This document shows, piece after piece, positions 1 through 64,000 of a DNA stretch of 64,000 nt (positions within the stretch are counted from its first letter, which is position 1; every line of letters starts with the position of its first letter). A program made the position numbers and the translations under genes. The DNA lies in the NCBI RefSeq assembly GCF_000307105.1, contig NC_018645.1, positions 5,094,001 through 5,158,000 of the forward strand, read 5' to 3'. The DNA is from Desulfobacula toluolica Tol2. GTDB lineage: Bacteria > Desulfobacterota > Desulfobacteria > Desulfobacterales > Desulfobacteraceae. The notes under the pieces were generated by a model, which saw only the letters and a list, made by a program, of their open reading frames with translations, did not search any database and was not told the origin of the DNA.

Positions 1-974
1 TGATCCTTGCCGATTGTATTTAAATCCACGGCAAAGCCATGATTCTGGGAGGTGATTTCAACCTTGTTGGTGGAAAGATTTTTAACAGGCTGGTTGCCTC
101 CTCTGTGACCGAATTTGATTTTCATGGTTTTTCCGCCCATGGCAATGCCTAAAAGCTGCATGCCCAGACAAATTCCAAATATGGGAACAAATCCAAGAAG
201 TGCCTTTATGGTGTCAACAGCATAAGTCACAGGTTCGGGGTCTCCGGGACCATTGGACAGAAAAACACCTTCTGGCCTGAGACTCTTGATGATATCTGCA
301 TCCGTCCTGGCAGGAACCACAAGGACTTCACATCCTGCTTTTTCCAGACACCGGATAATATTGTATTTTATGCCGAAATCAAGGGCCACAACACAATGTT
401 TCTTGCCCCTGAACCGCCAGATTAAAGGGTCATTCAATTTATTGGTATCAATATAATCCGGCTGGTTATATTTCCAGAAATAGGGTTTTTTTGTGGTGAC
501 TTTTTCCACAAGATCGCTGCCCTGCATGGAAGGTATCTGAACGGCCTTTTGAACCAGGGAAGCTGGATCAAAATCCGAGGTGGAGATAATAGCACGCATG
601 GCCCCGGATTTTCTGATGTGCCTCACCAGGGCCCTTGTGTCCAGATCGTGGATACCCAGCACATGGCCTTTGATCAGATAATCTGCCAGGGTTCCTCTGG
701 ATCTGAAATTGCTGGGAAAATCCTGGTATTCTTTTACAATAAATGCCGCCGCCTGAATCCTGTCGGATTCAATATCCTCTGGGCAGACACCGTAATTTCC
801 AATCAACGGATAAGTCATGGTGACCATTTGGCCATGGTAGGAGGGGTCGGTCAGGATTTCCTGATATCCTGTCATGCTGGTATTGAAAACAACTTCTCCT
901 GTTGCTTCACCAGGTCCGGTAAAACTTCTGCAGGGAAAAATTCTGCCGTCTTCAAGGGCTAATAATGCTTTCAT
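1..974 (-). CDS. carA: Carbamoyl-phosphate synthase small subunit (partial)
   Basis: This is the glutaminase subunit of carbamoyl-phosphate synthase, which feeds ammonia to CarB for pyrimidine and arginine synthesis. The reading frame begins MKALLALEDGRIFPC at 974, has an AGG-type ribosome site about 10 bases upstream, and stays open to the left edge, so the C-terminus lies outside the window. The N-terminal CPSase_sm domain is complete. The class I amidotransferase domain shows the SNGPGDPEPV loop and the nucleophile-elbow motif GICLGMQLLG with the catalytic cysteine. The remainder of the Cys-His-Glu triad is outside the window. The gene lies downstream of yjbQ on the same strand, 340 bases away. 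Sure of the family; about 325 of an expected 370-380 residues are visible. Confidence 0.96.
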   Translation of the reverse strand, partial: MKALLALEDGRIFPCRSFTGPGEATGEVVFNTSMTGYQEILTDPSYHGQMVTMTYPLIGNYGVCPEDIESDRIQAAAFIVKEYQDFPSNFRSRGTLADYLIKGHVLGIHDLDTRALVRHIRKSGAMRAIISTSDFDPASLVQKAVQIPSMQGSDLVEKVTTKKPYFWKYNQPDYIDTNKLNDPLIWRFRGKKHCVVALDFGIKYNIIRCLEKAGCEVLVVPARTDADIIKSLRPEGVFLSNGPGDPEPVTYAVDTIKALLGFVPIFGICLGMQLLGIAMGGKTMKIKFGHRGGNQPVKNLSTNKVEITSQNHGFAVDLNTIGKD

Positions 975-1314
975 AAAAATTTACACCTGTTAACCTTATG
1001 TATTGATATAAATAATCCGGGCCGAACCCGGATCATCGTTGCATCCTGCCTTTGTAAATTCAACCTGTTTAGATAACATAATTTGTGTAATTTTGGCAAG
1101 TTAGTTCTTTTCAGGCCGGACATTTGACCGGACATTTGATAAAAATAATAACTTCATTGGCCTGAAGTTAATTTTACTCCTTAAGCGATATTATTGCCGA
1201 GGCCGGGAATGATTAAATACCGTCTTACACCGGTGGCAAAGATGATTTACTGATATCAGAACAAAAGTCGAATAGATTGGCCTTGCCAGCAAAAACAAGG
1301 CATCTGCATAGTTA
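975..1314. other. Intergenic region upstream of carA
   Basis: There is no gene in these 340 bases. Two small structures are visible. A perfect 7-bp stem, ATCCGGG pairing with CCCGGAT at 1015-1033 with a 5-base loop, sits about 41 bases upstream of carA on its transcribed strand. It could be a leader hairpin or attenuator, or a weak terminator for yjbQ. At 1116-1139 the 12-mer CCGGACATTTGA is repeated twice in tandem. A pyrimidine-responsive leader would be plausible for carA, but no leader peptide was recognised. Confidence 0.4.
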
Positions 1315-1704
1315 TCAGATGATTTTGATATTCACCTTCCGGTTTCTCGGGCCGTCAAATTCACAAAAATAGATCCCCTGCCAGGTTCCAAGGACAAGTG
1401 AGCCGTTTTCCAGTGGGATGATTTCCGACGGCCCGAACAGGCTGACCTTTATGTGTGCCGCAGAATTGCCTTCCATGTGTTTGAAATGGTCATCCCAGGG
1501 AATCACCTTGTTGATGGTATTTAAAATATCGGTTTCAACGGCAGGGTCTGCATTTTCATTGATGGTTACAGCTGCTGTTGTATGCATGGAAAATACATGG
1601 ACAAGGCCGTCTTTTATCCCGGATTCTATTACCGCATCCCGAACCTGGGACGTAATATCAACCATCTGGGTTCGGGCATTTGTTTTGACGCTGATCTGCA
1701 TCAT
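1315..1704 (-). CDS. yjbQ: YjbQ-family protein (UPF0047)
   Basis: This is a small single-domain protein of about 129 residues, the usual size of the YjbQ/UPF0047 family, some members of which have weak thiamine-phosphate synthase activity. Family hallmarks are visible: an HVFSMHTTAAVTINE segment, the WDDHFKHMEGNSAAHIK segment with conserved histidines, and the C-terminal LGTWQGIYFCEFDGPR motif. A strong AGGAGG lies directly upstream of TTG-ATG-ATG. The first ATG (1704) is only three bases from the ribosome site, so the second ATG (1701) is equally likely to be the true start. The cellular role is unknown in most organisms. It is a soluble protein upstream of carA. Confidence 0.9.
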   Translation of the reverse strand: MMQISVKTNARTQMVDITSQVRDAVIESGIKDGLVHVFSMHTTAAVTINENADPAVETDILNTINKVIPWDDHFKHMEGNSAAHIKVSLFGPSEIIPLENGSLVLGTWQGIYFCEFDGPRNRKVNIKII

Positions 1705-1796
1705 CAACCTCCTTTTGCGATTCCGGCCCGATGTTGAAACCAGGTTTCAGCACCGGGCCGGGGTAATCATTTAACAGGGTAATTCTTGAACGCGGA

Positions 1797-3800
1797 TTAT
1801 TTTAACAGGTCAAGAGCGTTTTTAACGATATTTTCCGGAGAAAATCCATAGGCATGCAGAACGGTTGAACCGGGTGCGGATGCCCCGAATTTATTAATCC
1901 CGATGATTGTTCCTTCCGTGCCTGTATATTTTTCCCATCCCATGGAGATACCGGCTTCAACAGCTATTCTTTTTGTCACACCGGACGGCAGAATTCTTTC
2001 CCTGTAGGCGGCAGGTGCTTTTTCAAACAATTCCCAGGACGGCATGGATACCACGGCTGCTTTGATGTTGTGAGTTTCTTCAAGAATTTGGGCAGCCTCC
2101 ACACAAATGTGGACTTCAGATCCTGTGGCAATGAGAATCATTTCAGGATCTGATATGGCTTTTACCGTATATGCCCCGTACTGAAATTCACCGTCCCGCT
2201 GGGATACATCCAGGGTCGGCAGCTTTTGACGGCTCAGGATCAATGCAGTTGGCGAATCAAGCGTTTCCAGGGCCTTTTTCCAGGCAAAGGCTGTTTCATT
2301 GGCATCGGCCGGTCTGACAACGGTAAGGCCCGGGATGGCCCGCAACGATGCCAGGTGTTCAACCGGCTGGTGGGTGGGGCCGTCTTCTCCTACAGCCACG
2401 CTGTCATGTGTAAACACATAAATCAGCGGCAGGTTCATCAAGGTGGCCACACGGATGGCAGGGCGCATATAGTCGGCAAACACCAGAAAGGTTCCGCCAA
2501 AGGGCCGGATGCCGGAATGAAGATACATGCCGGACATAATGCCGCCCATGGCATGTTCGCGAACGCCGAACCGGATGTTACGACCGTCCCGGGCTTGGTT
2601 TTGAAAATCGGTTGAGCAGTTAAGATAGGTTTTGTTTGAAGGAGCAAGGTCTGCGGACCCGCCCATTAATGTTGGCAGATTTTCTGCAATGGCGTTCAAT
2701 ACCTGGCCTGATGCAGCCCGTGTGGCAACAGGGCCGTCTTCAGGATTAAACTGAGGAATCTTGGCATCCCAGCCCTGGGTTAAAAATCCACTGATGGCGT
2801 CTACAAACTCAGCTGTCTGCTCAGGGTATTCAATCTTGTATTCATCAAAAATTTCCTGCCAGGTTCGTTCAAACCCTTCTCCATAGTTCAGGGCTTTTCT
2901 GCAGTTTTCCAGAACCTCTTCAGGGACATAAAAGCTTTTGTCTTCAGGCACTCCGTAAAACAGTTTGACCAGTTTTATTTCTTCTTCGCCAAGGGGTGAA
3001 CCATGGGCATCCGAGCTATCCTGTTTGCTCGGGCTGCCATAGGCAATGTGGGTTTTTATCTGTACAAGGGTGGGGCGGGCAACCGCGTCTTTACCGGCCT
3101 GAATGGCTTTTTGAATTTCATCCAGGTCGTTGCCGTCTTCAACCGTAACCACATGCCAGTTCTGGCTTTTGAATTTTGCTCCGACATCTTCTGTAAATGC
3201 AATGTCGGTTTTTCCTTCAATGGTAATGGAATTGTCATCATACAAAAGAATCAGTTTTCCAAGCCCCAGATGTCCTGCAAGGGAAATGGATTCAAGGGCA
3301 ACCCCTTCCATCAAATCACCGTCACCGCACATCACATAAGTGTGGTGGTTGATCAATTCTGTTTCTTCCATATTAAATCGTGCGGCAAGATGACGTTCGG
3401 CAATAGCCATGCCCACAGCATTGGCAATTCCCTGGCCCAGAGGGCCTGTTGTGGTTTCCACCCCGGGAGTGTCGCCGTATTCAGGATGTCCCGGGGTTCT
3501 GGATTTCCATTGTCTGAAATTTTTCAGGTCATCCAGTTCAAGCCCGTAACCAAACAGGTACAGAAGGCTGTAAAGCAGAGAAGATGCATGACCGCCGGAC
3601 AGCACAAAGCGGTCCCTGTCAATCCAGGCGGGATTTTTGGGGTTATGCTTTAAAAAGCGTTTGAACAAAACATATGCCGAAGGCGCTAAGCCCATGGGTG
3701 CGCCCGGATGTCCGGAATTTGCTTTTTGAACCGCATCCATGCAAAGTGTCCGGATAGTGTTTACGGTTAACTGATCAAGATTTGTTTCGGCTTGGGCCAT
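1797..3800 (-). CDS. tkt: Transketolase
   Basis: Full-length (667 aa) thiamine-diphosphate-dependent transketolase of the non-oxidative pentose phosphate pathway. It moves two-carbon ketol units between sugar phosphates in the cytoplasm. The N-terminal segment [20 protein letters not shown] carries the typical substrate-site histidine. The ThDP/Mg motif is seen as [13 protein letters not shown] near residue 160. The pyrimidine-domain segments [14 protein letters not shown] and [20 protein letters not shown] follow, and the C-terminal domain is complete. AGGAG lies 9 bases before the ATG. It forms a loose same-strand series with the radical SAM gene upstream (31 bases) and yjbQ downstream. An ordinary housekeeping gene. 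Confidence 0.97.
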
Positions 3801-3830
3801 CGTGTGTTTCTCCTGTAAAATAATTTTGTG

Positions 3831-4700
3831 TTACAAAGCTCTCATGGATTCCGGTCTAAGTGCCAGTTTTCCATTAAGGGCCTGTGAAATCAGTTCAAGG
3901 GTTTGTTCTTTTTCTTCGGGCAGTTTCGCCCGGATTGGAAGATAGTTGGAAGCATGGTTTGCATGGAAAAATCCGTTTGAAAGATGGGTTGAAGCAAACA
4001 TCAGACCCAGTTCTTCAAGCATTTGCTTTGGGGTTATAAGTTCAAACTCTCCTCTTTCATACTGATCATGAAGTTCAGTGCCGGGAGTCAGCATAAGACT
4101 TAACGCCCCCACAAAATCAGGATCAATTGCAGACAGGACCCTTCCGGTTTCGCTGGCATGGATTTCAGATCTTTTTTTGCCCCCGATACCAATAATAACA
4201 GTGACGGACAATTTAATGCCGGATGCTTTAACCCGTTTTCCCATTTTGATCATTTTAGCGGAATCCGCACCTTTTACTATATCCTTTAAGACTTGGTCAT
4301 CCCCTGATTCAAGCCCCATATAAGCTATTTTTACCCCAAGATCATGCAGCTGTTTTAATTGTTCGTCGGTTTTCATGCCAATCCCTTTGGTGTTGGCATA
4401 CAGCCCCACTCTTTCCACCCAGGGCAGCCGGTCTTTTATCTGTTTGAGAATTTTGACCAGTCTTTTCTGGGGAACGATCATGGCATCCCCGTCGCATATA
4501 AACAACCGGTTTTGTCTCTGGCAGTATTTTCTTGCAAACTCAATATCTTCAAAAATAATATCGTCTTTTTTGATATTAAATCGTTTTTCCCGGAATGTAC
4601 CGCAGAATGTACATTTATTATGGGAACAGCCCAAGGTGACCTGTAATAAAATACTGTTGGCCTCACTTGGCGGCCGTATCATCATACCTTCATAATGCAT
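3831..4700 (-). CDS. Radical SAM protein of unknown substrate
   Basis: A 289-residue radical SAM enzyme. The cluster motif near residue 25 reads GCSHNKCTFC, so the cysteine spacing is CX4CX2C and not the common CX3CX2C. The rest fits a Elp3/HemN-like TIM barrel: ICDGDAM, then RVGLYANTKGI, then YMGLESGDDQVLKDIVKG, then VTVIIGIGGK. The C-terminal third is short and has no second cysteine cluster. The ATG is preceded by AAGGG. The neighbours are tkt downstream and divergent htpG, which do not indicate a substrate. The family is often annotated only as radical SAM protein, and no function is proposed. Confidence 0.85.
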   Translation of the reverse strand: MHYEGMMIRPPSEANSILLQVTLGCSHNKCTFCGTFREKRFNIKKDDIIFEDIEFARKYCQRQNRLFICDGDAMIVPQKRLVKILKQIKDRLPWVERVGLYANTKGIGMKTDEQLKQLHDLGVKIAYMGLESGDDQVLKDIVKGADSAKMIKMGKRVKASGIKLSVTVIIGIGGKKRSEIHASETGRVLSAIDPDFVGALSLMLTPGTELHDQYERGEFELITPKQMLEELGLMFASTHLSNGFFHANHASNYLPIRAKLPEEKEQTLELISQALNGKLALRPESMRAL

Positions 4701-4848
4701 GTTGCTATATCCCTTAAAATTTAAAGTTTTTTAATAACAGGTATCTGCAAAAAATTCAATATGTTGATTTGTTTTGAATCTGCCATGGCAAAACTTTGGA
4801 GGGAGACCCAGGGTTTGTTTGCACAGGTGAAAATACCCCTGACCCGCC

Positions 4849-4879
4849 TTGACATTTTACTTTTTGCACCAATTATTAT
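4849..4879 (+). promoter_or_regulatory. Possible htpG promoter
   Basis: A perfect -35 hexamer TTGACA (4849-4854) is followed 19 bases later by TATTAT (4874-4879), some 48 bases upstream of htpG. The spacer is longer than ideal. No clear sigma-32 -10 element of the CCCCAT type was seen. The AT-rich stretch between this element and the AGGAG ribosome site holds no open frame worth calling. Confidence 0.35.
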
Positions 4880-4926
4880 GAAAAAATAATTTATACCTAA
4901 ATGATAATTAAGAAACAGGAGTAAAC

Positions 4927-6849
4927 ATGGGAACAAAAGAGACACATCAATTTAAAACCGAGGTGCAGCAGCTGTTACACCTGATTATCAATTCTTTGTA
5001 TTCCAACAGGGAAATATTTGTTCGGGAGCTGATTTCAAATGCGTCTGATGCCATTGACAAGGCAAAATTCAAAGAACAGACAGACCCGGATCTGTTTGCC
5101 GATGACAATGATTATCATATCCGGATCTCCCTGGATTCTGAAAACAAGACGTTCCAGATTTCCGATAACGGAATCGGAATGACTCTGGAAGAGGTTAATG
5201 ACAATATCGGAACCATTGCCCAGTCAGGAACGGCCGCGTTTATGAAGGCGCTTGAAAATTCCAAAAAAGAAAACACTCTTTCCCCTGAACTGATCGGTCA
5301 GTTTGGTGTGGGGTTTTATTCGGCATTTATTGTGGCTGACACGGTCACGCTGGATACAAAGGCTCCCGGCCAGGACATGGGTGTTCGATGGGAATCGGAC
5401 GGCAAGGGATCGTACACGGTTCAGGAGATAGAAAAAGAAAATCGCGGCACAACCATCACCCTTCATTTAAAAGCAACTGAAGACGGGGACCAGGATTTCA
5501 CAGAAAGCTATACCATCCAGCATATTGTGAAAAAACATTCTGATTTTGTGACCTATCCTGTGATCATGGAAGTTGAAAAAAACGAACCCCTTCCTGAAAA
5601 TGAAATCATTAAAGATTCAGACGGCAAACCCATTGGGGATACCTTTAAAAAAGTCAAAAAAGACGAGACCCTGAACTCCATGAAAGCCATCTGGTCAAAA
5701 TCCAAAGAGGATGTGACCGATGAAGAGCATGAGGAGTTCTACAGACACATCAGCCACAACTGGGACAAGCCCATGGAGGTCATCCATAAAAAATTTGAGG
5801 GCGTAACCGAATACGATGTTTTGATGTATCTGCCGTCCAAAGCGCCCATGGATATGTTCCGGCCGGAAAGAAAAAATGGAATGCAGCTGTATTGCAAGCG
5901 CGTCTTTATCATGGATGACTGCAAGGAACTGTTGCCCGAATACCTGGGATTTGTCCAGGGAGTTGTGGATGCCCCGGATTTGAACCTGAATGTGAGCCGT
6001 GAGATTCTTCAGGAAGACCGCCTGGTTCGAAACATCCGCAAAAACCTTGTGAAACAGATTTTTTCCGTTCTGGAAGGCATGGAAAAAGAAAAATATGAAG
6101 AATTTTATGTTGAGTTTGGCCAGGCCCTGAAAGCCGGTATTCCCACGGATTTTCAAAACAAGGAAAAACTGGCATCTCTTTTACGATACAAAACCACCAA
6201 GTCGGACGGCAAATATATCACCCTAGATGAATATATTGAAAATATGCAGGAAGACCAGAAAGAAATTTATTATCTGACCGGTGAAAGCCTGACATCACTT
6301 ATGAATTCTCCTTTGCTAGAATCCTTGAAAGCAAAGGATTATGAAGTCATCTTAATGGTTGACCCAATTGATGAATGGGTCACTCAGTCCCTGCCCGAGT
6401 ACAAGGAGAAAAAACTCAAGAGTGCGGAAAAAGGGGATCTTGATCTGGATAAAGTTGATGATGAAAAGAAAAACGAATACTCAGCCCTTTTGTCTTTTCT
6501 CAAAGGAAAGCTTGAAGCAAAGGTCAAGGATGTTGTGGTTTCCAACCGGCTTAAAGATTCGGTTTCCTGCCTGTCCGGCGATGACTGGGGCATGAGCGCA
6601 TACATGGAAAAAATCATGAAAGCCTCGGGCCAGAAAACTCCTGACCAGAAACGGGTGATGGAAGTCAATGTGAATCATCCGGTCATGGGCAAGATGAAAG
6701 AAATTTTTGAGACCGACACCACCAACCCGGTATTAAAAGACTATAGTGATCTTCTGTTTGATATTGCCGTTATCAGCGAAGGCGGCAAGCTGGACAATCC
6801 TGCAAGATTCTCCAAACAACTCGGAGACCTGATGGCCAAATCAATATGA
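4927..6849 (+). CDS. htpG: Molecular chaperone HtpG (Hsp90)
   Basis: Full-length bacterial Hsp90 of 640 residues, an ATP-driven homodimeric cytoplasmic chaperone. The GHKL ATPase domain shows [15 protein letters not shown] near residue 36, DNGIGMT near 80 and [11 protein letters not shown] near 125, which together bind ATP-Mg. The middle domain contains [20 protein letters not shown] and [13 protein letters not shown]. The C-terminal dimerisation domain is complete. The ATG has AGGAG five bases upstream. Its stop overlaps the start of rimO by four bases, so htpG, rimO and the prenyl synthase probably form one transcript. The divergent radical SAM gene shares the upstream region. Confidence 0.98.
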
Positions 6850-8174
6850 TTGTTTTCCTTGAAAATCTTGGATGCTCAAGGAACCAGGTTGACAGTGAAA
6901 TAATGCTGGGAAAACTTGTGGCGGCGGGTCACAGTGTAACTGATGACCCGTCCTGCGCCCGGGTGATCATTGTCAACACCTGTGGATTTATATCAACAGC
7001 CTCTCAAGAGGCTGTTGATGTTCTTCTGGAAATGGCAACATTCAAGCAAACGGGAAAGTGTGAGCGGCTAATTGCAACCGGATGCCTTGCCCAGCGGTAT
7101 AAGGATGACAAAGATCTGTTGTCCACCCTGCCTGAAGTGGATGCGTTTATAGGGACTGCCGCGTGTGACCAAATTGTGGATGTGGTTGAAAACAAACAAA
7201 CAAAGCCTTTGACCCTTTTTCCAGATCCAAGCACAAGAGCGTTCCAGGACAGTTTTGAACCAAGAGAACTGATCACCAAAGATTATGCCTATATCAAGGT
7301 CTCAGAAGGGTGCAACCGGACGTGTACCTATTGTATTATCCCCAAGCTTCGCGGTATCCAGCGCTCAAGGCCATTGGATGATATCTGTAAAGAAGCCAGG
7401 GATCTTGTTTTAAGAGGCGTTAAAGAAATTATCCTGACCGCTGAAAACACAACGGATTACGGTCGGGACCTTGAGGATGATACAGGGTTTGAACAGGTTC
7501 TCAGGGCTTTGGCCAGCACTGTTGAAAAAGACCATGCCTGGATACGGTTTTTGTATACCCATCCTGAAACAATTACACAACCCATTATACAGGCGGTAAA
7601 ACAGCATAAAAACATCTGTTCTTATTATGATGTTCCAGTCCAGCATGCCTCGTCAGGCATATTGAAAAAAATGGGACGCCCCTATACGCGTGAAGATCTG
7701 TATGCCCTGTTTAAAACCATCCGGGCAATTGATCCTGATGCTGCCTTAAGAACCACTATTATCGTGGGGTTTCCGGGTGAAACACAAGAGGATTTTGAGA
7801 CGCTGATGACGTTTATCAAGGATATCCGGTTTGATCACTTGGGTGTGTTCACCTATTCTGATTCCCAGGACTTAAAGTCTCATCTGTTAAAAAATCATGT
7901 TTGTGCTGAAATTGCAAAAAAAAGACATGACCTGATCATGGCGGAACAGGCCAAAATTTCAGAATCAGTGAATGAACGCTATGTGGGCAAGACCTTTGAA
8001 GTTCTTGTGGAAGAAAGCCCGGAACAAGGCGTTTACATTGGCAGGACAATGTTCCAGGCCCCGGAGGTTGACGGAATGACATTTATTTATGCAGACAAGC
8101 TTGAAATCGGCACCTTTGTTAAGGTAAGAATTACAGATGCTTTTGAATATGATATTGCCGGGGAGATTGCATGA
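6846..8174 (+). CDS. rimO: Ribosomal protein uS12 methylthiotransferase RimO
   Basis: A 442-residue radical SAM methylthiotransferase that adds a methylthio group to the conserved aspartate of ribosomal protein S12. The N-terminal UPF0004 domain begins [15 protein letters not shown], the RimO-type signature (MiaB proteins have a different opening), with further cluster cysteines in NTCGFI and ATGCLAQRY. The radical SAM motif CNRTCTYC is near residue 155, followed by IIPKLRG. A TRAM domain closes the protein. Start and stop overlap the neighbours in ATGA junctions, suggesting translational coupling with htpG and the prenyl synthase. Length and domain order are normal. Confidence 0.95.
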
Positions 8175-9154
8175 CAAAAGGGATAAAGCAAAGACTTGTT
8201 GAAATGGTGGCGACTGATCTTGAAAAAATTGAAATCGCGCTTGAACATCATTTGAATCCAAACCTGGAACTGGTAAGACAGATTGCATCCCACCTTCTGT
8301 TCAGCGGCGGAAAACGGTTAAGGCCGCTGTTGATGATTCACAGTGCCAGGCTTTGCGGTTATCATGATGAATTCGAAATAGTATTTTCCACAATTTTTGA
8401 ATATCTTCATGCTGCTACCCTGTTACACGATGATGTGGTGGATGAGGCTGATATCAGGCGCGGGAAAAAAGCCGCCCACACCAAATGGTCTGCAGCCAAA
8501 GTGGTGCTGACAGGAGATTTTCTTTTGGCCAGGGCTCTTGAAATTGCGGCAAAGACACGAGAACCGGATATCATCAGTATCATTGCAAAAATTACCAGGG
8601 ACATGTCCCAGGGGGAAATCGACCAGCTGGGAAAAAAAGGGAAATCAGATCTTTCAGAACATGAATATCTTGAGATTATTGAAAGAAAAACAGCAGTTCT
8701 GATTCAGGGCGCCTGTCAAAGCGGTGCCATTCTTGCCAAGGCACCAAAAGAAAAACAAGAGGCATTGAACCAATACGGGTTTCATTTGGGAATGGCTTTT
8801 CAGATGGCTGATGATCTTTTGGATTACACGGCAAGCGCCAAGCAACTGGGAAAAAATCCAGGGGCGGACATGCGGGAGGGAAAGCTGACCCTGCCGCTGA
8901 TCCACACTCTTGCCAACGCTTCTCCAGAGGATAAGGCGTGGATAAAAGATGCCATAGCCGAGACAAAATTTGATTTGGATCAGTTTGAAAAACTCAAACA
9001 AAAACTGGTTGCGTATAAGGGAATAGAATATACTGAAAATCGGGCACAAGATCATATAAAAAAAGCAAAAGCCTGCCTTGATTATTTTGAAGAGTGTCCA
9101 TCCAAAGAATTCTTATGTCTGGTTGCAGACTATGCCATTGAAAGAAAGGTTTGA
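8171..9154 (+). CDS. Trans-polyprenyl diphosphate synthase (IspB-like)
   Basis: A 327-residue long-chain isoprenyl diphosphate synthase that condenses isopentenyl diphosphate onto an allylic primer, probably to make the menaquinone side chain. The first aspartate-rich motif DDVVDEADIRRG begins near residue 87, with LFSGGKRLRPLL before it. The second motif DDLLDYT is near residue 214. Small residues lie before the first motif, as usual in octaprenyl/heptaprenyl synthases, but chain length cannot be read with certainty. It is translationally coupled to rimO by an ATGA overlap and is followed at once by a secreted protein gene. Confidence 0.9.
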   Translation: MTKGIKQRLVEMVATDLEKIEIALEHHLNPNLELVRQIASHLLFSGGKRLRPLLMIHSARLCGYHDEFEIVFSTIFEYLHAATLLHDDVVDEADIRRGKKAAHTKWSAAKVVLTGDFLLARALEIAAKTREPDIISIIAKITRDMSQGEIDQLGKKGKSDLSEHEYLEIIERKTAVLIQGACQSGAILAKAPKEKQEALNQYGFHLGMAFQMADDLLDYTASAKQLGKNPGADMREGKLTLPLIHTLANASPEDKAWIKDAIAETKFDLDQFEKLKQKLVAYKGIEYTENRAQDHIKKAKACLDYFEECPSKEFLCLVADYAIERKV

Positions 9155-9159
9155 AAAGG

Positions 9160-10440
9160 ATGTTTAAGAAAACAGCAGCTGTCGGTTTCATGGTTTTATT
9201 CATCAGCAGCATCAGTATGTCAATATGCTTTGCTGCAAAAGATTCCGGGGTTTTAACGGGTGTGACCACAGCCAGAAGCATGGTGATTGATAATAATCTT
9301 CAGCAGGCCAGGCAGAAAGCAGTATCAGATGCCCTGGAAGTTGCTCTGCAAAATGCCTTTGCCGAACTTGTATCCAGACAAATTTTTGCTGCCAACCTTG
9401 ATTTTTTTTACGACCGGGTGCTTTCCCATACGTCGGATTATATTGTTACATATCGGGTGCTTGGCGGCATTGAGAGCAATGACTATTATCTGGTGGGGGT
9501 TGAGTCCAAAGTCGATCTTGCACGACTTGAAAAAACATTGACCAATGCCGGGATACTCAATGCAAGTCAGGATAAACCCGTGATCCTGTTTTTTATTGCG
9601 GAAAAAACCCCGTCTGATCTTCTGCCAAAATATTGGTGGGGGAAAAATCCCATTCCTTATCAGTCTGTTGCAGAACAAACGATTATAACCGAAATGACGG
9701 GGGAGCAAGACAGATTTATTATTATTGGCAATGGCAAGGACCGTCCCGACCCTTCTTTGTATAATATCAGGTTTGATTCCATTTACGACACGGCAGCAGC
9801 CAGAAAGCTTGGCAAAGAAATGAAAGCCGACATGATTGTTTTCGGCAAAGCCGTTGCATCAGAAGCCATTAACCGAATGGGTGATGAAAAAACCTTTCAT
9901 GCCGAAATAAATCTTGAAGGATATAACCTTGAAACCGGACAAAAAGTTATTAACTCACAATTACAGGCCGTGGTTAAAAACAATATGGCACAGCAAGGAA
10001 ATGTTCAGGCGCTTGTTAAGGCCGCCCGTTTGTCAGCCAGGGATCTGGGTGACAAAATCAATGAATACTGGACCCGGAATTTGAGAAAAGAGCATACCTT
10101 TGATGTCAGGATGGAAGGGGCTCAGTTTCTGCCGCGGTTTATCGCATTAAAGCAACGATTGAAACAAATACCTGGGATTGAAAACATGCAGCCCAAAGAG
10201 AATGGATCAAGTTATGCGATAATGGAGGTCTTTTATAAGGGGCGATCTTCTCAGTTTGCCGATGCCGTCATGCTGAAAACCTTTGATTCGTTTGGGTTGG
10301 AAATTTCAGATGTGACTGAGGATCATGTGAATATCAAGTTTATTGAAAAAGAGCAGTCTCTTTTGTCGGATGATTCCCAAGGCCTGGAAAATCCGATTGA
10401 CATAAATCAGGTTGAGGAAAATCAGATTACAGGAGAATAA
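9160..10440 (+). CDS. Secreted protein, possibly FlgT-N-like
   Basis: About 426 residues with an N-terminal signal peptide (a hydrophobic run ending at ...SICFAAKD), so periplasmic or outer-membrane associated. The segment after the signal, ARSMVIDNNLQQARQKAV, followed by a long helix and YIVTYRVLGG, resembles the FlgT N-terminal/LPP20-type fold found in periplasmic flagellar and lipoprotein partners. This is weak, by-eye similarity. The C-terminal 60 residues are acidic. TTG at 9151 overlaps the previous stop, but ATG at 9160 has the better spaced AAAGG and is preferred. No flagellar genes are in the window. Function unknown. Confidence 0.6.
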   Translation: MFKKTAAVGFMVLFISSISMSICFAAKDSGVLTGVTTARSMVIDNNLQQARQKAVSDALEVALQNAFAELVSRQIFAANLDFFYDRVLSHTSDYIVTYRVLGGIESNDYYLVGVESKVDLARLEKTLTNAGILNASQDKPVILFFIAEKTPSDLLPKYWWGKNPIPYQSVAEQTIITEMTGEQDRFIIIGNGKDRPDPSLYNIRFDSIYDTAAARKLGKEMKADMIVFGKAVASEAINRMGDEKTFHAEINLEGYNLETGQKVINSQLQAVVKNNMAQQGNVQALVKAARLSARDLGDKINEYWTRNLRKEHTFDVRMEGAQFLPRFIALKQRLKQIPGIENMQPKENGSSYAIMEVFYKGRSSQFADAVMLKTFDSFGLEISDVTEDHVNIKFIEKEQSLLSDDSQGLENPIDINQVEENQITGE

Positions 10441-10487
10441 GCGGTATAAAAGAATGCATATAAAGGACGATTCCCTGAATTGATAAT

Positions 10488-13121
10488 ATGCAACTGCTTA
10501 CAACAAAATTTCATATTCCCGGATTTAAGGCTGATGCCGTTGTATCACGTCAAAGAATCCGCCGTCTTATTGATGAAAACAGTTCTATTGTGATCCTCTC
10601 CGCTCCTGCGGGATTCGGGAAAACCACATTGCTCAGTGAATGGGTGGAACATTGCAAAACCCTTGTGGCATGGGTTTCCCTTGAACAAAGTGAAAATATT
10701 CCCAATGTTTTCTGGAGGTATATGATCACGGCGGTTGCATCTGTTTTGAACCGTTGCGGTCAAAATTCACTGGAACAGATCAAATCTTCCGGAACATCTT
10801 TAATTGAAAACATTCTGATCGAAATGATCAATGAGATTGCCGCAGAGGGAACAAAATTCACCCTTGTTCTGGATGATTTTCATGTTATCTCAGATGGAAA
10901 AATCCATGAAGGGATGGAATTTTTAATGGATCATCTGCCGTCCAATATGCGGATGATCATTGCAGGCAGGGAAGCTCCCCGGCTTTCAATTTCAAAATTC
11001 CGGTTGTCGGGAAAACTGGTTGAGATAAATGCCCTGCAATTTCGTTTTAATACTCATGAAACCGAAGATCTGCTGAACAAAATCCATGGTCTTGACCTGA
11101 CCCAAAAAGATGTTGTTTCTCTCACAAAGAAAACCGAAGGTTGGATTGCAGGACTTGTGCTTGCGATTCTGTCGATGAAGGAACAGAAGAATAAGCGGTC
11201 ATTTATAGATGATTTTACCGGAAGTCACAGGTATATAATTGATTATCTGGTTGAGGAGGTTTTGTCCGGCCTTGGGGATGAGATCAAAAATTTCATGCTT
11301 AAGATCTCGATCCTGGAAAGATTCTGCTCCGAATTGTGCCGGGCTGTGACAACAAATCCCGACAGCCGCAGAATTCTGATGGCCATGGAGCAGAATAACC
11401 TTTTTCTGATTCCATTGGATAACAACAGGGAGTGGTTCCGTTATCACCATCTGTTCAGAGAGTTTCTCTTGAAGCATCTCATGGAAAAAGATCCCGGCAA
11501 GGTAAAGCATCTCCATGCAAATGCTTTTGTCTGGCTGAAGGATCAAGGGGGGGTGAGCGAAGCGTTTCATCATGGAGTGCTGGCAAAAAATTACAGGGCT
11601 GCAGCAGACCTGCTTGGGCAAAATGCGCCTGAGCTGTTCAGCCGGTCCGGCGGATTTGTTTTGAAAACTCTTATTGAGCGTCTGCCTGAAACCATCGTCA
11701 GCAATAATCCTGAGTTGTGCAGTTATTCGGTGTGGCTGAATGTCCTTGCCGGTGATTTTGAATCCGTTGGTCTCCTTGGCCGGGAGGTTTTCAAAAAAGA
11801 TAAAACCGTGTCAGGATTTCTTTCCCTGATAAAAGGGTATCGCTATTTCTACCAGACCGGGGAATTTGAAAAAAGCATCAAAGAGATGAAAGAGTGTCTT
11901 CAGGCCCTGCCGGAAAAAGAGGGCCTGGTCCGTGAAATGGGAGAGCTTGTCCTGGGGCTTTCCATGAAGTATAGCGGTGATATCGGATCTGCATATGAAT
12001 ATATCAAAAAAATATCACAAGGAGATGATATTCCTGCTTTAAGGGCCATCAGCTATGCCGATATTCTCTGTGTTATGGGGAAGCTGAATATGGCATTTTC
12101 TTTTATCGACACAACCATTGAAAAAGGAAAGAAGCGATACGGGGAAACGCTTGTGCCGGAATACGGGTTTCTTTATATCCTAAAGGCCGATATCCTGCGG
12201 GAACAAAATGAGATCGGAGAGGCATTGAAAGCATGCAAAAAAGGATTATACCTTGCCAGAAACAATGAGTATGTTGAAATCATTTTTTTGGGCAACCTGG
12301 AATATGCCAGGATTCTTGCGGCGGACGAAAACCATGAGGAATCAGAAAAAGCAATGGCGGTTTCCATTGAGGCTGCCAGGGTGAGTTCTACATGGGGAGA
12401 GTTCATGTCAAGGGCATACGAAATTCGAATGCAGATCGCCCAGGGGAATATGGATGATGCCCAAGAGCTTATCAGGAAGATAAACCTGCAGTACCTGCAA
12501 TTAGATCAGAACCTGGAATTGGATCAGGATCTGGCAATTCCCTATCATAAATATCATCTGTATCTCAGCCTTTGCAGGTATTGGCTTTGCAAAAAGCAGA
12601 CCAGACATGTACATGGGATCACTGACGCCATGATCCGGGAGGATCTGCCGGTCAAGGGAAACGGGCGGTTGATTGAATGTTACGTCCTTAAGGCGATTGC
12701 ATATCATGTGGAAAATGATATGGATAATGCCCTTAAAATTTTAAAAAAAGCATTTGTGCTTTCTGAAAAACAAGGTCAGGTAAGGGTTTATATTGACGAA
12801 GGGGAAGCTATTCTGACCTTGTTCAAACAAGCTTTGAAGCGGGGGATATTGCCGGAGTATCTGAAAAAATATATTGACCGTCCCAAAGGCAGTTGTGAAC
12901 TTAGATCTGTGATGATCAATGAATTTAAAGAGACGTTTAATGACCGTGAAATCGAAGTTCTCAAATTGATGAAAAAAGGAGGCTCAAACCAGGATATAGC
13001 CGACACTCTTTTTCTTTCGGTCAATACCGTGAGGTGGTATGCAGGTCGTATTTTTGCAAAACTCAATGTGAAAAGACGGGGAGAAGCAGTTGCCTTTGCT
13101 GAAAAGTATGAGCTGATCTGA
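10488..13121 (+). CDS. MalT-type LuxR transcriptional regulator (large ATP-binding)
   Basis: An 877-residue regulator of the MalT/LAL class. The N-terminal STAND NTPase has Walker A SAPAGFGKTTLLSEW near residue 40 and a LVLDDFHVI Walker B-type strand. A long middle region of TPR-like helical repeats follows. The C-terminal LuxR helix-turn-helix (about residues 815-877) shows FNDREIEVLKLMKKG and NQDIADTLFLSVNTVRWY. Such proteins bind an inducer through the TPR region and activate transcription as ATP-driven oligomers. The gene is convergent with the beta-barrel/RND operon, 22 bases apart, so a role in controlling that locus is likely but only inferred. Between the two stops lies a short tandem ACAAGTCG repeat. 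Confidence 0.88.
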   Translation: MQLLTTKFHIPGFKADAVVSRQRIRRLIDENSSIVILSAPAGFGKTTLLSEWVEHCKTLVAWVSLEQSENIPNVFWRYMITAVASVLNRCGQNSLEQIKSSGTSLIENILIEMINEIAAEGTKFTLVLDDFHVISDGKIHEGMEFLMDHLPSNMRMIIAGREAPRLSISKFRLSGKLVEINALQFRFNTHETEDLLNKIHGLDLTQKDVVSLTKKTEGWIAGLVLAILSMKEQKNKRSFIDDFTGSHRYIIDYLVEEVLSGLGDEIKNFMLKISILERFCSELCRAVTTNPDSRRILMAMEQNNLFLIPLDNNREWFRYHHLFREFLLKHLMEKDPGKVKHLHANAFVWLKDQGGVSEAFHHGVLAKNYRAAADLLGQNAPELFSRSGGFVLKTLIERLPETIVSNNPELCSYSVWLNVLAGDFESVGLLGREVFKKDKTVSGFLSLIKGYRYFYQTGEFEKSIKEMKECLQALPEKEGLVREMGELVLGLSMKYSGDIGSAYEYIKKISQGDDIPALRAISYADILCVMGKLNMAFSFIDTTIEKGKKRYGETLVPEYGFLYILKADILREQNEIGEALKACKKGLYLARNNEYVEIIFLGNLEYARILAADENHEESEKAMAVSIEAARVSSTWGEFMSRAYEIRMQIAQGNMDDAQELIRKINLQYLQLDQNLELDQDLAIPYHKYHLYLSLCRYWLCKKQTRHVHGITDAMIREDLPVKGNGRLIECYVLKAIAYHVENDMDNALKILKKAFVLSEKQGQVRVYIDEGEAILTLFKQALKRGILPEYLKKYIDRPKGSCELRSVMINEFKETFNDREIEVLKLMKKGGSNQDIADTLFLSVNTVRWYAGRIFAKLNVKRRGEAVAFAEKYELI

Positions 13122-13143
13122 CAAGTCGACAAGTCGACGGACT

Positions 13144-14595
13144 TTAAAAAAAGCTTTTAATTTCAAGGCTGATGCGGTCTTCCTTTTGATATTGCCACAT
13201 CAGGCTGTCTTTATCCCTGGCATTGAAAACGGTATAATCAGCTATTATTTCAAGGCTGTCAGTCAGGTCATAGGTGAGTTGAAACCGATGGAACCTGTCT
13301 TTTTTTTGGACATGGCAATAAAAGTTATACTCAAAATCCAAGGTCTGATTTAAAAAATCTTTTTGAAACATATAGTAAAAAGCCGAATCTTTTTCATCAC
13401 AATCTTGTGTCAGGCCTGATCCCCCTGAACGGATATGCCGGTTGGACAGCTCCACACTCATTTGGTATCGATCATTTGCATTGTATTCAACACCGATTGC
13501 AGCATCAATCACGTCTTTTTTTTCAACCCGAAAAAGCCCGTCTGCATCATTTCCCTGCAAGGCAAATCCAAACTTATATGCCAGTTCCATCTTGAACAAA
13601 AACTGCTGCCATGCATGGCTCAATGCCGCTCCCGCCATGGTGTAGGCGGGGTATGTCTTGGTTGCCACCGGTTTTGCATCCAAATCATATCCCTGATACG
13701 CATACCGGGCTGAATTGGAAAAAAACCGGCCGGCCATAAGGGAGACATCGGTCTTTGAAATAATTTTATCGATTTTCACCCCGAACTCAGAGTCGCCGAA
13801 TTGGGGAGACTTTTCCAGGACGACAATCGTGTCTTGGCTTTCAGGCGCTCTGTCATACCTGGAATTTGTGGCCGGCTCCCGGTCTGTTTCCGGCAGGGGG
13901 CTGTAAAACAAAAAGGTATTAAAATAACGGGAATAAAAATTTCCCGAAATCATGAACTGGCCGAGCCTGGCATCTTCAAGCCGGATAAAGATGAATTCCG
14001 AAAGATCCCGTGCAGATACCACATCGGTTATGGCCACTGTATCCGCTTTTCCCCAGACATTGATCTGGTGACCGATTTTCAGGCTGAAATTGTCATATCC
14101 TGCCTGGACAAAAGCTTGTCTGACCCAAGCATCAACCAGCACATCACGTTCTTCGGCATCTGCCCTGTGATCGGTTTTCGGATGAACACTGCACTTGCCG
14201 TCAAATTTTAAGAAAAGATAATCCCGGAACAGGGTGTCGTATTCAAGGCGGACAAAAACGTTATTATCAATGATTTTCGGACCTGCTTCCACCCCGTGGG
14301 AAAACCTATATCCCAACGTGACGGTGGATTCTTCAAAAAAATGATCCGTCCAGGTTGGTTCCGGGTGCAGGGGATCATCCGGGGTCAAATGAGTTTTGTC
14401 TTCCATGTCCGGCAAATCTTCTTCTTGAAAGATGATCTGTTCATCATCGGTGTCAAACTGACTTTGGGCATAAGCTCTGCCGGCAAGTCCCGGGATAAAA
14501 TCGGCAATAAGACCGGCAATAAAAAAACAGATCAGGCAGACAAACAGAAATAAACAGGGTACAGGGGGAAAAATCTTGTCCCTTGCAAGCTTCAT
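13144..14595 (-). CDS. Predicted outer-membrane beta-barrel protein (DUF1302-like)
   Basis: A 483-residue exported protein with a long N-terminal hydrophobic segment ending near GRAYAQS. An acidic stretch follows, then a succession of amphipathic strands with regular aromatic residues, ending in a strand with C-terminal phenylalanines (EIKSFF), the usual barrel-assembly signal. The arrangement beside an RND/MMPL transporter and an outer-membrane lipoprotein-sorting-like gene resembles DUF1302/DUF1329-type loci for moving hydrophobic molecules across the envelope. GGAGG lies 5 bases before ATG. Last gene of the three-gene minus-strand operon. Specific substrate unknown. Confidence 0.65.
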   Translation of the reverse strand: MKLARDKIFPPVPCLFLFVCLICFFIAGLIADFIPGLAGRAYAQSQFDTDDEQIIFQEEDLPDMEDKTHLTPDDPLHPEPTWTDHFFEESTVTLGYRFSHGVEAGPKIIDNNVFVRLEYDTLFRDYLFLKFDGKCSVHPKTDHRADAEERDVLVDAWVRQAFVQAGYDNFSLKIGHQINVWGKADTVAITDVVSARDLSEFIFIRLEDARLGQFMISGNFYSRYFNTFLFYSPLPETDREPATNSRYDRAPESQDTIVVLEKSPQFGDSEFGVKIDKIISKTDVSLMAGRFFSNSARYAYQGYDLDAKPVATKTYPAYTMAGAALSHAWQQFLFKMELAYKFGFALQGNDADGLFRVEKKDVIDAAIGVEYNANDRYQMSVELSNRHIRSGGSGLTQDCDEKDSAFYYMFQKDFLNQTLDFEYNFYCHVQKKDRFHRFQLTYDLTDSLEIIADYTVFNARDKDSLMWQYQKEDRISLEIKSFF

Positions 14596-14611
14596 TACAG
14601 CCTCCGATCTA

Positions 14612-15475
14612 TCAATAAGCAGCCTGGTATTTTTTCAGGTTGCTTTCCCGGAACGCACCGTCGATAAGAGTTCTAACCGTTAAAAAGTCATCGTCCACCG
14701 GCAGATTCAAGGCGATCTTTTCATAGCTCATTACGGTTCTGCGGTGGGTCTCAAGATTGAGAACCATAATCTGCATTGGCACCAGGATATTGTTGATCTT
14801 TGTAATCTTGCCAAAATAGAACCGTTTGAATTTTTTACCCTGGCGGTTATAGAGGATGGATTTTAAAATCAGATTCCGGTCCTTATCCACCCAATCCAGG
14901 GCTTTTGAGTAATTGCTTTTGATCGCCCTCTCTTTTACCGGCACGGATTCAATCACATAACAGGCTCTGTTTGCATAGGTTTCTTCACCCAGGAGCCGAT
15001 AGGTATAATCATCAATATGCCTTTTTTCCATATCTTCATAACTGAGTTCAGAGCCGAAAAAACTGCCGGTTTTCGGTTCTTGCTCATTGCCGGATACAAT
15101 TCGTTTGACCTTTCCCAGGGCGGACAGGTAAAGCCACTGGTCAGTCTCTTTGCCTTTTTGCTCATAATCGTATTGCAAAAAACTGATCCCCTTTTCTCCG
15201 GCAGGTTCAATGATAATGGTGACGGTTTTATGGTCCTTTTCCCTGGGGCCGTAGTCTTTTCTGACCATATCCATGATTTTTACCCTGGGATTGGATTTGC
15301 AGACAATTGTTTTGTCTTTTTTTACAACACCGCAGGTGGACAGCCTGACCCGCCCGATCTCTGTGGTTCCGTCATCCCTGTCCAGGACGCTTTGAACAAT
15401 TTGCCTGGCCTCGCCGGTCAGACCGTCTGAAATAAAAAGCACTGAAAGAATAAAGATCAAGCCAAGGATTCGCAT
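14612..15475 (-). CDS. Outer-membrane lipoprotein-sorting-like periplasmic protein
   Basis: A 287-residue exported protein with a signal peptide at residues 1-20 (ILGLIFILSVLFISDGLTG) and no lipobox. The pattern of beta strands with KRIVSGNEQEPKTGSFFGSE, RACYVIESVP and WVDKDRNLILKSILYNRQGK fits the LolA/LolB-like half-barrel family annotated as outer membrane lipoprotein-sorting protein, typically encoded beside MMPL/RND transporters. It would bind a hydrophobic molecule in the periplasm and pass it from the transporter to the outer membrane. Its start overlaps the end of the RND gene by 19 bases, so co-translation is likely. Confidence 0.75.
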   Translation of the reverse strand: MRILGLIFILSVLFISDGLTGEARQIVQSVLDRDDGTTEIGRVRLSTCGVVKKDKTIVCKSNPRVKIMDMVRKDYGPREKDHKTVTIIIEPAGEKGISFLQYDYEQKGKETDQWLYLSALGKVKRIVSGNEQEPKTGSFFGSELSYEDMEKRHIDDYTYRLLGEETYANRACYVIESVPVKERAIKSNYSKALDWVDKDRNLILKSILYNRQGKKFKRFYFGKITKINNILVPMQIMVLNLETHRRTVMSYEKIALNLPVDDDFLTVRTLIDGAFRESNLKKYQAAY

Positions 15476-18009
15476 CTGTCCACCTCTTTTAAAGTTCGGT
15501 TAAAATTAACATTACATACCCGGCACAATGCCGGCAGTAAAAAAAGATCCGATAGTAACGCCGTCAGAACGGCAATCGCGGCAAATATGCCAAAATGACT
15601 CAGTCCGTTGTGAAAGGACAGTAAAAACACCAGAAACCCCACCGAGAGAATCAATGAGGTGAACGCAATAGCCTGACCGGCTTCCCGGATCGATTGGATG
15701 GCGGCGGCGGCAATGTCTTTTGATTTTTCCATTTCAAGTCTGAAATGGGTCATAAAATGGATGGTGTCATCCACGGCAAGCCCGATGATGATCGGTGCAA
15801 CCAGCAGCGTATCCGCATCCAGGGGAATATTAAAATACCCCATCAGCCCAAAAGTTGTCAGGATGGGAAACAGATTGGGGGCCAGTGCCACAAGCCCGGA
15901 TTTGGACGACCCGAGAACCAGGAAAAGAATGACGGAAATCACCAGCAGCGCCAGGCCGAAACTCTTGATCTGGGCCCAGGCAATATAGTCCAGCATAATG
16001 GACAACAGCGCCATGTTCCCGGTCAACGTAACGTCCAGATCCGGGTAGGTCTGTTTGAGTCCGGCAAACCTGTGATCAATAAAGGCCTGAACTTTTTTCA
16101 TGATCTTCAAAGCCTCTATGGACCCCACGTTAAGGGAATTTAGCCCGATCCTTGCCTGGGAATAATCATCAGACACCAGCCGGGTCCGGTCTTTTGGATT
16201 TGCATTCTCAAACAAGAATAATACCTGTTGTAAAATTGCTGGATCTGACGGTATGAGATATTTTTCAGGGGCATTGTCATGAAGTGCTTTATGGGATTCT
16301 TTTACCACATTCACCAGTGAAAGGGTTTTGACCACCCGGCAGGACTCATCTTCTTCCATAAAACCTTGCAAAGATTCCATGGCAAACAAAACCCGTGGGT
16401 CTTTTAACGCGTCTTCTTGTTTAAAATCAAGCATTACCTCCATATTGCCGGTGCCGCCCAGGTGTTCATCAACAATGCCATAGGCCTCTCTCAAGGGCAT
16501 GCCTTTTTTTATAATTTCCACAAAGTTGGAATCCACTTTCAGCTGGAGTATGCCGAAAACCATGAAAATCCCTGCTCCGAAAAAAATCAGGATCATTTTC
16601 CAGGAATGGGAAACACTGACCTGTTCTATTTTTTTCAGCAGTTTGAGTATAAAATGATCTGTTTCACATGCTTTTGTTTTGGAAACCGGACTCCAGATGT
16701 CCAGCATCAAAGGCAGGAGAAGAACCGTGAAAACAAATGCAAACAAAACCGCAACAGCGGCAAACACACCAAAATTAGAAATCGGCTTCATGGGAACCAG
16801 AACCAGGGAAAAAAGTCCGACAGCCGTTGTCAGGCTTGTCAACATACAGGCCAACCCGGATTTTTTCATGACACTGCAAATGGCGTGTTTGTGATCAAGA
16901 TTTTTATTCCTGAAATAAAGATATCCCGAAAGAATATGTACCGTATCCGCGATGCCCACGGAAAGGGCCAGGAAAATAATCACCTGCAGCATGGCTGTCA
17001 TGGGAATCTTAAGCCAGCCCACAAGTCCCAGAACCCATATTATGGTCAGGATCACAATCACAACCGGCCAGAGAACTGCGGAAAAAGACCTGAAAAGAAT
17101 CCACAGCATGATAATGATCAATAACAGCACCAGGGACATCAACCGGCCCATATCATTTATTACCGCTGTTGCAAAAAAATCCATCAATGCCGGGTTGCCC
17201 ACGGGATAGAATTCAAAAGCTGCCGTATATTCCGGTTTGGCAAGGATGGCCCTGATCTTTTTCATAAACAGGGGATATTCCCTGATATCTTCTTTGCAAA
17301 GGGTTAGATCCCCTGCATCTTTGGAAATGTTTTTTTTTGCATCCATGGTGTCAAAAACAATGTCTTCATCATCAAACCCGGTTGAAATTTTTTTGCCGGT
17401 ATCTTTTTGCCCAACAAGCGGTTCCAGGCGGGCATTAAAATCCGTACGGACAACAATGCCACCGTATTCGCTGTTTTCGGAAAGGTAGATCCGGGGATAA
17501 TCCGGATGATTCAATGCTTTTTTTCTCAATTGTTCTTGCTGCGTATGATTTTGTGGCAGACGGTCACCAATAAAATTTCTTGAATAAAGCGTTTGATTCC
17601 AAGCTTCCATATATTTGACATTGATAAGGCTTTTCACCTCCTCAATATGATCCAGGGCCGAAGGGATTGTAGGCTCAAGATTCAACCGGTAATCGGCAAG
17701 GTCATGGTGGAGTTTTTTCAGTGCAGCCAGTGATGCACTGGAAAAGATATCCTTGTCCTTTGCCCGGTAAACAATATAGACATACTCATCCCCGCCGAAA
17801 ATGCTTCTAAAATTATCATAGGCCTTTTTTACCGGGTCATCGTCTTGAAAATAAGAGGTCAATGATTCATCTATAACAACATTTTTAACGCCAAGACTCA
17901 TAAAACCTGTGGCAATAACGAAAAAAAGCAGTACCCACCATTTTTTTTGCCGGAGCCTGTCCGGCAGGGCTTCAAAAAAAATATTTATTCCAGATAAGAT
18001 TTGTCCCAT
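15457..18009 (-). CDS. RND/MMPL family transporter
   Basis: About 850 residues with the duplicated RND topology: one membrane helix near the N-terminus (KWWVLLFFVIATGFMSLG), a large periplasmic domain, five closely spaced helices, then the same pattern repeated. Sterol-sensing/MMPL-like segments are visible twice: SVGIADTVHILSGYLYFR in the first half and IGLAVDDTIHFMTHFRLE in the second, each with the helix-4-type acidic residues. It probably uses the proton gradient to export a lipid-like compound with the two downstream proteins. A TTG six bases earlier is possible, but ATG at 18009 has ideal spacing from AGGAG. It diverges from the methyltransferase gene across a strong palindrome. Confidence 0.88.
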   Translation of the reverse strand: MGQILSGINIFFEALPDRLRQKKWWVLLFFVIATGFMSLGVKNVVIDESLTSYFQDDDPVKKAYDNFRSIFGGDEYVYIVYRAKDKDIFSSASLAALKKLHHDLADYRLNLEPTIPSALDHIEEVKSLINVKYMEAWNQTLYSRNFIGDRLPQNHTQQEQLRKKALNHPDYPRIYLSENSEYGGIVVRTDFNARLEPLVGQKDTGKKISTGFDDEDIVFDTMDAKKNISKDAGDLTLCKEDIREYPLFMKKIRAILAKPEYTAAFEFYPVGNPALMDFFATAVINDMGRLMSLVLLLIIIMLWILFRSFSAVLWPVVIVILTIIWVLGLVGWLKIPMTAMLQVIIFLALSVGIADTVHILSGYLYFRNKNLDHKHAICSVMKKSGLACMLTSLTTAVGLFSLVLVPMKPISNFGVFAAVAVLFAFVFTVLLLPLMLDIWSPVSKTKACETDHFILKLLKKIEQVSVSHSWKMILIFFGAGIFMVFGILQLKVDSNFVEIIKKGMPLREAYGIVDEHLGGTGNMEVMLDFKQEDALKDPRVLFAMESLQGFMEEDESCRVVKTLSLVNVVKESHKALHDNAPEKYLIPSDPAILQQVLFLFENANPKDRTRLVSDDYSQARIGLNSLNVGSIEALKIMKKVQAFIDHRFAGLKQTYPDLDVTLTGNMALLSIMLDYIAWAQIKSFGLALLVISVILFLVLGSSKSGLVALAPNLFPILTTFGLMGYFNIPLDADTLLVAPIIIGLAVDDTIHFMTHFRLEMEKSKDIAAAAIQSIREAGQAIAFTSLILSVGFLVFLLSFHNGLSHFGIFAAIAVLTALLSDLFLLPALCRVCNVNFNRTLKEVDRCESLA

Positions 18010-18123
18010 ATCCAACTCCTGTTTGTGTTATATTTCCATGTTTCCAGCTTTTTTAGGCCGGGGCACAACAAAAGTCACCATCCAAAAGGATGGAAAAGCA
18101 GATAAACAAAAAAAACAGGCTAT

Positions 18124-18159
18124 ATTCTTATGCAACTATGCATAGGTTTGCATAAGAAT
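18124..18159. promoter_or_regulatory. Perfect palindrome, probable operator between divergent genes
   Basis: Two perfect 12-bp arms, ATTCTTATGCAA (18124-18135) and TTGCATAAGAAT (18148-18159), are separated by 12 bases that contain a further palindrome CTATGCATAG (18136-18145). The unit therefore shows TATGCA-type half sites three times. It lies 115 bases upstream of the RND operon start and 110 bases upstream of the methyltransferase start. Position and symmetry suggest a dimeric or tetrameric regulator that controls both directions. No regulator of that type is encoded next to it apart from the MalT-type protein at 10488. A transcribed hairpin is the alternative. Confidence 0.6.
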
Positions 18160-18268
18160 TGAAATTTATTTGTTTTTTTGTATATGATATGAGTAATGTG
18201 AGCAAGGCAATTAAATCAGATCGTTGTAAAAATTAGTATCTTGGAAAAAGATTGTAAAAGGAGGCAAA

Positions 18269-19273
18269 ATGAACAAGGAGAACTGGAATCCTGGAACACT
18301 TCTGGACGTGTCGGGATATTACTGGAAAACATGTGCGCTTCACACCGGAGTAAAACTTGATATTTTCACGGCTATCGGCTCGAATGACTTGTCCTGTGAT
18401 GAGATCAATGAAAAATTGAAGGTAGATAAAAGGGGGCTTTCCATGCTGTTAAATGCCCTGGCGGCAATGGAGCTTCTTGTGAAAAAGGATGAAAGCTATT
18501 CCAATACTTCTCCGGCCTTAACTTTTCTTTCAAAAGAGTCCAAAAAGTATGTCGGGTTTATGATCCTGCACCACCACCATCTCATGGAATCGTGGCATAA
18601 AATGGACAAAGCGATCATTGAAGGCAAACCCACCCGGATGAGGTCTTCTTTTTCCGATGAAGAACGTCGGGAAAGTTTTCTTATGGGCATGTTCAACATC
18701 GGCATGGCCATTGCCCCGGATCTGTCAAAAAAGCTTGACCTGTCAGGGTGTAAACGTCTCCTTGATTTTGGCGGAGGGCCCGGAACCTATGCCATTCATT
18801 TTTGCCTTGCCAATCCAGGATTAACAGCGTCTGTCTATGACCTTGAGGCCACCCGCCCCTTTGCCGAAAAAACAATCCGGCAATTTAATGTTTCAGACCG
18901 GGTCGATTTTATTTCAGGAAATTATACTGAAGAGGAATTTACTTGTCCTGACAGGTTTGATGCTGCCTGGCTTTCCCATATACTTCATGGCGAGGGGCCC
19001 GATCAGGCTGGTGATATCATTGGAAAAGCGGTTTCAGCACTAAAACCTGGAAGTAAAATTTTTATCCATGATTTTATTTTGAACGATTCCAAGGACAGCC
19101 CTTTATTCCCGGCTCTTTTTTCTCTTAACATGTACTTAGGAACACCCAACGGCAAATCTTACAGCGAAACCGAGATTTCAAACATGCTTACGGCACACGG
19201 GGTAAAAAATATCAAGCGGCTTTCTTTTGAAGGGCCGACTCAATCGGGGATTTTAAGCGGTATCACCTCATGA
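18269..19273 (+). CDS. SAM-dependent O-methyltransferase-like protein
   Basis: A 334-residue class I methyltransferase of the acetylserotonin/caffeate O-methyltransferase type. An N-terminal winged-helix dimerisation domain (residues 10-90) is followed by a Rossmann fold with SAM motif LLDFGGGPGTYAIHF near 164-178. Later motifs are ARPFAEKTI-like after the acidic VYDLEATRP, and DAAWLSHILHGEG, where the histidine sits where family members keep the catalytic base. An AAAGGAGG ribosome site precedes ATG by four bases. It diverges from the RND operon. The acceptor is unknown. The last 14 codons lie in a 51-bp sequence repeated at 23728-23778. Confidence 0.85.
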   Translation: MNKENWNPGTLLDVSGYYWKTCALHTGVKLDIFTAIGSNDLSCDEINEKLKVDKRGLSMLLNALAAMELLVKKDESYSNTSPALTFLSKESKKYVGFMILHHHHLMESWHKMDKAIIEGKPTRMRSSFSDEERRESFLMGMFNIGMAIAPDLSKKLDLSGCKRLLDFGGGPGTYAIHFCLANPGLTASVYDLEATRPFAEKTIRQFNVSDRVDFISGNYTEEEFTCPDRFDAAWLSHILHGEGPDQAGDIIGKAVSALKPGSKIFIHDFILNDSKDSPLFPALFSLNMYLGTPNGKSYSETEISNMLTAHGVKNIKRLSFEGPTQSGILSGITS

Positions 19274-19283
19274 AAAGATGCTG
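19233..19283 (+). repeat. 51-bp direct repeat, copy 1
   Basis: This copy covers the 3' end of the methyltransferase gene and ten bases beyond its stop codon. It matches 23728-23778 at 48 of 51 positions in the same orientation, counted by eye. The two copies bracket the decayed ATPase/DUF4276 operon and the IS66 element. Confidence 0.85.
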
Positions 19284-19337
19284 CATCGGCCCAAGTTGAA
19301 ATTTTGCATGACCTTTGCTGCTGTCAACTATCCTTAT

Positions 19338-19963
19338 TTATGTTGCTGTTGATTGGGATTTTTTAGCCAAATTCAACATTTTATCCAAAAGTTCTTTGAG
19401 TTTAGGGCATTTTTGATATGCGATGTTTGGATCAAGTTTGCTGAAAAATTCTTTACCGTTCACAACCTTTTTGTATGACCGAGGCATATGCGAAGAATAA
19501 AGACGCTCCAGCAATTTTGCCGGCGGTTCATTAAAGTTAACAGTTTCCGGATTGTGAATCTTTGGCGGGAATGCTTTTTTAATTTTCAATGGGAAAATAT
19601 CCGGTTGGCTTAAAAGCCATACCTCTACTTCATGAACTGGAAAAATTTTGGCTGCTCAACCGCCTTTTCCATATGTTTCTTGGCCCAATTGTAACGTTCT
19701 GTATATTTAGTTAAGCGCTTGGGATAAAAGGTCGGGCCGTAAAGATCCAGTAAAGAAATTACTGCAATAATATCGTATTTAGCCGGACCGTTCAGATGCA
19801 TTCGAGCTTTTAAAGGGGCGTCTTTTAACAGCTGTGCCCACCCTTCAAAGCAAACGGTTCTAATTCCGACAGGATCAGTTAATCTTGGATCAAGCCATTT
19901 TTTTAAAAATTGCGGCAATGTCTTGTCTTCCGTATAACCTTCAACAAAAAGAATAAATCTCAT
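19338..19963 (-). pseudogene. DUF4276 (TOPRIM-like) protein, frameshifted
   Basis: Two frames together make one normal-length DUF4276 protein of about 205 residues. The first begins MRFILFVEGYTEDKTLP (19963) and runs to QPKFFQFMK with a stop. The second contains VHEVEVWLLSQPDIFP, joins at about 19635-19650 and ends at 19338. A single-base indel in the T-rich run there explains the break. The family is a TOPRIM-related presumed nuclease that usually follows an AAA ATPase, as here: the start ATG overlaps the stop of the ATPase frame in an ATGA junction. Pairs of this kind resemble OLD/PARIS-type phage-defence modules. The role is inferred and this copy is inactive as written. Confidence 0.8.
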
Positions 19964-20770
19964 TTCATTTGCTCCAGCTCTCCTGATTTAAAAAGAGACC
20001 CAATCAAAGTCTGTAGAATTGTTTCACCATATCATCGCCAAATGCAGCCTGCATGGCTGAATTAATGTCGGTTTTAAAATCACGATCTCCTGTGTAAAGC
20101 GTGTGCATGACAGATATAAGATTTTGTCCGTCAGGGTCTACCCGTTTTTCCATACGGGAAATAGCCGATTGACGAACAGGGGCATCCTTATTGGTATGCA
20201 AATCATGATAAACAGCTATAGAAGCCAACTCTCTTTGAAACGGTGGAATATAATGGTTATTAAGAAAGGGTCCGGATGCTATGAAAAGCAGAATTTCTTC
20301 ATCTGATACAAATTCTTCAGGTGTGGTAAAAGTATGTTCTTTTTCATCAAAAATAAAAGCAGACTTTGCAACTCGTTCTAAAAATTTAAACGATTTCTTT
20401 TCAATACCTTTTCTTACTTTATGGGAATTTATCAAGCGTTCTTTTCAACTTTATATGAACTTCCTGATCCAAGCCGTACCAGTTCAAGTTTGTAATTTTC
20501 AGGCCCCATATCTCGGCCCTCAGGCGTTGTTTCCATTATAAACTTTATGGAAGAGGCAGTCCCATCCCAAACTATTGGATCCATTCCACCTAAAGATTGT
20601 ATGTATTTGCCGAGTCTGCCCTGTGCTGATACGGAAATTAATTCCATGAAACGCAGCAAATTAGACTTGCCTGTGCCGTTAGGGCCGATAATTACGTTGA
20701 GGTCACCAGGTGACCAACTTACTTTCCGGAGGGAACGAAACCCTTCGATATCTAATTTGTTAATTTTCAT
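19960..20770 (-). pseudogene. AAA (OLD/RecF-like) ATPase, frameshifted and internally deleted
   Basis: The frame starts MKINKLDIEGFRSLRKVSW at 20770 with Walker A GPNGTGKSNLLRF near residue 30 and stops after SSYKVEKNA. The next frame resumes as KERLINSHKVRKG at about 20435, a one-base frameshift. It continues through NLISVMHTLYTGDRDFKTDI to FGDDMVKQF and stops at 20004. The signature, Walker B and D-loop half (roughly 150-200 residues) is absent. Yet the extreme C-terminus is still there in a third frame, as SLFKSGELEQMK followed by a stop overlapping the DUF4276 start. So the gene lost an internal block in addition to the frameshift. It was the middle gene of a three-gene operon. Confidence 0.78.
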
Positions 20771-20928
20771 TCGTTGTTTTCCTATTGTTCTTCGATGGTT
20801 AAATTTTGAAAATCACCGATTTTATCCGGTGTATTTTTCTTGTTGTAATTAAGTAAGCGGTAATTAAACCCCATCTACTAAGGCCTCCAGATTTCGCTTA
20901 ATATCTCTTCTCAAAAAGGAGGTGTGTA

Positions 20929-21249
20929 TTGAGCAAATCGTGGAAGAAAATAAACGAAGAAAAGGCAATATTCTGGAAAACACATATCGATCAATGGACT
21001 GAATCCCGCCTGTCCCAAATAGAGTACTGCCGCCAGAATGGCCTGAGGCCGAACAGGTTCACCTATTGGAAGATTAAATTCGGTAAACCAAATCAGCCCA
21101 CAGGACTGGTTCAGGTTCCTGTGCCGACTCACTTTTGTCAAGCAGGGCTAAAACTGAATATAGGCCGGGAACTGCAAGTGGAAATCCCTGACGGTTTTAA
21201 GAAAGAAACCCTTGAGCAGGTGCTTTCTGTATTGAAGGCTGTCCAATGA
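20929..21249 (+). CDS. tnpA: IS66 accessory protein TnpA
   Basis: A 106-residue basic protein, first gene of the IS66 element. It begins SKSWKKINEEKAIFWKTHI, then SRLSQIEYCRQNGLRPNRF, a helix-turn-helix-type segment typical of IS66 Orf1/TnpA, and ends with EVPDG-like LQVEIPDGFKKETLEQVL. The TTG start is supported by an AAGGAGG ribosome site six bases upstream. The stop overlaps the tnpB start (ATGA-type), so the two are coupled. It likely binds element ends or assists transposition. Confidence 0.9.
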   Translation: MSKSWKKINEEKAIFWKTHIDQWTESRLSQIEYCRQNGLRPNRFTYWKIKFGKPNQPTGLVQVPVPTHFCQAGLKLNIGRELQVEIPDGFKKETLEQVLSVLKAVQ

Positions 21250-21593
21250 TGAATTTTCCGTCAGACACCAAGGTCTATCTATTCTTAGGCGCAACGGATA
21301 TGCGCAAAGCTATTAACGGATTGTCCGTCATTGTCAGTGAACAGATGCAACTTGACATATTTTCCTCCAACTTGTTTGTATTCTGCAACCGGACGCAGAC
21401 CATTTTAAAAATTTTATACTGGGATAAAAATGGCTTCTGTATGTGGCAGAAACGTCTTGAAAAAGACCGTTTCAAGTGGCCGAAAACATCTGACGATGTC
21501 ATGAATATTACCAGTCGAGAGTTGTCCTGGTTAGTTGACGGCCTGAATATAAATCAGGCACATAAACCCTTGAAATATTCCATGATTTATTGA
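21246..21593 (+). CDS. tnpB: IS66 accessory protein TnpB
   Basis: A 115-residue IS66 Orf2-family protein. Its core signature is clear: VYLFLGATDMRKAINGLS, then LFVFCNRTQTILKILYWDKNG, then KRLEKDRFKWP, and the terminal SWLVDGLNI. This protein is unrelated to the IS200/IS605 TnpB nucleases despite the name. It is required for IS66 transposition in tested elements, but its biochemistry is poorly known. Full length, second gene of the element. Confidence 0.94.
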   Translation: MMNFPSDTKVYLFLGATDMRKAINGLSVIVSEQMQLDIFSSNLFVFCNRTQTILKILYWDKNGFCMWQKRLEKDRFKWPKTSDDVMNITSRELSWLVDGLNINQAHKPLKYSMIY

Positions 21594-21637
21594 TGTTAAA
21601 ACTATGAAAAAGCCCGTGGTTATGGTATATACAGTCC

Positions 21638-23170
21638 ATGACTAAAGGCAAGGTAAAAGGTAATCGGAATCTGGATGAAGTGAAGAAAATTGCTTGTGAT
21701 TTGATTGATGAGAATCAAATCCTTAAAGAGCAGGTTAAATCACTTCAGAATATGATCTTTGGTCGCAAATCAGAGAAAACGCCTAAAGATGACGGGCAAA
21801 TGTCTCTGTTCGATATGCCTGAACCCGAACTTCCTATCCTGGAAAAAGAGGAGGAAGACGTAACGATTGGTGAACATACCCGTAAAAAACGTGGCCGCAA
21901 GCCTTTACCCGCCGATCTTCCCCGTATAGATGTTATACATGAACTCAGCGAGGATGAAAGACAGTGCAACTGCGGTTGCCTTAAGGAACGCATCGGCCAG
22001 GAAGAGTCAGAACAACTGGACTATATCCCTGCCAAAGTAAGGGTACTTCGAAACATCCGGTATAAATACGCCTGCAAAAATTGTGAAGGTGTGGAAGACG
22101 ACGGCCCCACCGTGTCAATTGCCAGGATGCCTGAACAGATTATCCCCAAAAGCATTGCTACCCCGGGCCTTCTGGCACATATTCTGACCGCAAAATTTGC
22201 AGATGCCCTGCCGTTTTACCGTCAGGAAAAGCAATTTACCAGGATCGGTATTGAACTTGGCCGGTCGACCATGTGTACATGGGCCATGAAAGTCGCTGAC
22301 GCCTGTGATATTCTAATCGACATGATGCAAAAGGACATACTGGCAAGCCCGATGATTGGTGCTGATGAAACACCTCTTCTGGTCTTAAAGGGCCCCCGGA
22401 AATCAAAATCATATATGTGGATTTTTAGAGGTGGTCCGCCTGATATGCCAATTATTCAATTCCAATATCATCCGACACGATCCGGAGATGTTGCCGCATC
22501 ATTTTTGAATGGATACAAAGGCATTGTTCAGACGGATGGCTATAAAGGATATGATTTTCTGGACAAAATAACAGATATCATTCATGTGGCATGCTGGACT
22601 CACGCCCGCAGGGGATTTAAAAATGTAACAAAAGCTGCAGGGAATAAAAAGAGTTCGTCGGGCAATGCCGGCACCGCTTTAAAGTATATCAGTCTGCTTT
22701 ATAAAATTGAAAAAGAAGCCCGGGTGCAGGAATTAACGCCTGACCAATTATATGCTCGGAGGCAAAAAGAAGCGGTTCCAATTTTAGAAGAGTTCAAGAA
22801 ATGGCTTGATGCAAGAGTGGAAAAAGTTCCTCCCAAAAGTCTGCTTGGCAAGGCGATCCATTATACTCTCAACCAATGGCACAGGCTCATCCAATACACG
22901 ACCGACGGAATCATCAGGCCTGATAACAATCTGGTTGAAAATGCCATCCGACCTTTTGTGGTCGGACGAAAGAATTGGCTTTTCTCGGACACCGTTAAGG
23001 GTGCCCGGGCCAGTGCACTGATTTACAGCTTGATTGAAACAGCCAAATCAAATGGGCTGGAGCCATATTGGTATCTCAAATATCTGTTTGAACACTTGCC
23101 TGAGGCTATGACGGAAGATGATTTTAAGGCGTTGCTTCCATACAATGTCGATAAAAAACAGTTGGCTTGA
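21638..23170 (+). CDS. tnpC: IS66 transposase TnpC
   Basis: The 510-residue DDE transposase of the element. An N-terminal coiled segment (ENQILKEQVKSLQNMIFG) is followed by a zinc-finger-like domain with CNCGCL and KYACKNCEGV. The catalytic domain has GADETPLLVLKG (first Asp), VQTDGYKGYDFL (second Asp), VACWTHARRGF, and NLVENAIRPFVVGRKNWLF (the glutamate). A LIETAKSNGLEPYWYL C-terminal segment ends the protein. All key residues are present and the frame is uninterrupted. Its stop lies 37 bases before the right end of the IS. Confidence 0.96.
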   Translation: MTKGKVKGNRNLDEVKKIACDLIDENQILKEQVKSLQNMIFGRKSEKTPKDDGQMSLFDMPEPELPILEKEEEDVTIGEHTRKKRGRKPLPADLPRIDVIHELSEDERQCNCGCLKERIGQEESEQLDYIPAKVRVLRNIRYKYACKNCEGVEDDGPTVSIARMPEQIIPKSIATPGLLAHILTAKFADALPFYRQEKQFTRIGIELGRSTMCTWAMKVADACDILIDMMQKDILASPMIGADETPLLVLKGPRKSKSYMWIFRGGPPDMPIIQFQYHPTRSGDVAASFLNGYKGIVQTDGYKGYDFLDKITDIIHVACWTHARRGFKNVTKAAGNKKSSSGNAGTALKYISLLYKIEKEARVQELTPDQLYARRQKEAVPILEEFKKWLDARVEKVPPKSLLGKAIHYTLNQWHRLIQYTTDGIIRPDNNLVENAIRPFVVGRKNWLFSDTVKGARASALIYSLIETAKSNGLEPYWYLKYLFEHLPEAMTEDDFKALLPYNVDKKQLA

Positions 23171-23727
23171 CCTTCCGCCCCCTGAGTGGGGTTAAAACAT
23201 CGCTTACGTAATTAATTTGATTATCTCAAGTTGCCAATCTAACAGGTTGCGACCGCACCGTCAGATCTATCCCGATAACTGAAACATCGTTTTCAATGAA
23301 TTCGTCTAACATAATTTTCGTTGTGACTTATAGTGTAAAGCTTTAGGTGTGAACATATAAAACGAAGATAAAAAATCCGATAACCAAATTTGCCAACGAT
23401 TTTTTTTATTCCTGATTAGCTTGTTATCAAATTTCATGTTTTTCATTTCACAAGTAAATATAAAATATCCGGATACCCTGTAAAATTGAATGATATCCGA
23501 GTTCAAAGAGCATAATAATTGAAAATTATACGTAGCAATGTTTAAAATGACTGTAAAGAGATATTCAAATTCAACTTGTGTGCAACCCCATACCTTTTTA
23601 TTCAAATCCCGTGTGCCGGATATAATTCTTATACACGATGTTTAAAAATATGGAGAGCAAAATTATTTTGATAAAAATCCATGCTTTTAAACAAAATGGG
23701 GTAACACGAACACATTTTTGCGGTAGA

Positions 23728-23778
23728 GGCCGACTCAATCGGGGATTCCAAGCGGCATCACCTCATGAAAAGATGCTG
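23728..23778 (+). repeat. 51-bp direct repeat, copy 2 (methyltransferase 3' end remnant)
   Basis: This copy differs from 19233-19283 at three positions. Read in the methyltransferase frame it encodes PTQSGIPSGITS and a stop, against PTQSGILSGITS in the real gene, so it is a displaced copy of that gene's 3' end. No similarity extends upstream or downstream by eye. Confidence 0.85.
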
Positions 23779-23984
23779 AACAGGCGGCAATAAATATTTT
23801 TTGACTCATATTATATCTTGATGTATACTTTTGTCATATATTGAACCTCATCCAGATATTCATTTCATTTGATCGCTGCTCCAGCTAATAACTCTCATAA
23901 TCCAGGGCTTTATAAGCTTAAATTTTTTTACAACACTTGGCGTTTGTCTGAAAGTTTTGGTAACTCCAATAGTTATTTTCATTA

Positions 23985-24041
23985 TTTGTTGTGGGCAAAT
24001 CAGGATAAAAGATCAAATCTGCCCGTGGCAGTTATTAAAAA
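23985..24041 (+). repeat. Dispersed repeat, copy A
   Basis: A unit of about 57 bases with the core TTGTGGGCAAATC, a variable middle and CTGCCCGTGGCAGTT followed by an A-rich tail. GGGCA and TGCCC in the unit can pair, so it can form a hairpin. It lies directly upstream of the SPFH gene. A closely similar inverted copy is at 52961-53018 and a shorter copy at 32095-32125. Confidence 0.6.
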
Positions 24042-24054
24042 GAAAGGAACAGCT

Positions 24055-25032
24055 ATGAAGGATCAGTCTTCGCAGGTATTTCTTCAGCGGGCACGGGTGA
24101 TGAATTTAATCAGAATAATGGCATTTGTCTGTTTTATTATCGCCCTTTTTTATTCTCTGGCTGCTGTTGTGTATTCAACCAAGGTCATTTACAAGGTCAA
24201 ACTCAATTATGCGGTTATCCTTGAGCAGTTCGGGGGAAAACGCCAGGCTGTAACAGATCTTGGCTGGCATTACAGGCTTCCTTTTTTTACCAGACTTGAA
24301 AAGGACGTCCCGTTAATGAATCAGAACCTGTATCTTGGCGGAAGTTCCGCCCCCATTAAAATCATTTCCCGGGAAAACGTTGCCCTTTGGACGTCTGCGT
24401 TGATGACATTTAAAATAAAAGATTTAAAGGTTTGGGGGATTGAGAACCTTTTTCCTGAAATCCTTCTTCAAGGGGATTTTGACGGTATTGCCAAAGACAC
24501 CCTGCAAGCCCAGGAGGTCAATAAGCTGATCAGTGAACGGGAAAAAATAAAAGAAATCATTTTTCAGGCATTGAAAAATCGGCCCATCAACAAAAACGGC
24601 CCGACCATTGAAGGCAAATACGGAATTGAAGTGGTCAGTTTTGTGATCAATGAAACACGGTTTGGCGATAAACTGGTTGAAGCAACAGAGGAAAAAAAGC
24701 GACGACAGTTGATTGCGGAAGCCGATAATTATGCGGCAGACCAGGAAGCCGACAGAATAAAAAAATTGTACAAAGCTTATCTTGAGGGCATTCGATCCCT
24801 TCATGCGGCTTTGGGAGGATCTGATAAACAAAGCGTGAATCCGGCATTATTTGAATTTCTTTCCCAACAAAAATGGGCCACTGCCTATGAAAAAAATCAA
24901 TCAGACCAAACAACTTTTGTTCTCCATGGCCAGGGGCAAGCGCCTTCTCTAACACTGCCTTCCATGTTTGAAAAAAGATTCAATGTCCCCATAAAAGACA
25001 GCAAAAAGAATATGCCGGCACTTACAGAATAA
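24055..25032 (+). CDS. SPFH/band 7 (HflC/stomatin-like) membrane protein
   Basis: About 325 residues: one N-terminal membrane helix (IRIMAFVCFIIALFYSLAAVVYS, near residues 22-44), then an SPFH domain. Its start KVKLNYAVILEQFGGKRQ and the GWHYRLPFF segment are typical of HflC/prohibitin-like proteins. A charged coiled coil (EEKKRRQLIAEADNYAAD) and a C-terminal tail follow. ATG at 24055 is preferred to the upstream open frame because the membrane helix then lies at the usual place and AAAGGA precedes it. The gene is 47 bases upstream of a Lon-like AAA protease and very probably co-transcribed. By analogy with HflKC around FtsH, it may form a cage or microdomain for that protease. Confidence 0.82.
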   Translation: MKDQSSQVFLQRARVMNLIRIMAFVCFIIALFYSLAAVVYSTKVIYKVKLNYAVILEQFGGKRQAVTDLGWHYRLPFFTRLEKDVPLMNQNLYLGGSSAPIKIISRENVALWTSALMTFKIKDLKVWGIENLFPEILLQGDFDGIAKDTLQAQEVNKLISEREKIKEIIFQALKNRPINKNGPTIEGKYGIEVVSFVINETRFGDKLVEATEEKKRRQLIAEADNYAADQEADRIKKLYKAYLEGIRSLHAALGGSDKQSVNPALFEFLSQQKWATAYEKNQSDQTTFVLHGQGQAPSLTLPSMFEKRFNVPIKDSKKNMPALTE

Positions 25033-25079
25033 AAGAATCTTAACCGCAGTCGGATTGTATTTTATCCAGGGAGAAGGCC

Positions 25080-28000
25080 ATGGCAAAAAGAACTACAAAA
25101 GAAAAAACATTAATCCGGCTTCCGGAAGATTCCATCAAAAAAATAGAAAACCTTGTGGCGGCATGGAATTATGATACAAAAGCCTTTGTCCGGTCCCGGC
25201 TGAACCAGTATAAACCCATCCATCCCTTGATTTCATTTTTGAAAGAATATTTTTTTCTTTTTTTCTTTATGAAACGGAAAAAAAGGAAAATGAATGTGCT
25301 GAACAATCCTGAAATTCTCAGGGATTGGAAAAAACGGTTTTTATATTCAGGCGAGACCAATCCGGGCGCATCCTGGAATACCATTATTGAAAAAGAACTG
25401 ACAAAACCGGAATATCATTATCTGATTGCCGTACTGGACAAGGAACTGACAGATCTCCACGTTCCGTTTGAACTTGAGAAAACTTTTGACAAGATATACC
25501 GGGCCCATATCCGCAAAGAACATATTGAAGACCCGGATGTGCCCAAAGCCCCCATTGTTCTCATCGAAGGCACTTCCGGCAGCGGCAAGAGCGCAACGGT
25601 CAGGGAAACCCTGGAAAAGGTGGTGTTCAGGAACGAAGTGATCCCCATGGTTGACTGGAAAAAGAAAAAAGAAGAAATTCTTGCCACGCACAGCCTGTTT
25701 ACAAGCCTGGAAGATGTTGACCCTGAATTTGCCATGAAGATTGCAAGAAAAAGAAAACAGGTTTTTTACAGTCGCCTGGCACAAATTCCGATTTTAAGAC
25801 GCATTTTTAAAAAACGAATCATGAGCAACCTGACCTATTTTGAAGAACGGGGAATGACGGTTGATTCATCCATTATTACCCCCAACGATTATCAGACAGC
25901 ATTATCAGGAGAACCGGGCAATTATTTTAAACGGGCCATGGGTCACCCCAAAACCACCTCCATTCGTCACATTGAAGAAGCACACTCTGCATTTGGGAAG
26001 TCAGAAAGCGGTCCCGGCAGCGGAGGGGCGGAAAAACAGCAGCGGACCCTGATTGATACCTCCAATATTGTACTGGATGAAATTATCGAGGGCAGGCGCG
26101 ACTGTTTTGTCATTGCCACAAGCGACCAGACCCATCGGTTTGATTCCGCCATATACAGACGTTTTGTGGAAAAAGGTTGTATCATTGACATCTCCAAATA
26201 CTGGATGAATGCGGAGAATCTCAAAAAAATCATCTTTCTTGAAATCAAGCGGCACCAGATCCCCACCCTGTATCACCAGGATTCTGAAAGCCTTGATGCT
26301 GCCGCAAAAAAAATATATGCCGTGTTTAAGGAAAGAAGCCTTAAAATCAGTCCTGCATATGTGAGAAAACTTATTGAATCCATCATCAATATCCGGGGGG
26401 ATTTTATTCTTGATTTTCTGGACAACAGCATCCTGGTCAGGAATGCGTTTCAGCTGGTGGCTAAAAATGTCTATGGCGAATTGTACAGCAAGGTGGTTGA
26501 CCGTATGGACAGGACCGTTAAATGGGATGAGTATGTGGGGGATATCAAGGACAAGTTTTCAGAAATGGCCAACAATTGCTTCAGTTATGGTATCAGCGAG
26601 GACAAAGGGGTTGTTTTGACCGGACCGCCGGGCAGTGGGAAAACTTTTCTTGTTCGGACCTGGCTTTCCTCCAATCTCAAGGTTCATGATATCGCCACAA
26701 GCCCTTCGGCTCTTCAGGACCCTTCAAGCCCGGTCCACGGGGCAGTATCCAATCTTGAAAAGGTGTATGATATTGCAAAAATGGTCGCGCCGACTATCAT
26801 TTTCTTTGACGAAGGAGATGCCCTGGCACCCCGCAGAAGTGCCACGGGCGGTCAGCCTTCGGATGCATTGACCAATAAATTTTTAAATATTATTGATGGG
26901 GAAATCCCGCTGAATAAAGTTTTTACGGTTTTGACCACCAACCGCCTGGATATTCTTGATCCTGCCCTGATCCGTTCAAAAAGACTTAAAACCCTTGAAA
27001 TATCAGGTCATATGCGGCAAAAAGATATCTTTGACATCATAAAAAAACAATTTGAATCAGCTGCTCATCACCGTGAGTTTGAAATTGAAAAAATCATTGA
27101 GACGGCCCAGGGAATCTGTAACACGCCGGCTGATTACACTTCGTTCACGGAAAAAGCCATTGCCCTTTGCAGCACGGAATATAAGGTGCTGTTAAAGCTC
27201 CGGCGGCTTAAAGAGTCCACCCGGGAAGAAAAATATAATTTTATCAAGCTTAATTTTAAAACCATTATTGGTATTCTTGATGCGGTCAAAGCTCCGCCCT
27301 TGATAAAGTCAAAAATCAAGCATGATATCAAAAACTTTGTGGCCCACTATGACCAGATTCTTGCCAATGTGGATCACATCAGGTCGGAAAAAGATTATCC
27401 GCTGGTGGAAGCTCATCTTGAATCCGCCAGAAGGGAAATATCCCAGAGTCCTGTAAGAAAAGGGTCTATTCAACTCAATGAGTTTTTGGAAACGGAATTG
27501 AGCAAAGAGCCCCAGGTTGGATTCATCATTGGGGTTGGGGCAAACGATCTCACCGGAATGCTGCTGCCCATTGCCACCAGCCTTACCGGCAGGGTGGACG
27601 GCTCTCAAATTATTGTCACGGGTGCGGTTTCGTCTTCTTCAGCAAATTCGGCAGAACTTGACATGGCGGTTCAAATGACCAAACAGTCTGCCCAGGAAGC
27701 CTTGACCATGGTGAAAAACTATATTCAGGAGCTGTCTCCCAAATACAGCATTCCATGGGTTTTTGGTGATTTTTTACAGAGATATTCCATTCACCATCAA
27801 CTGCTTTCCGCATCTTATAATGTTGGCGGACCATCTGCCGGGTATGCCCTTGCCTTGAATACGCTTTCCGCGCTTTTGCGGATTCCTTTGTGCATTGATT
27901 TCGGTATTACCGGAGCGCCCTGGACCAAAGGAGTCAGAAAAGATGAAGTCGGCGGGTCCGTCATTATCGGAGGTCACAGGAAAAAGACGGAAAAGGTTTT

Positions 28001-28394
28001 GTTATATCTTCGAAGAATGTATATGCCGTTACAAAACTATAAGGATCTTGAACCTGAATTTTTAATGGGATACTGGCAACGCAAAAAAGATATCATTGCC
28101 GTAACTCATTTTGCCGATCTCATGCCTGAAGTGCTGTTCCTGGATGATGAACACAACCGGCAGCGCGAAGAGTTGATTGAGATGCGGATCAAGTTAAAAA
28201 GTGAAAAATACTATGCCACTAAAAGAACACCGAATCTCAAAGAAAATATTATCCAAACAAAACAGGAGATGAGAAATCGGGCGGAAAATGAAATATTAAA
28301 GCGGGTCGATGCCATTCGCAAATATCTTACAGATCCTGACAGGGAAAAATATATCTCCCATGAGCAAATTTTTAAAAATTATATGGAAGAATAA
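25080..28394 (+). CDS. Double-AAA Lon-like protease partnered with an SPFH protein
   Basis: An unusual 1104-residue protein. The N-terminal 80 residues have a short hydrophobic patch (YFFLFFFMK) flanked by basic residues, possibly a membrane anchor. The first AAA module has Walker A EGTSGSGKSATV near residue 165. The second has TGPPGSGKTFLV near 515 and Walker B IIFFDEGDALAPRRS near 573. The C-terminal domain is Lon-type (S16): VGGPSAGYALALN with candidate nucleophile Ser919, then ITGAP and IIGGHRKKTEK. K969 aligns with the Lon catalytic lysine after a 7-residue insertion. Ordinary Lon has one AAA module and an N-terminal substrate domain, so this is a different architecture. Likely an ATP-driven protease or unfoldase acting with the SPFH protein at the membrane. 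Confidence 0.8.
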   Translation: MAKRTTKEKTLIRLPEDSIKKIENLVAAWNYDTKAFVRSRLNQYKPIHPLISFLKEYFFLFFFMKRKKRKMNVLNNPEILRDWKKRFLYSGETNPGASWNTIIEKELTKPEYHYLIAVLDKELTDLHVPFELEKTFDKIYRAHIRKEHIEDPDVPKAPIVLIEGTSGSGKSATVRETLEKVVFRNEVIPMVDWKKKKEEILATHSLFTSLEDVDPEFAMKIARKRKQVFYSRLAQIPILRRIFKKRIMSNLTYFEERGMTVDSSIITPNDYQTALSGEPGNYFKRAMGHPKTTSIRHIEEAHSAFGKSESGPGSGGAEKQQRTLIDTSNIVLDEIIEGRRDCFVIATSDQTHRFDSAIYRRFVEKGCIIDISKYWMNAENLKKIIFLEIKRHQIPTLYHQDSESLDAAAKKIYAVFKERSLKISPAYVRKLIESIINIRGDFILDFLDNSILVRNAFQLVAKNVYGELYSKVVDRMDRTVKWDEYVGDIKDKFSEMANNCFSYGISEDKGVVLTGPPGSGKTFLVRTWLSSNLKVHDIATSPSALQDPSSPVHGAVSNLEKVYDIAKMVAPTIIFFDEGDALAPRRSATGGQPSDALTNKFLNIIDGEIPLNKVFTVLTTNRLDILDPALIRSKRLKTLEISGHMRQKDIFDIIKKQFESAAHHREFEIEKIIETAQGICNTPADYTSFTEKAIALCSTEYKVLLKLRRLKESTREEKYNFIKLNFKTIIGILDAVKAPPLIKSKIKHDIKNFVAHYDQILANVDHIRSEKDYPLVEAHLESARREISQSPVRKGSIQLNEFLETELSKEPQVGFIIGVGANDLTGMLLPIATSLTGRVDGSQIIVTGAVSSSSANSAELDMAVQMTKQSAQEALTMVKNYIQELSPKYSIPWVFGDFLQRYSIHHQLLSASYNVGGPSAGYALALNTLSALLRIPLCIDFGITGAPWTKGVRKDEVGGSVIIGGHRKKTEKVLLYLRRMYMPLQNYKDLEPEFLMGYWQRKKDIIAVTHFADLMPEVLFLDDEHNRQREELIEMRIKLKSEKYYATKRTPNLKENIIQTKQEMRNRAENEILKRVDAIRKYLTDPDREKYISHEQIFKNYMEE

Positions 28395-28410
28395 GGCTTT
28401 TTAAAATTTT

Positions 28411-28983
28411 CTACTCATCCTTTAATGCTATGGGTTTGGACAAAACTTCAGACCAGATAACGGCATTTTGCAATGGATCTGATTTAAAACAATACCTGTT
28501 GCGAAAATGGCGCATTGGTTTCCCGGTACACGGCTCTTCTTTCCGGCTCCCTTTACAAGGATCTTCTCTTTGATAGTGTGTGCTTTCGGCAGGGAGGTCT
28601 GTTTTTTCATGCTGTACATCCTTTTGACACCGAATTCTTGTGCCGGGATAGTCTGTTTTTCCAGGTGTCACATATTTATCCACATCTTCTCCGGTAACCT
28701 CCAGGCCGGGATGTGACGTTTGGTCTTCTTCAAGCACATCCCACAGGGTATCCGGTTTTTTGACTGCCTCCTGCTGCTGCTGAGCCTGTTTTTCAAGTTC
28801 CTCAACAAACTCCCGGATCTGATCGCTGATCCGGCCAAGTATGGATGATTTTGTCTTTTTTGCTTTTGGTGTTATTTTCGGTGTAATTTTCTTTTTTTTC
28901 CTGGCTTGAACCTGTTTTAAAATAGACGGCATGATAAAAAAAATAATGAGAAAAATAACGGTGATAATGGAATCAAAATCCAT
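28411..28983 (-). CDS. Small membrane-anchored hypothetical protein
   Basis: A 190-residue protein with one N-terminal membrane helix (IITVIFLIIFFIMPSIL), then a strongly basic linker (ARKKKKITPKITPKAKK) and a helical segment rich in Glu and Gln that could form a coiled coil. The C-terminal half is polar, with several cysteines. No family recognised. It follows floA on the same strand after 90 bases and converges with the Lon-like gene, so it may belong to the NfeD-FloA transcript. Composition is close to the neighbours. Confidence 0.55.
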   Translation of the reverse strand: MDFDSIITVIFLIIFFIMPSILKQVQARKKKKITPKITPKAKKTKSSILGRISDQIREFVEELEKQAQQQQEAVKKPDTLWDVLEEDQTSHPGLEVTGEDVDKYVTPGKTDYPGTRIRCQKDVQHEKTDLPAESTHYQREDPCKGSRKEEPCTGKPMRHFRNRYCFKSDPLQNAVIWSEVLSKPIALKDE

Positions 28984-29073
28984 GGCGCTTATCCTTGCTA
29001 AAAAGAGGGTCTTAAATCCCCTGCTCCAAATTTCAAATTTTAGGGCAGGGGATAAAAGACCGGTATGTTCGGG

Positions 29074-30048
29074 TTATTTTTCAGGTCCTGATTCGGGTGT
29101 TGCGATCTCTTCCCGCATCCGGGTATCTGCGGCAATGTTTTTCATTCTATAATAATCCATAATCCCCAGGTTGCCGCTTCTGAAGGCTTCCGCCATTGCC
29201 AGGGGCACTTGTGCTTCTGCTTCCACAACCTTGGCCCGCATTTCCTGGACCCTGGCTTTCATCTCCTGTTCCTGGGCAAATGCCATGGCACGCTTTTCCT
29301 CGGCTTTTGCCTGGGCGATTTTCTTGTCTGCCTCTGCCCGGTCGGTTTCCAGCTCAGCGCCTATGTTTTTGCCCACATCCACATCCGCAATATCAATGGA
29401 TAAAATTTCATAAGCAGTTCCGGCATCCAGCCCTTTTTTCAACACGGTTTTTGATATGGAATCCGGGTTTTCAAGCACTTCCTTGTGGGTGATGGCAGAT
29501 CCTATGGTGGTGACAATGCCTTCGCCCACCCTTGCCAGAATGGTTTCTTCCCCGGCCCCGCCCACAAGGCGGTCAATATTGGCCCGCACCGTGACTCTTG
29601 AAATGGCTTTCAACTGAATGCCGTCCTTTGCCATGGCAGCCACAAGCGGGGTCTCAATGACTTTCGGATTGACGGACATCTGTACGGCTTCCAGAACATC
29701 CCTGCCTGCCAGATCAATGGCAACTGCCCGGTTAAAGGTCAGTTCGATGTTGGCTTTGTCTGCGGCAATCAGGGCCTGGATTACCCGGCTGACATTTCCG
29801 CCGGCAAGGTAGTGGGACTCAAGACTGTCCGTGGGTATTTCAATGCCGGCTTTGACGGCCATAATTTTGGATTCAACAATCAGCTTTGGCGGAACTTTCC
29901 TGAACCGCATGAAAATGATATTGATTAACCCGACCTTTGCACCGGATACTAATGCCTGGAGCCACAAGGTCAGATATGAAAAAATAAAATAAAACAGTAC
30001 CAGGCCGATAATGCCTGCAAAAATTAACAGAATGTACATAAAATCCAT
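29074..30048 (-). CDS. floA: Flotillin-like protein FloA
   Basis: A 324-residue bacterial flotillin (UPF0365 family), slightly shorter than or equal to the usual length. One N-terminal membrane helix ([21 protein letters not shown]) anchors it. The SPFH region contains [38 protein letters not shown]-like text and [20 protein letters not shown], then [19 protein letters not shown]. The C-terminal coil is [20 protein letters not shown]. Such proteins organise functional membrane microdomains. It is encoded directly after an NfeD protein, the standard bacterial arrangement. GAGGAG lies 8-9 bases before the ATG. Confidence 0.95.
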
Positions 30049-30063
30049 TTAAATCATCTCCTC

Positions 30064-30540
30064 TTAGTTGTTTTTTTCAACAATAATACGGTTTCCTGTG
30101 ACACCCGTGACAATAATAGGTGTATCTGCTTCAATATATTCTCCATCAGTCACCACATCCACCCGTTGTGAGTTGATCTCAGCGATTCCTGCCGGGCGAA
30201 GGTCGGTAACGGATTTTCCTTTCATGTGAAGATAGCTTTCAAATTCCTGATTTTGTGACACCACACCGTTTTGTTTTGATAACTCCTGCTTGAGCGCCAG
30301 TGGTGATTTTGCCAGTATTTTCATCCCCAAAACAATTAAAACAGGAATCATGGTGACATCCAGGCCTGTGATGACCATCCCGGCTGTTGTGGATATGGTG
30401 GTAAACACCAGGTACGGGGAATAACAAAACAGACCCAGTGCAATAACGGTTAACAGCCCTAATGAAGGGATGAAAATTTCAGCAATGATGACTAAAATTC
30501 CAAGTATTTGAAGAAGAACAGGTAAAATATAGGGTTTCAT
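30064..30540 (-). CDS. Short NfeD-like membrane protein
   Basis: A 158-residue protein with three or so membrane helices (ILGILVIIAEIFIPSLG, LGLFCYSPYLVFTTI, VTMIPVLIVLG). It ends in a small OB-fold-like domain with KSVTDLRPAGIAEINSQRVDVVTDG and IIVTGVTGNRIIVEK, the C-terminal NfeD signature. It lacks the ClpP-like protease domain of the larger upstream NfeD. The pairing of a long and a short NfeD with a flotillin is common and points to a shared membrane complex. Middle gene of the operon, 15 bases before floA. Confidence 0.85.
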   Translation of the reverse strand: MKPYILPVLLQILGILVIIAEIFIPSLGLLTVIALGLFCYSPYLVFTTISTTAGMVITGLDVTMIPVLIVLGMKILAKSPLALKQELSKQNGVVSQNQEFESYLHMKGKSVTDLRPAGIAEINSQRVDVVTDGEYIEADTPIIVTGVTGNRIIVEKNN

Positions 30541-30556
30541 TCCGCGCCTTTATGTT

Positions 30557-32017
30557 TCAGGAAATTTTGGGTTTAACGATAACACGATTTTGATCTATTT
30601 TGTCAATTATAACCGGAGTGCCCTGGTCAATGAATTCACCCCGGGTTATGGCATCGATTTTTTTGTTGTGGATCAACACCTTGCCTGAAGGGCGAAGAAA
30701 GCTATGGGCTGTTCCCGTATCTCCGGGTTTTATGTTCAAGTCGGTTGTTGCATCCACATGGGAATGCGATAAAGTCTCTTCAAGATAGGGGCCTTTGACT
30801 AATTTTGAAAACAATGGCAAAACAAACCGGATCATGAACAAAGAGATGAAAAAGGCAAACATAAACGAACCCAGCACCAGTGCCAGATTTTTCATCAGCA
30901 GCCTGCCTTCCCAGGGAAATGAAGGGTCGGGAACCACAAATTGCTGAAACGAAAGAACAAGGCCAACCGCAATAACCGCCAGTCCTGAAATTCCCGCAAT
31001 ACCGAATCCCGGAAGAACAAACACCTCCACGCCAAGCAGCAGAACCCCGATGAGCAGGAGTAACAATTCCGTATAGTCTGCAAGGCCGACCAGGTATTGA
31101 TTAAAAAATACCAGCCCAAGGCATGTGATGCCGATAAAACCGGGGATACCGAATCCAGGAGCTTTTATTTCCGTATATATGGCTCCGATTCCTATGAGCA
31201 TCAATACGGGTAAAAACGGCTGCAAAAATCTGACCAGGCTTTCGGACCAGGATTCCTCAATGGTGATAACATCAATTGAATCATACCCGGCAAAAGACAG
31301 GGCTTGTTCGATACTTTTTACGCTTTTTTGGGAAAACCCAAGGCCAAGGGCTTCAACGTCATCCATGGTCAGCAGTTCTCCCTTGGCAACAATGGTCTTT
31401 TTAGACGTGATCTTTTTTTTCTGTTTTTCGGTCAGGTCGTCATATGCTTTTTTATCCATGAATTTTTTTTGACCGTCAATCTCCACCTGGTAGACTTCCA
31501 TATCAATTGTGACCATGGACTCTGCCAGTACCACGGGGTAATTGTTTTTCTTTGCAAGGGCACGAAATCTTGCCCGCAGAACGGTCTGAATTTTTTCCCC
31601 GGCCATTTTCTGACCTTCCTGGGTCTGGATGATGGGAGCGCAATCCCCGATGATGGTGTGATTTTTCATGAACAAAAGATTTGAAGACAGTGCAATCAGG
31701 GCCCCTGCGGAAATAGCTCTTTTTTCCACAAATGCAATGGTTTTTCCCTTGGGCACATTGGAAATTGTGTCCACAATCTCAAGGGCTGCATCCACCCTGC
31801 CGCCGAATGTATCCAGTTTAAACACAAAAACAGCGTCTGTTTCGTCCTTGATCTCTTCCAAAGCTCTTTTGACATAGGCGGCCATGCCGGGTTCCACTGT
31901 GCCGGAAACAGGAATGACATATACTTTTTGCTTTTTTGAGGAAGCATACAATGTGTTTGTACAAAAAAACATACAAAAACAAACCAGGATATATATCAGA
32001 TATTTTTTTTGCTTCAT
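30557..32017 (-). CDS. NfeD family ClpP-like membrane serine protease
   Basis: A 486-residue long-form NfeD. After a signal sequence (YLIYILVCFCMFFCTNTLYA) comes a ClpP-like domain with DTFGGRVDAALEIVDTI and RAISAGALIALSSN. Ser near residue 103 is the expected nucleophile and a downstream lysine would complete the Ser-Lys dyad known from the archaeal homologue PH1510-N. Four or five membrane helices follow, then an OB-fold NfeD domain with GDTGTAHSFLRPSGKVLIHN. Homologues cleave stomatin-like proteins, so the FloA two genes downstream is the natural partner. First gene of the floA operon. Confidence 0.92.
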   Translation of the reverse strand: MKQKKYLIYILVCFCMFFCTNTLYASSKKQKVYVIPVSGTVEPGMAAYVKRALEEIKDETDAVFVFKLDTFGGRVDAALEIVDTISNVPKGKTIAFVEKRAISAGALIALSSNLLFMKNHTIIGDCAPIIQTQEGQKMAGEKIQTVLRARFRALAKKNNYPVVLAESMVTIDMEVYQVEIDGQKKFMDKKAYDDLTEKQKKKITSKKTIVAKGELLTMDDVEALGLGFSQKSVKSIEQALSFAGYDSIDVITIEESWSESLVRFLQPFLPVLMLIGIGAIYTEIKAPGFGIPGFIGITCLGLVFFNQYLVGLADYTELLLLLIGVLLLGVEVFVLPGFGIAGISGLAVIAVGLVLSFQQFVVPDPSFPWEGRLLMKNLALVLGSFMFAFFISLFMIRFVLPLFSKLVKGPYLEETLSHSHVDATTDLNIKPGDTGTAHSFLRPSGKVLIHNKKIDAITRGEFIDQGTPVIIDKIDQNRVIVKPKIS

Positions 32018-32094
32018 TTAAACGTTTCTCATTGAATGATGGATTATCTTAATTACACGATAGATAATTTTCTCTTTAAGGTCAAGGCGCTTTT

Positions 32095-32125
32095 GAGTAA
32101 CTGCCACGGCCAGACCTGCAAAAAG
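32095..32125 (-). repeat. Dispersed repeat, copy C (partial)
   Basis: A shorter, diverged copy of the dispersed repeat. On the minus strand it reads CAGGTCTGGCCGTGGCAGTT, against CTGCCCGTGGCAGTT in the other two copies. It lies just downstream of the YhbP-like gene and upstream of the NfeD gene. Confidence 0.4.
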
Positions 32126-32127
32126 AG

Positions 32128-32613
32128 TCAGGTGATGTTGTTTAAATTGATTTGGGATCTTTTGCCGGTTGCCTTGGAATTGTCAGATAAAAAGATTTTA
32201 TCCGGATGAAAACAATAGAGCTGTGATTTGAATTTTTCTAAAAAAAAGCGGTTGTTTTTAACAATTTGAGGGCCGAATATTTTTTCCAGGAAATTAAACT
32301 TGGCCACATATTTTTTAACAATTACAAGATATCTGGTCTTTTTTGATACTTTTTCAAGTTTTCCAGACATCTGGAATCCAAAAATTTCATCCATCCGGTC
32401 TGCATCCTGGAAAATAGACGCAGAAATATTTTTTTGATCTTTTGCGTATTGTATGTGCCGGGAATTTTCATTGGAAAAAAAATAAAACCCGTTGTCATGA
32501 AACACAAAATACACAGGGGATGACCACGGGATATCCTTATCTGAAACCGCAAGAGTCATGACCCTTGTTTCGTTGATCAGCCGACTTGTTTTGTTTTGAA
32601 TTTCTTTGTCCAT
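32128..32613 (-). CDS. Pyridoxamine-phosphate-oxidase-like (YhbP/UPF0306) protein
   Basis: A 161-residue split-barrel flavin-binding-like protein. TRVMTLAVSDKDIPWSSPVYFVF and FYFFSNENSRHIQYAKDQKN are typical of the YhbP/UPF0306 branch, followed by the DRMDEIFGFQMSGKLEKVSK strand pair. The biochemical role of the family is not established. It probably binds FMN or a related cofactor. Single gene, on the same strand as the NfeD operon but 110 bases upstream of it. Confidence 0.8.
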   Translation of the reverse strand: MDKEIQNKTSRLINETRVMTLAVSDKDIPWSSPVYFVFHDNGFYFFSNENSRHIQYAKDQKNISASIFQDADRMDEIFGFQMSGKLEKVSKKTRYLVIVKKYVAKFNFLEKIFGPQIVKNNRFFLEKFKSQLYCFHPDKIFLSDNSKATGKRSQINLNNIT

Positions 32614-33142
32614 ATGTTGAATACTTATGTCATATTTTAAGTGTTTGGGCCAGATTTTTCCTGAACAATTTGTAAGACTGCCGGGGATTGTGTGTCAGTC
32701 TATGCTGTTCTGCAAAGGTTGAAAAACGAATATCTTTTTTTTCGGATCGGTTCAACGGTTGTGTGGTTTCCTTTTTTGGGATGGTTTGGATTTTTTATAA
32801 TTTCATTAAGTTTTATTAAAATTAGGGCTAAACTTAACGGGATTTTTTTGAGAGAAGCAAACCCAAACTTACTAAAACGGTCAAAAGACTTTAGAAACAG
32901 TACTCTTGACGGACTTTAAACCCGTTAACTTTTATGTAAAAGTTAATGGGTAAGATAAACTGCTCAAAAAACAATTTTTTATTTAATGAGTTGAATTTTT
33001 GAAGCATAAAGTATATCGATGGTTTGAAAACTATTTGAATTACTAAAAGCCACTATTCAAATTAGAATTTGAATTATTTTTCAGTCAAACGATTTTGTGA
33101 ATACTTTCAATAATTGGATCTTGTAACTTGAAAGGGTAGTAT
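32614..33142. other. AT-rich gap upstream of the phosphoesterase-NTPase gene
   Basis: No supported gene. A 75-codon plus-strand frame (32692-32919) has a hydrophobic middle but no ribosome site and no recognisable family. The composition changes here from moderate GC to very AT-rich, marking the start of the accessory patch. The main element is the hairpin repeat at 32915-32948. The stretch 33000-33142 probably holds the promoter of the next gene, with no clear -35/-10 pair. Confidence 0.45.
32915..32950 (+). repeat. Hairpin repeat, copy 1
   Basis: Arms CCCGTTAACTTTT (32921-32933) and AAAAGTTAATGGG (32938-32950) form a 13-bp stem (one G-U) with a 4-base loop. The stretch 32915-32948 matches 36243-36276 on the other side of the phosphoesterase-NTPase gene except for the loop. 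Confidence 0.75.
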
Positions 33143-36100
33143 ATGAGAATATTACATCTGTCAGATCTTCATTTTGGAAATAAATATAAAGAAAATATAA
33201 ATAGAATGTTTCCTTCTTTTCTTAAAACTATCAAAAAAATTAACAATGATAAAAAAATAGATCTTATAGTATTTACGGGAGATTTAGTTTGGAATGGAAA
33301 CTCAATTGATACATTTTATGAAGTGAATAAAAAATTCATTGAGCCTACTATAAATGAAATTTCTATAGGAAAGGATCAGTTTATTTTATGTTCTGGTAAT
33401 CATGATATGTCTGATAATAAAGAACTCCTTGCGATTACTGAATATATTGACAAATTAAAAAATGATGATGAACTGAATCATTTTTTTGAAAATGAGGATC
33501 AGCAGTTCAATCTAAGCTACGAGAAGTCCGATAATTACTTTAAGTTTGTTAAACAATACTATCATAAGGATAACATTCAAAGGTTATTTCATACATTTGA
33601 AAGGGAAATCCGAGATCAAAAAATTGGTATAGTCTCATTTCATACTCCTTGGAGATCGTTCCTTGGAGATCATTCTGGATGTTTATTAATTCCAACTCAA
33701 GCTATATATAATGCATATAATGCAATCCCAAAATGTGATTTATATATTTCATTGATGCACCATCCTTTAAACGATCTGAAAAAATTTAATATTGGTAGTA
33801 TTGAGGATATTCTTTTTGAAAAATTTCATATAAATTTTTCAGGACACTATCATAAAAAAAGACAAGGGGTTGTTTTTACATCTGATATCGGAATGCTTTC
33901 AGTTTCTTCTATGGCTTCAATGTCTGGTAATGATGGTAGTATGATAGGCTTTTCTGTTACAGATATTGATATAGATACCTTTGAAATCGACATATCAAAT
34001 TATACATATATTCAGCATGATAATGTTTTCCCTAAATCTTCATCAATAAATCATAAATTACCTATGAATGAAGAAAAATTAGCCCAAGTAAATATTCTTA
34101 AAAGATTGAAAGAGCTTAAAGATGATGTATCGCAGGATGCCAACGCATTACTTATAAATTATGACGATGCTGGAAATAGAACATTTGTTGAACAATTTAA
34201 TGAGCCAACACTAAAAGAAAAATCTCATTACGAATCAATGGAAGCTCAAAACACTTTAAAAAAAGGCAATATATTTAATATAGGTCAGCTATTTAATAAA
34301 AATTATATCATATATGGTAAAGATAAATATGGAAAAACAAGCTTATTAAGGAAACTGCAATTAGATCTTCTTGAAGACTTCAAAAAGTTAAAAACAATTC
34401 CTATTTATATAGATTTCAAAAATATAGATAGGCTTGATGCTGTATCTTTACAAAAAGAAATCAGACGCATTTTCCATTTGCCAAGTGCAAAAGCTGCTTC
34501 GTTGATTTCAGATAGTGAGTTCCAATTTTTGATTGATAATTATAATTCAGAAATACCACGGCATGATGTCATTTTAAATAACCTTACTAAGGAGGTTAAA
34601 AATTTTGTTGTAACCTTAACTTCTGAAGAAACTCAAGAAAGCTACATTAGCCAAACAAAAATAAATCAAGTTCAGATAAAGAAATTGTTTATTCATCCAA
34701 TTACAAGGAAGAATATCAGAACTCATACATCAAAATTTCTTGCAGATTATGATTCAGAACTGAAACAAGAAATTATTCAAAAAATAGTAACAATATTTAA
34801 TCAAATGAATATACCATTTAATTATTGGTATTTATCTTTATTCTTGTGGATTTATAAAAAAGAAAAAAACATCAGCATTACCGATAACGTAGAAATGCTG
34901 ATATTATATATTGATAAGCTATTAGAGCGTGAACAAATAGCACAAATGAACAAAAATATTGATTATGATTTATTCAAAAAACTTTTAGGAGAGTTATCTC
35001 ATGCTTTTTTATCAAAACATTCTCCTGAAAATTATTCGATGTCATATGCTGAACTTGTTCTTTTTGTTTCAAGATTCAAAGACAGAGAAATTAGGTTTGT
35101 TACTGATGTGGAAGAAATCATACTATATTTGCTCGACAAGGGCATATTAAAGAAAGAGGGGTATAGTGGACGTTATAGTTTTCGGTTAAATGGTGTTATG
35201 GAATATTTCACTGCTGTTTATATGACAGATAACAGTAACTTTGTGGATAAAATTCTTAATGATGATCAATATTTTTTAAGATATGCTAATGAAATTGAAA
35301 TTTATGCTGGTTTGAATCGAAAAAATAGTGAACTTTTGAACAAACTTCATAAAAAAACAAAAAATGCATTTAAAGAATTGAACAAAAAGTATAAAGAGAA
35401 TCCAGATAAAATTTTATTTGATAAAATTAAGCATTATAGAGAATTAGCAAAGTCAATTTCTAATTTAGACGTTAAAGAGCAAATACCTATCGAATCCGAC
35501 AAACAGGATGATATGCTTGATGAGGTTGGACCCGTTCAAGGGTTTAGTGAAGGGGTAAAAGTAAAGGAACCTATTGATTTAACAGGAGGTTATACTTTAA
35601 ATCAACTATGGAAACACATTTTTATTTTAGCTAGGGCGTTTAGAAGTTTGACTCTAATAAACGATTCCAACCAAATGAACAAATCTTTTGAATTAATAGT
35701 TGAATCATATATAAATATCGGATTTGAATTCATAGAAGAAATTGATTTTGTTAAAGAAAAATCAGAAAAAGATATTGAGAAAAAATTAATTAGCGTGTTA
35801 ACCAGTTTTATACCATTAATAACTCAATTAAATTTGTCCAGCGCGGTTTTACATAAAAATTTAACAAGATTTATTGAAGAAAAGATCACAGAACTTGAAC
35901 AGGACGTAAACAACAACCAATACAAATTAATGCTGTTTTATTTTATGTTATTAGATGCAAATATTGATTCAAATAAAAAAACAATAGAGAGTGTTACAAG
36001 AAACATTACATTGATGTCTCTAAAAAATACTATTGTTATTAAGCTGTTATATTATCTTCTTTTTAAATTAAACGGCAATAAACCATTAGAAAAATTTTTA

Positions 36101-36202
36101 AAAAACAAAATTGTGAAATTGCAACTTGAGCTTACACCTGATGCTAAGAAAAATACAATAATCAATAACGTAGATAAAAAATTATTATTGAATCGTTTGT
36201 AA
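33143..36202 (+). CDS. Calcineurin-like phosphoesterase fused to a STAND-like P-loop NTPase
   Basis: A 1019-residue fusion. The N-terminal 260 residues are a metallophosphoesterase with all metal ligands visible: SDLHFG (D8, H10), FTGDLV (D47), SGNHDMSD (N86, H87), LMHHPLND (H206) and SGHYHKK (H235, H237). A linker follows, then a P-loop IIYGKDKYGKTSLLRKLQ near residue 392 and IYIDFKNIDR, resembling STAND/NACHT-like NTPases. The remaining 500 residues are predicted mostly helical, suited to target sensing. Nuclease or phosphodiesterase effector plus STAND switch is an arrangement predicted in bacterial conflict systems, so phage defence is a reasonable hypothesis. The gene is much AT-richer than its neighbours and is bracketed by a hairpin repeat, pointing to transfer. 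Homologues not identified here. Confidence 0.8.
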   Translation: MRILHLSDLHFGNKYKENINRMFPSFLKTIKKINNDKKIDLIVFTGDLVWNGNSIDTFYEVNKKFIEPTINEISIGKDQFILCSGNHDMSDNKELLAITEYIDKLKNDDELNHFFENEDQQFNLSYEKSDNYFKFVKQYYHKDNIQRLFHTFEREIRDQKIGIVSFHTPWRSFLGDHSGCLLIPTQAIYNAYNAIPKCDLYISLMHHPLNDLKKFNIGSIEDILFEKFHINFSGHYHKKRQGVVFTSDIGMLSVSSMASMSGNDGSMIGFSVTDIDIDTFEIDISNYTYIQHDNVFPKSSSINHKLPMNEEKLAQVNILKRLKELKDDVSQDANALLINYDDAGNRTFVEQFNEPTLKEKSHYESMEAQNTLKKGNIFNIGQLFNKNYIIYGKDKYGKTSLLRKLQLDLLEDFKKLKTIPIYIDFKNIDRLDAVSLQKEIRRIFHLPSAKAASLISDSEFQFLIDNYNSEIPRHDVILNNLTKEVKNFVVTLTSEETQESYISQTKINQVQIKKLFIHPITRKNIRTHTSKFLADYDSELKQEIIQKIVTIFNQMNIPFNYWYLSLFLWIYKKEKNISITDNVEMLILYIDKLLEREQIAQMNKNIDYDLFKKLLGELSHAFLSKHSPENYSMSYAELVLFVSRFKDREIRFVTDVEEIILYLLDKGILKKEGYSGRYSFRLNGVMEYFTAVYMTDNSNFVDKILNDDQYFLRYANEIEIYAGLNRKNSELLNKLHKKTKNAFKELNKKYKENPDKILFDKIKHYRELAKSISNLDVKEQIPIESDKQDDMLDEVGPVQGFSEGVKVKEPIDLTGGYTLNQLWKHIFILARAFRSLTLINDSNQMNKSFELIVESYINIGFEFIEEIDFVKEKSEKDIEKKLISVLTSFIPLITQLNLSSAVLHKNLTRFIEEKITELEQDVNNNQYKLMLFYFMLLDANIDSNKKTIESVTRNITLMSLKNTIVIKLLYYLLFKLNGNKPLEKFLKNKIVKLQLELTPDAKKNTIINNVDKKLLLNRL

Positions 36203-36215
36203 TTTTTCCAGAAGA

Positions 36216-36246
36216 CTCAAGGATAATAATATCCTTGAATTTTTTA
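36216..36246 (+). terminator. Rho-independent terminator
   Basis: Stem TCAAGGATA (36217-36225) with TATCCTTGA (36230-36238), a 4-base loop, then a run of seven T's, 14 bases after the phosphoesterase-NTPase stop codon. Confidence 0.8.
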
Positions 36247-36276
36247 AACCCGTTAACTTTTTACCAAAAGTTAATG
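36243..36276 (+). repeat. Hairpin repeat, copy 2
   Basis: The same 34-base unit as copy 1, in the same orientation: a TTTAAACCCGTTAACTTTT arm, loop TACC in place of ATGT, then AAAAGTTAATG. It overlaps the T-tract of the terminator. A related, less perfect hairpin (AATATTAACTTT with AAAGTCAATATT) lies at 36313-36342, and GCTAAAAG with CTTTTAGC at 36353-36383. Confidence 0.75.
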
Positions 36277-36442
36277 ACTTTCAATTATTTTACCATTGTG
36301 CCACCTGTAATGAATATTAACTTTGTGCAAAAAGTCAATATTTGTGAAAACAGCTAAAAGCCTTTAATCACAAGCCTTTTAGCATTTTTAAAGTTTTTTT
36401 AGTTATTCCCTGGTTTTAATCTTAAATTTTATATTCACCCAA

Positions 36443-36573
36443 CAATACCTTCGCCAATTTTGTTTCAAGCCAAATCATAGTCCATATAATGTGCCTATGT
36501 TAGGCTTGATAGACAATATATTGCGTGTCAAATTATGATTTGAAAATCCGTTTTGAATTTGGCGAAGGTATTG
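36443..36573. mobile_element. MITE-like palindromic element with target duplication
   Basis: A 131-bp stretch with long imperfect terminal inverted repeats. Both ends read CAATACCTTCGCCAA inward, and similarity continues for about 40 bases through a CAAATCATA block. The 5-bp CCCAA stands immediately outside each end (36438-36442 and 36574-36578). It has no coding capacity. This is the form of a small non-autonomous transposon mobilised by a transposase encoded elsewhere. No autonomous relative is in the window; the IS66 ends are different. Confidence 0.7.
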
Positions 36574-36618
36574 CCCAAGGGTTGCCATTTTAAATACATT
36601 GAAAACAGCCCCCCCGGA

Positions 36619-37035
36619 TTAAAGATGAAAGCCAGCAGATGTCTCAAGGGCTAATTCCGGTGTGCCAAAAAATGCTCCATTTGGAAATACGGACGTTTCA
36701 TAGTTGTTATGGGCATAACTGTAAAAGGCCAATCCCCATTTATCTTCATCACCATAATACCGAAGCCTGAAAAGATGAATTGGCGTGTTTCTCATACGTT
36801 CGATATGCTCTTCCCTTGTTTCTGGAAAATCTGTAGGCCATTTTTCAGTAACATCTGGTTCGGTATAAGCGTCGACATAACAAAATTTATCACGGAACCG
36901 AATATCAAGCTTTGTATATCGACCAGACAGATTAGCATCCGCATATTTTAAAATACGTTTTTGTGTCTGACTTTTTACTTTATCATTAATTTTAACGCCC
37001 CCACTATCTGGGTCTTTTTGCCAAGTGTCTGACAT
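36619..37035 (-). CDS. Conserved small hypothetical protein
   Basis: A 138-residue soluble protein with no signal or membrane segment. It reads SGRYTKLDIRFRDKFCYVDA, then a TREEHIERMRNTPIHLFRLR segment, then WGLAFYSYAHNNYETSVFPN and FFGTPELALE. It has the look of a conserved family of about 135-140 residues found scattered in bacterial genomes, but no function is known to me. The ATG at 37035 is preferred to the one at 37044 because AAGGAG is ten bases from the former and only one from the latter. It lies in the accessory patch beside the MITE-like element. Confidence 0.65.
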   Translation of the reverse strand: MSDTWQKDPDSGGVKINDKVKSQTQKRILKYADANLSGRYTKLDIRFRDKFCYVDAYTEPDVTEKWPTDFPETREEHIERMRNTPIHLFRLRYYGDEDKWGLAFYSYAHNNYETSVFPNGAFFGTPELALETSAGFHL

Positions 37036-37229
37036 GTACAACATTCTCCTTGTTATTATTACGGCTGTGTCTCAGTCCGGTAAACAATCTCTAAAAGATT
37101 AGATAAAATGGAACTCTATCTAAAAAGGGTTATCATATCAACCTTAAAGGCAATTATGGGACTCATACCCTAAGGCAGTGAACGACGTAAGTTCATGGCA
37201 AAAGCGGTTCGCTTTATGAGAAAAAGCAT

Positions 37230-40130
37230 TCACTCCTGGTGATCGGTTAAATATCGGTCATATATCTCAATGACATGGCCTCTGGCTTCGGAAAAACAGG
37301 TCTGGGGGATTTCAAGGCTTTTTTCCTGGAGATTGAGCCGGTGTATGGCTTTTCGCATGACAAGATAGGCATTTTGAAGCCGTTCACTCTCACAGCCGGT
37401 AATAATGCCTTCACCGTCAAGGCTTTCCAGAAGCCGGATATTATCCGTCCAGATGATCAGATCAGGACAGTCATGGGCATGTTTTAAAATCTGATGTTGA
37501 ACCAGGAATTCAATATCCACAATACCTCCCCTGGACTGTTTTAAATCAAAACAATCTTTCTTGTATGTCAATCGTTCATCCCGCATCCGTTCTCGCATAT
37601 CTCCCACCTCTTTTTTAAGGGTGGAGGCATCCCTTTTCTTTGTCAGAACAGCGTTCCTGATATCATTGAACCTTGAACAGAGCAGTTTGTCTCCGGCCAC
37701 GGGTCTGGCCCTGATCAATGCCTGATGTTCCCATGTCCAGGCCTGGGTTTCCATATACTCTTCAAAAGCGTCAATGTGGGAGACAATCATTCCTGAAGCC
37801 CCTCCTGGTCTCAGCCTCATGTCAGCACCGTACAAGGTTCCTGCAGGCGTATGCATGGTCAATGCATTGATGATTCTCTGGCCCAGGTTTGAATAAAACC
37901 GGATGGTGTCAATGCTTTTTTCTCCTCCATGTGTAGTGCCTGACACGTCAGTATGCAAAAAGACAATATCAATGTCTGATTTGTATCCCATTTCAAGCCC
38001 GCCCACTTTTCCATAGGCAACAATTGCAAATCCGCAATGATCCAGGCTTTCTCCTGAAATGCCTTCGGGAATTCCGTATTTTTGTGTCACAATATTCCAT
38101 GAGATTTGAAGAACCTGGGCAAGAACGGTTTCTGCAATATATGTCAAGTGGTCACTGACTTTCATCAACGGGTAACTTCCGCTTACGTCTGCCGCAGAAA
38201 CCCGCAGCATATTGATCTGCCGGAAAATACACAATTGTTCAAGTAAAAATTCAATATCGCCCGGCGGAATACTTGCCATACGGATCTGCATTTCTTTTTC
38301 CAGGGCCTTTTTGCCGGGAGGAAAATAGAGTGTGGCAGGATGCATGAGTTCGTCCATCAGGGCAGGGTGCTTTGAGAAAAAAGAGATGATCCATGGGCTT
38401 TTTTTGGCAAGGTTTATCAATGATTTAAGCGCTTTTTTGTTTTCAATTAGCAGCGACAGGTAGCAGGTTCTTCTTTCAATGGTGATGATCAGGTCAATCA
38501 ATTTGCTTAAAATGGTGTCAGGGTCATTTTGCTCGCTGATTTTCTTGAGCAGTACAGGCATCAGCCTTGCCAGTTTTTTCCTTCCATTGGGCGTTAAGCG
38601 TTTTGTGTTTGGGTGTTCTTCAAGGGATCTTAAAAGGCCCAGCATCCTTTTAGGTTCTTTAAATCCGCTAATGGTTACGGCATCTGCAGCAAACTGGGGG
38701 TCGTTGATATTGCTCCATAATTCTTTGAGATTTTGTGTTTCTTTGTCTGGTTTGTCCTGCTCTTCGGTAACCAGCAACAGGTTGAAATGGGCATGAACCT
38801 TTTGCATGTGGTCATTGAGTACCCCGGCAAAATCATCCCATGAATCATACCCCGTGGAAAGCGCCAGGATTTTTTGCTGGTCAGGCTTTTGTGGGATATC
38901 ATGAGTTTGAAGATCCCCATAGGCCTGAAGCCTGTTTTCCACGATTCGTAAAAACAGGTAGGCATTTTTCAGGTCGTTTTTTGTTGTTTCGTCAATGCAA
39001 TGATGGATTTGCAGCAGATCCAGAACCTTTAAAATTTTTCGCTCCTGAAGTTTTGGCTCCACCCCGCCCCTGATAAGCTGAAACAACTGCCCGAAAAATT
39101 CTATTTCCCTTATTCCTCCGGCACCCAGCTTGATATTGTGTTTTAATTTTTTGTTTTTTACCTGCAGCATAATCCTGTGTTTCATGTCCCGGAAAGAATC
39201 AAAAGACCCGTAATCAAAGTACCGCCTGTAAATAAAGGAATTCAGCATTTTTAAAAGCTTGAAGCCCGCCTCAATATCACCGGCAATGGGCCGTGCTTTT
39301 ATCATGGCATATCTTTCCCATTCTCTGCCCTGGGCCTGGTAATACTCTTCAAACGCTGCGGCACTCATCACCAACGGACCGCTGTCTCCATAAGGCCTTA
39401 ACCGGGTATCAAGCCTGTAAAAATTAATTTCATGAGACCCGGCTGAAAAAAATTTTAAAAATCTGCGGCATAATTTTGTGAAAAACTCTTGGTTGGAAAT
39501 GATATTTTCCCCGTTTGTATATCCTTGTTCGGGATAAACAAAAATAAGATCAATATCCGAAGAAAAATTCAACTCCCCGGCACCCAGCTTGCCCATTCCC
39601 AGCACAATGATTCTCTGGAAATTTCCCTGGCTGTCCACCGGCATTCCGTAACTTTCACAAAGCGAATCATAGATAACGCTCATGGTCGTAGCAACAATGG
39701 CATCGGCAAGATTTGAAAGATCACAAAGCGTCTCTTCGAGCAGGGCGTTGCCTGTCAAATCACGCCAGGCGATTCTTATGCTTTCATACAGCTTGGTCTG
39801 TAAGAGGATTTGCTTGGCCATTGACTCATCCATGCCGATGGAAATTTTTTTCTCAAGCTTTATGGCATAGGTCTGTTTGGAATAGGATTTGAACAGGTCT
39901 TCTGATTCGATCATCTCCTTGAATATAAAAGGATTCCTGGTGATGCTGGCTGCAACATATTCGCTGAAAAGCAATACCCGTATAAGATCTGATGTTACAT
40001 TTGAGTTCAAATCAATTTTGCATCCGGATTTTTCAAGGCTTTCCCTGAAAGCGGCCTCCCTGTTTTTTTCAATTTTTAACAAATCTTTATCAAGATCGGG
40101 GAATACTTTGTCAATCAGGCTATGGTCCAT
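37230..40130 (-). CDS. glnE: Glutamine synthetase adenylyltransferase/deadenylase
   Basis: Full-length (966 aa) bifunctional GlnE, which adenylylates and deadenylylates glutamine synthetase in response to PII. Two nucleotidyltransferase domains are visible. The deadenylase-side motif GMGKLGAGELNFSSDIDLIF is near residue 178. The adenylyltransferase-side motif AYGKVGGLEMGYKSDIDIVF is near 704. Each is followed by an HD-like GlnD/PII-uridylyltransferase helical block (LRPYGDSGPLV and LRPGGASGMIV). AGGAT precedes the ATG. It stands alone between the accessory patch and the fetAB genes. No disruption seen. Confidence 0.96.
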   Translation of the reverse strand: MDHSLIDKVFPDLDKDLLKIEKNREAAFRESLEKSGCKIDLNSNVTSDLIRVLLFSEYVAASITRNPFIFKEMIESEDLFKSYSKQTYAIKLEKKISIGMDESMAKQILLQTKLYESIRIAWRDLTGNALLEETLCDLSNLADAIVATTMSVIYDSLCESYGMPVDSQGNFQRIIVLGMGKLGAGELNFSSDIDLIFVYPEQGYTNGENIISNQEFFTKLCRRFLKFFSAGSHEINFYRLDTRLRPYGDSGPLVMSAAAFEEYYQAQGREWERYAMIKARPIAGDIEAGFKLLKMLNSFIYRRYFDYGSFDSFRDMKHRIMLQVKNKKLKHNIKLGAGGIREIEFFGQLFQLIRGGVEPKLQERKILKVLDLLQIHHCIDETTKNDLKNAYLFLRIVENRLQAYGDLQTHDIPQKPDQQKILALSTGYDSWDDFAGVLNDHMQKVHAHFNLLLVTEEQDKPDKETQNLKELWSNINDPQFAADAVTISGFKEPKRMLGLLRSLEEHPNTKRLTPNGRKKLARLMPVLLKKISEQNDPDTILSKLIDLIITIERRTCYLSLLIENKKALKSLINLAKKSPWIISFFSKHPALMDELMHPATLYFPPGKKALEKEMQIRMASIPPGDIEFLLEQLCIFRQINMLRVSAADVSGSYPLMKVSDHLTYIAETVLAQVLQISWNIVTQKYGIPEGISGESLDHCGFAIVAYGKVGGLEMGYKSDIDIVFLHTDVSGTTHGGEKSIDTIRFYSNLGQRIINALTMHTPAGTLYGADMRLRPGGASGMIVSHIDAFEEYMETQAWTWEHQALIRARPVAGDKLLCSRFNDIRNAVLTKKRDASTLKKEVGDMRERMRDERLTYKKDCFDLKQSRGGIVDIEFLVQHQILKHAHDCPDLIIWTDNIRLLESLDGEGIITGCESERLQNAYLVMRKAIHRLNLQEKSLEIPQTCFSEARGHVIEIYDRYLTDHQE

Positions 40131-40572
40131 TTTTATCCTGTCATTTCAGATTTTCATTCAAATACTGAATATCACCATAATATTGTCAACGCATTTTATC
40201 AAGAAATGAACTCAATTTTCGAACTTTAGTTTGGCAGACGCGGCAGACAGGTCAGAAGCAGCGAATCCACCCCGCCCATGACCTGACTGAAGTTTTATAG
40301 AAACAAAATACCATGATATTGCCGGGCCAACCCCTTGACTTTTTATCAAATTCCTGTAAGTAAATCTGTCAGTAATTAACTCAGCTCTCAGAATTTAAGC
40401 GCAGAAGATTCCATAGCAGACGTAGATAATATCATGATTCCCGTCATGTATTTGCTGAAGCAAATGATGGCAATCTCTTAGCTGCAGTAACAATAGGAAT
40501 ACCAGGAGGAATTAGATTGCCTGAAGATGATTATGTTTCTATGGCTACGATTTATGCATAAGGTGGCACAGA
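40131..40572. other. Gap upstream of fetA with a possible gene remnant
   Basis: No complete gene. A plus-strand open frame without a start codon ends at 40561 and reads SRHVFAEANDGNLLAAVTIG and IPGGIRLPEDDYVSMATIYA. That looks like the C-terminus of a real protein whose 5' part is missing. It ends 11 bases before fetA. Farther left, CAGGTCA pairs with TGACCTG across 40249-40285, a weak inverted repeat with no T-tract. Confidence 0.35.
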
Positions 40573-41184
40573 ATGATCAAGCTTGAGTCCGTATACTTGA
40601 ACCGGGATGGTAATGATATTTTTTCCGGTTTAAACCTGTCTGTCATGAAAAATGAAAAAGTTTTGATTCAGGGAAAATCAGGTGCAGGCAAAACAACCCT
40701 GTTTAAAATTCTTTTGGGATTTGAACAGGTTGACCAAGGTGTGGTGACTATTAACGGGCAAACAATTGATAAATTTCATATTAAACAGATCCGAGAACTC
40801 ATTTTTTATCTGAGCCAGGACATTGATCTGAGAAATGATCAGGTATGCAATATTATAGATGAGATTTTCACCCGGAACCGGAAAAAAGACCTGAACAAAA
40901 AAAAATTAGAGTCTTTCATGGAATTTTTAGAATTGAATCATATGCTGCTTGAGCAGAACGTCAAAAATTTATCAGGCGGAGAGCGCCAAAGAATGGGCCT
41001 GTTAATCTGTTTTCTTCTGGATCGTCCCGTATGGCTTTTGGATGAGCCTACCTCGGCCCTTGATGATAATATGAAAAAAAAAGTGGTCGATTGGATTCTT
41101 GATCAGAATAAAACAATTATAATTGTTTCCCATGATGATGTCTGGAAGAATAACCCGGGGGTTAAAACAGTGAGGTGGATGTAA
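40573..41184 (+). CDS. fetA: ABC transporter ATP-binding protein FetA-like
   Basis: A 203-residue ABC ATPase of the short FetA/YbbL type. Walker A is GKSGAGKTTLFK near residue 36, the signature NLSGGERQRMG near 134, Walker B VWLLDEPTSALDD near 155 and the switch histidine in IIVSHDD. It is directly followed by its membrane partner FetB. FetAB has been linked to metal (iron) export and stress resistance in E. coli; the substrate here is inferred by family only. The start ATG lacks a strong ribosome site (GGTGG). Confidence 0.88.
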   Translation: MIKLESVYLNRDGNDIFSGLNLSVMKNEKVLIQGKSGAGKTTLFKILLGFEQVDQGVVTINGQTIDKFHIKQIRELIFYLSQDIDLRNDQVCNIIDEIFTRNRKKDLNKKKLESFMEFLELNHMLLEQNVKNLSGGERQRMGLLICFLLDRPVWLLDEPTSALDDNMKKKVVDWILDQNKTIIIVSHDDVWKNNPGVKTVRWM

Positions 41185-41185
41185 A

Positions 41186-41980
41186 TTGGGTGCTTTGGAT
41201 CTTAGTATTTTTTCTCTTGCCTCATTTTTGATTTTTCTTGTTCCGGTTTTTTATATCAATCGGCATCTGGGGCTTGAGATAAACAAAACCATGATCACTT
41301 CTATTGTCAGGATGTGTATACAATTGAGTTTTGTCGGGGTTTATCTTGAATTTTTATTCAAGTTCAATTCACCGGTTTTAAACACGGTTTATCTGCTGAT
41401 CATGATAGCAATTGCCTGTCAGTCAATTTTAAAGTCCAGCAACCTGAAACTCAGAAAATTTTTTATCCCTGTATTTTTTGCCCTGCTGTTCCCGTTTACC
41501 ATTATGCTGTTTTTTTTTAATGCGGCAGTGGTGAGAATTGATAATCTGTTTGAAGCAAAATATATGATTCCCATTGGGGGCATGCTGCTTGGCAATTGCC
41601 TGAGAAGTATCATTATCGTGTTGAATAATTTTTACTCCGGAATAAGGAGGGATGAAAAAGTTTATCTTTATTCTTTGTCTTTATTGTGCAGCCGCATTCA
41701 GGCATTAAAACCCTATTTCAGACAAAGTTTTTTAGCCGCCGTTACACCGACCATGGCGACCATGGCAACCATAGGCCTTGTCTCGTTGCCGGGCATGATG
41801 ACCGGGCAGATCCTTGGCGGCTCCATTCCCATTGTGGCCATCAAATACCAGATTGCCATTATGTTTTCCATTTTCTACACAGGATATTTTTGTGTCATAT
41901 TGTCTGTTTTGTTTTCTTTAAAGGTTGGTTTTAATGCCCTTGATGTGTTGAATCAGGATATTTTTGTTTCCAAAGTTTAA
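41186..41980 (+). CDS. fetB: ABC transporter permease FetB (UPF0014)
   Basis: A 264-residue integral membrane protein with about seven helices. It shows the UPF0014/FetB segments IVRMCIQLSFVGVYLEFLF, IGGMLLGNCLRSIIIVLNN, RQSFLAAVTPTMATMATIG and LPGMMTGQILGGS. The TTG start at 41186 is one base after the fetA stop with GAGGTGG upstream. With FetA it forms a two-gene exporter of metal ions, probably iron. Translation appears coupled to fetA. Confidence 0.9.
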   Translation: MGALDLSIFSLASFLIFLVPVFYINRHLGLEINKTMITSIVRMCIQLSFVGVYLEFLFKFNSPVLNTVYLLIMIAIACQSILKSSNLKLRKFFIPVFFALLFPFTIMLFFFNAAVVRIDNLFEAKYMIPIGGMLLGNCLRSIIIVLNNFYSGIRRDEKVYLYSLSLLCSRIQALKPYFRQSFLAAVTPTMATMATIGLVSLPGMMTGQILGGSIPIVAIKYQIAIMFSIFYTGYFCVILSVLFSLKVGFNALDVLNQDIFVSKV

Positions 41981-41995
41981 AGGGGAGGGGGGAGG

Positions 41996-43717
41996 ATGAA
42001 AAATTTTTTGCACAATCTGGCTGTGGCAAGGGGTGAGGTGCCTGCGGACTTACTGATAAAAAATGTACGGGTTATCAATGTTATTTCCGGTGAGATTCAT
42101 ACCGGGAATGTTGCTGTATGTGACGGTCGCTTTATCGGGTTTGGCGAGTATGATGCAAAAAAAATCATTGATGCACAGGGTCTTTACATGTCACCCGGTT
42201 TTATTGACGGGCATATGCATTTTGAAAGCACCATGCTGACACTTCCTGAATTTTCACGGGCCGTGCTGCAGCGGGGAACCACTGCCGTAATCATAGATCC
42301 TCATGAAATTGCCAATGTGCTGGGGCTGGAAGGAATTCGGTATGTCCTGGACAGTATCAAACAGGTTCCTTTGGATGTGTTTGTCATGCTGCCGTCATGC
42401 GTACCGGCCACACCGCTTGAAACTTCAGGTGACAATATCGGTCACAAGGACTTGTGTGCCATGATACACAAGCAAGGGGTGGCCGGAATCGGTGAAATGA
42501 TGAATTATCCTGCGGTCATTAATGGTGATGAAGAAGTCCATCAACGCATTGCCGCAGCCAAATGGAAAAAAATAGACGGGCATGCTCCGGGTATCAGCGC
42601 AAAAGATTTGAATGCGTATATATTTTCCAGAATTGACAGCGACCATGAATCAACATCTGCTAAAGAAGCCAAGGAAAAACTTCAAAAGGGCATGCACATT
42701 TTAATCCGGGAAGGTACTTCGGAAAGAAACCTGGAAGATTTGATCGGCATTGTAACAAAAGAAAATTCATGGCACTTTTCCTTTGCCACGGATGATAAAC
42801 ATCCTGATGACCTGCTGGAAGAAGGGCATATTGATCATTCACTGAGAAAATCTATCTCTTTGGGAATGGCTCCCATAACCGCTTATCAGGTTGCCACCAT
42901 CAACACTGCAAATCACTATGGGCTAAAGAATATAGGGGCAATAAAACCCCGCTTTTGGGCGGATTTTGTTTTGCTCTCTGATTATAAACAGGTGAAAATC
43001 GAGGCTGTATATAAAAAAGGTGTGCCTGTTCTGAAAAATCAGTCATTGATTTGCCGCCCTCTTCATAAAATCCCCAAGTTAAGGGGGACAATGAATCCTG
43101 GCGAACTGAGCCGGGCAGATTTCAAAATTCCTGCGGCAGGCAGCAAGATCCTTGTCATTGATATCCTGCAAGGTCAGATTGTAACGGATAAATTTATTGC
43201 CACTGCCAGGATTAAAAACAATTATATTGAATCCGATATCAGCCGTGATATTCTCAAAATCGTTGTCATAGAAAGACACAATGCTACGGGCCGTATAGGA
43301 AAAGCCTTTGTCAGGGGGCTTGGACTCAAGCGAGGGGCAATCGGGTCAACGGTTGCTCATGACGCCCATAATATTGTGATAGCCGGAACCAATGATGTGG
43401 ATATGTTTGCAGCTTTTCAAAGGATAAAAAAAATGCAGGGAGGACTGGTTGTTGTTGATAATAATCAGGTGGTCGCTGATTTGCCTTTACCTGTTGCAGG
43501 TTTGCTGTCCAATAATAGTTTTGAGAAAACAGCTGCTGATTTGAAAATTTTAAAACAAAAGGTGAAAATATTGGGAAGTGACCACCCGTCATTGTTTATG
43601 ATTTTATCATTTTTATGTCTGTCACCGGTTCCAAAGCTGAAAATAACCGACTTAGGACTTGTTGATGTTGAAAAATTTGCCGTCACGTCTTTGTTTGCAG
43701 ATGATTGCATCAAATAG
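41996..43717 (+). CDS. ade: Adenine deaminase
   Basis: A 573-residue amidohydrolase-superfamily adenine deaminase (AdeC type), which converts adenine to hypoxanthine in purine salvage. Metal-site motifs are seen as GFIDGHMHFESTML near residue 68, DGHAPGIS near 198 and FATDDKHPDDLLEEGHIDHS. The C-terminal beta domain has VARGLGLKRGAIGSTVAHDAHN-like text (RGLGLKRGAIGSTVAHDAHN). The ATG has GGGAGGAG just upstream. It follows fetB by 15 bases and may share its transcript. The B12 riboswitch begins 160 bases later. Confidence 0.95.
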   Translation: MKNFLHNLAVARGEVPADLLIKNVRVINVISGEIHTGNVAVCDGRFIGFGEYDAKKIIDAQGLYMSPGFIDGHMHFESTMLTLPEFSRAVLQRGTTAVIIDPHEIANVLGLEGIRYVLDSIKQVPLDVFVMLPSCVPATPLETSGDNIGHKDLCAMIHKQGVAGIGEMMNYPAVINGDEEVHQRIAAAKWKKIDGHAPGISAKDLNAYIFSRIDSDHESTSAKEAKEKLQKGMHILIREGTSERNLEDLIGIVTKENSWHFSFATDDKHPDDLLEEGHIDHSLRKSISLGMAPITAYQVATINTANHYGLKNIGAIKPRFWADFVLLSDYKQVKIEAVYKKGVPVLKNQSLICRPLHKIPKLRGTMNPGELSRADFKIPAAGSKILVIDILQGQIVTDKFIATARIKNNYIESDISRDILKIVVIERHNATGRIGKAFVRGLGLKRGAIGSTVAHDAHNIVIAGTNDVDMFAAFQRIKKMQGGLVVVDNNQVVADLPLPVAGLLSNNSFEKTAADLKILKQKVKILGSDHPSLFMILSFLCLSPVPKLKITDLGLVDVEKFAVTSLFADDCIK

Positions 43718-43845
43718 GCATGATAACGTCATTTGAACCATCATACAAACCCGCCGTTGTTTTTTTATTTTAACCTTGACGGAAAAAAAGAACCCTGGAG
43801 TTTTTATATGTATTTGAAAAAATTGATAAAGATATGAAGTTTTTC

Positions 43846-43874
43846 TTGACACCGTTGTAGAATCCATCTATTTT
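43846..43874 (+). promoter_or_regulatory. Promoter of the cobalamin operon
   Basis: A -35 TTGACA (43846-43851) and a -10 TATTTT (43869-43874) stand with the ideal 17-base spacer. They lie immediately upstream of the riboswitch aptamer, placing the start of transcription at its 5' edge. Confidence 0.7.
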
Positions 43875-43877
43875 ATC

Positions 43878-44056
43878 AAAGGTTTCAGGTGCTGCTTAGG
43901 TGCAGTCAAAAGGAAATCCTGTGAAAATCAGGAGCGGACCCGCCGCTGTAATCGGGGATGAACGTCACTATTGCCACTGTTCAATAAGTTGGAGTTAACG
44001 GGAAGGGGTGACGACTCAATTGATCCGGAAGTCAGAAAGCCTGCCTGAAAACCTTT
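43878..44056 (+). promoter_or_regulatory. Cobalamin riboswitch
   Basis: Adenosylcobalamin aptamer with the conserved blocks in order: GGTGCTGCTTAGG-type opening, AAAGGAAATCCTGTGAAAAT-type box, GGAGCGGACCCGCCGCTGTA, a GCCACTG element, GGGAAGG, and the B12 box GTCAGAAAGCCTGCC at about 44031-44046. Closing stem P1 pairs AAAGGTTTCAGG (43878-43889) with CCTGAAAACCTTT (44044-44056). It lies between a good promoter and an intrinsic terminator, so it most likely acts by premature termination and lowers expression of the downstream uptake and synthesis genes when cobalamin is plentiful. Confidence 0.95.
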
Positions 44057-44112
44057 GGTCGTGTTGCTTGCGAGGACTTGGGCAGATCAAGAAAATGAGG
44101 ATAAAAACGGTT

Positions 44113-44146
44113 CCCATATCAGACAGTTTCTGATATGGGTTTTTTT
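44113..44146 (+). terminator. Riboswitch-controlled intrinsic terminator
   Basis: Stem CCCATATCAGA (44113-44123) with TCTGATATGGG (44129-44139), 5-base loop, then seven T's. It stands 57 bases after the aptamer and 50 bases before the first gene of the operon, the expected place for an expression platform. Confidence 0.88.
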
Positions 44147-44196
44147 GTTATGCCCAGTTTCGTGTTATTAGTATTGATAATAACAGAGGAAGTGTT

Positions 44197-44472
44197 ATGA
44201 AAAAATTTGAATTTATTGTACTGATTCTCTTTCTGGGCCTGATTCTATGCTCAACCCTCCAAGCCAAATCTACTATTGTTGCAAATTTTATCACAGTCTC
44301 GCCGGAAGCAGCTCAATCCGCCCATCTGTTTCATATGGAACAATTTGAACATTACCGGAACGACCTTAACCAAGTAGAACAAAACTTTAGTGCCGAATTT
44401 AATAATCAATTCGCAAATCTTTTTGTGTCTTGTATAAAAGATGCTGCAAAAGCTTCAGGTGCAGGCCTGTAG
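44197..44472 (+). CDS. Small secreted protein of the B12 operon
   Basis: A 91-residue protein, first gene behind the riboswitch. A signal peptide is clear (FIVLILFLGLILCSTLQAKS, cleavage after QA). The mature part of about 65 residues is predicted helical and carries two histidines (AHLFHMEQFEHY) and one cysteine. It has no lipobox. The family was not recognised. GAGGAAG lies upstream of the ATG. Its placement ahead of BtuC/BtuD/BtuF suggests a periplasmic accessory role in corrinoid or cobalt handling, which is inference only. Confidence 0.65.
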   Translation: MKKFEFIVLILFLGLILCSTLQAKSTIVANFITVSPEAAQSAHLFHMEQFEHYRNDLNQVEQNFSAEFNNQFANLFVSCIKDAAKASGAGL

Positions 44473-44486
44473 ATTATGGCAAAAAT

Positions 44487-45530
44487 TTGAGTATACCGGT
44501 TGCCATATCAAAGGGGAGAATAGGATATCTGGTGGTCCTTTTCTCCCTTTTTCTTATTTTAATGACCCTTGTTTCGCTTTCCATGGGATATATCAGGATT
44601 CCAATAGTTGATATTATCAGCATTCTTTATGGAAAATTGACCGGTCATCAAATCATGGGAAATGCCAGTGAAACCTATCTGGCTGTTCTGTTTGATGTGC
44701 GGCTTCCAAGAATACTGACCTGTACCGCTGTCGGGGCGGCACTTGCCGTATCCGGGAGTTTGTTTCAGGGCATATTGCTAAATCCCCTGGCCGATCCCTA
44801 TACCCTTGGCGTATCAGCTGGTGCAGCATTTGGTGCAAGTATTGCCATATTATTAAACTTAAGTGCAGCCTTTGTTTCCGTTCCGGCTTTTGCCTTTACA
44901 GGTGCTTGTGTTACTTTGTTTGTGGTCATCTTTTTATCTTATTCATCAAAAAACCCCATGGCCGGGCTATCCTCCAACAATTTGATTTTATCCGGAATTA
45001 TTGTCGCTGCAATACTTTCTGCCGGTATCAGTTTTTTAAAATTTATTGCCAATGAACAGGTCTCGGTCATTATTTTCTGGCTTATGGGAAGTTTTGCTTC
45101 CAAAACCTGGTTTGATTTTGTTGTTGTTGTGATTTTTCTGTTGATTGGTCTGTTTGTTTCAATATTTTTTGCCCGTGATCTGAACCTGGTCGCACTTGGG
45201 GCCAAATCCGCCACAAGCCTTGGTGTTGATTTGAAAAAAACGACTTTAATCTTGTTGATAACCGGTTCAATGCTGGCGGCCATCTGTGTTTCTGTTTCAG
45301 GTATTATAGGGTTTGTGGGTTTGCTGGTTCCGCATACGGTCAGGTTTATCACAGGGCCTGACAACCGGAAACTTATTCCCTTATCCATGCTGGCAGGGGC
45401 CTTTTTATTGTTGCTGGCCGATACAATTACCCGGGCAGTCCTTCCCCATGAAATACCCATTGGCGTTTTGACAGCCCTGACAGGCGGTCCTGTTTTTTGC
45501 TGGATTTTTAAAAAGAACAGGTTTAAATAG
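44487..45530 (+). CDS. Corrinoid ABC transporter permease (BtuC/FecCD family)
   Basis: About 347 residues with some nine to ten membrane helices and the FecCD signatures LPRILTCTAVGAALAVSGSL, NPLADPYTLGVSAGAAFGAS and GIIGFVGLLVPHTVRFITGP. It would form the inner-membrane channel for cobalamin or another corrinoid. The start is uncertain: an open frame begins inside the preceding gene (TTG at 44430), but TTG at 44487 places a short cytoplasmic tail before the first helix. Substrate assigned from the riboswitch and the neighbouring cobalamin genes; an iron chelate is less likely. Confidence 0.85.
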   Translation: MSIPVAISKGRIGYLVVLFSLFLILMTLVSLSMGYIRIPIVDIISILYGKLTGHQIMGNASETYLAVLFDVRLPRILTCTAVGAALAVSGSLFQGILLNPLADPYTLGVSAGAAFGASIAILLNLSAAFVSVPAFAFTGACVTLFVVIFLSYSSKNPMAGLSSNNLILSGIIVAAILSAGISFLKFIANEQVSVIIFWLMGSFASKTWFDFVVVVIFLLIGLFVSIFFARDLNLVALGAKSATSLGVDLKKTTLILLITGSMLAAICVSVSGIIGFVGLLVPHTVRFITGPDNRKLIPLSMLAGAFLLLLADTITRAVLPHEIPIGVLTALTGGPVFCWIFKKNRFK

Positions 45531-45537
45531 GCGACGT

Positions 45538-46314
45538 ATGAAGTTAACACTAAACGACCTGTGCTTTGCCTATGACCGTGACCGGATCATCAAAAACATA
45601 AGCTGTTCTTTTGTGTCGGGAAGTTTTTATTCTATTCTCGGCCCTAACGGCAGTGGAAAGACCACTCTTCTGGATTTGATATCAGGTTTTTTAAAACCTG
45701 ATACCGGATATATTGATATTGATCAGGCACCTGTTTTGTCTCTTTCAAAAAAAGATATTTCAAAAAAGATTGCCCTTGTTTCCCAGGACCATACAATAAA
45801 TTTTCCATTCAGTGTAAAAGACGTGGTAATGATGGGGCGACATCCTTATATACCAAGATTTTCACATCCTTCTTACAATGATGTGGAACAAGTGGAGGCA
45901 ATGATGCAGGTTTGTGGCATCCATCATTTGCATGACAGGAAAATCAATGAATTGTCAGGAGGGGAAAGACAGAGGTGTGTGTTTGCCCGTGCCCTGTGCC
46001 AGGATACACCGATTCTTTTGTTGGATGAAGCGTTTTCCAATATGGACATAAACCATACCCTGCACATGCTGCAACTGGTCAAACAGTCTGTAAAAGAAAA
46101 AAACAAAATTGTGATCAGTGTATTCCACGATTTGAACCTGGCCTCAACCTGGTCTGATTCGTTGCTGATGCTCAAAAATGGTAAGATAAGCGCATTTGGA
46201 AATTCCCAGGATGTACTGACACAAGAGACCATTAAAGAGGTCTTTGATGTGGCATCCATTGTTGAATTCAATGCTCATGTTCAAGCAAAGCAGGTGTATT
46301 ATCCGTCGATTTAA
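45538..46314 (+). CDS. Corrinoid ABC transporter ATP-binding protein (BtuD-like)
   Basis: A 258-residue ABC ATPase of the FecE/BtuD type. Walker A is GPNGSGKTTLLD near residue 36, the signature ELSGGERQRC near 139, Walker B PILLLDEAFSNMD near 157 and the H-loop in SVFHDLNLAS. It follows the permease gene by seven bases. Its last 38 bases overlap the start of the binding-protein gene in another frame. It powers import of the corrinoid. Confidence 0.88.
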   Translation: MKLTLNDLCFAYDRDRIIKNISCSFVSGSFYSILGPNGSGKTTLLDLISGFLKPDTGYIDIDQAPVLSLSKKDISKKIALVSQDHTINFPFSVKDVVMMGRHPYIPRFSHPSYNDVEQVEAMMQVCGIHHLHDRKINELSGGERQRCVFARALCQDTPILLLDEAFSNMDINHTLHMLQLVKQSVKEKNKIVISVFHDLNLASTWSDSLLMLKNGKISAFGNSQDVLTQETIKEVFDVASIVEFNAHVQAKQVYYPSI

Positions 46315-47236
46315 AACCATAACAGGAATTTTGCTTTTTATTGTCCTGGTCTTATCTGCTCAAGTGCGGGCTGTAACCCTGACAGATAAAAAAGGCCGCA
46401 GGATTGTTTTTTCAAGCCCGTTTACCAGAATTGTCAGTCTTTATGGCGCTCATACGGAAAATCTGTATCATTTGAACCTGGAAAACCAGATTGTGGGGGT
46501 TTGCATTAATGACACGTTTCCTCCACAGGTTGATAAAAAAATAAAGTTTTCATATCATGATGATCCTGAAAAGTTTTTAGCGTATATGCCTGATCTTGTT
46601 CTGATACGGCCCATGATTGACAATGGCTATCCAAAATTGATCCGGCGGCTTGAAAAATCCGGTATTACCGTGGTGTCACTTCAGCCTTCAGGCATAAAGG
46701 AGATGTATGACTATTGGTTGACATTGGGGCTGTTGACGGGGAAAAAGCTGCAGGCGGAACAGATGGTGCAAACGTTTAAGGAAAAAACAGCAAATATCCA
46801 GGCATTGACCCGGGGAATTCATCCCAGAAAAAGGGTCTATTTCCAGGCCATTCACACACGGATGAAAACATTCACACAAGGAGCCATGCCCATTTTTGCC
46901 CTTGAAACCGCCGGCGGAATCAATGTAGCTTCTGATGCAAAAGCATCCAGAAACACCAATATTGCCGTTTATGGAAAAGAACAGATACTTGCCAAAGGAT
47001 CACAAATTGATGTGTTCCTTGCCCAAAAAGGGGTGATGAATGCTGTGAACATTGAACAGATAAAAAAAGAACCAGGGTTTAATATTATTAAGGCTATAAA
47101 AAACAATCAAATATTCTTGATAGATGAAAATATCGTTTCCCGGCCTGTTCCCAGGCTTTATAATGGGATCATAGAAATTGGAAAATGCCTTTATCCAAAT
47201 ATTTTCACGCAAGAAAAGCTTAAAGAGGAACAATGA
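46277..47236 (+). CDS. Periplasmic corrinoid-binding protein (BtuF-like)
   Basis: About 319 residues, class III periplasmic binding protein. A signal sequence (TITGILLFIVLVLSAQVRA) is followed by TLTDKKGRRIVFSSPFTRIV, then MPDLVLIRP and ITVVSLQPSGIKEMYDYW, and a C-terminal NNQIFLIDENIVSRPVPRL. The start is inside the ATPase gene: ATG 46271 or 46277 gives a sensible signal peptide, whereas the longer frame from 46244 adds an unlikely N-terminus. The stop overlaps cbiL in an ATGATG junction. Delivers corrinoid to the BtuC/BtuD pair. Confidence 0.85.
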   Translation: MFKQSRCIIRRFKTITGILLFIVLVLSAQVRAVTLTDKKGRRIVFSSPFTRIVSLYGAHTENLYHLNLENQIVGVCINDTFPPQVDKKIKFSYHDDPEKFLAYMPDLVLIRPMIDNGYPKLIRRLEKSGITVVSLQPSGIKEMYDYWLTLGLLTGKKLQAEQMVQTFKEKTANIQALTRGIHPRKRVYFQAIHTRMKTFTQGAMPIFALETAGGINVASDAKASRNTNIAVYGKEQILAKGSQIDVFLAQKGVMNAVNIEQIKKEPGFNIIKAIKNNQIFLIDENIVSRPVPRLYNGIIEIGKCLYPNIFTQEKLKEEQ

Positions 47237-47940
47237 TGGAGAATGTTGGAAAATTGTTCGGTGTGGGTGTGGGGCCAGGTGATCCCGAACTTATAACGGT
47301 AAAAGCGGTAAGGGTTATCAAAGAAGCTGATATTATTTTTACGGCAGCATCAACAAAAAACACCTATAGCCTGGCGGTTGAGATTGCATCTCCCTATATT
47401 TCATCTGATGCTTCGATTGAAAAACTGTTTTTTCCAATGAGCAAGGATGTCAAGGAAGTTGAAAGCGCATGGATCAAGAATGCAAGTCAGATTGCACAGG
47501 TGTTGAAACAAGGAAAAAAAGCTGTTTTTCTGACATTGGGAGACCCCACCACATATTCCACTTTTGGGTATATTTTAAAGAAAATGAAATGCGTAATGCC
47601 GGATGCAAACATTGAAACCATACCCGGCATTACATCTTTTCATGCGGCATCAGCACGGTTGAACCGGATACTGGTTGAAGGAGAAGAGTCGTTGCTTGTG
47701 ACATCGGGTGCATTTGGCGGAGACAGGATAAGGCATGTCGGCAGTGTTGAAAATGTTGCCATTGTAAAAGCCTATAAAAATATTGAAGATATCAATAAAG
47801 CCTTGAAGGAAACCGGTCTTGACAACAGGTGTGTAGCGGTTTCAAAGTGCGGTCGTGAAAATGAGCAGATCATTGAAAATATTGATGCCCTGGAAAAAAG
47901 AACACCTGATTACTGGACATTGATCCTGGCCTCTAAATGA
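47233..47940 (+). CDS. cbiL: Precorrin-2/cobalt-factor II C20-methyltransferase
   Basis: A 235-residue tetrapyrrole methylase (CbiL/CobI). The GVGVGPGDPELITVKAVRVI opening, the AVFLTLGDPTTYSTFGYI SAM loop and the PGITSFHAASARLN motif are characteristic of the C20 enzyme. It adds the C20 methyl group early in the anaerobic cobalamin pathway. It overlaps btuF at the start and the next membrane protein gene at the stop by four bases each, so it is part of one tightly packed operon. Confidence 0.92.
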   Translation: MMENVGKLFGVGVGPGDPELITVKAVRVIKEADIIFTAASTKNTYSLAVEIASPYISSDASIEKLFFPMSKDVKEVESAWIKNASQIAQVLKQGKKAVFLTLGDPTTYSTFGYILKKMKCVMPDANIETIPGITSFHAASARLNRILVEGEESLLVTSGAFGGDRIRHVGSVENVAIVKAYKNIEDINKALKETGLDNRCVAVSKCGRENEQIIENIDALEKRTPDYWTLILASK

Positions 47941-49004
47941 AACAAGGTGATGTAAAATATAAGAGACTTGGCATTTCAGTATGTTTTACGCTGGTCTGTC
48001 TGATTTTCAGCCTGAACTATTTTGATACTGTCAGCCTTTCGATCTGTTTGAAAAAGCTGGGTATACCCTTATTCAGACTTCTTGTGTTTATTTTTATCGG
48101 GCTTTTAGCGGGACAACTGATCGAAAGCCTTGGCTGGACAAGGCATGTGGCTGTTCTTGCCAGGCCGTTTTTCAGGTTTTCAAATCTTGGGAACCAGTGC
48201 AGCGCAGCTTTTACAACCGCGTTTATTTCCGGTGCCACTGCCAATGCCATGCTTTTGGATTTTTATGAAGACAAAAAAATCAGCAAAATTCAATTGTTTT
48301 TGTCAAACTATATCAACCAGTTCCCGGCATTTTTTTTGCACCTGCCAACCACTGTTTTTATTGTTCTTCCCTTAACCGGTTATGCCGGGGCGATTTATTT
48401 TATAATTACTTTTATGGCAACGCTTTTAAGAACCATTTGTTTTCTTGTGTTCGGCAGACTATACCTTAAACCCCACAAAAATTTTCAAAGCGAACAGATG
48501 CATTCAGGCGGCCTTGAAAAACAAAATAATAAAACAAACAAAAAAGAGATCAGATCCATACTGAAAAGCATCAGGACAAAGCTGCCCGGGCGCATCATTA
48601 ATATTGTCGTATGGGTTTTGCCGATTTATACTCTTGTGTTTATACTCAATATCAATGGTTTTTTTGATTACCTGAACCAGGCCCTTGCAGGTGTTGTCAC
48701 GGTGAACATCATGCCGGTGGAGTCTTTGTCCGTGGTTATTTTAAGTTTTGCCGCTGAATTCACATCCGGGTTTGCGGCTGCCGGGGCATTGATGGATGCC
48801 GGGGTTATCAGTGTGAAACAGACGGTTATCGCCCTTTTGCTTGGTAATGTCCTGGCATTTCCCATCAGGGCTCTTCGGCATCAGCTTCCCAGGTATATGG
48901 GGATTTTTTCTCCCAAAATGGGCCTGCAATTGTTGTTGTCGGGTCAGGTGTTCAGGGTGTTGAGTATTGTGTTGATGGGAACCCTTTATTATATGGTGGC
49001 ATGA
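47937..49004 (+). CDS. Membrane protein with nucleoside-recognition (Gate) domain
   Basis: A 355-residue polytopic membrane protein with about eight helices. The segments LIESLGWTRHVAVLARPFFR, CSAAFTTAFISGATANAMLL and NVLAFPIRALRHQLPRYMGI fit the nucleoside-recognition/Gate family, named from spore and transporter proteins of unclear substrate. It sits between cbiL and cbiET with an ATGA overlap, so it is surely co-expressed with B12 synthesis. A role as cobalt or corrinoid-precursor permease is a reasonable inference. No classical cobalt importer (CbiMNQO) is in the window. Confidence 0.75.
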   Translation: MKQGDVKYKRLGISVCFTLVCLIFSLNYFDTVSLSICLKKLGIPLFRLLVFIFIGLLAGQLIESLGWTRHVAVLARPFFRFSNLGNQCSAAFTTAFISGATANAMLLDFYEDKKISKIQLFLSNYINQFPAFFLHLPTTVFIVLPLTGYAGAIYFIITFMATLLRTICFLVFGRLYLKPHKNFQSEQMHSGGLEKQNNKTNKKEIRSILKSIRTKLPGRIINIVVWVLPIYTLVFILNINGFFDYLNQALAGVVTVNIMPVESLSVVILSFAAEFTSGFAAAGALMDAGVISVKQTVIALLLGNVLAFPIRALRHQLPRYMGIFSPKMGLQLLLSGQVFRVLSIVLMGTLYYMVA

Positions 49005-49005
49005 T

Positions 49006-50244
49006 ATGTATCCAATAGACATTATCGGTATCGGACAGGGAAGGGAAGATCTTACCCAAAAACATCTTGACCTGATCAGGGAATGTGATGTGCTGGTTGG
49101 AGGCAAACGTCATCTTGAGATGTTTGACTGTCCAGACAAACAAAAGATCACGGTCAAAGCCGACATGAACAGCGTTGTTGAAGCTATTAAAGATAAAATA
49201 AACCGTCATAAAATTGTTGTTCTGGCTTCAGGAGATCCTTTATTTTATGGAATTGGCTCCACACTAACCAGGTATTTTGACAAACAATATTTAACGGTTC
49301 ACTCAAATATTTCATCTATTGCGGCTGCATTTGCCGCCATAAAAGAACCCTGGCACGATGCAAAAATTATCAGTCTTCACGACAAACAAAAGGCTTTTTT
49401 TTCTTTTGGATCTTTGGCTTGTGAACAAAAGGTTGCTTTTCTTACCAATCCTCAGATGAATCCCCAATATATTGCAGCAGGTCTGATGAAATACGATTTG
49501 TATGATTTCAGGTTTTGCGTAATCGAAAAGCTGGGTGACAAAGATGAAGAAAAGATCACATGGATTGACAATATTGACCAGGTAAAAAACCATACATTTT
49601 TACAGCCCAATATTGTTATTCTTAAAAAACAGGAACAAGAAAACAATCATGTTTCACATGAAACACATATCGGCATGGATGATTTTGCGTTTAAACATTC
49701 CAACGGACTCATTACAAAGTCTGAAATTCGAAGCATTACTTTGTCCAAATTAAAATTAACCAGAAAAGATCATGTGCTTTGGGATATTGGTGCAGGCTCA
49801 GGCTCTGTTGGTATTGAAGCCTCCTTACAGATTCCTTTGGGCCGTGTATATGCTGTTGAGAAACATCCAGGCCGCATTTGTGACATTGCTCACAATATTA
49901 AAAAACTCAATTGTTCCAATGTTCAGATAATAAATACAGCCTTTCCTGAAGGGATGGAAGAGTTGACGCGTCCGGATCGAATTTTTATTGGCGGCGGGGG
50001 GCAAAGCCTTGAGCAGATTATAACAGTATCTGCCGGCAAACTTGCCGCTTTTGGTATTATCGTCGTTAATACGGTTTTGTTGCAAAATATGGAAATTGCG
50101 TTAAGGCTTTTAAAAGAAAAGAACTTTGATCCTGATGTGGTTCAAGTCCAGGTGTCCAGATCAAAAACAATGCCTTTTGGAGATCGACTCGAGGCGTTAA
50201 ATCCGGTCTGGATTATTTCAGGCTCAAAACCAGAAACAAGGTAA
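49006..50244 (+). CDS. cbiET: Fused cobalt-precorrin-7 C5- and -6B C15-methyltransferase CbiET
   Basis: A 412-residue fusion. Residues 1-200 are a CbiE tetrapyrrole methylase (DIIGIGQGREDLTQKHL, then VVLASGDPLFYGIGSTLTRY). Residues 215-412 are a CbiT Rossmann methyltransferase with LWDIGAGSGSVGIEAS near 258, then VYAVEKHP and RIFIGGGGQSLEQI. Together they methylate C5 and C15 and decarboxylate the C12 acetate, equivalent to CobL. It starts one base after the preceding stop. Both SAM sites look intact. Confidence 0.93.
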   Translation: MYPIDIIGIGQGREDLTQKHLDLIRECDVLVGGKRHLEMFDCPDKQKITVKADMNSVVEAIKDKINRHKIVVLASGDPLFYGIGSTLTRYFDKQYLTVHSNISSIAAAFAAIKEPWHDAKIISLHDKQKAFFSFGSLACEQKVAFLTNPQMNPQYIAAGLMKYDLYDFRFCVIEKLGDKDEEKITWIDNIDQVKNHTFLQPNIVILKKQEQENNHVSHETHIGMDDFAFKHSNGLITKSEIRSITLSKLKLTRKDHVLWDIGAGSGSVGIEASLQIPLGRVYAVEKHPGRICDIAHNIKKLNCSNVQIINTAFPEGMEELTRPDRIFIGGGGQSLEQIITVSAGKLAAFGIIVVNTVLLQNMEIALRLLKEKNFDPDVVQVQVSRSKTMPFGDRLEALNPVWIISGSKPETR

Positions 50245-50249
50245 TTTAT

Positions 50250-51035
50250 ATGAAAAAAGATCAAAATACGGTTGTTTTTGCCGGTGCAGGACCTGGTGAT
50301 CCTGATCTCATTACGGTTAAATCCATGAATGCTTTGAAAACAGCAGACCTGATCATTTATGCGGGATCATTGGTGCCTGAAGCAGTGCTGTGCTGGAAGG
50401 GCAAAAACACAAAAACCCAGTCAAGTGCGGGTATGGATTTAAAAAAAATTGTTGATACCATCAGCGAATATCACGCCAGAGGAAAGAAAGTGGTTCGTCT
50501 TCATACAGGTGACCCGTCCCTTTATGGTGCTATTTTTGAACAGATGCGGGAGCTTGAAAAACTCAATATTCCTTATGAAGTGATTCCGGGTGTAACAGCC
50601 GCATTTGCCGCATCAGCAAAAATGAACATGGAATATACGCTTCCCGAGGTCACCCAGACCTTGATTCTTACCAGAATATCGGGAAGAACACCGGTTCCGG
50701 ATTCGGAAGACCTTGAGAAACTGGCATCCCATCAGTCATCAATGGCCATTTATCTGAGCATCGGTCATGCTATAAAAGTTCAAGAAATTCTGGAAAAACA
50801 TTACGGGAAAGACGCCTTGTGTGCAGTGGCCTATAAAGTGAGCCATCCTGAAGAAAAAATTGTCTACACAAAGATCAGCAAGCTTGTGAAAACTTGCGAA
50901 GACAATGAGATCACACGGCATGCCCTGATTATTGTCGGAAAATCCGTTGAAGCCTGCGTCCTGGGCCGGGATATTTTAAAATCAAAATTATACGATTCAA
51001 CATTTTCCCATGGCTATCGAAACGCTGAAAAATAA
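50250..51035 (+). CDS. cbiF: Cobalt-precorrin-4 C11-methyltransferase
   Basis: A 261-residue CbiF/CobM methylase. It opens VVFAGAGPGDPDLITVKSMN, followed by LIIYAGSLVPEAVLCWK, the RLHTGDPSLYGAIFEQM loop, VIPGVTAAFAASAKMNMEYT and QTLILTRISGRTPVP, all strong C11-enzyme markers. The 3' end overlaps the start of cbiG by 26 bases. Normal length. Confidence 0.94.
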   Translation: MKKDQNTVVFAGAGPGDPDLITVKSMNALKTADLIIYAGSLVPEAVLCWKGKNTKTQSSAGMDLKKIVDTISEYHARGKKVVRLHTGDPSLYGAIFEQMRELEKLNIPYEVIPGVTAAFAASAKMNMEYTLPEVTQTLILTRISGRTPVPDSEDLEKLASHQSSMAIYLSIGHAIKVQEILEKHYGKDALCAVAYKVSHPEEKIVYTKISKLVKTCEDNEITRHALIIVGKSVEACVLGRDILKSKLYDSTFSHGYRNAEK

Positions 51036-52125
51036 ATTTTTTTTTGGCGGTTTAGCCATATGGAGCATTACCCCCAATGGAAAAATTCTGGGTCAAAAAA
51101 TTCAGAAGTCAGTCCAGGGCAGCACTCTTTTTGTGTCTGCCAGCATTGTGCAAGACAGTGATAATGAAAAAAATACCATTGTGTTTAAAAAATTATCCAA
51201 AGAGATTCATCTTCAATTCAGTGCCTTTGGGGGACATATCTTTATATTTTCAACCGGAATTGCAGTTAGAATGATTGCTCCGTTGTTGAAATCAAAAATG
51301 ATTGACCCGGCTGTTGTCGTGGTCGATGATAATGCAAATTATGCCATAAGTCTTGTTTCCGGTCATATGGGGGGCGCAAATCATCTGGCAAAACAAATCG
51401 CCGATATTATAAATGCAATCCCTGTTATTACGACTGCCACTGACACCAACCGGCTGCCATCCATTGATATGATTGCAAAAGAGCAGGGCCTTTATATTGA
51501 AACGCCCCAGAATATCAAGCATGTCAACATGGCATTTTTAAAGGGTGCCAAGGTGAGGCTGTATGATCCTTTCGGGTGTGTTAAAAATAATTTACCTGAA
51601 TCTTTCAGGATAGATGCAGTCAACTGGAATAAAAAAATAGATGATCAAGCAATAGATGATATAGGGAATGTATCGGAAGGTGAATCGGGAACAGTATTTT
51701 GTTCATATGAAACCAAAGATGTTTCATGTGAAACACTTGTTTTAAGGCCGCGGGTTTTAACCGTCGGCATTGGATGCAACAGGGGGACATGCTGTGAAGA
51801 TATTAAGGCGTTTTTAATCTCAGTTCTTAAGCAACAAGGCCTGTCCGTTAACAGTATTTTTCGATTTGCAACAAGTGATATTAAAAAAGATGAAATCGGT
51901 TTGCTGGCCCTTTCACAAGAGATGAAGATTCAAATAGATTTTTATGATAAAAACAAATTAAATTCAGTCAAGACAATTCAAACCCCATCAAAGATGGTTG
52001 AGAAACATTTAGGAGTTAAGAGTGTATGCGAAGCAGCAGCGATTCTTTCAGCCGGCAACGGGCAACTGATTGTTCCAAAGAAGAAAAACAAGGATGTCAC
52101 CATTGCAGTGGCAATAAAACAATGA
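51010..52125 (+). CDS. cbiG: Cobalt-precorrin-5A hydrolase
   Basis: A 371-residue CbiG. It opens the delta-lactone ring and releases acetaldehyde, a step only the anaerobic pathway has. The N-terminal domain contains HIFIFSTGIAVRMIAPLLKS and VVVDDNANYAISLVSGHMGG, the middle ATDTNRLPSIDMIAKE, and the C-terminal domain VGIGCNRGTCCEDI and a terminal CEAAAILSAG. Translation begins within cbiF and ends in an ATGA overlap with cbiH. A later start is possible, but the present one gives a complete N-terminal domain. Confidence 0.92.
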   Translation: MAIETLKNKFFFGGLAIWSITPNGKILGQKIQKSVQGSTLFVSASIVQDSDNEKNTIVFKKLSKEIHLQFSAFGGHIFIFSTGIAVRMIAPLLKSKMIDPAVVVVDDNANYAISLVSGHMGGANHLAKQIADIINAIPVITTATDTNRLPSIDMIAKEQGLYIETPQNIKHVNMAFLKGAKVRLYDPFGCVKNNLPESFRIDAVNWNKKIDDQAIDDIGNVSEGESGTVFCSYETKDVSCETLVLRPRVLTVGIGCNRGTCCEDIKAFLISVLKQQGLSVNSIFRFATSDIKKDEIGLLALSQEMKIQIDFYDKNKLNSVKTIQTPSKMVEKHLGVKSVCEAAAILSAGNGQLIVPKKKNKDVTIAVAIKQ

Positions 52126-52910
52126 ACCTTTATGTGATCGGCACAGGCCCGGGGAATATTGACTATATGTCCCAAAGAGCAGTTGATATTATCAAACAGG
52201 TCGATTGTGTGGCAGGATATACGACGTACATTGAGTTGATTGATGATCTTGTAAAAGACAAGGAAATTATATCCACAGGTATGATGAAAGAGGTGGACAG
52301 GGTTGAAAAAGCCATTGAACAGGCCCTGGCCGGTAAATCATGCGCCCTTGTTTCAGGGGGAGATCCTGGTATTTACGCCATGGCGGGCCTTGTTTTTGAA
52401 ATCTGTCAACAGCGGGGCATCAAGCTTGTCAGATCACAGGATAAAGAAAACAATCCTGATGGCGACAAAGGGCTGGCTCTTGAAATTGTTCCGGGAATTC
52501 CTGCTCTGGCAGCAGGTGCGGCATTGGCAGGGGCACCGTTGACCCATGATTTTGCTGCTATTTCTTTGAGCGATCTGCTCACCCCCTGGGAAAAAATTGA
52601 AAAACGCCTGACTTGTGCTGCCATGGCGGACTTTGTCATTGTATTGTATAACCCGAAAAGCAAAAAAAGAGACTGGCAGTTAAAAAGGGCCCAGGAACTG
52701 ATATTGGAACACAGGGACGGATCAACACCGGTTGGAATTGTCACCGGAGCCATGAGAGAAAATCAGAATGTTACCTTTACAACTCTGGATGAAATGGATA
52801 GAGCGGATGTCGGAATGCAGACGGTCGTGTTTATCGGCTCCAGTGCTTCTGTCCGCTATATGGATTTTTTGTTTACACCCAGAGGGTATGCAAAAAAATA
52901 CGATATTTAA
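52122..52910 (+). CDS. cbiH: Precorrin-3B/cobalt-factor III C17-methyltransferase
   Basis: A 262-residue CbiH/CobJ ring-contraction methylase. It starts NLYVIGTGPGNIDYMSQRAV and includes GYTTYIELI, CALVSGGDPGIYAMAGLVFE, VPGIPALAAGAALAGAPLTH and DFVIVLYNPKSKKRDWQL, all typical. ATG at 52122 overlaps the cbiG stop (ATGA) and gives the canonical N-terminus. The open frame extends farther left inside cbiG but is not used. It is followed by 167 bases that contain a dispersed repeat before cobO. Confidence 0.93.
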   Translation: MNLYVIGTGPGNIDYMSQRAVDIIKQVDCVAGYTTYIELIDDLVKDKEIISTGMMKEVDRVEKAIEQALAGKSCALVSGGDPGIYAMAGLVFEICQQRGIKLVRSQDKENNPDGDKGLALEIVPGIPALAAGAALAGAPLTHDFAAISLSDLLTPWEKIEKRLTCAAMADFVIVLYNPKSKKRDWQLKRAQELILEHRDGSTPVGIVTGAMRENQNVTFTTLDEMDRADVGMQTVVFIGSSASVRYMDFLFTPRGYAKKYDI

Positions 52911-52960
52911 AAAATATTGAAAATATAGATATTGACGGAGATAGATATTGAATCTGTGCT

Positions 52961-53018
52961 GTTTTTAAAAACTGCCACGGGCAGACTTGGTCTTTCGCTC
53001 AGATTTGCCCACAACAAA
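52961..53018 (-). repeat. Dispersed repeat, copy B
   Basis: On the minus strand this matches copy A at 23985-24041 over nearly its whole length: TTGTGGGCAAATC, a changed middle, then CTGCCCGTGGCAGTT and an A/T tail. It lies between cbiH and cobO, where it may affect operon expression or processing through its hairpin. Confidence 0.6.
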
Positions 53019-53077
53019 ACATGAAAGTCATTGTTTGGATTTTTGAAGACTTTCATATAAACAATAGGAGAGATGTT

Positions 53078-53590
53078 GTGAAAGGATATATTCAAGTGTA
53101 CACGGGCAATGGTAAAGGCAAAACAACGGCCGGCCTGGGACTTGCACTCAGGGCAGCCGGTGCCGGGCTTTCCGTCTATATTGTTCAGTTTTTAAAAAAA
53201 GGGGACTATTCTGAAATCAAAGCCCTGTCCAAATTTGAGAATATCACGGTTGAACAATACGGCCTTGGAAAATTTGTTAAGGGAAAACCTTCTGATGATG
53301 ACATTGTGGCCGGTGCTGCAGGGTATCTCAAATTATGCGATATTTTAAAACAAAACAACCATGACGTGGTGATTGCAGAAGAAGGCAATGTTGCGGTCAG
53401 TTGCAATCTGATATCGGAAAAACAGCTTCTTGAATTGATGGACATGAAACCAGATAATGTTGAATTGGTTATAACAGGCCGGGGAGCCACCCAAAAAGTG
53501 ATTGAACGAGCAGATCTTGTGACGGAGATGAAAGAGATCAAGCATTATTATAAACAAGGCGTTGCAGCCAGGGTTGGAATAGAAAAATGA
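53078..53590 (+). CDS. cobO: Cob(I)alamin adenosyltransferase (CobO/BtuR)
   Basis: A 170-residue corrinoid adenosyltransferase of the CobA/CobO/BtuR type, which attaches the adenosyl group to reduced corrinoids. P-loop GNGKGKTTAGLGLALRAAG near residue 10, then IVQFLKKGDYSE, the DVVIAEEGNVAVSCNLI strand-helix and LVITGRGATQKVIERADL. The GTG start at 53078 has AGGAG seven bases upstream. Earlier in-frame codons are unsupported. The stop overlaps the cobQ start. Confidence 0.93.
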   Translation: MKGYIQVYTGNGKGKTTAGLGLALRAAGAGLSVYIVQFLKKGDYSEIKALSKFENITVEQYGLGKFVKGKPSDDDIVAGAAGYLKLCDILKQNNHDVVIAEEGNVAVSCNLISEKQLLELMDMKPDNVELVITGRGATQKVIERADLVTEMKEIKHYYKQGVAARVGIEK

Positions 53591-55050
53591 TGAAAAAAAA
53601 TATCGCCATTCTTGGAACCGGCTCTGATGTCGGAAAAAGCATTGTTGCCGCAGCACTTTGCAGATCGCTTGCAGATCAAGGAATAAAGGTTGCACCCTTT
53701 AAGGCTCAGAATATGTCCAATAATTCGGGCATCACCCCGGAAGGCCTTGAAATGGGAAGGGCTCAGATTGTTCAGGCAGAGGCCTCAAAAATTGCTCCTC
53801 ACGTCAATATGAATCCCATTCTTTTAAAGCCCACAGGTGAGAAGCAATCCCAGGTGATTCTCAATGGGAAAGTTCATGGTGACCAGACAGCAATGGATTA
53901 TCATCGAAACAAAGGATTTTATTTTGAAAAGGCGTGCCAGGCTTTTGACCGCCTTGCACAACAGTATGACCGGGTCATCCTGGAAGGCGCCGGATCATGT
54001 GCTGAAGTTAACCTGATGCCCAATGATATCGTGAATTTTGCCATGGCGGAATATGCTGATGCAGATGTTATTCTTGTGGCTGATATCCACAGGGGAGGTG
54101 TGTTTGCACAACTTGTCGGCACTCTTGCATGCCTGCCGGAAAAATATTGCCAAATGGTCAAAGGATTTATAATCAACCGGTTCAGAGGGGATATTGCCCT
54201 GTTCAACGACGGGGTTGAGTGGATTGAAAACAAGACAGGCAAACAGGTGTTGGGGGTCTTGCCCTGGTACACCCATTTTAAGATTGATGCGGAAGATTCT
54301 GTGGAAATTGAGCAATGCAATGATTTTAAAGACTTTAAACCTGATATGCCGGCAATCGGTATCATCCGGCTGCCACATATTGCAAATTTTACGGATTTTC
54401 ACGCCCTGTCAAAAATAAAGGATATTCAAACCATTTTTATTGACAAGCCCGACCAATTGTCAAAATTTAAGGCGGTCATTATTCCGGGATCAAAAAATAC
54501 CCGGGAAGATCTTCAATGGTTGATCAACAATTTTAAAACCCCTCTTGAAGAGTATAACCGGTCAAATGGACATATTTTGGGAATTTGCGGCGGATATCAA
54601 ATGCTGGGCGAGTTTGTAGATGACCCTGACGGGCTGGAAGGCAGGCCGGGAAAAACAACCGCACTGTGTCTTTTGCCGGTTCAAACCGTGTTAAAGGCAC
54701 CCAAAACAACCACCTTAAGTGATTTTCAATGGCAGGGTGCCAAAGGCAAAGGATATGAAATCCACATGGGATATACCACATTAACCGCGGGAGCCGCTTT
54801 GCTGGAGGTCAGTTCAAGAAATTTAATTTCCTGCACAGACACGGATGGATGCCTGTCTGAAAACAGCAGGGTTGCCGGAACATATATGCACGGTTTTTTT
54901 GATTCTCCGCAAATTTTATCAAAATGGTTGAATACCATAGGATTGAACTTCAAAACTCCATATGATGACATGGTTTCACAAAAAGAATACGATTATGCCC
55001 TTTTAAAGGAACATTTTGAAGCCCACATTGACTTAAGCCACATCTTTTAG
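53587..55050 (+). CDS. cobQ: Cobyric acid synthase
   Basis: A 487-residue CobQ/CbiP that amidates four side chains of adenosylcobyrinate diamide using glutamine. The ATPase half has GTGSDVGKSIVAAALCRS near residue 8, FKAQNMSNNSGI and VILEGAGSCAEVNL. The amidotransferase half has IIPGSKNTREDL, the nucleophile motif ILGICGGYQMLGE near 334, and the histidine in GTYMHGFFDS near 436. The overlap with cobO (ATGATG) indicates coupling. Last gene of the B12 operon. CbiA, CbiC, CbiD, CbiJ, CbiK and CbiB are not in the window. Confidence 0.95.
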   Translation: MMKKNIAILGTGSDVGKSIVAAALCRSLADQGIKVAPFKAQNMSNNSGITPEGLEMGRAQIVQAEASKIAPHVNMNPILLKPTGEKQSQVILNGKVHGDQTAMDYHRNKGFYFEKACQAFDRLAQQYDRVILEGAGSCAEVNLMPNDIVNFAMAEYADADVILVADIHRGGVFAQLVGTLACLPEKYCQMVKGFIINRFRGDIALFNDGVEWIENKTGKQVLGVLPWYTHFKIDAEDSVEIEQCNDFKDFKPDMPAIGIIRLPHIANFTDFHALSKIKDIQTIFIDKPDQLSKFKAVIIPGSKNTREDLQWLINNFKTPLEEYNRSNGHILGICGGYQMLGEFVDDPDGLEGRPGKTTALCLLPVQTVLKAPKTTTLSDFQWQGAKGKGYEIHMGYTTLTAGAALLEVSSRNLISCTDTDGCLSENSRVAGTYMHGFFDSPQILSKWLNTIGLNFKTPYDDMVSQKEYDYALLKEHFEAHIDLSHIF

Positions 55051-55170
55051 ACAGGAAATAAGCCTTTTGTTTTAAATGTGATTTAATACTTTTGAAATGG
55101 TTTACATTCTTTTGTAAATTCTTTATCTATATTGATAAAGAAATTTAACACAAAAGGAAAGAGGACAGAG

Positions 55171-57483
55171 TTGAAACCTGTCCCCGACAAAGAAAAAACT
55201 TTGGAACAATCGAATCAAATTCCATCTCTGGCTGAACTTGCCCTGAAATACGGTACCATCAATGATGAACAATTCAATCATGTTCGTCGTCTGTACGCCC
55301 TTAAGCGCAATAACGATAATCCAATCGGCTATGAAAAACTGCTTTTAAGCCAGAAATTTGTCACCCGATACCAGGTCGGACTTTTGAAACTGATTCAGGA
55401 ATATCTTGTCGTTAGAAAACAAGGGGAAACATTTGGTCAAATTGCCGTTGAACAAGGCTTTGTCAGCCAGGACGATGTAGACCGTGCCCTTGAAATGCAG
55501 AAAAAAGAATTCAGGCAGTCTAAAATCAAAAAACTGATCGGAGATATTCTGGTTGAGTCAAGTGTTCTGACACTCAAACAGAAAAATGAGATACTCAAAG
55601 AACAGAATTTTCTTGATACCAGGGCAAGGAAAACTTTTGCAACTGATCCCTCAAAAAGAGTGGATCAGGATGGTGACCGCCCCATTGATCAAGATATAGA
55701 TCTTTCAGACTATGAAAAACAATTTTTAAAAATAAAGGTATTGGATCAGGAATTTGCCGCATGTGTTATTGAGAAGGGCTTTTGCTCAAAACGGGAAGTG
55801 AAGATCGCCCAAAAAGTCCAGGCAGATGAATTTGAAAAAGAAAAGAAAATTCGAATCCTTGGCGATATCATGGTTGAATTAAATTATTTAACCAAAGAAC
55901 AAAGAAACCTGATCTTAAAAGAACAGGATCGGATTAAAAAAAACAGTGGATTTGTCACGGATTCCGGGGTACATGTCCATATTGGCCAGGATCAAATGGA
56001 AGCTGTGGTGAAAATCAGCAAGGAACCTGAGAATGTCTGCCTGCAAGATATCAAGGATGCTCTTGAGACAAAGGGAGTCAAATATGGAGTTTATACGGAT
56101 GCCATTCTTCAATGCAATCTTGATTTGAAAAATAATGAGTTTGTCGCAGCAAAACAGGGGCTTGCTTCAGATGTATTAACGAACAAAAATGTCTTGTACC
56201 ATTTTGATACCGGCAAAACAGATACTGAACCTACAAAAAAAGGTGCTTTATTGGCAGAGCAGCGTCTGGAAGAGGGAACATATTTAAAAAAAAATGTGTT
56301 TGGAAACAATATAGAGCAACCCAAAGCTCATGACCTTTTTTTCAGGTGTGCCAGCGGAACCCGGTTTTTAAAAGACAACAAAAATGCCCATGCAAAGGCT
56401 TTTGCAGTCAAGACAGGCTTTGTGTGCCTGTCTGTTGAAAGAAAATTATACATTCATTCAACCATTAATGTTCTTGAAGATGCAGACCTCAGATATGGAC
56501 CTCTTGAAAATTATGCGAATTTAAATATCTCAGGTATTTTAACCGGTGCATATCCTATAACCGCAGGACAGGTTAATGCAAGAGAAATCAGAGGGGCTCG
56601 TATCGTGGCCACAGGGAGTGTCAAATCCCAGGTGGGGATAACCGATGCCGTCATCAGCGCCCAGGGCGATATTCATGCGGCTTATCTCCATAATTGCAGG
56701 ATAGAAACTTTTGGTAATGTTTATATTGCCAATGAGATTATTGATTCCCATATTTTTTGCAGTGGTAAAATCAATTCAGGCCAATGCCGGGTCATCTCTT
56801 CAATTTTGTATGCTAAAAAAGGCATTGAGCTTGCCGGTGCTGGAAACAATAGAACAAAAGCGTGCATCCTCGGAGCTGGAAGCGAACATCATATCCTTAA
56901 AAAAGCCGGGCAGATTAATCTTGAAATAAAAAACATCAGCCAGCATGTGGATGAATTAAAAGAAAAAAAAGACGATCAGGACCGTTCTGCAAAAAAAACG
57001 TTTCAAAAAATGGTTGAACTAAAAATTTTTCATGATCGCGCAAAAAATAAAAAACAAAAACTTGCGGCTGAATTCAAAAGAAAAAATGATATCTTTAAAA
57101 AGGAAAACTTAAAAAACATTGCAGTCTTGATAAATAATTTTGAAAAAAGAATGATTTCGTCTATCTCTTTGTTAAAAGAATTAAACAAGACAAAAAAGGA
57201 ATATGAAAAACAAAGTGCAATCCTTGAAAAAAAAATCAAAAACCTTGAACCGGAAATAAAAAGAAAAATTTTTGAACGTCAAATGGACCTTGCTGTATTT
57301 TTTGAATGGACAAAAAAACAAAAAAACAATCCGCAGATAAAAATAAACCATAAAGCATTTCCGGGAACCCTGTTAAAGGGGATTTTTTCATCATTGGAAA
57401 TAGAAAAAGAGATGAATGGTTTTTTGGCTTTTGAAACATCCCATTCAACAAAAGGGTATCAAATGGCGATTCAAAAAAATTAA
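55171..57483 (+). CDS. DUF342/FapA-type protein with repeated N-terminal motifs
   Basis: About 770 residues. The first 270 hold three similar helical modules with GQIAVEQGFVSQDDVDRALE, IGDILVESSVLTLKQKNEIL and LGDIMVELNYLTKEQRNLIL, a pattern like the MshEN/GspE N-terminal or c-di-GMP-binding-like domains. Residues of about 300-580 are the DUF342 (FapA) beta-helix with VEGVV-like ISGILTGAYPITAGQVNARE and GCRIVATGSV-like text. A long charged coiled coil (about 590-720) follows. TTG at 55171 is chosen because GAGGA precedes it. The earlier TTG (55132) has no ribosome site. FapA-family proteins are often linked to cell-surface or division control; the role here is unknown. Confidence 0.75.
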   Translation: MKPVPDKEKTLEQSNQIPSLAELALKYGTINDEQFNHVRRLYALKRNNDNPIGYEKLLLSQKFVTRYQVGLLKLIQEYLVVRKQGETFGQIAVEQGFVSQDDVDRALEMQKKEFRQSKIKKLIGDILVESSVLTLKQKNEILKEQNFLDTRARKTFATDPSKRVDQDGDRPIDQDIDLSDYEKQFLKIKVLDQEFAACVIEKGFCSKREVKIAQKVQADEFEKEKKIRILGDIMVELNYLTKEQRNLILKEQDRIKKNSGFVTDSGVHVHIGQDQMEAVVKISKEPENVCLQDIKDALETKGVKYGVYTDAILQCNLDLKNNEFVAAKQGLASDVLTNKNVLYHFDTGKTDTEPTKKGALLAEQRLEEGTYLKKNVFGNNIEQPKAHDLFFRCASGTRFLKDNKNAHAKAFAVKTGFVCLSVERKLYIHSTINVLEDADLRYGPLENYANLNISGILTGAYPITAGQVNAREIRGARIVATGSVKSQVGITDAVISAQGDIHAAYLHNCRIETFGNVYIANEIIDSHIFCSGKINSGQCRVISSILYAKKGIELAGAGNNRTKACILGAGSEHHILKKAGQINLEIKNISQHVDELKEKKDDQDRSAKKTFQKMVELKIFHDRAKNKKQKLAAEFKRKNDIFKKENLKNIAVLINNFEKRMISSISLLKELNKTKKEYEKQSAILEKKIKNLEPEIKRKIFERQMDLAVFFEWTKKQKNNPQIKINHKAFPGTLLKGIFSSLEIEKEMNGFLAFETSHSTKGYQMAIQKN

Positions 57484-58064
57484 TTTTTTAATGGCGCGGA
57501 AAAAACAAGTTGATGAACAGCACCGCAAGCGGTCAATTCGCTCTGGAAAAGTTTGACTTTGGAAACCCGAAACTCATCTGATTGAACATCCTTAAAGTCC
57601 TCTATCAGCCTGACCATTTTTTTGGGAAAAACCGGCTGTTTGATTCTTGCCAAAGTTAAGTGGGGGGCAAATCTTTGGTTGTTTTTTTTTATTCTCATTT
57701 CTTTGAAAAGACTGTTTTCCAATTGGTTGGCAAGGTTTTCCAAAATATCTGTCTGACCTCTTGTCCCGGACCAGATGACCCTGGTATTTTTTACCGAGGG
57801 AAACACACCTATCCCTGCTGCAAACAAAGTATGAACCGGTATTCTGCCTGCCTCCCGTATCATGATTGTTTTGAGGGTATCAATTTTGCTGACAGGAAAG
57901 GCACCAATAAACTTCAGGGTTAAATGCATGGCAGCAGGTTTTGGCCAGGATGCCTTGATACCTGATTTGCGCAATTGTTTCTGAATATCATGTAAAAAAC
58001 CTTTTATTTCGTCAGGAAGTGATATGGCAATAAAAGCGCGGATATGTCTGTTGTCTGAGTTCAT
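57480..58064 (-). CDS. thpR: RNA 2',3'-cyclic phosphodiesterase
   Basis: A 194-residue member of the 2H phosphoesterase family (ThpR/LigT). Both catalytic HxTx motifs are present, HLTLKFIG near residue 48 and HLTLARIK near 134. The N-terminal RAFIAISLPDEIKGFLHDI is typical. It opens 2',3'-cyclic phosphate ends of RNA. It is coupled to the upstream MoaD/ThiS-like gene by an ATGA overlap. The 3' end converges with the DUF342 gene, with stop codons overlapping by four bases. Confidence 0.93.
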   Translation of the reverse strand: MNSDNRHIRAFIAISLPDEIKGFLHDIQKQLRKSGIKASWPKPAAMHLTLKFIGAFPVSKIDTLKTIMIREAGRIPVHTLFAAGIGVFPSVKNTRVIWSGTRGQTDILENLANQLENSLFKEMRIKKNNQRFAPHLTLARIKQPVFPKKMVRLIEDFKDVQSDEFRVSKVKLFQSELTACGAVHQLVFSAPLKN

Positions 58065-58348
58065 TGTAACTTTTTATTTTTAAATCCCAGCATCACCCTG
58101 TAAGGCCCGGGAGTCCCGGGTGGTATCAGGGCAACACGGTCGTTTTCCCGGAGGATTGTATCAAAAGCGGCAACCCTTCCATTAACAAACACAGCCTCAA
58201 CCTCTTCAGGCGTTAATTGAACTTGCCGGATCAAATCCATTGCAGTGGTTCCCTGTTCCACTTTCATGATAACATTGGAATAGTCGATCTGTTTTTGTTT
58301 TAATTTTTTTTGCAAAAATGAAAAAGCATTAAATGTGATAATCGGCAT
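58061..58348 (-). CDS. MoaD/ThiS-like small protein lacking the terminal GG
   Basis: A 95-residue beta-grasp protein. VEQGTTAMDLIRQVQLTPEE, VEAVFVNGRVAAFDT and LRENDRVALIPPGTPGPYRV match the ThiS/MoaD fold. The C-terminus is LGFKNKKLQ instead of the diglycine used for thiocarboxylation, so it may not act as a canonical sulfur carrier unless processed. It lies between moeA and thpR and overlaps the latter. Association with a molybdo/tungsto-pterin locus is suggested by moeA. The translation start is not strongly marked. Confidence 0.78.
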   Translation of the reverse strand: MPIITFNAFSFLQKKLKQKQIDYSNVIMKVEQGTTAMDLIRQVQLTPEEVEAVFVNGRVAAFDTILRENDRVALIPPGTPGPYRVMLGFKNKKLQ

Positions 58349-58396
58349 GATATCCTTATGATCTTTCTATTTTAGGTTAACCATGTATAGACAGAC

Positions 58397-58447
58397 TATA
58401 ATCTCAACTTTCGGACAATTTTATCAATTCCGAAAGTTGAGATTATA
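58397..58447. repeat. Long perfect stem-loop between moeA and the MoaD-like gene
   Basis: An 18-bp perfect inverted repeat, with arms at 58397-58414 and 58430-58447 and a 15-base loop. The core of each arm is CTCAACTTTCGG and its complement. No T-run follows on either strand, so it is not an ordinary intrinsic terminator. It could be an RNA-processing or stabilising hairpin between the two genes, or a small mobile palindrome. Confidence 0.7.
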
Positions 58448-58507
58448 ATATAAGGAATGTTGCAGATTCACAATAATTTTTAATTGGATATTTTTTAAAG
58501 CGGCATT

Positions 58508-59677
58508 TCAGCGACCGACTATCTTCAAGCACCCCGGCATGGTGTTACATACCTGTTTTTTTTTTTTCAAATATTTATTATCATTTCCTGACAAAGTCTT
58601 TCCCAAAGGAATCTGGGGTGCCCGATGATGTTCTTTGTTACCTCCTTGTCCATAGTTGAATGAGTCAATAAGAGAAAATGGATCATTTGTATTATGTGAG
58701 GCATTTGATATGTTTTGAAAGCCCATCATTTTAAGAAGTGCTGGTCTTATGAATTGTTCAAATGAGAGCATTGTAGCCGAAGGGTTTCCGGGTAATCCAA
58801 AAACCAGTTTTTTTCTTATTGTCCCGAATACGGTTGGTTTTCCCGGTTTGTCAAAGATATTGGTGAATTTCATTTTCATATCCAAAGAAGAGAAAGCCTT
58901 ATGAACTAGGTCATACTTGCCTTTGGAGGTGCCGCCGGATGTGATAATAACATCTGCATGGAGCGCTTCATACAACTGGCTTTGCAGCTCCTCTAAATCG
59001 TCTTGAACAATACCTATACACAGGGGCTTTGCACCGGCTTCCACAACCTGTGCTGCCAGGGCATAAAGATTTGAACACATGGCTTTTGAAGGCGAGGGCG
59101 GTTCATGGAAGTCAGAGAGTTCATCACCTGTTGAGAGAATAGCCACAATGGGTTTGCGATGAACATATACATAGGCTCGCCGCAGGCTTGCAAGCGCCCC
59201 CACCTCCAGCGGACTGATAACATCTCCTGCATGAAGAACGACCTCTCCTGTTTGCAGGGACTCTCCTTTAAAGCGAATGCCCTCACCACATCCCGGATCA
59301 ATGCTGCAAATGACATAGCCGTCTTCTTCAATAGTGTCCTCCACCTTTACGACGGTATCCGCACCTTCGGGAACCAATCCTCCGGTCATTATTCTAACTG
59401 CTTCACCTTCTTTTACAATTGCACCACAAGGCTTTCCTGCTGGTGATTCTCCGATTATTTTAAAATATGCCGGGTTTTGTTTTGAAACACTGCGGAGGGA
59501 AGTATGACTTACAGCATAACCGTCCATTGCTGAAATATCCGATGCCGGAAGATCTTCTGCAACAATGATATCCTGAACAAGAACTCTTCTGACCGCATCA
59601 AGAATTGGTACACTTTCGCGTCCCAAAACAGGAGTTGCTTCCAAGATCTGTTTTTGAACCTTCTTAATATCAATCAT
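58508..59677 (-). CDS. moeA: Molybdopterin molybdenumtransferase MoeA (atypical C-terminus)
   Basis: A 389-residue MoeA, the enzyme that inserts molybdate or tungstate into adenylylated molybdopterin. Domain markers are ASDISAMDGYAV near residue 45, IMTGGLVPEGADTVVKVED near 92, TSGGTSKGKYDLV near 246 and FGLPGNPSATMLSFEQFIRP near 290. GGAGG lies eight bases before ATG. The last 70 residues are odd: the usual domain IV pattern is not recognisable, and the coding strand has a run of 12 A's (58556-58567) after SGNDNKYL. A slipped frame or an altered domain IV is likely. It lies just downstream of the NuoF/HdrA-type operon. Confidence 0.85.
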   Translation of the reverse strand: MIDIKKVQKQILEATPVLGRESVPILDAVRRVLVQDIIVAEDLPASDISAMDGYAVSHTSLRSVSKQNPAYFKIIGESPAGKPCGAIVKEGEAVRIMTGGLVPEGADTVVKVEDTIEEDGYVICSIDPGCGEGIRFKGESLQTGEVVLHAGDVISPLEVGALASLRRAYVYVHRKPIVAILSTGDELSDFHEPPSPSKAMCSNLYALAAQVVEAGAKPLCIGIVQDDLEELQSQLYEALHADVIITSGGTSKGKYDLVHKAFSSLDMKMKFTNIFDKPGKPTVFGTIRKKLVFGLPGNPSATMLSFEQFIRPALLKMMGFQNISNASHNTNDPFSLIDSFNYGQGGNKEHHRAPQIPLGKTLSGNDNKYLKKKKQVCNTMPGCLKIVGR

Positions 59678-59810
59678 GCTGAAAACCTCCTTTATTATTA
59701 CAGTGAAGCACCTGGTAAAAGCTTGTACTTATTCCTGCACTCAATTATTAATGTTCCTTAATTTTACTTCCCTGTAAAATTTTTGCAGATTAATCCTGTT
59801 TTTTTGTATC

Positions 59811-60413
59811 CTATTTTTTTGGTTCAGTTTCAGGAAAAGAAAGAGATTGTGCCAGCACAAAAGCAGCCTGGAGATAGGAAGTCGGGCATAAAGGAAAGCA
59901 TTCTTTGCAATCATTACACTCTACCGCCGCTATTTCAGGTATAAAGCTGATCTCTTTGTTTATTCCCCTGTCAACAAATCCAAGGGCATGTTTTTGTGCC
60001 ACTTCCGCGCAGTATCTGACACAAAGACCGCAGTGAACACAAAAAGAAGGATCTTTTTCATACCGGTCTGCAACAGCACCATACTCTTTTGCCATTTTCA
60101 TCAGTTCCGGAGAATCCGGAGCATGAGCCATCAGCAATTCTATGATGGTTTTTCTGATTCTGTCGACCTTTTCAGACCTGGTCCTGACAATTATATTTTC
60201 TTCCACCGGATAAACGCAGGAAACAACGAGCTTTGTCCAGCCGCGAACTTCTACTTCCACGATGCAGACGCGGCATCCCCCGAATGGTTCCAATTTTTCA
60301 TGGTGACAGAGAGTGGGGATATATATCCCTTCATTTTGAGCTGCCTCCAGAACGGTCATCCCTTCCGTTGCCTTTACTTGTTTTCCATCAATTTCAAATT
60401 GGATTTCACTCAT
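59811..60413 (-). CDS. 2Fe-2S/4Fe-4S subunit of the electron-transfer complex (BamI-like)
   Basis: A 200-residue iron-sulfur protein. The N-terminal plant-type ferredoxin domain has LCHHEKLEPFGGCRVCIVEV and a fourth cysteine in VVSCVYP. Then come two four-cysteine clusters, CVHCGLCVRYC near residue 120 and CNDCKECFPLCPTSYL near 168. It corresponds to the start of NuoG/HoxU and to BamI of class II benzoyl-CoA reductase clusters. The start overlaps the stop of the NuoF-like gene. Last gene of the five-gene module, cytoplasmic. The exact partner enzyme is not encoded in the window. Confidence 0.82.
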   Translation of the reverse strand: MSEIQFEIDGKQVKATEGMTVLEAAQNEGIYIPTLCHHEKLEPFGGCRVCIVEVEVRGWTKLVVSCVYPVEENIIVRTRSEKVDRIRKTIIELLMAHAPDSPELMKMAKEYGAVADRYEKDPSFCVHCGLCVRYCAEVAQKHALGFVDRGINKEISFIPEIAAVECNDCKECFPLCPTSYLQAAFVLAQSLSFPETEPKK

Positions 60414-62338
60414 TTTACTTTGCTCTTTTTAATTATCATTCTGTTTTCTTCAGGAACAGGAGCCGGAACAGGTTCGCCGGAAATCTTGGTCACTGCGCCA
60501 AAACGGGAGGGACAGACTTCAAAGCAGGTTCCGCACTTTGTACATTTCTCCTGGTCAATGATATGGATCATTTTTTTCGCACTGTCAATGGCGTCTGCAG
60601 GGCATTTTTTTGCACAGATCATACATGCCTTGCATTTGTCAGGATCGATATAAAATGCGATCAGCTCTTTGCAGGCCAGTGCCGGGCATTTTTTCTCCCG
60701 GATATGTGCTTCATATTCATCCCTGAAGTATTTCAAGGTACTCAGGAATGGATTGGGAGCGCTTTTGCCCAGGGCACACAGCGAGGCTTCAACAGCAGTT
60801 TCAGCCAGCTCTTCTAACAGTTCAATGTCGCCTTCTTTGCCCAGGCCTTTTGTGATGTTGGTCAAAATGCGGTGCATCTGGCGCAATCCTTCACGGCAGG
60901 GAACACATTTGCCACACGATTCATCTGTAAGAAACTCAATAAAGTACCTGGCAACATCCACCATGCAGGTATCTTCATCCAGAACGATCATGCCGCCTGA
61001 ACCCATCATGGAGCCGGCTTTGGTCAACTCGTCAAACCCAACTTGAAGGTCCAGCAGGTTTTCCGGGATACATCCGCCGGAAGGTCCGCCGGTCTGAACG
61101 GCTTTGAACTTCTTGCCGTTGGGTATGCCGCCGCCGATTTTATAGATGATTTCATTCAGGGTCATGCCCATGGGGACTTCAACCAGGCCCGTATTGGTGA
61201 TCTTGCCAACCAGGGAGAAAATCTTGGTTCCCTTGCTGCTTTCGGTTCCAACCGAAGAAAACCAGTCAGCGCCTTTGTTGATGATCAAAGGCACGTTGGC
61301 CCAGGTCTCAACATTGTTCAGCACAGACGGTCTTTCCCAAAGTCCCTTGACATTGGATCTAACATATTTGGGTCTGGGCTCTCCTGCTTTTCCTTCCAGA
61401 GAGGTCATCAAAGCTGTTGACTCGCCGCAGACAAATGCACCTGCACCCTGGTGGACAATGACTTTGAAGTCAAAGCCGGACCCCAGGATATTTTCCCCGA
61501 GCAGGCCGTATTCTTCAGCCTGTTTGATGGCAAGATTGATATTTTCAACTGCCAGCGGGTATTCCTGGCGAACATAAAAATAGCCTTCGTGGGATGCCAC
61601 AGCATATCCGCCAATGATCAATCCCTCTAAAATTGAATGGGGATTGCCCTCAAGAAGCGCCCTGTCCATAAATGCTCCGGGGTCACCCTCATCAGCATTA
61701 ACGATCACATATTTGATCGGTTCGGGTGCATTACGCGATCCTTCCCATTTTCTGCCGGCTGGAAAACCTGCACCACCACGGCCTCTGAGGTTGGATTTTT
61801 TGACCTCTTCGAGAACATCTATATCCGTCATCTCACCAAGGGCTTTGGCAAGTGCGGAGTAACCGCCAAGAGAGATGTAATCTTCAATACTCTTGGAGTC
61901 AATCTTGATGTTATTGCACAGAACCGTTCTTTCCTGGCTTCTGTAAAATGAGATATCTGATTCTTTGACTGCTTTTTCTCCGGTTGCAGGATCTTCAAAA
62001 AGCAGGCGGTCGATAACCTTTTTATTCTTTATGGTCTGTTCAATAATTTCGGGAACATCTTCAACTTTAACCTGAAGATAGCATATCTCTTCAGGATAGA
62101 TGACCACAACAGGTCCGCGTTCACAGAATCCCGGACATCCGGTTCCCTTGGTGCTGACTGTTGCTGCCAAACCCTGGTTTTCAATTTCCTGATGAAACGC
62201 TTCAATCACTTCATCTGCGCCTGAGGCAACACAACCGGCACCGGCACAGATTGAAATGCAGGGATTGTTCGGGTCTCTTCTGGATAATATTTCTTGCCTG
62301 AAGCTTTCTAATTCTCCGGGCGTATTTAACCGCGCCAT
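60410..62338 (-). CDS. NuoF-like NADH-binding flavoprotein (BamH-like)
   Basis: A 642-residue diaphorase. An N-terminal thioredoxin-like 2Fe-2S domain (CAGAGCVASGADE with KGTGCPGFCERGP) precedes the 51-kDa NuoF core. The core has GLRGRGGAGFPAGRKWE for NADH, then VNADEGDPGAFMDRALLEGN for FMN, and ESCGKCVPCREG for the N3-type 4Fe-4S cluster. A C-terminal 2x[4Fe-4S] ferredoxin follows (CKACMICAKKCPADAI and CTKCGTCFEVCPSRFG). The length and domain order match HndC/BamH-type subunits. It is flanked by NuoE-like and 2Fe-2S subunits in overlapping or closely spaced genes, so it is the NAD(H) entry point of the complex. Confidence 0.93.
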   Translation of the reverse strand: MARLNTPGELESFRQEILSRRDPNNPCISICAGAGCVASGADEVIEAFHQEIENQGLAATVSTKGTGCPGFCERGPVVVIYPEEICYLQVKVEDVPEIIEQTIKNKKVIDRLLFEDPATGEKAVKESDISFYRSQERTVLCNNIKIDSKSIEDYISLGGYSALAKALGEMTDIDVLEEVKKSNLRGRGGAGFPAGRKWEGSRNAPEPIKYVIVNADEGDPGAFMDRALLEGNPHSILEGLIIGGYAVASHEGYFYVRQEYPLAVENINLAIKQAEEYGLLGENILGSGFDFKVIVHQGAGAFVCGESTALMTSLEGKAGEPRPKYVRSNVKGLWERPSVLNNVETWANVPLIINKGADWFSSVGTESSKGTKIFSLVGKITNTGLVEVPMGMTLNEIIYKIGGGIPNGKKFKAVQTGGPSGGCIPENLLDLQVGFDELTKAGSMMGSGGMIVLDEDTCMVDVARYFIEFLTDESCGKCVPCREGLRQMHRILTNITKGLGKEGDIELLEELAETAVEASLCALGKSAPNPFLSTLKYFRDEYEAHIREKKCPALACKELIAFYIDPDKCKACMICAKKCPADAIDSAKKMIHIIDQEKCTKCGTCFEVCPSRFGAVTKISGEPVPAPVPEENRMIIKKSKVK

Positions 62339-62347
62339 AATTTTCCC

Positions 62348-62800
62348 CTACTCATAAGTTTTTAAGGCTTCTGCTGTTTTGACCGGTGACATCTTCCCAT
62401 GGACTTTACCACCAACTTCCATCACAGGGCCCAGTGCGCAGCAGCCGAGGCAGTTAACAGTTTCCAGGCTGAATTTCAGATCAAGATCTGTTTCGCCGGG
62501 TTTAATACCGATTGCTTCTTCCACCGTATCAAGAATACGGGTGGCTCCGCGGACATGACAGGCGGTTCCCACACAGATGTGGACTTTATGACGCCCTTTG
62601 GGAACCAGGCTGAATGCTTTATAAAAGGTGGCAATATGCTGGATACGGGTCAAAGGAACGTCTAATTTTTCACTGACCCTCCCCAAGGCCTCCTTGGGAA
62701 GCCAATTGTTTTCACTTTGAATATCAAGCATTATTTGAAGCAAACTGCTTACTTCACCATTATGTTTGTCAATAATTTGATCTACTTTCTCAATTTCCAT
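62348..62800 (-). CDS. NuoE-like 2Fe-2S subunit (BamG-like)
   Basis: A 150-residue thioredoxin-like ferredoxin of the 24-kDa NuoE family. Cluster ligands are in HICVGTACHVRGATRIL and VNCLGCCALGPVMEVGG (CX4C and CX3C pairs). The helical N-terminus ENNWLPKEALGRVSEKLDVP is typical. It passes electrons with the NuoF-like flavoprotein encoded nine bases downstream. AGGAAT precedes the ATG. No oddities. Confidence 0.93.
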   Translation of the reverse strand: MEIEKVDQIIDKHNGEVSSLLQIMLDIQSENNWLPKEALGRVSEKLDVPLTRIQHIATFYKAFSLVPKGRHKVHICVGTACHVRGATRILDTVEEAIGIKPGETDLDLKFSLETVNCLGCCALGPVMEVGGKVHGKMSPVKTAEALKTYE

Positions 62801-62854
62801 AAGACGTTATTCCTAATAGTTTTCTTTACCAAGATCCTTTGGTCAAACCATTTA

Positions 62855-63625
62855 TCACTGGACTCGCTGATAACATTTGCTGTCTGTATCATATTTAACC
62901 ATACCGTGCCGGGATGAACTGATCATGTGCCGGGATACATCAGACGGGTTAAGACCTAATTTCTCAGCAATATCACCGGTTGACAGAGGATTGTCTTTCA
63001 GGAGCAACATAATCTGGCTGACAGCCAGTTTATCTGAAAAGATATCACCAAACAATGCGTTCATTTCACTGCTTTCGAAAAACTCGGTATAGGTTTGTTT
63101 TGATTTAAACGGAACCCTGAGCCTTTCTCTTTCTGCCAGCCTCATGTAGGGAACAAGTTTCCTGGCGGCTTCAAGCTTGAACTTTACCGTATCAGCGTCC
63201 ATGCCTTCGCTTTTGCCAAGTGGCCCCAACTCTTTTATCTGTCTTGCAAAATCATCGGTATATTCTGCTAAAAGATTACCGTCCGCACCTGACATAAATT
63301 CGGTTCTCAGCCGGTTCGGGTTTAATCCTATGTGTTCCAATATCTTCCTGGCAATGTGTGTATTGGCAAGGGCATCGTAATTGCCATGGGTGACATAATT
63401 GCATTCGTCCAATTTACATCCGCCAATAAACACACCGTCTTGTCCGTTTGCAAAGGCTCTGAGTATAAATTCCAGGTCGACTCTACCGGAACACATAACT
63501 CTAATAAGCCTCATTTCATTTGCATATTGCAGTCTGGAAACTCCAGCCAGGTCAGCAGCACCATACGCTCACCAATGGCATACAAAACCTAATATTCTTG
63601 GTTTAAATTCAAGACCTGTACTCAT
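62855..63625 (-). CDS. Selenoprotein: MvhD/BamF-like hydrogenase iron-sulfur subunit
   Basis: A 256-residue MvhD-family protein in which codon 19 is an in-frame UGA (63569-63571). The frame begins STGLEFKPRILGFVCHW, then UGA, then AYGAADLAGVSRLQYANEMR, and is continuous with LIRVMCSGRVDLEF, GVFIGGCKLDECNY and the rest. Homologues have CxxC at this place, so the UGA replaces the second cysteine and is read as selenocysteine (CHWU). AAGGAGG precedes the ATG at 63625 ideally; a start after the UGA (63514) has none and would cut the cluster domain. The C-terminal 80 residues form a winged-helix-like tail (TGDIAEKLGLNPSDVSRHMI). It lies between HdrA-like and NuoE-like genes and would relay electrons between them. 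Confidence 0.9.
63534..63571 (-). promoter_or_regulatory. UGA-Sec codon and candidate bacterial SECIS hairpin
   Basis: Reading on the minus strand, the UGA at 63571-63569 is followed after 22 bases by the hairpin CTGGAGTTTCCAG (63546-63534), a 4-bp apical stem with a GU-containing loop. Distance and loop composition suit a bacterial SECIS element bound by SelB. The stem is short and was judged by eye only. Confidence 0.55.
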
Positions 63626-63687
63626 TGTTTCCTCCTTTATTCATAGCCCCTTTACAAATATTGCGGGCTTTATTCATGGGATAACGC

Positions 63688-64000
63688 CTATACATTTTCA
63701 AGCACCGCATCCATCTGTTCTATGACATCTTCCTTGGCAGCCGCCGTGTCAACCTGTTCAAGCACCGAATCCATCTGTTCTATGATATCTTCTTTTGTAA
63801 TTGCCGCATCAATCTGATTAAAAAGTGCATCATTGGTAAAATGCTTTAAAACAATGGCATTTGTCGGACACTTTGCATTACACAAACCATCACCTTTACA
63901 CAAAATCGGATTTACCCAGGCTTTTTTGCCTTTGGGTGTATCACGGAACTCAATGGCATCATATGTACACGCTGTAATACATGCACCGCAGGACACACAA
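63688..64000 (-). CDS. HdrA-like (BamE-like) C-terminus, partial
   Basis: The 3' end of a heterodisulfide-reductase-A-type protein running in from the right edge. Two 4Fe-4S clusters are visible, CVSCGACITACTYDAIEF and CKGDGLCNAKCPTNAIVLKH, followed by the usual LFNQIDAAI-type tail. The tail is extended by an exact 20-residue-period duplication (QIDAAITKEDIIEQMDSVLE then QVDTAAAKEDVIEQMDAVLE). It is the first gene of the module seen here, 62 bases upstream of the selenoprotein. The FAD domain, where bifurcation would occur, lies outside the window. Confidence 0.85.
   Translation of the reverse strand, partial: CVSCGACITACTYDAIEFRDTPKGKKAWVNPILCKGDGLCNAKCPTNAIVLKHFTNDALFNQIDAAITKEDIIEQMDSVLEQVDTAAAKEDVIEQMDAVLENV
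63699..63818 (-). repeat. 60-bp tandem duplication in the HdrA-like tail
   Basis: Two 60-base units (63699-63758 and 63759-63818) share long identical stretches such as ATCCATCTGTTCTATGA and encode two copies of a 20-residue helical segment at the C-terminus of the HdrA-like protein. The period is exactly 20 codons, so the frame is kept. Confidence 0.85.

Follow-up and report, generated by a model that had tools for sequence, protein, structure and literature searches.

Selenocysteine (Sec) in BamF belongs to the background of class II benzoyl-CoA reductases, and our literature search for BamF named as a Sec protein returned no passage saying so. The available parts of the published sources describe several related systems. 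The MvhD domain is listed as a selenoprotein family with the motif CxxU (PMC13188914), Desulfobacterium autotrophicum has four Sec mvhD genes (PMC2702500), and 19 FrhD selenoproteins have been tabulated (PMC1794560). The title of Loeffler et al. 2011, as given in the reference list of PMC4148979, applies the term "W/Se-containing" to class II benzoyl-CoA reductases, and BamE of Desulfococcus multivorans is reported with a Sec codon (PMC5109826). In addition, duplicated bam clusters are known from Geobacter FRC-32 (PMC1924859) and Desulfotomaculum gibsoniae (PMC4148979). BamF of Geobacter metallireducens (Gmet_2083) is tabulated as 'hydrogenase, delta subunit; HTH mo' (PMC1924859; the entry is cut in the source). 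In the available text of PMC13119186, BamF is predicted to bind selenite, and 'selenocysteine' appears once, in a reference title.

We analyzed a window of 64,000 nt (G000:C1:5094001-5158000) from the 5,197,905-base single-contig genome of Desulfobacula toluolica Tol2. The sequence-only reading of this window had proposed that an in-frame UGA makes an MvhD/BamF-like subunit a selenoprotein. The codons of homologues, the conservation of a hairpin, the Sec machinery and the surrounding gene set all support that proposal, and bamF of a class II benzoyl-CoA reductase set is very probably a selenoprotein gene whose UGA codon 19 is read as Sec. The predicted product would bear selenium and serve as an electron-transfer subunit in the enzyme complex for opening aromatic rings without oxygen.

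The bamF gene and its gene set

The features of bamF and of its neighbors within the window are as follows.

bamF: 62855..63625, minus strand; MvhD/FlpD domain (residues 11-134), helical linker and C-terminal winged helix
In-frame TGA, codon 19: 63569..63571 (63571-63569), minus strand; second place of CxxC, C16-H-W-U19
Ribosome-binding site AAGGAGG: 63631..63637, minus strand; 5 nt ahead of ATG 63625
bamE 3' end (HdrA-like): 63688..64000, minus strand; its Sec codon 70 is outside the window
NuoE-like gene: 62348..62800, minus strand; thioredoxin-like [2Fe-2S] subunit, lettered BamG here
bamH (NuoF-like): 60410..62338, minus strand; FMN/NADH subunit
HoxU/NuoG N-terminal-like gene: 59811..60413, minus strand; Fe-S subunit, lettered BamI here

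The letters BamG and BamI are our own; in the available part of PMC1924859, bamG is tabulated as HoxU. When the TGA is taken as a residue, the frame runs without interruption across it, as had been suggested, and gives 256 residues with a single internal U at codon 19. The coding part (62858-63625) is closed by a terminal TGA, with a TAA directly after it. The start was expected upstream of the UGA with an AAGGAGG site, and the site is indeed found at 63637-63631. The expectation of MvhD-like sequence on both flanks of the UGA agrees with the PF02662 (FlpD/MvhD) match, which spans residues 11-134 (E 7.6e-45; 152.3 bits vs a curated cut-off of 22.3). Gene calling with table 11 yielded only a shortened ORF of 219 aa that starts at 63514, the very position foreseen for ordinary calling; standard calling would thus drop BamF residues 1-37, the CxxU motif among them.

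Upstream of bamF, mostly past the window edge, lie genes for BamE (HdrA-like), BamD (CCG-domain), MoeA, BamC and an AOR-type BamB (PF01314/PF02730), and downstream lie the NuoE-, NuoF- and HoxU-like genes. BamC was named from its position and Cys motifs; Pfam gave nothing for it at E 1e-6, and its NCBIfam matches are weak. Among the matches listed, none of the 8 gene-set proteins reaches an NCBIfam cut-off. Judged by sequence, with its AOR-, HdrD-, HdrA-, MvhD-, NuoE-, NuoF- and HoxU-like genes, the set is bamB-bamI of a class II (tungsten) benzoyl-CoA reductase with moeA inserted, and the MvhD-like subunit is BamF by virtue of this set around its gene.

Domain structure of BamF

Winged-helix (ArsR-like) C-terminal domain, residues 186-250: 62876..63070, minus strand; PF01022 E 2.4e-7, and the structure model

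The AlphaFold2 model of BamF has a pLDDT of 87 and a pTM of 0.84. Foldseek searches with the model retrieved MvhD chains of Hdr complexes (E 1.7e-13 to 2.3e-12), with target-normalized TM scores of 0.87-0.92 for 5odc_D, 5odh_D, 8rvu_F and 7bkb_F; 5odc_D, 8rvu_F and 7bkb_F match BamF in sequence as well as in fold. Every other match is weak (E 0.01 or worse): lumazine synthases lead, and winged-helix regulators, HlyU and SmtB among them, come after. The MvhD domain has five conserved Cys/Sec positions (16, 19, 45, 70 and 75), and its mean top-residue share (0.79) exceeds that of the winged helix (0.66). The presence of an ArsR-like winged helix on an electron-transfer subunit is recorded here as a separate observation.

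Codon 19 among homologues

A search of the phylum at 1e-40 gave a match in 165 of 395 genomes. Loci taken from the matches listed were joined with those of a scan of genome contigs, and among the phylum matches the place of the TGA was read in the retrieved loci only. The 101 rows included 82 full-length ones (query start <=9, end >=240), and removal of 12 identical repeats left 70 distinct homologues with 51-100% identity. Outside the 70 stand 19 rows. Five do not show codon 19, either because the contig or match ends (L069, L070, L105, L116) or because bases are unreadable (L117). L071 stops at query residue 195; it shows TGA19 together with the same hairpin. The other 13 are shorter MvhD matches, with TGA19 in L007, L008 and L009 and a Cys codon in ten.

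The UGA was said to sit where homologues have the second Cys of CxxC, and this is borne out: codon 19 is TGA in 65 of the 70 distinct full-length homologues, TGC in 3 and TGT in 2. These five Cys genes are a biased share of the 70, since 15 regions were hand-picked, including the four full-length rows of at least 50% identity from outside the Tol2 genome that were listed as stop-free. No codon besides TGA, TGC and TGT occurs at position 19 in the 70; a sense codon for neither Cys nor Sec, which would have spoken against the proposal, was thus sought there and found in none. Codon 70 of the same homologues is TGC or TGT in 70/70. The scan of genome contigs used peptide patterns that cannot favor TGA, the pattern across residue 19 having Cys. 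It gave 41 loci, none of them from a Geobacter record. TGA stands at codon 19 in 35 of these; four loci that are not of the BamF type (36-43% identity) have TGA at 70 and Cys at 19, and the other two fall short of codon 19.

A candidate SECIS hairpin

Predicted bSECIS core hairpin CTGGA-GTT-TCCAG: 63534..63546, minus strand; starts 22 nt after the TGA, with its loop 27 nt after

A small hairpin had been noticed 22 bases 3' of the UGA, and its core (63546-63534) lies at exactly that distance. The 13-nt core CTGGAGTTTCCAG is present in 65/65 distinct TGA genes vs 0/5 Cys genes, and it always begins 25 nt 3' of the first base in codon 19. Synonymous entropy was compared over the 83 columns where a residue with a four- or six-codon family is common to 50 or more of the 65 genes. 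The five lowest values (0, 0, 0, 0 and 0.27) all belong to codons 27-31, in contrast to a mean of 1.71 and a minimum of 0.75 for the other 78 columns; Gly47 and Val43, for example, are each written with four codons. Selection on the protein does not account for such low synonymous variation. The hairpin is kept with TGA only and its codons are the least synonymously variable, showing selection at the RNA level for a predicted bacterial SECIS element.

Folding the region as a bSECIS gave a divided result. The 5-bp stem, the 3-nt GUU loop and the 27-nt spacing fall within the limits of the published bSECIS model, as described in the available part of PMC13188914. The fold energy 3' of the TGA is no better than that of shuffled sequences (z -0.25; 66 of 200 shuffles equal or better). 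The 44-nt stretch of bamF folds at -8.2 and the 23-nt hairpin alone at -6.0; over the 44-nt stretch, the published limit of -7.5 kcal/mol is reached by 43 of the 65 TGA genes, and the GUU hairpin appears in the minimum-energy fold of 55. Over the same stretch the 5 Cys genes are more stable on average (-10.3) than the 65 Sec genes (-8.5). Fold energy was therefore dropped as evidence, and the case for a SECIS element rests on synonymous-codon conservation. An Rfam search of 63300-63800 with a limit of E 10 gave three matches, none of which comes near its gathering score. A core of the CTGGAGTTTCCAG type was searched for in L007, L008 and L009, the other TGA19 MvhD genes of Tol2, and is absent from them.

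Selenocysteine machinery and other TGA-bearing genes

The proposal called for Sec machinery in the genome, and all four components searched for were found. The tRNA-Sec scores 76.5 bits vs a cut-off of 47 and has the anticodon tca (ARAGORN). SelA (605.6 bits), SelB (358.7) and SelD (360) each have one match over the respective cut-off, and the SelD gene itself holds one internal TGA. Genome-wide recoding of TGA was considered and ruled out, because TGA terminates other genes: it ends 6 of 13 nearby genes checked, the end of bamF itself included.

The Tol2 genome holds 16 FlpD domains, eight of which have an in-frame TGA (seven besides bamF). One of these eight has two TGA, and the lowest-scoring of the 16 has a TAA. 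Among the eight alignable non-BamF domains, TGA occurs at position 19 in L008 and L009, at 70 in L002 and L005, at both in L007, and at neither in L001, L003 and L004. As a side observation, L007 (G000:C1:1369770-1370138) is an MvhD gene whose two in-frame TGA codons match BamF 19 and 70.

Additional bam copies, proposed mechanism and alternatives

A second copy of bamDEFGHI lies at about 449-458 kb, with DNA 99.2-99.6% identical over two blocks (L025 9445-17809 vs L024 3761-12181). An 849-nt stretch with bamF shows zero differences between the two chromosomal copies. The BamB beside the second copy differs, being 64% identical to the first, and this copy also adjoins genes that look, from their sequences, like those of the later benzoyl-CoA pathway. 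Alignment of the two copies breaks at 63691-63790, where the C-terminal end of BamE contains a repeat (KEDIIEQMDSVLEQV / KEDVIEQMDAVLENV). In addition, a Cys-type BamE-BamF pair is found at about 3392-3396 kb (L106 12439-16358), its BamF paralogue at 3395.6 kb; the pair is possibly a selenium-free counterpart. A fourth BamF-type gene, at 4886.7 kb, has TGA19, is 51% identical and adjoins a Cys-type BamE.

From these data we infer the following course of events. SelB would bind the hairpin 23-35 nt after the UGA and bring Sec-tRNA to codon 19, where the ribosome would insert Sec rather than stop. Sec19 would then replace the second Cys of the N-terminal CxxC in the MvhD domain and may take part in ligating a cluster; the domain is expected to carry a [2Fe-2S] cluster. 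This cluster would relay electrons between BamE, the flavin subunit of HdrA type, and the subunits that handle NADH.

Sec insertion could also be real and serve mainly as a selenium-responsive switch on the level of BamF, not cluster chemistry. The Cys-type BamE-BamF pair of Tol2 is in keeping with such a role, as is an analogous pair of Se-dependent and Se-free hydrogenases described in the available part of PMC2702500; however, the alternation of Cys and Sec at a conserved redox motif favors chemistry first, and we regard a mainly regulatory role as unlikely. It is far less probable that the TGA terminates a short peptide and that ATG 63514 opens the functional protein, as in the table 11 ORF of 219 aa. 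This start would lose C16 and residue 19, which are invariant (Cys; Cys/Sec) in a 34-row alignment, and among the 70 homologues the mean top-residue share is higher for residues 8-38 (0.86) than for residues 39-135 (0.77). An error of sequencing or assembly, by which a TGC, TGT or TGG was read as TGA, had been named as a possible refutation and would take one base change to give the Cys codon of five homologues, including the Tol2 paralogue at 3395.6 kb, but it can hardly be credited given the identical 849 nt of the second copy, 64 other distinct homologues with TGA at the same codon, and a hairpin that accompanies TGA only (65/65 vs 0/5).

A Sec codon in BamE and its pairing with BamF

BamE TGA codon 70: L024 10655-10657 (66655-66657 on the window scale, outside the window), minus strand

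Apart from the reading of bamF codon 19 as Sec, both bam copies of Tol2 have a TGA at BamE codon 70, within a CSMU motif. Among 43 distinct BamE genes of at least 60% identity, codon 70 is TGA in 32 and a Cys codon in 11, and the run CTGGTCGAGGTCGGCCG follows it at a fixed offset in 32/32 TGA genes vs 0/11 Cys genes; below 60% identity, CTGGTCGAGGTCGGCCG is present in 2/3 TGA and 0/3 Cys genes. The conserved hairpins of bamF and bamE are ready markers for finding such genes.

In 40 loci where both genes could be read, the states of BamE70/BamF19 are Sec/Sec in 30, Cys/Sec in 5, Cys/Cys in 5 and Sec/Cys in 0, a nested pattern that is a lead and not a test, since the loci are related to one another and some were picked by hand, with both Tol2 copies and near-identical relatives among them. 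The pattern might reflect an ordered use of Sec, in which BamF may have Sec without BamE and BamE would have it only alongside a Sec-bearing BamF; we offer this tentatively, as a possible but doubtful reading. If it were true, two selenium sites would stand in series at the entry of the bifurcating flavin, and the Sec of BamE would pay off only with that of BamF. Together with the Cys-type pair in the same genome, the nested pattern provides natural variants with which to test the role of selenium in anaerobic ring reduction.

Comparison with known systems

Published work already covers both Sec in MvhD and the selenium of class II benzoyl-CoA reductases, and bamF of Tol2 is ordinary for such bacteria; the nested Sec/Cys states of BamE and BamF and the doubled bamDEFGHI are less expected. 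BamF shares both its domain and its CxxU motif with the Sec-containing MvhD and FrhD proteins. Unlike the known Sec MvhD proteins, it continues into a helical linker, ends in a winged helix and is encoded in the context of a bam gene set. The label 'HTH mo' of G. metallireducens Gmet_2083, incomplete in its source, may be compared with this winged helix. The Tol2 locus has the bamB-bamI set in common with the class II benzoyl-CoA reductase (Bam complex), and it differs from the known Bam systems in having two near-identical bamDEFGHI copies with two different BamB.
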